A DNA stretch of 32,912 nt from Nitrospira sp. (lineage in GTDB: Bacteria > Nitrospirota > Nitrospiria > Nitrospirales > Nitrospiraceae): the NCBI GenBank assembly GCA_029879905.1, contig JAOUPN010000009.1:1-32912 (forward strand), read 5' to 3'. This document shows, piece after piece, positions 1-32,912 of this stretch. The notes under the pieces are model-generated. The model was not told the DNA's origin. It saw only the letters and a list, made by a program, of their open reading frames with translations, and did no database searches. Numbering within the stretch: position 1 is the stretch's first letter; each line of letters begins with the position of its first letter. Both the position numbers and the translations under genes were made by a program.

Positions 1-126
1 GCCGCCATCCACGAATACCTGGATCATCACAACCAGCATCCCCGGATCTTCACTTGGACCGCATCTGCAGAACGCATTTTGGCCAAGGTCGCCAAATGTC
101 AAGAAGCGTTGGACGCACTACACTAG
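1..126 (+). mobile_element. 3' end of IS630-family transposase (partial, truncated by window edge)
   Basis: Frame 1 reads AAIHEYLDHHNQHPRIFTWTASAERILAKVAKCQEALDALH*, the typical C-terminus of IS630/Tc1-like transposases (F-W-T-A-[ST]-A-E-x-I-L-x-K-V). Not in the ORF track because the start is off-window. Confidence 0.8.
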
Positions 127-130
127 GTAC

Positions 131-1832
131 TTGAGGCAATCGAATCTTTGGGTATGGGCGGCCAAGTCATTTGAACAAGGGGAGATCAAAAGTACCTACG
201 CGATCGAGGATGCCATCAAGTTGGCCAGAGAAGCGGACTCCGGTGATTTATTCGTGCGTTCGAACGAGAATGAGGCAGAAGACGTGCCGATGCGTCGAGG
301 CGCGGTCGCCGCTACCGCAGCCATCGTGCTCAACTTCCGAGAAGGGTGCACTCAAAAAGATCTTGAGTGGGCTCGTGACGTCTTAGCGCGCGCGATCCGT
401 CTGCCAGAAAAGCCTGATCTGATGTGGTCGCCCAGTTCCGTTATCCCGTGGCACCAGGCGATCTACGTGGCGCGTGGCCTTGCAGCAGATCTGCACGAAG
501 GTGCAGCGGCGCACGGCGCAGCTCATGAGCTCCTCGGATTAATTGTGCACCCGCTTGAACCCGTTTCGCTAGCCGCGCTCGCAGAAGCCTGCACGCTTTG
601 GCCTAAAGACGCCAAGCTGACTTGGGCTGCCTTAATCTTGGCATTTTCGCTCTGCCATGTCCCGCCACGGACGCGTGGTCAGTACCGCAAAGCTCAATGA
701 ATCGCTCTACTCCGCAAGTGAAGCGCAAGCGGCGGTCGACGCGGCGCTTGCGTTCTATGAGAACGGAAGCGGGTGGGCCTCCCTTCCATTACCGCCTCCT
801 GCTTGGGTGAAGGTTGATCGTGGCAAGAAGCTGCGTAAGTGGCGACGCTATGAGAAGCACGATGTCGACGATGCAGACGATGCCGCTGAACTATGGGGTG
901 AACCGGAGATTTCCTGGCACTCAAGACAAGCTGCGGAAATCCTACAACGTATCCCTTTCGACGAGATCCTGAATAGTAGCGCGAGAGGTGCACTCCTCGA
1001 TTTCCTGGCAGGTGTTTTCGAGTGGACCAACCAAAAGAGTGCGCCACCTTGGGTGAAGCCCGGGCGTCGAGATCGTTCGGCGACCGATATCTTTGAATGG
1101 ACCCACGCCCTCGGGTCGAGGCTCGGCCATGTGGCCGGTCTTCTCCCGCTTAGCGATGTCCAGGCCCGCTTCCTCGACCCGATATTGGGGCTTGAGGGCG
1201 AAAATTGCTGGGCACTTCTCTCTCCATTCGCGAGTACTTATGTCTGCGCCTATGTGTACGATGCGCCAGTCGTTCCTGCCGACGCGTTCGCGACGCTTGA
1301 TCTCTGTCTTGGGCGACTTCTCCAGGATTCTGCATTCAAGCACGAAGCCTACCGGTGCGGAGAATTCTTTGGCTCCGATCAGCCCGAGCTTGTTCGCACG
1401 TTGATGTTTGTTTCGGTCGAACATGCAGGTTTGTCCGCTCGCTATGTCAATGGCGACTGGTCCGAAATTGGTCGTATCCTTCCACTGGTCGACCGTTTCG
1501 TTCGAGCCGGCGGATGGGCTGCTTTCGTAATGGACCAGTTCTTGACGCTCTGTGAGCGAGCAAGGGCGAACTACCCGGCTGAAATCTTCGCGGATCAAGT
1601 GCTCACGATTCTCGGCAACGGACCAAGTACCTTAAAGGGTTGGCATGGAACGTTCATTCCCGCGCGCATCGCGGAGCTGGTGCAGCACTTCGCACATCGT
1701 GATGCGCCGATGAGGCCGGCTTTGTCTCAGAAGTTTCTGCGGATTCTCGACATGCTGGTTGACATGGGCGACCGGCGAAGCGCCGCGCTTCAACTTGGTG
1801 AAGCATTCCGCGAAGTGCGTTTGCCCTCCTGA
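131..1832 (+). pseudogene. 3' remnant of a large protein of unknown family, disrupted at its 5' side near the IS630 end and frameshifted near 650-690
   Basis: ORFs 131..700 (frame 2, TTG start) and 657..1832 (frame 3) overlap and read as one continuous protein if a one-base frameshift is corrected near 650-690. Frame 2 is also open upstream of 131 to the window start, so 131 is not a convincing native start. Confidence 0.6.
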
Positions 1833-2336
1833 TCATAAGAGCTCGCCTACGACCACTACTCCGACGAGCCTCCAGGATTATGGCCTATCGATCTCGCGTG
1901 TACGTCCTTGCCTTTAGGCGAACAATCGTGTGTCATTGTGTCAACATGTTGTGCCCCTGTTCCCAAGTAGAGGGCAGGCTTCGCCATCACTCACAAGTCT
2001 CGTGCCTGCCAGTCACCGCAACTCACCGGTGTTCCTAATCGCAGGGTATGTCCGTCATTCTACGTATGGCGGGGAAAAAAGTGGTTGTGTTTTGTGGCGA
2101 AGCGGTGGAGAATCTTGTGGAGGCAGGAAGACGAATGTGCCTTCTTCATCGGAGAGAGGACAACATCGTTCCGAAGTGAGGTCCTGAGGTAGGTGTCACG
2201 GGCTTCTCGCTTCTTGGCTGTCCCGCCCGTCTCTCTTGATCGTTTCGCCGCTGATGGACGATCTCCCTTGGTGGAGTCGTGAACGAATAATCTCAACCGA
2301 TACGAAAGACCTCCGACACGGTAAGGAGTCCGGATC

Positions 2337-3149
2337 ATGACCATCACGCCTGCGCAATTCCCGTTTGAGTCCCATGCCACGTCCTATAGTCTTCGCAATG
2401 CCTATTGGCTGGCTCAGGCTTCGAATATCGCCTACGAGAAAAAGGATCGGATCCAGCCGGAAGCGGCCAAGCTTGGGCTAGACCGCTTTGCCTTTCTCAG
2501 CAAGGACGACACCGAGGGATTTGTCGCGGCGAACGAAAAAGTCATTGTCGTTGCCTTTCGCGGGACTGAAGCGACCCATCTGAAGGACATTCTGACCGAT
2601 GTCAGAATGCACAAGGTGCAAGGGCCGTTTGGTGTCATGCACCGGGGTTTCCTTCGCGGTTTTGACTTGGTCAAGGACGACATGCTTGCCGCGATCGGTC
2701 GATTCAGAAATGCGGATCATCCGCAATCGCTCTGGTGCACCGGCCATAGTCTTGGCGCGGCGCTCGCCGTTGTTGCGGTGGCGACGCTCTTGGCAAATGG
2801 GCAGACGGTTGATGGTCTGTATAACTTCGGTCAGCCGCGTGTCGGCGACCAGGTCTTTGCCGATGAGTTCAACCGCCGTTTCGCCGGACGACATTTCCGG
2901 TTCGTCAACAACAACGACACTGTGACGCGCGTGCCGCCTCGTGAGTTCGGCTATCGGCACACGGGGGAGCTCCGTTACATCGATACCACGGGCGGGATCC
3001 AGAGCGACATTCATTTCTGGCAACTGTTTTTGGATCGAGTCAAGGGGCGGATAGAGGATTTCCTCAAGCCGGGTACCGACGGAATCAAGGATCATTTAAT
3101 GTGTCATTATGTGGAGCATATCGAGAAGGCCCTTAGGTCAAAGGCATGA
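2337..3149 (+). CDS. Lipase class 3 family protein (alpha/beta hydrolase)
   Basis: GHSLGAA nucleophile elbow, VVAFRGTE oxyanion region, YNFGQPRVGD and a downstream D/H, characteristic of lipase_3. Confidence 0.9.
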   Translation: MTITPAQFPFESHATSYSLRNAYWLAQASNIAYEKKDRIQPEAAKLGLDRFAFLSKDDTEGFVAANEKVIVVAFRGTEATHLKDILTDVRMHKVQGPFGVMHRGFLRGFDLVKDDMLAAIGRFRNADHPQSLWCTGHSLGAALAVVAVATLLANGQTVDGLYNFGQPRVGDQVFADEFNRRFAGRHFRFVNNNDTVTRVPPREFGYRHTGELRYIDTTGGIQSDIHFWQLFLDRVKGRIEDFLKPGTDGIKDHLMCHYVEHIEKALRSKA

Positions 3150-3255
3150 ACGATACGGGGCCGATGACGGTATTATAATAGAGGGTTCTTCCCTGTCGAG
3201 GTAAAAGGGGCTCGGCAGCATAACGTACAGGGGTGAGTCGGTGCAGGCAATTCGA

Positions 3256-3285
3256 TTGACGAGACCCGTTGATCTGACGTATCGT
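3256..3285 (+). promoter_or_regulatory. Possible sigma70-like promoter upstream of ispH
   Basis: TTGACG - 18 nt - TATCGT; weak -10 match. Confidence 0.35.
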
Positions 3286-3352
3286 GATGAGTCATTAGAG
3301 CCGGAAGTATGGACGACATTTGTAGGGGCCGACCAGAGGAGCGACGACGACC

Positions 3353-4324
3353 ATGAAAATTTATCGCGCTAATCCCCGTGGATTTTGTGCCGGTGTCGAC
3401 CGGGCTATCGAAATTGTGGAGTTGTCTCTCAGGAAATACGGCGCTCCCATTTACGTCCGTCATGAAATCGTCCACAGTCGTCATGTCGTGAATTCACTCC
3501 GGCAAAAGGGCGCGGTGTTTGTGGAGGAATTAAACGAGGTTCCTGAAGGGTCGGTGGTCATTTTCAGTGCGCATGGGGTGGCGAAGTCCGTATGGGAGGA
3601 GGCGCGCCGCCGCCGCTTGCACGTGATCGATGCGACGTGTCCGCTGGTGATCAAGGTCCATAACGAAGTCAACCGTGATTATAACCAAGGATATGATCTG
3701 ATCCTCATCGGCCATGCGGGCCACCCGGAAGTGATCGGGACGTTGGGACAGATTCCCGATAAGTTTCATTTGGTCTCCTCGGTCGAAGATGTCGAGAAGC
3801 TCCAGGTGGAGAATACCGTCAATCTGTCGTATGTGACGCAGACGACATTGAGTGTGGACGAATGTCGGGATATCGTCGGTGCGCTGCATGAGCGGTTTCC
3901 CAATATCAAGGGACCGCACCAGGAAGATATCTGTTACGCGACGCAAAACCGACAAAATGCCGTCAAGGAACTGTCCAGGCTTGTGGACGTGATTCTCGTC
4001 ATCGGATCGCCGAACAGCTCCAATTCCAATCGGCTGCGCGAGCTTGGCGAACGGTGCGGTATTGCGTCGTATCTCATCGACTCGGCCAGCGATATCAATC
4101 CGCAATGGCTCAAGGGGGCTAAGGCTGTCGGGATTACGGCCGGCGCTTCCGCCCCGGAAGTTTTGGTCACGGAAGTCGTGGCCTTCTTGCAGAAAGCAGG
4201 TTGTTCTTCGGAGGTAGAAGAACTGACCGTGATCGAAGAAGACGTTGAGTTTCTTTTGCCGAAGGAGTTAGTGCAGATCGAGTCTTCGAGGAAGCAGTCT
4301 GAGGCCGGCATTGCTACCAGCTGA
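3353..4324 (+). CDS. ispH: 4-hydroxy-3-methylbut-2-enyl diphosphate reductase
   Basis: N-terminus [69 protein letters not shown]: canonical IspH/LytB motifs with the cluster Cys residues. Confidence 0.97.
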
Positions 4325-4493
4325 TTAAGCGAAGATTTACCATATCTTGCGGTAATCATTCTGGTTTTCCCCATCCCGTTGTGGTTACCTTTGATTTCTC
4401 TTGAATCGTATGTTACAAGCGCGAGGTTTTTCTTCATGGGCCGCGCCCTCGGTAAGCGCGGCCAGTTCATGACGCATGCAATAAGGTGAATTG

Positions 4494-7400
4494 ATGCATC
4501 TGAAATCGTTGGACATGCTGGGGTTTAAATCGTTTGCGGAAGGGAAAGTTGAATTTCCGGAAGGGGTGACGGCGATCGTCGGCCCCAACGGAAGCGGAAA
4601 GAGCAATGTCGTCGATGCCATCCTCTGGGTGTTAGGCGAACAAAGCACCAAGACGCTGAGAAGTGAAAAGATGGAGGACGTCATCTTCAACGGGACGGAA
4701 CTTCGAAAGCCGTTGGGGATGGCCGAGGTCTCATTGACCATCGGGGGGTTGGATCGGGCATCGATGAAACTTGAAGGGGGATCAGGGCTTCCCAGCCAGT
4801 TGACCGAATTCCAAGAGTTAATGATTACCCGCCGTTTATATCGGAACGGGGACAGTGAGTATCTGATTAACAAGACCGTGTGCCGCCTCAAAGACATCCG
4901 CAGCCTGTTGCTTGATACCCGGGCCGGTAGCAAGGGGCATACGGTGATCGCTCAGGGCCAGATCGATCAGATTTTGAACGCGTCGCCGGGTGATCGACGA
5001 GAGCTTATCGAAGAAACAGCCGGGATTGTCCGGTATAAGAAGCAAAAAGCCGAGGCCCTTCGGAAGCTCGAAGCCACACAGCAAAATCTTCTTCGCGTCC
5101 GCGATATCATTGCCGAAGTCAAAAAACAGCTGAACTCTCTGGAACGGCAGGCCCGTCAGGCTCGAACCTATCAGGCGTTACAGGAAGAGGCGCGAGGGTT
5201 GGAAGTGGAGTTGTTGACACGAGAGTTTCGGGCGTTACGAGCCACATTGGCGGCGGTTGAGGCGGAAGTGTTGGAGTGTAATGCCAAAGAGACATCGACG
5301 GCGGCGGAACAGGCCAGATTGGTGGCGGAGTTGGAACAGGCCCGGCTTCAGACGATTGAAACGAGCCAAGTCATCGAGCATACCCGCGAACGGTTGTCTG
5401 GTGTCGAGCATCAGCAAGGGCAGGCGCTGACGGCGGCCGAAGTGGCGAGGAATCGGGGACAGTTGTTCGAACAGCAGCAGCAGCAAGAAACCGGTGAGTT
5501 GGAAGAGTTGGCACGTGCCCAGAGTGAGCTAGCAACATCGCTGGTGACAGTCGAGGCGTCCTTGGCGTCGATCGAACGGGAGTTGGCTGAGCGTGAGTCG
5601 GTCTTTGCCGAGTTGGATCGGGAAATGGTCGGCTTGGTCGAGCAGCGAAAGACGGCGGTGACTGAAGAAGAGCGAGGACGTCAGGATATTCTGCAATTGG
5701 CCGTGCAGGTAGCGAATACGGAACAGGCGTTGACTCAACTGACCGTGCGTTTGCGTGAAGCGGCCGACCGTGGGGCTCGGCTTGTCACAGATCGGGACGA
5801 GACGCAGGCTCAGCGAACGGCATCAGGTGCTCGTCAAGAGGCGTTGCGGCTGGAATATGGAGAAGTGGGCAGGTTGGTCGCGAGTTTGCGGTCCCAGCAA
5901 GAAACCGTGCAGGGAGAGTCTGTCCGTGTCGCTGATGAACAGCGTGCACTGGATCAGGCCATTCTTCGGCGGTCTGAAGAATTGGCGGCCGTTGATTCTC
6001 GTCTGCAGGCCTTGCAGGGGCTGGTGCGAGAGGAAATGGGGTACGGCAGGGATGGCAGTGATGAAGGGACGGCGCTGAAGTCCTGTGGAGGGGTGCGGGA
6101 TGCTCTCGCCGAGTGGCTCGTCATTCCACCGGGTTTGGATCGGGCCGTGGAAGCGTTTTTGGGCGAGCGTGTGCACGGCTGGTTGGTCGATGGGCCGGAG
6201 GTCGCGCAACGGGCGATAGGCTTTCTTCAGGAAAAATCTCTTGGGCGAGGCACCTTTATTCCTCAGCACGTTCGATGGGAATCTGCCGGATCGGCGGAGC
6301 ATGCCCGGTGGGGAGCGATTTTCGACATGCCGGGAGTGTTGGGTCGTGCGGTTGATATGATTCAGACCGATGCCGAACGGGTTGCGGCCAGAGATAGTCT
6401 GTTTGATCGAGTCGTCTTTGTTGAGTCCCTGGACGATGCGGTTCGTCTTTGGGAGCAGCAGACATGGTCCGGACAGCAAGGGCCGATTTTTGTGACGCGC
6501 GCCGGTGAGATCATGGAGGCGTCCGGAGTGATCAGCGGTGGTCAGGCTGGTGATGGGCAGGGGTTGTTGGAGCGGAGACGGGAAGTGATCGAGCTGGAGG
6601 AGTCCCGCACGAATTTGACTGTCGCGCTTGAGCAGGAAAAACAGCGCCGGGTTGAACTGCAGGCGGCGGGTGAGGAATTGGTCGCGCAGGCCAGGCAGGT
6701 GTCCGACAGTCTGCGTCAGACGGAAATGCAGGATTTATCGTTAAGGAAAGACGAAGAAACCTTGCGGCAAGGGCTGGCCGACCTTGATCTGAAACTGGCC
6801 GGCATCGAAGCGGATATTCTCAAGGGCGAGGCCGACCGTGCGCGCTATGAGCAGGAGATCCGTACAGCCGAGATGCAGCTCCGTCAATTGATGGAGGAAA
6901 AAGCAGGCCGCGAGACCCAGCTTGCCCAGGTTCGTGAACGGCTTGCCGAAATCGAGCAGGCAGAACGGGCGTTTCAAGCACGAGTGACCGAAGCCAAATT
7001 GTTGTCCGAAGGGCTCAGGTCTAAGCGGGAGCACGAACATACGAATCGGGCTCGCGTGATTCAGCAGCAGACCGAAGCCGATCAACGTCGCCATTCGCTG
7101 GTTGCACATCTTGAAGGATTGACGCAGGCGATTCATGAGAGCCGAGAAGAGCAAGTTCGGCAGGAAGGGGCATGCCAGGAGTTAGGCGAAACCGCGGCCC
7201 GGTTCAAGACGGAGCTCGTCACAGCGCAAGAGCAGCAGGCGCAGGAATTGGCGGTGAGTCAGGCCATCGAGGCACGAGTGGATGAGTTGCGGCGAGCGAT
7301 GTCGGCGGTGCGTGATACCCGGATGGCGGTCGAAGTGCGACGGGCGGAGTTGCGTACGCAGTTGGGGACCGTAGAGGGGACCTTGTCTGGTACCTATCAA

Positions 7401-8183
7401 TTGGAGCCCGCCATGCTCAGGGAACGGTCCTTGCCGGTTGAAGGAGCAGCAGCGGAGGGCGGGCCCGAGGAAGTCGGCGATCCGCTGGGCGAGACGGCCG
7501 ATGAGGAATTGAAGGCGCGACTTCAGAAATTGCGTGAACGATTGGATCGTATGGGCCCCATCAATCTGGCAGCGATCAACGAACATCAGGAGTTGGAACA
7601 GCGGCATACCTTTCTCTCGACTCAGGAACAGGATCTCTCCAATTCGATCGCCTCGCTGAAGGAAATCATTCAGCGGATCAACCGCACCACGAAAGATATG
7701 TTTGCCTCCACGTTTGCCGAACTGCAGCAAAAGTTCAGTGAGGTCTTCATCCAGTTTTTCCCGGGTGGGCGGGCGGAATTACGGTTGGTCGAAGATGCGG
7801 TCGACGAAAACGGTGAAGGAGAGAGCAATCAGGAACCCGGGATCGACATTGTGGCGCAGCCGCCAGGTAAGCGACTGAAAAGCATTACGATGCTGTCGGG
7901 CGGAGAGAAAACACTGACTGCTATGGCGTTATTGTTTGCCAGCTTTTTGATTCGACCGACGCCGTTCTGTCTCTTGGACGAAATCGATGCGCCGCTGGAT
8001 GAGGAAAACATCGGTCGCTTCACCGGTGTGTTGCGGGAGTTGGCACAAGACGCCCAGTTTCTCGTTATTACGCACAATAAGCGGACCATGAGTATTGCGG
8101 ATTCCCTGTTCGGGGTCACCATGGAAGATCCGGGTGTGTCCAAGTTGGTATCCGTGCGACTGGGAGATTTGCAGCCTGCCTAA
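4494..8183 (+). CDS. smc: Chromosome segregation protein SMC
   Basis: Walker [23 protein letters not shown], long coiled coils, hinge region, C-terminal [16 protein letters not shown] signature and Walker [20 protein letters not shown] track starts at a TTG at 4491; the ATG at 4494 is the likely start. Confidence 0.96.
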
Positions 8184-8221
8184 CGATACCAAATTGCTAG
8201 AGGGCTCCTTCTTGCAATTGC

Positions 8222-8250
8222 TTGACTACCTCTTGAGCCTTTGTTATAAG
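8222..8250 (+). promoter_or_regulatory. Sigma70-like promoter upstream of shc
   Basis: TTGACT - 17 nt - TATAAG in the smc-shc intergenic region. Confidence 0.6.
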
Positions 8251-8325
8251 CGCCTCAGTTAATATAGTTTGGAATGGGTGTAGTGATTCGCGTTTTCTTG
8301 TCATGGCGGTCGGCGTGGGCCGATC

Positions 8326-10542
8326 ATGGGATCGCGGGTTCTCCGCGTTTTTGAGCCAGAAAAATTCATGAACCTCATTAGAGATTTGTTTAGCCGCCTT
8401 TCCGATAGTTTCCTTTCAACCGGCCCAGGTGAATTGAGTCCTGCTGTTGACCATCCACAGGCCTCACCGATTCGACTTGTTTCGGACAAACTCACCGGCT
8501 TGCCCGCGCTTGACCCCGTGTCTCGGCGGACGACCGCTCATGCGGTCACGAACCCGGATGCGGTCGATGATGCGATCAGGAGGAGTCAATCCTGGTTTTT
8601 GGGGCAGCAGCATGACGAAGGGTATTGGGTCGCTGAGTTGGAGGCGGACACGACGCTGACGTCAGAATACGTGATGCTTCGCCGATTCCTCGACCGTGTG
8701 GATCCGGAACGAGAAGAAAAAGCCATTCGGTATTTGAAGGTCATGCAGCTGCCGGACGGTGGGTGGCCGATCTATTACGGCGGACCTACTGAAATCAGCG
8801 CATCCGTCAAAGCCTACTTTGCGCTCAAGTTGAGCGGTGTGTCCGCTGATGAACCGTTCATGATTCGGGCAAAGGAACGGATTCTGGCGATGGGCGGGGT
8901 CGTTCAAGCCAATGTATTCACCAAAATCGCGTTGGCGCTGTTCGATCAGTATGATTGGGAAGGCGTGCCGCATATGCCTGTCGAGATCATGCTGTTGCCG
9001 AAAAAGTTCTATTTCAGTATCTATGCCATTTCCTATTGGTCACGCGCTGTCCTGATTCCCCTGCTCATTGTATTTGCGCATCGGCCGGTGTGCCGGATCT
9101 CCCGCGAACAGGGCGTCGACGAGCTCTATCATATTCCGCGGAAAGACATCCGTTACTGGAACTATCCGCCGTTTAACAAAGATCAGGATTGGTTTACCCC
9201 GCACAACCTGTTCGTCGTCCTTGATGCCGTCTTGAAGGTATATGACCATATGCCTATGCGGAGATTGCGGGAGAAGGCCTTGCATAAGGCGACGGTCTGG
9301 ATGTTGGAGCATATCAAAGGGACAGGCGGGCTCGGCGCGATCTATCCGGCCATGGCCAACTCCATCATGGCTCTACAGTGCCTGGGGTATGATGCGGATG
9401 ACCCCTTGGTTGTGAAGGCGTTGCACGAAATCGAAGAGTTGGAAGTCTATGACTTTGCTCAGGTCGACGGCCAGCGTCTCCAGACGCTTCATCTGCAACC
9501 GTGCTTTTCTCCGGTATGGGATACGGCGCTTCTGGTGAATGCGCTGATTGAATCGGGAATGCCTCAGGACCATCCTGCGTTGCAACAGGCCGGAAACTAC
9601 CTCATCTCTCGTCAGGCCAAGAGAGTGGGAGACTGGATCGTTTCGGCCCCCACGGCGAAACCAGGCGGGTGGTATTTCCAATTTGAGAATGAGCTCTATC
9701 CCGATGTCGACGATTCTGCCGTCGTCCTGATGGCGCTTGCGAAACTGAAGATGCCGAATGCGGCGGAACATCAGGAGTCGGTTCGTCGTGGTAAGGATTG
9801 GGTCGTGGCCATGCAGGGGTCGGATGGCGGTTGGGGCGCATATGATAAGGATAATAATCGAGTCGTCTTCAACTATATTCCATTTGCCGACCATCGCGCA
9901 TTGCTGGATCCTAGTACGTCCGATTTAGCGGGCCGATGCCTGGAAATGTTGGGAATGTTGGGCTATGACCAATCACATCCTGCCGTCGCGCCTGCCTTAG
10001 CCTTTTTGAAGAAAGAGCAGGAGTCGGACGGAAGCTGGTATGGTCGGTGGGGAATAAATTATATCTATGGAACATGGTCCGTCCTTGCCGGCTTGCGTTC
10101 CATCGGAGAGGACCCCTCGTCTCCGTACATCCGTCGGGCGGTTTCCTGGTTGGAGTCGAAACAGAACCAGGATGGCGGTTGGGGTGAGTCGTGCTTGTCA
10201 TATGCCGAGGCCGAGTATAGTGGAAAAGGGGAGAGCACCCCGTCACAAACCGCCTGGGCGTTGATGGGATTGATGTCTGCCGGCATGGCGGACTCGTTCA
10301 GTGTTGCGCGGGGTATACAGTTTCTTCTGCGTCATCAAATGAAAGACGGTGCATGGGAAGAGGTGTGTCACACCGGCACAGGGTTCCCACGCGTGTTCTA
10401 CCTTCGGTACCACTGGTACTGCCAGTATTTCCCCTTGTGGGCGCTTGCGATGTATCGCAACCTCCGGTCGCGCGGGAAAATGCGGGCGGACGAGTTGCGC
10501 GACCAAATCCAAACGGCAGGGTCTTACCGGGCTGAGCCTTGA
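8326..10542 (+). CDS. shc: Squalene-hopene cyclase
   Basis: Several QW repeats (QLPDGGWPIYYGG, QGSDGGWGAYD, QNQDGGWGES, QESDGSWYGRWG), catalytic DVDDSAV (DxDD), GTGFPRVFYLRYH C-terminus. An internal ATG at 8368 (MNLIRDLF) is an alternative start. Confidence 0.96.
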   Translation: MGSRVLRVFEPEKFMNLIRDLFSRLSDSFLSTGPGELSPAVDHPQASPIRLVSDKLTGLPALDPVSRRTTAHAVTNPDAVDDAIRRSQSWFLGQQHDEGYWVAELEADTTLTSEYVMLRRFLDRVDPEREEKAIRYLKVMQLPDGGWPIYYGGPTEISASVKAYFALKLSGVSADEPFMIRAKERILAMGGVVQANVFTKIALALFDQYDWEGVPHMPVEIMLLPKKFYFSIYAISYWSRAVLIPLLIVFAHRPVCRISREQGVDELYHIPRKDIRYWNYPPFNKDQDWFTPHNLFVVLDAVLKVYDHMPMRRLREKALHKATVWMLEHIKGTGGLGAIYPAMANSIMALQCLGYDADDPLVVKALHEIEELEVYDFAQVDGQRLQTLHLQPCFSPVWDTALLVNALIESGMPQDHPALQQAGNYLISRQAKRVGDWIVSAPTAKPGGWYFQFENELYPDVDDSAVVLMALAKLKMPNAAEHQESVRRGKDWVVAMQGSDGGWGAYDKDNNRVVFNYIPFADHRALLDPSTSDLAGRCLEMLGMLGYDQSHPAVAPALAFLKKEQESDGSWYGRWGINYIYGTWSVLAGLRSIGEDPSSPYIRRAVSWLESKQNQDGGWGESCLSYAEAEYSGKGESTPSQTAWALMGLMSAGMADSFSVARGIQFLLRHQMKDGAWEEVCHTGTGFPRVFYLRYHWYCQYFPLWALAMYRNLRSRGKMRADELRDQIQTAGSYRAEP

Positions 10543-11342
10543 CCGCCGAAGTTTCCGCCTCTTCAACAGCGTCACGCATTCTTTCGGCCACGATGCCGGA
10601 ACGACGGATTGCCATTTTCGCTGCGACCATTTGGGAAGTACGTGCCGTCCAAGCGGCGTTCAAGATGGAGAGTGCGTCACGGTGCATCGACGGGATACCG
10701 GTACGAGTGTATGCCGCAGATAGCCGGGAGTATTGGTTGGTTCAAACGGGAGTAGGGCCGGAAAAGGCACGCCGGGCTGCCTGCCGAGTGTTTGCGCATC
10801 AACCGTTCAGCCTTGCCGTCTCGACCGGTTTCGCCTGTGCGCTTGTGGCAACCGAGATCGGGGCGATGCTGGTCGGGTGCGAGGTAGTGGCATGGGGAGA
10901 GCAGAGCGCGGAGGCATCGTCGGTAATCGATGTGCCGGGAGAAGAGCGGGAGAACGTACTTGGGTTGGTAGAGGGAGTCGATCAGCCTGTCCATGTCGGG
11001 CGATTCGTGTCCACGAGCCGTATTGTCGCTACTGCCGCTGAAAAACTCCGTTTTGCACGCGATGCTGCGGCCATTGGATTGGATATGGAGAGCGCGGCGT
11101 TGGCGGGTGAAGCGCACCGTGCTCGTGTGCCGTTTGTGATCGTGCGGACCGTGTCGGACCTGTTGCATGAAGATCTTCCGCTTGACTTCAACCTCTTTCT
11201 CAGGCCCACTGGGTGGATCAAGGGGCTGGTTGCCGTCATCGGAAATCCGTCGAGTCTGGCGGGGCTGTTTCGGCTTCGTCGTCAGAGCGTGGCGGCAGCC
11301 CATAATCTGACGATCTTCTTTCGACGGTTTGCGCAGGGATAG
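10539..11342 (+). CDS. hpnG: Hopanoid-associated nucleoside phosphorylase (HpnG-like, PNP/UDP family)
   Basis: Phosphorylase-family motifs (QTGVGPEKARRA, STGFACAL, GLDMESAALAGEA, VRTVSD). Overlaps the shc stop by 4 bp, consistent with translational coupling. Confidence 0.8.
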   Translation: MTAEVSASSTASRILSATMPERRIAIFAATIWEVRAVQAAFKMESASRCIDGIPVRVYAADSREYWLVQTGVGPEKARRAACRVFAHQPFSLAVSTGFACALVATEIGAMLVGCEVVAWGEQSAEASSVIDVPGEERENVLGLVEGVDQPVHVGRFVSTSRIVATAAEKLRFARDAAAIGLDMESAALAGEAHRARVPFVIVRTVSDLLHEDLPLDFNLFLRPTGWIKGLVAVIGNPSSLAGLFRLRRQSVAAAHNLTIFFRRFAQG

Positions 11343-11380
11343 GGATCGGCGATAGAAACTCCAAATCGGACCCAACACTT

Positions 11381-12151
11381 ATGACAACCATACTTGAGCG
11401 AATCGGCCATTGGGTGCTCACCGCCGTCGGGGAAATGGGCAGAATGCTGATCTTTGTCCTTTCGTCATTCGGCTGGTTGTTCCGTCCTCCGTTACGGGCG
11501 GCTCAAATTGTGAAGCAAATGCACTTCATCGGGTATAAGTCGACATTCGTTGTAGTGTTGACGGCAGCCTTCACAGGCATGGTCTTAGCTCTTCAGGGGT
11601 ACTATACGCTTCGGAAATTCGGCTCGGAAGGGCTGTTGGGCTCTGCGGTGGCGCTCAGCATGATTCGCGAGCTGGGCCCGGTGTTGGCTGCGCTTATGGT
11701 GACGGCAAGAGCCGGGTCGGCGATGACGGCGGAAATCGGTATCATGCGCATCACGGAACAAATCGATGCGCTCGATACGATGGCGATCAATCCGCTTCAG
11801 TATCTGATCGCGCCCAAACTCGTTGCCGGTTTGATCGGAGTTCCGCTGTTGGTGGCGATCTTTGACGTCGTGGGTATTTATGGCGGGCATTTGGTAGGGG
11901 TGGAACTGTTGGGTGTGAACGCCGGGTCGTATTGGAACTCCATCGAATCGGCGGTGGAATGGAAAGATATCTACGGAGGCATTCTCAAGTCCATCAGTTT
12001 CGGCTTGATCGTGAGCTGGGTCTGCACCTACAAGGGGTTCTATACCAAGATGAGTGCGGAAGGATTGGGAAGAGCCACCACAGAAGCCGTCGTGTTGTCG
12101 TCGGTTCTGATTCTCGTATGGGATTACTTCCTGACGTCGATCCTCCTCTAG
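11381..12151 (+). CDS. mlaE: MlaE-type ABC transporter permease
   Basis: ALQGYYTLRKFGSEGLLGSAVALSMIRELGPVLAALMVTARAGSAMTAEIGIMRITEQIDAL is the MlaE/permease_MlaE signature. Confidence 0.95.
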   Translation: MTTILERIGHWVLTAVGEMGRMLIFVLSSFGWLFRPPLRAAQIVKQMHFIGYKSTFVVVLTAAFTGMVLALQGYYTLRKFGSEGLLGSAVALSMIRELGPVLAALMVTARAGSAMTAEIGIMRITEQIDALDTMAINPLQYLIAPKLVAGLIGVPLLVAIFDVVGIYGGHLVGVELLGVNAGSYWNSIESAVEWKDIYGGILKSISFGLIVSWVCTYKGFYTKMSAEGLGRATTEAVVLSSVLILVWDYFLTSILL

Positions 12152-12154
12152 GAA

Positions 12155-12259
12155 GTGAGGGGTAAAGAGTGAAGAGTGAGGTGGTGATGCGAAGAGAGCA
12201 AAGCGGTAGGGCTTCGCAGTGGCAATATTACCCCTTACTCCGTACTCCGTACTCCTCAC
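12155..12259. repeat. Nested inverted-repeat element between mlaE and mlaF
   Basis: GTGAGGGGTAAAGAGTGAAGAGTGAGG (12155-12181) is imperfectly complementary to CCCCTTACTCCGTACTCCGTACTCCTCAC (12231-12259). Inside is a perfect 7-bp pair, TGCGAAG (12188-12194) / CTTCGCA (12212-12218). Confidence 0.55.
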
Positions 12260-12268
12260 CGGCTAAAC

Positions 12269-13027
12269 ATGATTAAACTTGTCGGCGTGAAAAAGACTTT
12301 GGGAGGACAGCCGGTGCTGCAAGGGGTTGATCTTGCTGTCCCTCCGGGAAAGTTGACCACGATCATTGGGCGTAGCGGAGAAGGCAAGAGCGTGCTCTTG
12401 AAGCACATGATCGGCCTGATGCAGCCTGATGAGGGGGAAGTATGGGTGGACGGTACGGAAATCTCACGTCTTCGAGGCCATGCCCTCAACGAGGTCCGCA
12501 AGAAGTTCGCGATGCTGTTTCAGGGGGCGGCTCTGTTTGATTCGCTCACAGTCTTTGAAAACGTGGCGTTCCCGTTGCGTGAAAAATTGAGGATGAGGGG
12601 CGCCGAGGTAACGACGCGGGTCCAGGAGAAGTTAGAGCAGGTTGGTTTGGCCGGCATGGGCCATAAATTCCCTGCCGAACTCAGCGGCGGTATGCGCAAG
12701 CGGGCAGGATTGGCGAGGGCGCTGGTCATGCAGCCTGAAATTATTTTGTTCGATGAGCCGACGACCGGCCTTGACCCGCTCATGGCAAAATCGATTCATG
12801 ACCTCATCACCGGGATGCAGAAGAAGTTTGGGTTTACGGCCATTATGGTCAGTCATGAGATTCCTGAAATCTTTGGGATTTCCGATTATGTGGCCATGCT
12901 CAAAGGCGGGAAAATTGCCGCGATGGCTGAGCCTGTGGAGTTTCAGCGAACCGCCGACCCTGAAATACATGAGTTTATTTCAGTGGGAGGGACGATTCCG
13001 TCGGCGACGGATCCTTCTGTCAGATAG
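12269..13027 (+). CDS. mlaF: MlaF-type ABC transporter ATP-binding protein
   Basis: Walker A GRSGEGKSVLLKH, signature LSGGMRKRAGLARAL, Walker B IILFDEPTTGLDP, switch His in VSHE. Confidence 0.95.
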   Translation: MIKLVGVKKTLGGQPVLQGVDLAVPPGKLTTIIGRSGEGKSVLLKHMIGLMQPDEGEVWVDGTEISRLRGHALNEVRKKFAMLFQGAALFDSLTVFENVAFPLREKLRMRGAEVTTRVQEKLEQVGLAGMGHKFPAELSGGMRKRAGLARALVMQPEIILFDEPTTGLDPLMAKSIHDLITGMQKKFGFTAIMVSHEIPEIFGISDYVAMLKGGKIAAMAEPVEFQRTADPEIHEFISVGGTIPSATDPSVR

Positions 13028-13039
13028 GGGAGTGTCATC

Positions 13040-13483
13040 ATGGAAAAAGGCAGGATGGAATTAGTTGTTGGGGTGTTTGTGTTGGTCGGGGTCGTTTGTT
13101 TGGGGTATCTCTCGATCAAGCTTGGAAAGTTGGAAGTGATCGGAGGCGACCGCTACGAAGTAGAGGCTCCTTTTAATTCAGCATCGGGGTTGAAGCCCGG
13201 TGCGACTGTGGAAATTGCCGGTGTGGAAGTAGGACGGGTGAAGTCGATTGTGCTAAAAGATGACCAAGCGATCGTCAGTTTGGCGGTTCAGAACGGCGTG
13301 CAGCTCTATACCGACACCTTTGCGTCGATCAAGACTCGGGGGATCATCGGTGAGAAGTTTCTCGCATTATCTCCCGGCGGCGGCGGTGAACCGTTGCAAG
13401 CAGGCGGTATAATCCGCGATACTGAGTCCGGACTGGACCTTGAGGAATTGGTCAGCCAATATGTGCATGGCAAGGTCAAGTAG
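13040..13483 (+). CDS. mlaD: MlaD-type MCE domain protein
   Basis: N-terminal TM (LVVGVFVLVGVVCLGYLSIKLG), MCE domain FNSASGLKPGATVEIAGVEVGRVKSI and IKTRGIIGEKFLALSPGG; single MCE domain. Confidence 0.92.
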   Translation: MEKGRMELVVGVFVLVGVVCLGYLSIKLGKLEVIGGDRYEVEAPFNSASGLKPGATVEIAGVEVGRVKSIVLKDDQAIVSLAVQNGVQLYTDTFASIKTRGIIGEKFLALSPGGGGEPLQAGGIIRDTESGLDLEELVSQYVHGKVK

Positions 13484-13535
13484 CGGGTCTCGCTGATAGG
13501 GCGTCAAGCGTGAGCATCGTGAGGGGAATGAGGAT

Positions 13536-14198
13536 ATGGCGTCGATTGTGAAGAATCACAACGTGGTGGTCCGTGCCCCGATCTGTCGGCCTGTGGTGTT
13601 TTGGGCTCAATGTGCGGTTTTGATCGGTCTATGGCTGGTTGTGGCGGCAACTCCAGGGTATGCCGGTGCGCCGACGGACTCGATGAAAACGACGATCAAC
13701 GAGGTGCTACGGATTGTCGGTGAGGATGCGCTGAAAAGGCCGGAAAAGGCCGAAGAACGCCGACAGCTGCTTGAGCAGGTCGTCGAAGCTCGATTTGACT
13801 ACCAAGAAATGTCGCGTCGTGCCCTCGGCGCGCCATGGAAAACGCTGTCGGACGAACAGAAACAGGAGTTTGTCACCCTGTTTCGCACCTTGTTGACGAA
13901 TTCGTATGCCGACAAAATCGAGACCTATTCCGGCGAGGGTGTGCAGTATTTGAACGAACGAACGGAAAAGGGGTATGCGGAAGTCAGGACGAAGGTGTTG
14001 TCCGGAAAGGCGGAAATTCCGCTCGACTATCGATTGATCAATAAGGCGAATGATTGGCGTGTGTATGACGTGGTGGTAGACGGCGTCAGTTTGGTCAATA
14101 ACTATCGCGGGCAATTTACAAAAATTATCAGGTCTTCGTCGTATGTGGATCTTGTCGAGCAGCTCCGCAAAAAGTCCGAGAAAATCAAAGCTCCATAA
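13536..14198 (+). CDS. mlaC: MlaC/Ttg2-family periplasmic lipid-binding protein
   Basis: Signal-like N-terminus; FDYQEMSRRALGAPWKTLSDEQKQEFVTLFRTLLTNSYADKIE and WRVYDVVVDGVSLVNNYRGQFTKII are typical of MlaC (tol_tol_Ttg2). Confidence 0.92.
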   Translation: MASIVKNHNVVVRAPICRPVVFWAQCAVLIGLWLVVAATPGYAGAPTDSMKTTINEVLRIVGEDALKRPEKAEERRQLLEQVVEARFDYQEMSRRALGAPWKTLSDEQKQEFVTLFRTLLTNSYADKIETYSGEGVQYLNERTEKGYAEVRTKVLSGKAEIPLDYRLINKANDWRVYDVVVDGVSLVNNYRGQFTKIIRSSSYVDLVEQLRKKSEKIKAP

Positions 14199-14241
14199 CG
14201 CAATTCCCTCACGTCGCCGACTAGAAGGTTCGAGATCGTTC

Positions 14242-15450
14242 GTGCATCGCGTTGTCGTCATAGTGGTGTGTCTGCTGCTGGGGACGACCGGGCTTCTTCC
14301 TCAGGATTCCGCGCAGGCGGATGTCGAGTATTTCCCCATTCCCGCCATCAGTTCCAGCAAGAACGACGGCAACGATTTCGGTCTGATTCTGCCGGCCCTG
14401 ATTACCGGGGAGGACGGAGAGCTGAAACATTTGGTCGCGCCGATGGTGATCTACAATAGCATCGTCGGCACACGCGGCACCCTGAATTTGTTCCACTATG
14501 AGCCGGGCGGGAAGCAGCTCAGAGGCATCGCCTCTTGGTCCGAGAAGATCGAACGGCGGTTTCTGCTCAGCTATGTGGATCCCGGGTTCAGTAACGGCCG
14601 CTACAGCATCGGGGTCAGCGCATCGCATTTCAAGAACGCGACGGTCCGGTTTTTTGGCATCGGTCCGGAGACCCCGCTCGGCCATGAGAGTAATTACACG
14701 GCGTCGGAGACTCGAGCCAATTGGAAGTTCGGCGTCTATGCCAATGAAGTGACCCAGATCGCCGTGAGCCAGCGATTTCGGCATATGGAAGCAATCAGTC
14801 GTGGAGCCACGGAGTTGCCGTTTACCAGGGAACTGTTCCACAACAGCAAGGCGTTGGTCCCGGGAATAGACGGTGCAACCATCCTTGGTGAGCGGATCTC
14901 GTTTCACTATGACACCAGGAACAGTCTCGTCACGCCGACCGACGGGACCGCCGTGACGGCCTACGCGGAAATGAACCATAACTTCAAGCCAGGTGCCCAG
15001 CCCCTCTATTCTCGTTACGGCATCGAGGTCAAGAAGATGTTTGCAAGCGAATCCAAACGCGCCATCTTGGTGATTCGTGCGGATTTGCAGGCGACGATCG
15101 GAACGGATGTGCCGTTTTATGAGCAAAGCTCTTTGGGAGGGCAGAATAATCTGCGCGGATACGGTGTGGACCGGTTCATCGATAAACAGCTGATCGCCTT
15201 CAGCGTCGAGGAGCGTATCCATTTGCTGAGGACTCGATTGGCCGGAGTGATGGCGGACTTCGAGATCGCTCCGTTTGTCGATACCGGGCAGGTGTTCAAC
15301 TCATTTAAAGATGTCAGTTTTAAGGAGTATCGTGTTACGCCGGGTATCGGTTTCCGCGGGATTATCCGGCCCAATGTGGTCGGGCGAATCGATTATGGTT
15401 TCAGTAAGGAAGGGGGAGCGATATTTGCCGGACTTGATTTCCCCTATTAA
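14242..15450 (+). CDS. Omp85/BamA (D15)-family outer-membrane beta-barrel without visible POTRA domains
   Basis: GTG at 14242 gives a signal peptide (VHRVVVIVVCLLLGTTGLLPQDSAQA). C-terminal barrel motifs SSLGGQNNLRGYGVDRFIDKQ, PFVDTGQVF, VTPGIGFRGIIRPNVVGRIDYGFSKEG. ORF-track start at 14143 overlaps mlaC and is probably too far upstream. Confidence 0.8.
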   Translation: MHRVVVIVVCLLLGTTGLLPQDSAQADVEYFPIPAISSSKNDGNDFGLILPALITGEDGELKHLVAPMVIYNSIVGTRGTLNLFHYEPGGKQLRGIASWSEKIERRFLLSYVDPGFSNGRYSIGVSASHFKNATVRFFGIGPETPLGHESNYTASETRANWKFGVYANEVTQIAVSQRFRHMEAISRGATELPFTRELFHNSKALVPGIDGATILGERISFHYDTRNSLVTPTDGTAVTAYAEMNHNFKPGAQPLYSRYGIEVKKMFASESKRAILVIRADLQATIGTDVPFYEQSSLGGQNNLRGYGVDRFIDKQLIAFSVEERIHLLRTRLAGVMADFEIAPFVDTGQVFNSFKDVSFKEYRVTPGIGFRGIIRPNVVGRIDYGFSKEGGAIFAGLDFPY

Positions 15451-15718
15451 CCGGCATCTCTTCGTCATCAGTTATCGGACTGGTGGGTCGTCTGAATGAA
15501 GGTGGTATGCGGGCAACCCCTTGCCGATTACGAACCATATCGAACCGAAGCAGTTCCCTGTCTATCCTCCTAAGTGGGGCTAAATGCTTGACACGATCAG
15601 AGCGTTGTGTGAGACTCACCTCGATTACTCAATTCAATACGTGACTGCTCGATCGTTGCCTCTCAAAGGTCAAGTTTTTACACACAGTTGAGTGGGTAGA
15701 TATAAAGGAGAGCATGCT

Positions 15719-17665
15719 ATGTCGATTCTGAAAAGCATTAATAGCCCGGTTGATTTGAAACGGGTGTCTCCTGATCAGTTGCCCGCGTTGTCTCAGGAAA
15801 TTCGCGAGCAGATTATCAGTGCAGTTTCTTCGGTCGGCGGACACTTGGCGTCGAATCTGGGTGTGGTGGAGTTGACGGTCGCGTTGCATTACCTGCTGGA
15901 TACGCCAAGCGATAAGATCGTGTGGGATACCAGCAATCAGAGCTATACGCATAAGCTTCTGACCGGGAGGCGTGAACGGTTCCATACGCTACGGCAATAC
16001 GGAGGGTTAAGCGGATTCTGTAAGCGGGAAGAGAGTGAGTACGATGCGTTCAATGCCGGCCATGCGGGTACCGGTGTGTCGGCCGCGTTCGGATTGGTCG
16101 AAGCGCGCGAGCAATTAAGACAAAAAAACAAAATCATCTGTGTGGTGGGTGACGGGGCGATGACCGCAGGCATGACGCTTGAGGGCCTTCATCATGCCGG
16201 GGGAATGGGCAAAGACTTTCTGGTGATTTTGAACGACAATCAAATGTCCATCTCCAAGAATGTCGGCGCTATTTCCGCGTATCTGAGCCGAACGATTACG
16301 GGTGAGTTTTACGGCAGGATGCGCGAAGAGACCGGGCAGTTGTTGGGGAAGATCCCCCACATCGGTTCCGATATGCAGAAGTTGGCGCGTCGAGCGGAAG
16401 AGTTGGCGAAGGGCGTTATTCTCCCCGGGCTGCTCTTCGAAGAATTGGGTTTCCAATACAGCGGTCCCATCGATGGGCACAACTTCGAGCATCTCCTGCC
16501 GACCATTGAAAACGTCCTGAGGATGAAGGGGCCGGTGTTGCTCCATGTGATCACGAAAAAAGGGCTCGGCTATGAACCGGCCATGAAGAATCCCGTATGG
16601 TTCCATGCATGTCCGCCGTTTGTGCGGGAAACCGGGGTTCCGGCCAAGAAGGCGGTGCGGCCGTCCTATACGGCAATGGCGATGGATGCCCTCGTGAAGT
16701 TAGCCCGAGAAGACAAGCGTATTGTCGCGATCACTGCGGCGATGTGCGAGGGGACGGGGCTTACGGGATTCGAAAAAGAATTCCCTGATCGTCTCTACGA
16801 CGTGGGGATTGCCGAACAGCATGCAGTGACCTTTGCGGCCGGTTTGGCCGCAGAGGGGGTCAAGCCGGTCGTGGCCATGTATGCGACCTTCCTGCAACGT
16901 GCCTATGATCAGGTGGTGCATGATGTGGCGACGCAAAACCTGCCGGTGGTGTTCCTGATCGACCGCGGTGGACTTGTAGCCGAAGATGGGACGACGCACC
17001 ACGGTGCGTTCGATTATGCCTACCTCCGTCATGTGCCCAACATGGTCGTTATGGCGCCGAAAGACGAAAACGAATTGCAGCATATGATCAAAACGTCCGT
17101 CGATCACGATGGTCCGATTTCTGTGCGGTATCCGCGGGGCGTCAGTCTCGGCGTGCCGATGGATGATGCGCCCAAAGCCTTGCCGATCGGAAAGGGCGAA
17201 TTGTTGAAGGACGGGACGGATGTCGCCATTATCGCAATCGGGGTGTCGGTATGGCAGTCGCATCAGGCTGCGGAACGCTTGAGCCAGGAAGGGATTTCAA
17301 CGGCGGTGGTCAATGCCCGGTTTGCCAAGCCGCTCGATCAGGACCTCATCACGGAGGTGGCGCGACGAGTGCGCTATGTGGTCACCGTGGAAGAAGGCTG
17401 CAAGATGGGCGGCTTTGGTTCAGCCGTACTGGAAACGCTCTCGGAAGCCCGTGTGACCAACGTGACAACAAAGGTGCTTGGTCTGCCGGATTGGTATATC
17501 GAGCAAGGGCCTCAGGACCTGCTCCGTGAACGGTATGGGCTGACAGCCGAAGGTATCTATCAAAGCGTAAAAGATCTGGTCAGCGGTGCGGTGACGACGG
17601 AAAACCGGTTTACCGGTGTGGCGTCGGACGGACATCTTCCTCATGGAGACGAACAAGGCAGCTGA
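15719..17665 (+). CDS. dxs: 1-deoxy-D-xylulose-5-phosphate synthase
   Basis: GHLASNLGVVELTVALHY, GDGAMTAGMTLEGLHHAG (TPP motif), DVGIAEQHAVTFAAGLA, DRGGLVAEDGTTHHGAFDYAYLR. The ATG at 15719 is preceded by AAAGGAGA. Confidence 0.97.
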   Translation: MSILKSINSPVDLKRVSPDQLPALSQEIREQIISAVSSVGGHLASNLGVVELTVALHYLLDTPSDKIVWDTSNQSYTHKLLTGRRERFHTLRQYGGLSGFCKREESEYDAFNAGHAGTGVSAAFGLVEAREQLRQKNKIICVVGDGAMTAGMTLEGLHHAGGMGKDFLVILNDNQMSISKNVGAISAYLSRTITGEFYGRMREETGQLLGKIPHIGSDMQKLARRAEELAKGVILPGLLFEELGFQYSGPIDGHNFEHLLPTIENVLRMKGPVLLHVITKKGLGYEPAMKNPVWFHACPPFVRETGVPAKKAVRPSYTAMAMDALVKLAREDKRIVAITAAMCEGTGLTGFEKEFPDRLYDVGIAEQHAVTFAAGLAAEGVKPVVAMYATFLQRAYDQVVHDVATQNLPVVFLIDRGGLVAEDGTTHHGAFDYAYLRHVPNMVVMAPKDENELQHMIKTSVDHDGPISVRYPRGVSLGVPMDDAPKALPIGKGELLKDGTDVAIIAIGVSVWQSHQAAERLSQEGISTAVVNARFAKPLDQDLITEVARRVRYVVTVEEGCKMGGFGSAVLETLSEARVTNVTTKVLGLPDWYIEQGPQDLLRERYGLTAEGIYQSVKDLVSGAVTTENRFTGVASDGHLPHGDEQGS

Positions 17666-17692
17666 TCGAAGGGGTGAGGCGAGCGGAAGCGA

Positions 17693-18874
17693 ATGCATAT
17701 CACACGGCGTAAGACGCGACAGATCCAAGTCGGGACCGTCAAGATCGGCGGCGATGCTCCGGTGTCCGTGCAGTCGATGTGTTCGACCGACACGCGGGAT
17801 GTGGCCGCCACGGTCGAGCAGATTCGACAGCTGGAAACCGCAGGCTGTGAGCTTATTCGTGTTGCCGTGCCCGATGAAGAAGCTGCTGCCGCCTTGCCGA
17901 AGATCAAAGCCGCGATGACGGTTCCGCTGATTGCGGATATTCATTTCGATCATCGGTTGGCCTTGAAAGCTGCTGCGATCGTCGACTGTGTGCGTATCAA
18001 TCCCGGCAATATCGGGGCCTGGTGGAAGGTCGAAGAAGTGATCAAGGCGGTCAACGACCGCGGCATTCCGATCCGTGTGGGTGTCAACGGAGGGTCGCTT
18101 GAACGGCATCTGTTGGACAAATACGGATGGCCTACACCGGAAGCCCTTGCTGAATCGGCGCTGAATGCCGTGCATGCGCTTGAGGATGTCGGGTTTACCA
18201 ATCTCAAAGTGTCGCTCAAGGCGTCGGATGTACACCATGCGATCGATGCCTACTGGCTTTTCGCCCATCAGTCGGACTATCCCATTCATATTGGTATTAC
18301 GGAAGCAGGAACGGCAATGACCGGGGCGGTCAAGTCGGCGATGGGGCTAGGGTATTTGCTTGCCAATGGCATCGGGGATACCTTGCGGGTGTCACTGGCC
18401 GCCGATCCGGTGGAAGAAGTCAAGGTCGGATATGAGATTCTGAAATCGCTTGAATTGCGTCATCGCGGGATCAACGTGATCGCCTGCCCGACTTGTGGGC
18501 GGGTGGAAATCGATGTCGTCCGCATGGCCAATGAGCTGGAGAAGAAGCTCGGGCATATTAAAACCCCGTTAAACGTGTCGGTGCTCGGGTGCGTCGTCAA
18601 CGGCATCGGCGAGGGCAAGGAAGCCGATATCGGTATTGCCGGAGGGGAAGGGAAAGGTATTTTGTTCAAGAAAGGGAAGCTTGTTCGAAAGGTTCCCATG
18701 GAAGAATTGATGGATACGCTGATCCAGGAAGTTGAACTTCTGGCCAAGGAAAAAGAGGCCGAGGGGAATGGGGCGTCGGTTCCATCTGTAGAGTCGCAGG
18801 AGTGGGAATCGGTCGCAGCAGATTCGGGTCAGCCTTCAACTCTTGGGAAAGAGATTCCTGTATTGCCTCACTGA
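17693..18874 (+). CDS. ispG: 4-hydroxy-3-methylbut-2-en-1-yl diphosphate synthase
   Basis: VQSMCSTDTRDVAATVEQI, ADIHFDHRLAL, VRINPGNIG, ACPTCGR and NVSVLGCVVNGIGEGKEADIGIAGG: IspG/GcpE motifs including cluster Cys residues. Confidence 0.97.
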   Translation: MHITRRKTRQIQVGTVKIGGDAPVSVQSMCSTDTRDVAATVEQIRQLETAGCELIRVAVPDEEAAAALPKIKAAMTVPLIADIHFDHRLALKAAAIVDCVRINPGNIGAWWKVEEVIKAVNDRGIPIRVGVNGGSLERHLLDKYGWPTPEALAESALNAVHALEDVGFTNLKVSLKASDVHHAIDAYWLFAHQSDYPIHIGITEAGTAMTGAVKSAMGLGYLLANGIGDTLRVSLAADPVEEVKVGYEILKSLELRHRGINVIACPTCGRVEIDVVRMANELEKKLGHIKTPLNVSVLGCVVNGIGEGKEADIGIAGGEGKGILFKKGKLVRKVPMEELMDTLIQEVELLAKEKEAEGNGASVPSVESQEWESVAADSGQPSTLGKEIPVLPH

Positions 18875-18999
18875 TACGTATCGCATTAAGAGATACACTT
18901 CCGGTCGCCTGCTTGCTTCATCGGTTCCCCCTTCTCGAAACAGCGTCAGAGCTTCGCGGATAATGTATCCGGGATTTCAGATATAAGAATCGGCCTCCC

Positions 19000-20289
19000 A
19001 TGAGTCTTTTGATCGGTGAATTGTTTAGATCTCCTCTTGTGACCCGACTCACTAAGGTCGGTCTCGTGATCGCCGCGATGGCGCATGGCTATATCATCTC
19101 GTTCGGGCGATCGTTTCACTTCCGAGACATCGATATCCATCGCGAGATCGGCAGACGCTTCCTTTCAGGAGAGTATCTCTACGCCAACGATTACTGTTAC
19201 ATGTATTTGCCGACCACCGGCATGTACTTTGCACCCTTGCTGATGCTTGAGCGGAACCCCAGCCTGGCTTTGCGATATGCCGTCGCCGCCGGCTGTTTGG
19301 TGCTGACAACAATGCTGTTTCATCGCATGCTGTGCGGCGCCTCAACGTCAAAACATTGGAGCGCTTTGTTGGTCGGTGTGGGCGCCGGTGCGTTGACCCT
19401 GCAATTCGTTTTGAGAGATCTCGACGACGGCGGCCCGCATCTCATGTTGCTGGGCATTCTGACCGGCGGGATCTATGCGATATGGGTCGGGAGGGAACGG
19501 CTGGGGGCGGCGTTGGTCGGGCTTGGTATTGTGCTCAAGATTACCCCGGGACTTTTCGTGCTGTTGTTCCTGTGGAAGCGACAATGGCGGCTGGCGTGTT
19601 ACACGGTATTGGCCGTTGTCCTATGGATTCTCTTGCCCATCTTGTACATGGGGCCCGCAAGTTGGTGGGCCCATCACGTGGAATGGACGCAAAACGCCGT
19701 CTTGTCCGTACTCGATCGTCAGGTGGAAGGCCGGCAAGAAAATGAACTGCAAAAACTCAACGTCTCATTGCGGCATACGATGCTTCGGTATCTGGTGACC
19801 TATCCACCCACACATCGGCTTGTGCAAGTCGATCGCAGATACTACAAGCCGGTGCTGGATTTACCGCCTTCTGTTGCGAACGGAATCGTCGGGGTTGCGG
19901 CGTTTGGTTTGCTTGGCGCATTTGCCTGGTCCAGTCGGCGGGCGTTTCAAGGGCCTGGTGATCCATCATGGGCGCGAGATTGTGCTGGGACGTTGATGCT
20001 GGCCCTTTTCTTTTCCCCCATCACCTGGCCTCAGCACTTAGTGTGGATGATCCCGGCGGCCTGTGTCGTCGTGGCAGCCGCAGGCAGTTTAGGTCGCACG
20101 GGCTATGCCATGTTGGCCGGCTACATTCTCCTCACGATGGTGCTGAATTATGAAGTGGTGGGCTCGGCCCGATGGGAAGCGCTGAAGAGTTTTCATCACT
20201 TCGGGATTGCCATGCTGATCCTGTACGGGCTGCTGCTGAGAAGCAACGGGATAGTACCGCCCCATAAGCCGCCGCTCGGAAGCGGGTAA
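19000..20289 (+). CDS. Multi-pass membrane protein, GT87-like (DUF2029) mannosyltransferase family
   Basis: Many TM segments; FRDIDIHREIGRRFLSGEYLYANDYCYMYLPTTGMYFAPL and ALVGLGIVLKITPGLFVLLFLWKRQWR match the GT-C/DUF2029 pattern. Confidence 0.7.
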   Translation: MSLLIGELFRSPLVTRLTKVGLVIAAMAHGYIISFGRSFHFRDIDIHREIGRRFLSGEYLYANDYCYMYLPTTGMYFAPLLMLERNPSLALRYAVAAGCLVLTTMLFHRMLCGASTSKHWSALLVGVGAGALTLQFVLRDLDDGGPHLMLLGILTGGIYAIWVGRERLGAALVGLGIVLKITPGLFVLLFLWKRQWRLACYTVLAVVLWILLPILYMGPASWWAHHVEWTQNAVLSVLDRQVEGRQENELQKLNVSLRHTMLRYLVTYPPTHRLVQVDRRYYKPVLDLPPSVANGIVGVAAFGLLGAFAWSSRRAFQGPGDPSWARDCAGTLMLALFFSPITWPQHLVWMIPAACVVVAAAGSLGRTGYAMLAGYILLTMVLNYEVVGSARWEALKSFHHFGIAMLILYGLLLRSNGIVPPHKPPLGSG

Positions 20290-20365
20290 TCTAAGGCACT
20301 AAGCTTGGTCAATAGCGAATAAGCTTTTCATGGAGTGCAGGTTGTGTTTGCAAAAAGGAACCGAC

Positions 20366-20371
20366 TATAAT
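20366..20371 (+). promoter_or_regulatory. -10 element (TATAAT) of the tRNA-Cys promoter
   Basis: Perfect TATAAT, 12 nt upstream of the mature tRNA 5' end; -35 is weak (TTGTGT-like). Confidence 0.55.
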
Positions 20372-20383
20372 GCCGCTCCCTGA

Positions 20384-20458
20384 GGCGCCGTACCCAAGTG
20401 GTAAGGGAGCAGTCTGCAAAACTGCGATGCAGCGGTTCGAACCCGCTCGGCGCCTCCA
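20384..20458 (+). tRNA. tRNA-Cys (anticodon GCA), CCA encoded
   Basis: GGCGCCG...CGGCGCC 7-bp acceptor, anticodon stem CAGTC-TGCAAAA-CTG with GCA anticodon, T-arm AGCGG-TTCGAAC-CCGCT, discriminator T then CCA. Confidence 0.95.
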
Positions 20459-20503
20459 AAGTTCGCCTTTCGGCGAACTTTGTCCTAAGCCTGTCGAAGG
20501 GCA
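20458..20503 (+). repeat. REP-like palindrome immediately 3' of tRNA-Cys
   Basis: AAAGTTCGCC-TTTC-GGCGAACTTT (perfect 10-bp stem, 20458-20481) followed by GTCCTAAGCCTGTCGAAGGGC, resembling the dispersed CCTTCGACAGGCTCAGGAC...GAAC repeat seen in many genomes. Confidence 0.65.
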
Positions 20504-20696
20504 AACATCATCACTGCCGACAGATAAACCCCTCCGGTGTATTGTTCTTCGGTTGACCCGTTCATCGTACTGTATCTTATCGTGCGAGTTCTATTGCGAG
20601 GAAATCGGCGTGGACTTATACTGCTTTGGGATGCCCACGGATTTTTGTACACAACGAGATAATCCGTCGTTCGATCAATGATGGAAAGGAGCCTTA

Positions 20697-20914
20697 ATGA
20701 AGGCTGAGTTCACGGCAATTATTGAACCGGCACCTGAGGGAGGCTACTGAGCCATTTGTCTGAGATTCCCGGCGCCAACGGGCAAGGAGAAACGATTGAA
20801 GAAGCCAAGGATAGCCTGCGGCAGGCTATTGAATTGATTCTCGAAGACCGCAAGGCGGACATCCTTCGCGGGCTGTCTGAAGACGCCATCCAGGACAAGG
20901 TACTGATCGGGTGA
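20697..20914 (+). pseudogene. hicB: Degraded HicB-family antitoxin
   Basis: Reads MKAEFTAIIEPAPEGGY-[TGA, likely from TGG]-AIC, then after a one-base deletion (TGT-C.T-GAG) EIPGANGQGETIEEAKDSLRQAIELILEDRKADILRGLSEDAIQDKVLIG*. HicB pattern with one nonsense and one frameshift. Confidence 0.85.
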
Positions 20915-21093
20915 AACGGCGAGACTTAGAGCGCAAATTGCGGATCACCAGCTGCTATTTGAAACGGGAAGGTGCGTCCTACTCTCCTCTTTTTGGATCA
21001 ATCCGAACCGGGGTTGTGGAAGCGGTCCCGCGGCATACCGAGATCAGAGACCCATTAGCGAAGAAAATCTTAAAGAATTTGAATGCGGAGTGA
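20911..21093 (+). pseudogene. hicA: HicA-family toxin, probably inactivated
   Basis: MKRRDLERKLRITSCYLKREGASYSPLFGSIRTGVVEAVPRHTEIRDPLAKKILKNLNAE: HicA/YcfA-like, GTG start overlapping hicB stop by 4 bp. The expected GGSH...W-I-N-P segment is disturbed: Tyr at the catalytic His position and a locally shifted reading frame (TTT-TGG-ATC-AAT-CCG is present in an adjacent frame). Confidence 0.8.
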
Positions 21094-21281
21094 ACGGCTG
21101 CATAACTCGTTCATAGAATATTGCAAAAGTCAGGGACGTAGGTGTCGTCAGAAGTTTCACGCTGACCCTAATTTCTGACTTTGGATTTTTCTTTCTCAAT
21201 CCTGAAAGGATTAGCACGGGCTGTATCCAGCTATCAAGGCAGTAGGTATCGTAGACGCACTCTGATGCTGTAGACTTCGCC

Positions 21282-22097
21282 ATGGATCGAATTCTAGCGA
21301 AACAATTATACTGGGGTTATTACGCCACACGTATCTATCTGCCTCTCTCTGGACTCTCGCGCCATTGGCGGAGGTTTCTTAGGCATATCAAGGGCAAGCC
21401 AGATCGGTTTCTTCAGCATACTCAACTACCCGAAATTTCGTGGAAAGACTGCACTACACGACGCTCTATTAAGATTTGGGAGCATGAGAAGGAAAATGGG
21501 AATGTACGGATCAGTGAACTTGGCATTCTGTCTGCACTCGCTGCTGACTGTAGAGACAATACTAACCTGTTTGAGATCGGGACGTTTGATGGTCGAACGA
21601 CACTGAATCTCGCGCTGAATGCACCAGCACAATGCACGATATATACGCTCGACTTACTTCCCGACCGTGAGACCGTGTTTTCTCTCGCAAAAGGTGAGGA
21701 GCACATGGTCGACAAGCCGAAATCAGGATCGCGATACGAAAGACACCGAGTGACTTATCCTGCCGTCGTTGGAAAGATTCATCAATTGTTTGGCGACTCA
21801 GCGGCATTTGATTACACGCCGTATAAAAACTCTTGTTCGCTGGTCTTTGTGGACGGCTCTCACAGTTATGACTATGTGATGTCTGACACCCGAGCTGCCA
21901 TGGAAATGACAAGTGTGGGCGGGGTAGTGATCTGGCACGATTACGGGGTCTGGGAAGATGTCACGAGAGCGCTTGATGTGCTGGAGCAGCGAGAAGGCTA
22001 TGGACTTCGTAGTATCAGTGGTACTAGCCTTGTTTACTGGAAAAAGCCTAAAGAGCTAACCGGGGTGCTCGACCACATACCTGACACGCACCGCTGA
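21282..22097 (+). CDS. Class I SAM-dependent methyltransferase (Methyltransf_24-like)
   Basis: NLFEIGTFDGRTTLNLA (motif I), CTIYTLDLLPD, LVFVDGSHSYDYVMSDTRAA, GGVVIWHDYG. Confidence 0.8.
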   Translation: MDRILAKQLYWGYYATRIYLPLSGLSRHWRRFLRHIKGKPDRFLQHTQLPEISWKDCTTRRSIKIWEHEKENGNVRISELGILSALAADCRDNTNLFEIGTFDGRTTLNLALNAPAQCTIYTLDLLPDRETVFSLAKGEEHMVDKPKSGSRYERHRVTYPAVVGKIHQLFGDSAAFDYTPYKNSCSLVFVDGSHSYDYVMSDTRAAMEMTSVGGVVIWHDYGVWEDVTRALDVLEQREGYGLRSISGTSLVYWKKPKELTGVLDHIPDTHR

Positions 22098-22609
22098 GGA
22101 GGGGATGAAGAAGTTCTGATTTTCTTGATGCATAAATCGAACAGTAGCCCGCAGGAATTCAGAACGTCCTGCTTTCTGTGCCCCGGACAGGCAGGCGGGG
22201 GAGCCGCGAATGAGCTTGGTTTGCTGTTGACGCTTCTGCTGACGTCGGTGGAGGTCGTTCTGTTTGAGTGCATTGCACCGTACCTTCCTGTTGCTGACTT
22301 CTGAGTAATTGATGCTATCGATTCAAACGAAGTCCTCCTTGTCGCACTAGGCCTTGCTGAAGAACGTGACGGGATTTAGTCGAATGATCGCGCGTTCGAG
22401 AACTTCGCGGGTATTCAGTTCTAGGCCGTGACCAGCCTCAAGATCCATTTGCGCTTGTAAGCAGCAACCTGCGTTCGAATGAGGAAGCCAGTGTGCCACG
22501 GGTTGCTACTTGCTCTTCGGGGTCTCGGCTTATTTCAGCAGTTAGATGCACCTCCTTGCTGGGCTCATGGTCGTCTTCCGGCGCTTCACAGCACATGTCA
22601 ACAGGCAAA

Positions 22610-22638
22610 TTGACGCGTATTGAAGGGAGTGTTAAAAT
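22610..22638 (+). promoter_or_regulatory. Sigma70-like promoter upstream of hpnH
   Basis: TTGACG - 17 nt - TAAAAT, about 80 nt upstream of the hpnH ATG. Confidence 0.6.
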
Positions 22639-22715
22639 CCGACGATTTGTGGGTTTCCGTGCAGAGCGGTTGACCTCCCTTGTTTCTTTTACGGACTGAT
22701 CGGAAGGAGTGCGGA

Positions 22716-23732
22716 ATGGCCGTCCCCGTATCTCAGATGTATAGTGTCGCCAGCTATGTTCTCTCGAATAAGCTCAGAGGCGTTAAGCGGTATCCGTTGG
22801 TCCTGATGCTTGAACCGCTGTTCCGTTGTAATCTGGCTTGTGCTGGCTGTGGAAAAATTCAATATCCTGACCACATTCTTGATAAGCGGTTGACGCCGGA
22901 GCAATGCTGGGACGCAGCGGAGGAATGTGGTGCGCCGATCGTGGCCATCCCCGGCGGTGAGCCGCTGATCCATCCGGAAATCGGACGGATCGTTGAGGGG
23001 TTGGTGGCGCAGAAGCGGTATCTCTATGTCTGTACCAACGCGATTTTGATGGAGCGTAAACTCAAGGAGTTTACCCCGTCGCAGTACTTGACCTTTAGTG
23101 TGCATATGGACGGGCTGAAGAACGAACACGATTTGGCCGTGTGTCGAGACGGGGTGTACGAGGTCGCAGTGAGGGCGATCAAGGAGGCCTTGAAGTTGGG
23201 GCATCGTGTGACGACGAATACGACGCTCTTTGACGATGCGAATCCGGATCGGGTGCGGAAGTTTTTCGATGAGATGATGGCTCTCGGTGTCGAAGGTATG
23301 ATGATTTCGCCGGGCTATAGCTATCACAAAGCTCCTGACCAGCAACATTTTTTGAAGAAGTCTCGGACGAAAGAACTGTTTTCCAGGATACTCAGTAATC
23401 CAAAGGGGTCGTGGAAGTTCAATCAGTCCCCGTTGTTTTTGGATTTCTTAATGGGAAAGAGGGAATATCAGTGCACGCCATGGGGAAACCCGACCTATAA
23501 TGTCTTCGGCTGGCAGCGACCGTGTTATCTCCTGCAGGAAGGATATGCAAAAACCTTCCGCGAATTGCTGGATACCACCGAGTGGCAGGACTATGGAACA
23601 AGTAAGAATGAGAAATGTGCCGAATGTATGGTGCATTGTGGGTATGAAGCTTCGGCGGTAAGCGATACGTTCGGTACGGTGTCAGGCTTTGCACGCACGG
23701 CGAAGTTGACCATGCTGCCGACTTCCCGGTAG
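22716..23732 (+). CDS. hpnH: Adenosyl-hopene transferase HpnH (radical SAM)
   Basis: MAVPVSQMYSVASYVLSNKLRGVKRYPLVLMLEPLFRCNLACAGCGKIQYP with CxxxCxxC-type cluster motif, IPGGEPLIHPEI, C-terminal SPASM-like CxxCMVHCGYEAS. The ATG at 22716 has GGAAGGAG upstream. Confidence 0.93.
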   Translation: MAVPVSQMYSVASYVLSNKLRGVKRYPLVLMLEPLFRCNLACAGCGKIQYPDHILDKRLTPEQCWDAAEECGAPIVAIPGGEPLIHPEIGRIVEGLVAQKRYLYVCTNAILMERKLKEFTPSQYLTFSVHMDGLKNEHDLAVCRDGVYEVAVRAIKEALKLGHRVTTNTTLFDDANPDRVRKFFDEMMALGVEGMMISPGYSYHKAPDQQHFLKKSRTKELFSRILSNPKGSWKFNQSPLFLDFLMGKREYQCTPWGNPTYNVFGWQRPCYLLQEGYAKTFRELLDTTEWQDYGTSKNEKCAECMVHCGYEASAVSDTFGTVSGFARTAKLTMLPTSR

Positions 23733-23822
23733 TCACCTCATGCGCTATTTGTGGACTTTGGGGTGGGTGTAATTTCTATGGCGGTCTCATGTGCGGAGAC
23801 CGTGTGAAAGACGTTCACGATT

Positions 23823-24215
23823 ATGACGGACTCAACGGCTCAAGGTGCTGATCATACGGACTCACTCGAGGGACGGGTATTTAGACCGGCGTCTTCCGCT
23901 GAGCTGGAGGAAGCCGTCGACTTGGCCTTTGATTACCGAGGTGATGTGACCTTGGGGCTTGCCTCCGGTGAAGTCCTTGTCGGGTACCTCTTCAACCGGC
24001 ATGTGAAAGGCGAGTGTCCCTCCGTTGAGTTCTTTCCGGAGGACGAATCTGTGTCTCGAACCATTCCCTATTCGACGATAGCATCCATTGCCTTTACGGG
24101 CGAGGATACGGCGAATGGTAAGTCGTGGGAGGCATGGGTGTCCAAAAAAGAATCGGAGCGACGGGCCGAAGCACAGCGGGTAGAGGAGGACGCACGCAGT
24201 CGCGGATTGCTCTAG
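23823..24215 (+). CDS. Conserved hypothetical protein (130 aa, soluble)
   Basis: Intact ORF following hpnH, coding-like composition, no recognisable domain motif. Confidence 0.65.
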   Translation: MTDSTAQGADHTDSLEGRVFRPASSAELEEAVDLAFDYRGDVTLGLASGEVLVGYLFNRHVKGECPSVEFFPEDESVSRTIPYSTIASIAFTGEDTANGKSWEAWVSKKESERRAEAQRVEEDARSRGLL

Positions 24216-24376
24216 TTGTCTATGTGCATACATGCATTTCTTGCAATCGGTGGGTGGCCGGAATCTCTCTCGCCGTATGTGTTTGCCTATCGGTGCTCTT
24301 GCCTCTGAATGGGCCTGTCTCTTTCTCAATATCTCGCAAATTCAGTTCTCAGTATCATTGACAAAAACGGGGGGTT

Positions 24377-25003
24377 ATGCTACAAAACCCCGCCCAAAAT
24401 AAGGCGCTCGCCGTAGTGGGCGTGATGTTTGGGAGAATGTTCGAGTCTCTGGCGACCGGCAAGAATGTGGCTCAGTTTACAACGAGACAGATAGGTAGAA
24501 TCTGGCTGGCCACGAGTGCGTGCTGTGCGCTTTTGGGTGGTGTGCTTCCTTCGGAGGTGACGGCCACACATGAAGCCGATCACCGGTTTGCGGTTGAAGG
24601 GTACGTCTGTGGGGCTGACGGGAAGGCCGTCGCCAATGTCGATGTTCTCGTAAAAGATACGAAGATTCCGTCCGGACAGGTTGTTAGGACCGACAATTAC
24701 GGATATTACAAAGCGACGTTTCATCTCCATAATGAGAACCTCGGCGATCCGATTTTAGTGGAGGCCGAGGGGGAGCAGCAGCACCGTAAGGTCGAGTTTG
24801 ATCCAAAAGATCTTGAGTCAGAGCGGAAAATACGAGTGAGCTTTGGCACAGGTTGCGAAGCGGATGATCCTCCTCTGTGGCTTTGGGTCGGCATCGGGGT
24901 CGTAGTTGCGGGGGCCGGGGGGGTTGTCGGGATGAAGGTCATCCGTTCACAGCAAAAGCGTGAACGGGCAAAGGGAAAATCGCAGGGGAAAAGGAAGTCG
25001 TAA
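24377..25003 (+). CDS. Hypothetical secreted protein with carboxypeptidase-regulatory/Ig-like fold, C-terminal TM and basic tail
   Basis: VEGYVCGADGKAVANVDVLVKDTKIPSGQVVRTDNYGYYKATFHLHNENLGDPILVEAEG resembles a CarboxypepD_reg-like domain; LWLWVGIGVVVAGAGGVVGMKVI TM; KRERAKGKSQGKRKS tail. Start uncertain. Confidence 0.65.
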   Translation: MLQNPAQNKALAVVGVMFGRMFESLATGKNVAQFTTRQIGRIWLATSACCALLGGVLPSEVTATHEADHRFAVEGYVCGADGKAVANVDVLVKDTKIPSGQVVRTDNYGYYKATFHLHNENLGDPILVEAEGEQQHRKVEFDPKDLESERKIRVSFGTGCEADDPPLWLWVGIGVVVAGAGGVVGMKVIRSQQKRERAKGKSQGKRKS

Positions 25004-25103
25004 TCACCGATGACGATCTTTGAAGTCGAGGTGCTCCTCGTGAGATCAGTCAAAGTGTGGGCGGGGTCCCGTGCGCAGGCCAATTGAGGGTATCGTAATT
25101 GGG

Positions 25104-25153
25104 AACGCTTTTACAGGGATGGCGTCATCCACGTAGAAGCGTTTTTTATTTTT
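25104..25153 (+). terminator. Rho-independent terminator
   Basis: AACGCTTTTACAGGGATGGCGTCATCCACGTAGAAGCGTT followed by a T-rich tract; outer stem AACGCTTTTAC/GTAGAAGCGTT, inner stem GGATG-GCGT-CATCC. Confidence 0.75.
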
Positions 25154-25216
25154 GGTGTGGCATGCGCCTGTGCGCCCATAATGCCTGAAACGTTAATCGA
25201 AGGGGCGTGAGAGCCT

Positions 25217-25741
25217 GTGAGATTCGAGTGGATGTCGGTTCGATCGATCGGCGTGACGGTTATCGGTCTTGTGTTGGGGAGCGGATGGTTGGCCGGCTGT
25301 GAGGGGCAGAATGAAGGGCCGATCGTGCCTCCGCCTCCAGCTCCTGCAGAATATGTCGATAAACATATGCCGGTAAAGTGGTGGGGGGATGTCGAGAAGC
25401 TGGAGGAGGGGCGCAAGCTCTATGACGGCGAGGCAAATCCCGATGTCAATTGCGCCAAGTGTCATGGGAAGGACGGGAAACCTGTAAAGGCGGGGGCGAC
25501 GGATTTCCGAAACCGCGAGCGCATGGAATTGTATTCCGACTCCGTCTGGTTCTGGCGTATTGCCGAAGGTGTGCCGAATACGAGAATGAAGGGCTGGAAG
25601 AGTAAGTTGTCAGAGGAAGATATCTGGAGGCTGGTGCTGTTTGAGCGCAGCTTTGCATTGAAGGGGAAAGCCTGGGATGCGGGGCAGAGGCAATGGGTTG
25701 CGATGGATGCTGTCGCTGTGACGGCGGGAGACGGCCGCTAG
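25217..25741 (+). CDS. Monoheme c-type cytochrome, putative lipoprotein
   Basis: Signal with GSGWLAGCEG lipobox-like Cys; heme motif CAKCH; GRKLYDGEANPDVNCAKCHGKDGKP. Confidence 0.85.
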   Translation: MRFEWMSVRSIGVTVIGLVLGSGWLAGCEGQNEGPIVPPPPAPAEYVDKHMPVKWWGDVEKLEEGRKLYDGEANPDVNCAKCHGKDGKPVKAGATDFRNRERMELYSDSVWFWRIAEGVPNTRMKGWKSKLSEEDIWRLVLFERSFALKGKAWDAGQRQWVAMDAVAVTAGDGR

Positions 25742-26015
25742 GCGTGGGGTTAACCGGATGGAGCGGGTTGCCGGGTGTTCCATCGGAAACCATGACGGAT
25801 TGCATGGGCATCCCAGTGTCGGGTGAGAGAGAAAATTCAGGGTTTACCTGGTAGCCAGGTGACCGATGATATGTGGTATTGTTCGGCACACGTTTGGGGA
25901 AGTGTTGTGCGTCGAATATTGTGAGGGGTAGAGATCGATCTCGCAAGAGTTCACTTCGGCAAGAGTCAATGGTGAGTCTTGGTTGAATCTTGGAAGAGTG
26001 GGGCGTTGAGGGACT

Positions 26016-27728
26016 ATGAATATACCGCCACGTAATCTTATAGGGGTGATGGCGTTTCTCGCACTGTGTGTGGCGGGCGTCTCCAGCGTCTATGCGCAGG
26101 CGCCCGGATCGCCTGCGGTGCAGTTTCCGTATACGGGCAACCGGACGGCGGTCTGGATTGTTGCTCAGCTGCACACATTATTGGGGGCGTTCATACTCGG
26201 GGCTCCTATTTTCGTCGTGATGGCGGAATGGTTGGGGTTCCGCAAGCAGGATCCACGGTATGATCGTATGGCGAAGGAGGTCACGAAGATCACGGTGATC
26301 CTCTTTAGTATGACCGCGCTGACCGGTGGGTTGTTCATTTTTGTCCTACTGGCCACTTATCCGCAATTTACGACCTGGTTTGTCAATCAGTTCTATATGG
26401 TATTTGCGGTGATTTATCCCCTCCTGTTCATCGTGGGAACCATTGTGTTGTATGCCTATTTCTACACATGGGATGCCTGGAAGGGAGAGAAGAAGGGGCG
26501 GCACATTGCTCTTGGCGTACTGCTCAATTTCCTCTGCATGGCCACAATGTTTGTGGTCAACGGCCCGACATCCTTTATGAACACACCGGTACAGGTCGAA
26601 GGGATCTCGGCTGCGGAGGCGCTTGCCGCGGCAAGTTTGTGGGACAAAATCGCCAACGTCAGTTGGATGCCGCTCAATCTCCATCGGATCGACGGGAACG
26701 TGGCCTTCGGCGGGTTTGTCGTGGGCCTGATTGCCGCCTACATGTATATGGGGGCAAAAAACTCCGAGGAGCGTGCGTATTACGATTGGATGGGGTTTGT
26801 CGGTAACTTGATTGCCGTGGGCGCGATGCTCCTTCAACCGTTTACCGGACTGTTGTTGGCCTATGAAATGTGCGACTACGACTTTTCGTTTTGCCCCTAC
26901 ATGATGGCTGATCAGCTCTCGATGTTTTTCGAGATGCAGGGTGCGGTCATCGGGGTGATGTTCTTGGGATGCAACTATTATGTCTGGCTCAATCTGCGTC
27001 GCATCGAAGGGATTGAGAACGTCAGGATGACCATATTGGCTCCGATCGTGATGGTGTTGTCTCCGGTGGTCATGGTCGCCGTGTTTACGGAGTACTGGAT
27101 CCCTGAGCCGATGTCTCTGGCCTTCCTTGTGCCGTTTGTGTTGAGCCCCTTTATCTTTGGGCGATTTATTCCCCTGACGGTTTCCGTGGAAACCATCATG
27201 AAGGTCACCTTCTTGATGGTCGTGGTGAGTACCGCAATCTGGGTTATTCCAAACGGCTTTGCAGCCACGGAAGGCAGATTGACGGAAGAGTTGCAATTGC
27301 CCGAAGCGTGGGAAATTCTCGGAAAGATGCCGACCAAACTTGGGGCAATTTTCTCATTGGTGTTTGTGACCGTGGTGAATTACGTCCTCTACGGGAGGGT
27401 CATACGCCAAGGGACGATTGTTTGGGGGAAGATCGACGGGGTGTCGCAATTTCTCCTCATTTTCCTGGCCTTCACCTCTATCTGGGCTATGGGGTTGATG
27501 GGCGCCGTTCGGTCGTTGTTGCGCAAGTTTTTCCATAGCTATAACTTGATTCCGGATTTTACGGCCGAATCATTCACGCCGACGCTCTCGTCCTCAGCGT
27601 GGTTGATTACCGGAATCGCACTGGTCTTTTTCGTGATTGTCAGCGCGGCGATTTTTATTGCCCTCCGGTCCGTGGTATTGAAAGAACGCGAGCCGGAAGG
27701 AGTGCCTGTCCACGCCGGAAACAAGTAA
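26016..27728 (+). CDS. Cytochrome bd-like oxidase subunit I homologue (paralogue A)
   Basis: Multi-TM 570 aa; NRTAVWIVAQLHTLLGAFILGAPIFVVMAEWLG (N-terminal heme-ligand-type His), NLHRIDGNVAFGGFVVGLIAAY (second His). No GRQPW quinol-loop motif seen. Confidence 0.8.
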   Translation: MNIPPRNLIGVMAFLALCVAGVSSVYAQAPGSPAVQFPYTGNRTAVWIVAQLHTLLGAFILGAPIFVVMAEWLGFRKQDPRYDRMAKEVTKITVILFSMTALTGGLFIFVLLATYPQFTTWFVNQFYMVFAVIYPLLFIVGTIVLYAYFYTWDAWKGEKKGRHIALGVLLNFLCMATMFVVNGPTSFMNTPVQVEGISAAEALAAASLWDKIANVSWMPLNLHRIDGNVAFGGFVVGLIAAYMYMGAKNSEERAYYDWMGFVGNLIAVGAMLLQPFTGLLLAYEMCDYDFSFCPYMMADQLSMFFEMQGAVIGVMFLGCNYYVWLNLRRIEGIENVRMTILAPIVMVLSPVVMVAVFTEYWIPEPMSLAFLVPFVLSPFIFGRFIPLTVSVETIMKVTFLMVVVSTAIWVIPNGFAATEGRLTEELQLPEAWEILGKMPTKLGAIFSLVFVTVVNYVLYGRVIRQGTIVWGKIDGVSQFLLIFLAFTSIWAMGLMGAVRSLLRKFFHSYNLIPDFTAESFTPTLSSSAWLITGIALVFFVIVSAAIFIALRSVVLKEREPEGVPVHAGNK

Positions 27729-27797
27729 GAGTCGGCCCGGTCGGGGTCATTCATTTGTGCGCATCCGGTGCCGTGTCGGCACAACAGAGGAGTTGTT

Positions 27798-28613
27798 ATG
27801 GGGAAAGTGATTGTCAAAGTCCTCATCGGCCTTGTGGCCGCTGCCGGCTTCTGGTTCACATCGATGGCGATGGGATTCCCGCCGGTTTTCCAGACGATGT
27901 TCATCGTGTTCGCCTTGACCGGCACCTTCGTATTTCTCTTGTTGGATGTTCCGCATACCACTCCCCCGAGTGGCGTGGTCGGATTGATTTCCGTCATCGG
28001 GTTTTTTTGCCTCGTCGGTTTGGGCTACGGAGCAGCCGCATCTCTCTGGCCGCAGTTTGAAACCGGAGACGAGCAGGAGAAGATTGCCAAGGTACTTAAC
28101 GGGAAAGAGAATCCGCTTGATCCGTGGAACGCCGAGGAAATTACCAATCGAATTAAAGAACTTGATGAGAAGGGAAAGGCTCTCGCCGAGCGCATGAAAA
28201 ATTTGGGCGGCGATCAATCTGCCGTCGCAGCAGCAGCCGCAGTCGCCAGTGTTGCGCCTGCTACCGGCGGTGGAGGCGAGGGCGGCGGCGGAGATATTAT
28301 GAAGCTCGGCGAGGAGCAATGGCAGCTGCAGGAATGCTACAACTGCCATAAAATTCGGGGTGAGGGGGGCAAGAAGCGCGGTCCAGAACTGGATAATATC
28401 GGATCGCTCCTGACGATGGAGGAGATCAAGCTCAAGATTCTCGACCCCAAGAGCTTTATGGCTGAAGGATTTGAGAAGGAGTGGGAAAAGGGCCGGATGC
28501 CCGACAAGTTTAAGGACGTGATGAGCGACTCGGAAGTCGTCGCCTTGGCCACATGGCTCTCAGAATTCAAGAATACGTCTGTTGCCACTCCGAAGCCGAT
28601 TAAGAAGAAGTGA
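27798..28613 (+). CDS. Membrane-anchored monoheme cytochrome c
   Basis: N-terminal TM segments, Ala/Gly-rich linker (AVAAAAAVASVAPATGGGGEGGGGD), heme motif CYNCH, distal Met region GRMPDKF. The ATG at 27798 is preferred over the ORF-track start. Confidence 0.85.
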   Translation: MGKVIVKVLIGLVAAAGFWFTSMAMGFPPVFQTMFIVFALTGTFVFLLLDVPHTTPPSGVVGLISVIGFFCLVGLGYGAAASLWPQFETGDEQEKIAKVLNGKENPLDPWNAEEITNRIKELDEKGKALAERMKNLGGDQSAVAAAAAVASVAPATGGGGEGGGGDIMKLGEEQWQLQECYNCHKIRGEGGKKRGPELDNIGSLLTMEEIKLKILDPKSFMAEGFEKEWEKGRMPDKFKDVMSDSEVVALATWLSEFKNTSVATPKPIKKK

Positions 28614-29548
28614 TGTTGCAACCGAAGTTGAAATCAAAGGTCCGTTGTACCGATTGCGATATCGGTGAAGTGTCGAAAGTCATCCTTGATCCGCTGTCCC
28701 ATGAGATCAGCCACATTGTGGTGTCCATGAATGGAAGCGGTGAGCGCCAAGTCATGATGGCGATGGTGCAAGAGGTGGCAGTCGATCTCGTCTCCTTGCA
28801 TGTCCCCTCTGCCGAGATTGTCGCGTTGCCTCCCTTCAAGCGCGACGATTATGTCACGACCCATGAGGTGGAAATTTCGCATCTTGAAGACCGTCTCGAC
28901 GTGGTCCCTGGTGAAATCCTTGTCCCCTTCCCCGACCTTGAAAAAGACGTCAAGCGTCGGACGTTCTTCATGAATTTTACCCATGTGATCGGCTTTCTGA
29001 TCGGTCTACCCATCGCCTATCCGATTTTGCGGTTCATCATGAAGCCCATGTATGCTCCGTTTGACAACGGCTGGATTCAGGTGGGGAATGTCTCCAAGAT
29101 CAAGCAAGATGATGTGGGGACACAATTCCAGTATAACAAGAAGGTCAAGGAAGCCTACATGCCGGAGGCTGATGTCGAAAAATCTGTCTGGATCCTCAAG
29201 GCGAGCTCCGAGGTGCTGGAAAAATTTTACGAGGATAAGGATCAAGATTTTCATGACGCGTCGGGAAAAGTTATTTGGACGAACAAAAAGGAATTCCCCT
29301 ATATTGCCTTTTCCGGAAAGTGCCCCCATTTAGGTTGTGCGTTTAAATGGCGCAAGCATAAGACCTTAGGGCAAGTGTTTCTTTGTCCCTGTCATCTGAG
29401 TATTTATGATGCAACGGGGAAAATACTCGATGGGCCGGCGCCCCGCGCGCTTGATGCGTTGCCGATCAGAGTCTCAGCGAGCGGGGAAGTCGAAATTATT
29501 GATATGGAATTTAAGGCCGGCATTAAGAATCAAATCCGGATCATTTAA
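28613..29548 (+). CDS. Rieske [2Fe-2S] protein with N-terminal PRC-barrel-like extension
   Basis: CPHLGC and CPCHLSIYD Rieske ligand motifs, one TM (FTHVIGFLIGLPIAYPILRF), and about 115 aa upstream beginning KVRCTDCDIGEVSKVILDPLSHEISHIVV. Confidence 0.85.
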   Translation: MLQPKLKSKVRCTDCDIGEVSKVILDPLSHEISHIVVSMNGSGERQVMMAMVQEVAVDLVSLHVPSAEIVALPPFKRDDYVTTHEVEISHLEDRLDVVPGEILVPFPDLEKDVKRRTFFMNFTHVIGFLIGLPIAYPILRFIMKPMYAPFDNGWIQVGNVSKIKQDDVGTQFQYNKKVKEAYMPEADVEKSVWILKASSEVLEKFYEDKDQDFHDASGKVIWTNKKEFPYIAFSGKCPHLGCAFKWRKHKTLGQVFLCPCHLSIYDATGKILDGPAPRALDALPIRVSASGEVEIIDMEFKAGIKNQIRII

Positions 29549-30661
29549 ATGCAACAGCCGACTGTTTCAAACGAGCCGTCAACTACGATCGAGAAGATCG
29601 TCGACTTTCTGGATGCCCGCGTTGGCCTGAAAGAAATCCAGGCCAAGATGCTGAACGAGCCGATCCCGGGAGGATCCCGGTGGGCCTATGTGTTCGGCTC
29701 GATCCTCCTCTTTATTTTCGGCATGCAGGCCCTGACCGGCATCTTGCTCATGTTCTACTATGTGCCGACGGCGGACCATGCTTACGCGAGCACGCAATAC
29801 ATTATTCATGATGTCGATTACGGGTGGTTTTTGCTGGGATATCACTTTTGGGGATCCAGCGCGATGGTGGTCTGCGTCATCGCCCACATGTCCCAGGTGT
29901 TTCTCTGGGGAGCCTACAAGCCGCCCCGTGAGTTGCTGTGGCTGGTTGGGCTCGCGCTCTTTGGGATTGTCATTGGTTTTGGATTTACGGGGTATTTGTT
30001 GCCTTGGGATCAGCGGGCCTATTGGGCCACGACCGTGGGCGTGGAAATGGTGGATAAGGTGCCGCTGTTCGGCGACTTTCTGGCCCGGTTTCTCAAGGGT
30101 GGGCCGACTCCCGGCCAAATGACGCTGAGTCGATTCTTCGTGATCCATGTAATGATTCTTCCCGCTGCTCTGATGGCCCTCGCGGGGTTGCATCTCTTCC
30201 TGTTTCGTGTCGCCGCACCGGCCGGACCGTTTCAGGGAACACCGGAGGAGATCAAGGCCAAGACCGACTACTTTTTCCCACGGCAAATTTGGAAGGACAT
30301 GGTGGGAATGGCCGCCGTCTTTCTTACGATCTGTGGCCTGGCCTTCTGGGAGCCGGTAGTGCTACTGGAGGAGGCCACCCCTGATCCCGGAGAGTATCAT
30401 CCGGAGCCCGAGTGGTACTTTCTCTTTTATTTCCAGTTGCTGCGGCTCAAGATGTTTGCAGGAGAGTTCGGGCAGTTTATGGGGGCCGTCGCATTGCCTG
30501 TGTTGTTCATGGCTCTGCTTGTTGCGCTTCCATTTTTCGATAAGGACCCTGAGCGGAATATTTTTAAACGGCCGGTGGCGTTGATCAGCTGGATTTTTAT
30601 CATGGCGGTCATCGCCATATTTACCGTCTCTTCCGTCATTAACCGAGAATTCCTGGATTAA
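29549..30661 (+). CDS. Cytochrome b (bc1/b6f type)
   Basis: GYHFWGSSAMVVCVIAHMSQVFLWGAYKPPRELLW, GFTGYLLPWDQRAYWATTVG, FFVIHVMILPAALMALAGLHLF, PEWYF: cytochrome b His-ligand and Qo motifs. Confidence 0.95.
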   Translation: MQQPTVSNEPSTTIEKIVDFLDARVGLKEIQAKMLNEPIPGGSRWAYVFGSILLFIFGMQALTGILLMFYYVPTADHAYASTQYIIHDVDYGWFLLGYHFWGSSAMVVCVIAHMSQVFLWGAYKPPRELLWLVGLALFGIVIGFGFTGYLLPWDQRAYWATTVGVEMVDKVPLFGDFLARFLKGGPTPGQMTLSRFFVIHVMILPAALMALAGLHLFLFRVAAPAGPFQGTPEEIKAKTDYFFPRQIWKDMVGMAAVFLTICGLAFWEPVVLLEEATPDPGEYHPEPEWYFLFYFQLLRLKMFAGEFGQFMGAVALPVLFMALLVALPFFDKDPERNIFKRPVALISWIFIMAVIAIFTVSSVINREFLD

Positions 30662-30692
30662 GGCCGGACCCACGACGCCGGAATGATTGCAC

Positions 30693-31703
30693 ATGGCTAA
30701 CGAACGCGATTCCATGTCACCCACGATGATAGGCCTTGGAGTGTTATGGCCGACATGTTGGACGGGTCTGCCGATTAAGCTGGCATTCGCCGTACTCGCG
30801 TTTGCGCTCGGATGGCTGGAGTTGGAGGGGAGGATCGGTCTGGCATTCCTCATGTTGTTAGGCAGCCCCTTCACAATTTTTGGCGTTCCTCTTATTGCTG
30901 TTGGTCTCGAAGGTCATTTCGGCGAAGGGATCGGGCTGCCTCTTTTATTTCTTTTGGCTATCCCCATCGACATCTGGGCATTTGGCATAGTTGCGAGGAC
31001 CTATTTTCTTGAACGGTTTAGGAAAGAGCCGCCTGAAGGTCTAGGTTTCAAACTCTGGTGGAAATCGGCCGTGGTCGGTGCGTTCTTTTTGCCGGCGTTA
31101 TGGTTTGTGGTGAGTCTTGTCACCGAGGTTGCTGTCTCAACTTCTCATTCGCTCTCCCAAATGGAGAGCTTGAGGCTTGTGTTCAACACGGGACTCCCAA
31201 TTGCGGAGAGGATCGGCCTTGAAGTCACGATTTGGGGGACGGTCTCCTTTATGGTTTTAGCCGTACTGTTGACCGTTGGGATCTCTTGGATCGGGCGAAT
31301 CATTCGTGACATTGCCAATGTTGCGCCTCCGTTGTCGGATAATTACCAAGCCTTGATCACCCGCTGGGACCTGATGCGTGTGCCAAGCGACCAGGCGATG
31401 TTTATGACTGCGATAACGGGCACGGGTGTCGTCCTCGCCCTTCTGTTTTGGGCCGTACTCCCTGTTACGACACCGCATCCTCATGAATGCTGTGCACAAG
31501 AGCAAGTCAAAGCAGAGCCTCCCTTCAAACCGATTGACGTCTTGTCCCAAAATGAAGAGGAAATTGCGAAACTTGAGGCGTTGGTTCTTGCGGTAGAACA
31601 GAGCAAGGAACCTGGAAAAACCGCAACGGAAAATGGTAAAGGAAAGGGCGGAGGAAAGGTTAAGAGCCAAAAGACCGAAGGTTCACCGGCCGTCACGGAA
31701 TAG
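30693..31703 (+). CDS. Membrane protein of unknown function in the respiratory cluster
   Basis: Several TM segments, then PHPHECCAQEQ and a charged Lys/Gly-rich tail. Closely spaced between cytochrome b and bd-like paralogue B. ATG at 30693 (MANERDS) is the likely start. Confidence 0.7.
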   Translation: MANERDSMSPTMIGLGVLWPTCWTGLPIKLAFAVLAFALGWLELEGRIGLAFLMLLGSPFTIFGVPLIAVGLEGHFGEGIGLPLLFLLAIPIDIWAFGIVARTYFLERFRKEPPEGLGFKLWWKSAVVGAFFLPALWFVVSLVTEVAVSTSHSLSQMESLRLVFNTGLPIAERIGLEVTIWGTVSFMVLAVLLTVGISWIGRIIRDIANVAPPLSDNYQALITRWDLMRVPSDQAMFMTAITGTGVVLALLFWAVLPVTTPHPHECCAQEQVKAEPPFKPIDVLSQNEEEIAKLEALVLAVEQSKEPGKTATENGKGKGGGKVKSQKTEGSPAVTE

Positions 31704-31722
31704 TAACTTGCGAGGTGAAGAG

Positions 31723-32912
31723 GTGAGTGTCATACGACAGGGGGTTGGAACGATTCGACAAGCTCTTCGGGCCGATCAGGGGCAAGTGAGGTGGTTGACG
31801 GGGTTCTTGCTCATGGCAGGGATGCTGGCTCTGCCCTCACTGGGTATTGCGGGGGAGGGAACCGCAGCCGGGCCAACGGAGTATCGTGATATTCCGTATA
31901 TCGGCAGTCGGAATCTTGTCTGGATTGTCGCTCAATTGCATCTTCTCCTTGCGGGATTTGTGTTGGGAGTGCCTATTTTTGCGTGGTTGTGTGAGGTCAT
32001 TGCGTGGAGAGGCGGTGAGCCTCGCTACGAAAAACTTGCCAAGGAGTTCACCAAGCTTCTTACGTCAGCCTATGCGACTACCGCACTGTTCGGTGGCATT
32101 CTGTTGTTTTTATTAGTGGCGTTTTATCCCAAGCTGATGAATTATTTGACGGATATCTTCTTCCCGTCATTTCTCCTCTATTGCCTGCTGTTCCTGTTTG
32201 AGACTGCAACGCTCTATCTCTATTGGTATGGCTGGGACGCCATGCAAGGTGGACGTAAGAAAACCCTGCACGTCTTTCTGGGCTTCCTCCTCAATTTCTT
32301 TGCGTTATTTATTATGATCGTGCCCAATGCGTGGGCAACATTTCAATCAAGTCCGGTGGTGATTTCCGACGGAACAGCGTTCGAACGTGCATGGGCTGCG
32401 ACCTGGAATCCCACATGGTGGCCGATCAACATCCATCGATTGATCGCGAACGTCGTTCTCGGTGGGTATATCTGTGGCGCCTATGCGGGAGTGCGGTACC
32501 TGTCGGCCAAATACAAAGAAGACCGGGAACATTATGATTGGATGGGGTATGTCGGTAACTTTATCGGCGTGTTCGGTCTCCTGGCGTTGCCCTTTGCCGG
32601 TTACTGGTTGATGCGGGAAATCTATCAGTATAACCAACAGATGGGCATCACGCTCATGGGAGGTTTTCTGTCCTGGCTTTTCATTATTCAGGCCATGCTG
32701 ATCGGAGTCTTGTTCCTCGGGTCAAACTATTATTTCTGGTTGGGGATTACCTATCGGATCCCAGGATCGGAAACGCAATATCGCAAACCGATGCTGTGGA
32801 TGCTGGTCAGTCTATTACTGTGTCTTGCCGTTTGGATGACCCCGCACTCCCTGGTTGCTAGTGTGGAAGAAGCGCAGAAAATGGGAGGTGCGCACCATCC
32901 GCTCCTTGGCGT
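31723..32912 (+). CDS. Cytochrome bd-like oxidase subunit I homologue (paralogue B), partial, runs off right edge
   Basis: Open frame from GTG 31723 to window end, absent from ORF track because it has no in-window stop. SRNLVWIVAQLHLLLAGFVLGVPIF, NIHRLIANVVLGGYICGAY, HYDWMGYVGNFIGVFG are collinear with paralogue A. Confidence 0.85.
   Translation, partial: MSVIRQGVGTIRQALRADQGQVRWLTGFLLMAGMLALPSLGIAGEGTAAGPTEYRDIPYIGSRNLVWIVAQLHLLLAGFVLGVPIFAWLCEVIAWRGGEPRYEKLAKEFTKLLTSAYATTALFGGILLFLLVAFYPKLMNYLTDIFFPSFLLYCLLFLFETATLYLYWYGWDAMQGGRKKTLHVFLGFLLNFFALFIMIVPNAWATFQSSPVVISDGTAFERAWAATWNPTWWPINIHRLIANVVLGGYICGAYAGVRYLSAKYKEDREHYDWMGYVGNFIGVFGLLALPFAGYWLMREIYQYNQQMGITLMGGFLSWLFIIQAMLIGVLFLGSNYYFWLGITYRIPGSETQYRKPMLWMLVSLLLCLAVWMTPHSLVASVEEAQKMGGAHHPLLG

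Follow-up and report, generated by a model that had tools for sequence, protein, structure and literature searches.

A complex III gene cluster with two bd-like proteins in Nitrospira sp.: conservation, apparent separability of the bd-like proteins and fusions with cytochrome c

Overview

The gene cluster at the right end of the window (the whole stretch of 32,912 nucleotides analysed here) probably encodes a complex III coupled with an O2 reductase of the cytochrome bd family that oxidises cytochrome c and would receive electrons derived from nitrite. The original prediction had set this cluster apart from canonical bc1 and bd operons; the arrangement is real but already known, since it is the CIII_1/bd-like_1/bd-like_2/alt_nxrC_1 region published for N. 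moscoviensis (PMC6606698), here in another genome. What is new is that in some relatives the second bd-like protein (bd-like B) is fused with a cytochrome c, mostly next to a pair of antiporter-like genes, as well as the apparent dissociation of bd-like A and bd-like B among relatives, and the presence of the full cluster in genomes without NxrA. The terminal oxidase of Nitrospira is still unproven, and most Nitrospira are devoid of a canonical haem-copper oxidase; the natural variants described below (bd-like A and complex III without bd-like B, bd-like B without a match of bd-like A grade, the bd-like B–cytochrome c fusion, and the cluster without NxrA) lead to specific co-purification predictions.

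Gene content and layout of the locus

Open reading frames and Pfam matches bear out the seven genes named in the original prediction, all on the + strand and in the order cytochrome c (cytc1), bd-like A, anchored cytochrome c (cytc2), Rieske protein, cytochrome b, a membrane protein termed UNK and bd-like B (Table 1). Because cytc2 and the Rieske gene overlap by 4 bp, the Rieske and cytochrome b genes abut, and the gaps further on are short, the genes look like a single operon, except that about 275 bp separate cytc1 from bd-like A. Its limits cannot be read from the promoter scan, which is at chance level (6 found vs. 5.3 expected), nor from the terminator scan, which is weak (14 found vs. 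9.7 expected). The most likely start of UNK is an ATG, while bd-like B probably starts at the GTG given in Table 1 rather than at 31633. The three genes lying upstream (22680..25003) are neighbours conserved in synteny, and any functional link of theirs to the cluster would be hypothetical.

Table 1. Features of the cluster and its upstream neighbours (positions in the window).
Feature	Positions	Strand	Evidence
Radical SAM/DUF3463 protein, conserved upstream neighbour	22680..23732	+	PF11946 2.7e-61, PF04055; synteny
Small conserved upstream protein	23823..24215	+	synteny
Exported conserved protein, weak carboxypeptidase-regulatory-like match	24377..25003	+	PF13620 9.1e-4, under curated cut-off; synteny
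cytc1, monohaem c-type cytochrome, probable lipoprotein	25217..25741	+	PF13442 2.1e-8 (also PF00034); one CxxCH
bd-like A (bd-like_1 type), membrane protein of the cytochrome bd superfamily	26016..27728	+	PF01654 1.3e-20; 5doq_A 1.1e-9; synteny
cytc2, membrane-anchored monohaem cytochrome c	27768..28613	+	PF00034 3.4e-8; CxxCH invariant
Rieske [2Fe-2S] protein, long N-terminal extension	28610..29548	+	PF00355 5.1e-9
Cytochrome b, unsplit, full-length, b6-like	29549..30661	+	PF00033 1.5e-47, PF00032 1.1e-8; best NCBIfam match cytochrome b6
UNK, multi-TM membrane protein of the cluster (most likely start ATG 30693)	30693..31703	+	conserved in synteny
bd-like B (bd-like_2/NIDE0901 type), probable start GTG 31723, cut by contig end, rest on C46 (L108)	31723..32912	+	PF01654 5.4e-19

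The window is an entire contig (C352), and the assembly breaks off at its right edge, inside bd-like B. Contig C46 of the same genome (6373 bp) overlaps this end and completes the locus: residues 343–426 of bd-like B are identical in the window and in C46 (84/84), but the DNA overlap is not base-for-base exact, so that C46 stems from the same strain or from one very close to it. The extension to the right that the original prediction had called for thus supplies, in order, the rest of bd-like B, two cytochromes c (cytc3 and cytc4), a protein of 275 aa that is EB_dh/NxrC-like (its orthologue matches EB_dh PF09459, a domain of NxrC-like proteins) and a dihaem cytochrome c, after which comes a gene for a membrane protein, encoded on the other strand. 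A canonical bd operon past the window edge, the arrangement from which the original prediction had set the locus apart, is rejected, because no CydB is encoded on C46 and PF02322 has no match in the whole genome.

Complex III genes

The Rieske protein carries both of its cluster-binding motifs (C238/H240/C243 and C259/C261/H262), which are invariant in 36/36 sequences. In cytochrome b, the His pairs H99/H113 and H200/H215 (haems bL/bH) are invariant, the PEWY Qo motif is present in 36/36 sequences, and 13 and 14 residues lie between the His of the two pairs; unsplit chain, His spacing of 13/14 and PEWY together form what we take to be a b6f-like pattern. Judged by these ligand motifs, the two genes probably belong to a complex III, with a putative quinol:cytochrome c oxidoreductase activity. 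The likeness to complex III of the bc1/b6f type thus lies in both Rieske ligand motifs, the four-His cytochrome b and PEWY, whereas no classical cytochrome c1 or f was found, bd-like A and UNK are embedded in the cluster, and the Rieske protein has a long N-terminal extension. As to the c-type cytochromes, Cys28 of cytc1 is invariant (36/36 sequences) and its gene adjoins bd-like A in 37 of 38 bd-like A loci, the remaining locus being cut off at that point, while cytc2 has N-terminal TM segments, with about three hydrophobic segments in its orthologues.

The N-terminal region of the Rieske protein (28610–29270), roughly 220 residues ahead of the Rieske domain, has no Pfam match over the cut-off. 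Likewise, UNK has no match in Pfam or NCBIfam, and no relative in the PDB, whether by sequence or by fold. Just its last TM segment and tail were found in family f4, and a much shorter protein replaces it in families f8 and f9.

Homology, residues and fold of the bd-like proteins

In both bd-like proteins, the PF01654 match is limited to N-terminal positions 3–240 or 242 of 418. Neither of them shows the homology, Q-loop part included, of a canonical CydA, and the pair differs from a canonical CydAB in that no CydB is encoded with it. The two proteins are homologous to each other across about 350 residues, and bd-like B is conserved, as best or paralogous match, in 59/59 relatives searched.

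For the haem sites, we assume as reference positions the residue numbers and roles of CydA (H19, E99, E107, W441/E445). According to alignments to E. coli CydA, the H19 equivalent is kept in all sequences of both proteins (38/38 for bd-like A, 36/36 for bd-like B), the E99 equivalent is lost in both, and the E107 equivalent is kept in 35/36 bd-like B and 34/39 bd-like A sequences. The last position (141 in bd-like A) is Gly in the window and in four relatives, which differ in this from the N. moscoviensis system. bd-like B also has an HH pair, a further His, in most sequences an HWH motif, and an invariant W-x3-E that resembles W441/E445, although this mapping is uncertain, the profile alignment setting the helix against an earlier CydA helix. 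bd-like A is devoid of the W, of the HH pair and of the first His of HWH. In the tree, a long branch leads to the bd-like A of the window clade.

A full-length bd-like B orthologue was modelled with AF2 (mean pLDDT 79.4); the ten structures that match this model best are all CydA chains of solved bd oxidases (best E 1.6e-8), with modest query-normalised TM-scores of 0.34–0.45. With a CydA-like fold, taken from this model, and an equivalent of the haem ligand H19, bd-like B has two features expected of an OR-N protein.

Conservation of the cluster and apparent separability of its bd-like proteins

The original prediction was right in implying that the DNA comes from the Nitrospirota, and the synteny in other members of the phylum, on which it had suggested a check, is extensive. 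The order bd-like A, cytc2, Rieske, cytochrome b, UNK and bd-like B recurs in 30 further Nitrospirales loci from three families and, with a shortened UNK, in three loci from two additional families within the class, which means that the arrangement is not due to chance. Wherever the fetched stretch extends far enough, cytc1 lies upstream of bd-like A, and the downstream series from cytc3 through cytc4 and EB_dh to the dihaem cytochrome c is likewise conserved.

In the phylogenetic tree, bd-like A, bd-like B, bd-like_3 and bd-like_4 form separate groups (support at the base of the bd-like A group: 94/97, some deep rows being long), and a second bd-like cluster of the window genome (contig C66) fits the published bd-like_3/bd-like_4 cluster. 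Family f4 (L043 and L095, from genomes G037 and G043) has kept the block from cytc1 through bd-like A, cytc2 and Rieske to cytochrome b without bd-like B there; its other bd-like protein is an orthologue of bd-like_3 (70% identity), and NxrA, COX1 and CydB have no match in the four f4 genomes searched (73–96% complete). Conversely, bd-like B orthologues are present in families f7, f10, f11 and f12, where no match to bd-like A exceeds the strength that bd-like B itself gives (paralogue-grade). Because of these two complementary distributions, bd-like A and bd-like B look separable, and another paralogue could replace the missing one.

Such a pattern is what one would expect if bd-like A were a stable subunit of complex III (bd-like–c–Rieske–b) and bd-like B an oxidase acting alone or with another paralogue, a possibility that we entertain tentatively. 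In addition to f4 and to the four families with bd-like B, it is favoured by the bd-like A of the window clade, which diverges in step with cytc2, cytochrome b and UNK, not with bd-like B. Yet the f4 orthologue of bd-like_3 could partner bd-like A, which is not tied to complex III everywhere, since it occurs in L090–L092 without Rieske and cytochrome b, though adjoining a cytochrome c. Moreover, the divergence, stronger in bd-like A, cytc2, cytochrome b and UNK than in bd-like B and the downstream genes, is only indicative, being shared by the radical SAM gene that lies upstream. A fuller version, in which bd-like A (with cytc1) would have been permanently built into a b6-like complex III, independently of O2 reduction, and bd-like B would be a separate cytochrome c oxidase module bearing, in some lineages, two ion-antiporter subunits as well as a cytochrome c fused to it, appears rather unlikely to us. 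That the block preceding bd-like B was replaced or recombined was also considered and set aside as weakly supported: the trees of the two blocks are largely congruent, and the radical SAM gene shares the longer split of the clade.

The same distributions weigh on another arrangement, in which bd-like A and bd-like B would form a heterodimeric CydAA' oxidase (OR-N1 + OR-N2) next to a separate, co-regulated complex III. Passages of PMC12342949 and PMC10839748, citing Murali 2021, assign a NIDE0901-like protein to OR-N2 and propose an OR-N1 + OR-N2 CydAA' oxidase using cytochrome c; the assignment of our two proteins to OR-N1 and OR-N2 rests on the NIDE0901 match in this literature, and the identity of bd-like B on synteny with the published description. 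Both systems feature CydA-like paralogues, cytochrome c as the proposed donor and no CydB, and the long homology between the two proteins, as well as a cluster common to nearly all Nitrospirales examined, would suit a heterodimer. In contrast to that proposal, however, the two proteins are separable in relatives, with a double dissociation between f4 on the one hand and f7, f10, f11 and f12 on the other, which leaves the heterodimer possible but doubtful. In the literature surveyed, we found no biochemical proof of O2 reduction for any OR-N enzyme.

Fusions of bd-like B with cytochrome c

In genome G021, bd-like B and cytc3 are a single ORF of 790 aa with PF01654 and PF00034 domains (L069:9519-11891). 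Two antiporter-like genes (PF00361) come next, the stretch from the fusion to this pair being L069:9519-15325, and behind them lie cytc4, an EB_dh match and a gene for a dihaem cytochrome c. bd-like B and cytc3 are fused likewise in G293, G188 (at two loci), G220, G227, G207 and G274, i.e., in seven genomes including G021, and the two antiporter-like genes adjoin the fusion everywhere except in G274, where the contig is short. Two of these genomes, G021 and G293, are from the family of the window and have the antiporter-like genes inside the complex III cluster (L069, L113 and L130), while the fusion and the antiporter-like genes are also found in clusters without bd-like A. In the family of the window, only 4 of 147 genomes are listed with a match above 45% identity to the first antiporter; in G282 and G298, the two besides G021 and G293, no bd-like B lies next to the antiporter in the stretch fetched. 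A similar association is TO_2 of Ca. Manganitrophaceae, a bd-like protein clustered with two MrpD-like subunits that was reported as restricted to Manganitrophaceae (PMC9040806); G021 and G293 resemble it in combining a bd-like protein with two antiporter-like genes, whereas MrpD-like genes are absent from the cluster in the window itself.

The seven genomes in which bd-like B and the neighbouring cytochrome c form one protein mark bd-like B as cytochrome c-linked, and the fusion is the strongest indication from sequence in this study that bd-like B may work with cytochrome c. As for other terminal oxidases, the window genome has no match to a complete haem-copper oxidase; it is a fragmented MAG, and a missing oxidase may exist. 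A COX1-like membrane protein of the same genome (L071:844-2379, contig C73) matches only positions 4–174 of PF00115.

These results bear on the view of the original prediction that the bd-like proteins are parts of a modified complex III. For bd-like A this may fit, as it stays with Rieske and cytochrome b in f4, whereas bd-like B, given its fusions, is better read as complex IV. That both proteins would be non-oxidase parts of such a complex is improbable: they do flank Rieske and cytochrome b in a tight cluster, they match only about the first 240 of the 418 PF01654 positions, and O2 reduction is putative, but bd-like B is fused to cytochrome c, with antiporter-like genes, in clusters that have no bd-like A, and the genome yielded no convincing terminal oxidase besides it. 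Our preference for a bd-family oxidase follows from the cytochrome c fusions, the residue motifs of bd-like B and the CydA-like model, together with the lack of CydB and of a complete haem-copper oxidase in the genome.

Proposed electron flow and comparison with N. moscoviensis

In N. moscoviensis, Mundinger et al. 2019 described CIII_1 with bd-like_1, bd-like_2 (putative complex IV) and alt_nxrC_1, the latter a protein of 30.5 kDa with one TM helix, separated from bd-like_2 by two cytochromes; the region is strongly transcribed and co-expressed, and a III–IV supercomplex with bd-like_2 in the role of terminal oxidase was proposed (PMC6606698). The locus studied here shares with it Rieske and cytochrome b, two bd-like proteins, several cytochromes c and, between bd-like_2 and an alternative NxrC of about 30 kDa with one TM helix, two cytochromes c; it differs in belonging to another species and in being split over two contigs.

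For a complex III coupled with a bd-family oxidase, we infer the activities, direction of electron flow, physical assembly and partners as follows. A first unit would be a quinol-cytochrome c oxidoreductase made of Rieske, the b6-like cytochrome b and the anchored cytochrome c, with cytc1 and bd-like A at its side; bd-like A may be one of its subunits or the second half of the oxidase. A second unit would be the cytochrome c-oxidising O2 reductase of the bd superfamily, consisting of bd-like B (likely the catalytic subunit), its own c-type cytochromes and the NxrC-like periplasmic protein. Electrons released by nitrite oxidoreductase would reach bd-like B, and finally O2, by way of c-type cytochromes, while some would be driven uphill from cytochrome c into the quinone pool via Rieske and cytochrome b; complex III would run forward when the donors are of low potential. 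The clustering of genes does not prove one complex, and what points to the physical association of the two units in a III–IV supercomplex, as proposed, is synteny and the published co-expression in N. moscoviensis.

Relation to nitrite oxidation

The window genome encodes an NxrA of 1145 aa, 83–87% identical to the NxrA of several relatives, the presence of which fits a nitrite oxidiser or a comammox organism. NxrA itself served as the marker of nitrite oxidoreductase, PF14711 having been dropped because it has no match even in this NxrA-carrying genome. The full cluster, however, also occurs in three genomes of f8 and f9 without any NxrA-grade match, so that it is not specific to nitrite oxidisers, let alone a hallmark of nitrite oxidation. 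The tie to a nitrite-oxidising metabolism made in the original prediction is therefore loose.

In two genomes from other families of the phylum (G164 and G221), a bd-like gene (L093:7438-9123 and L094:7600-9288) lies near an NxrA-like gene, the product of which shows 42–43% identity to the NxrA of the window genome; in their bd-like protein, Met replaces the H19-equivalent His.
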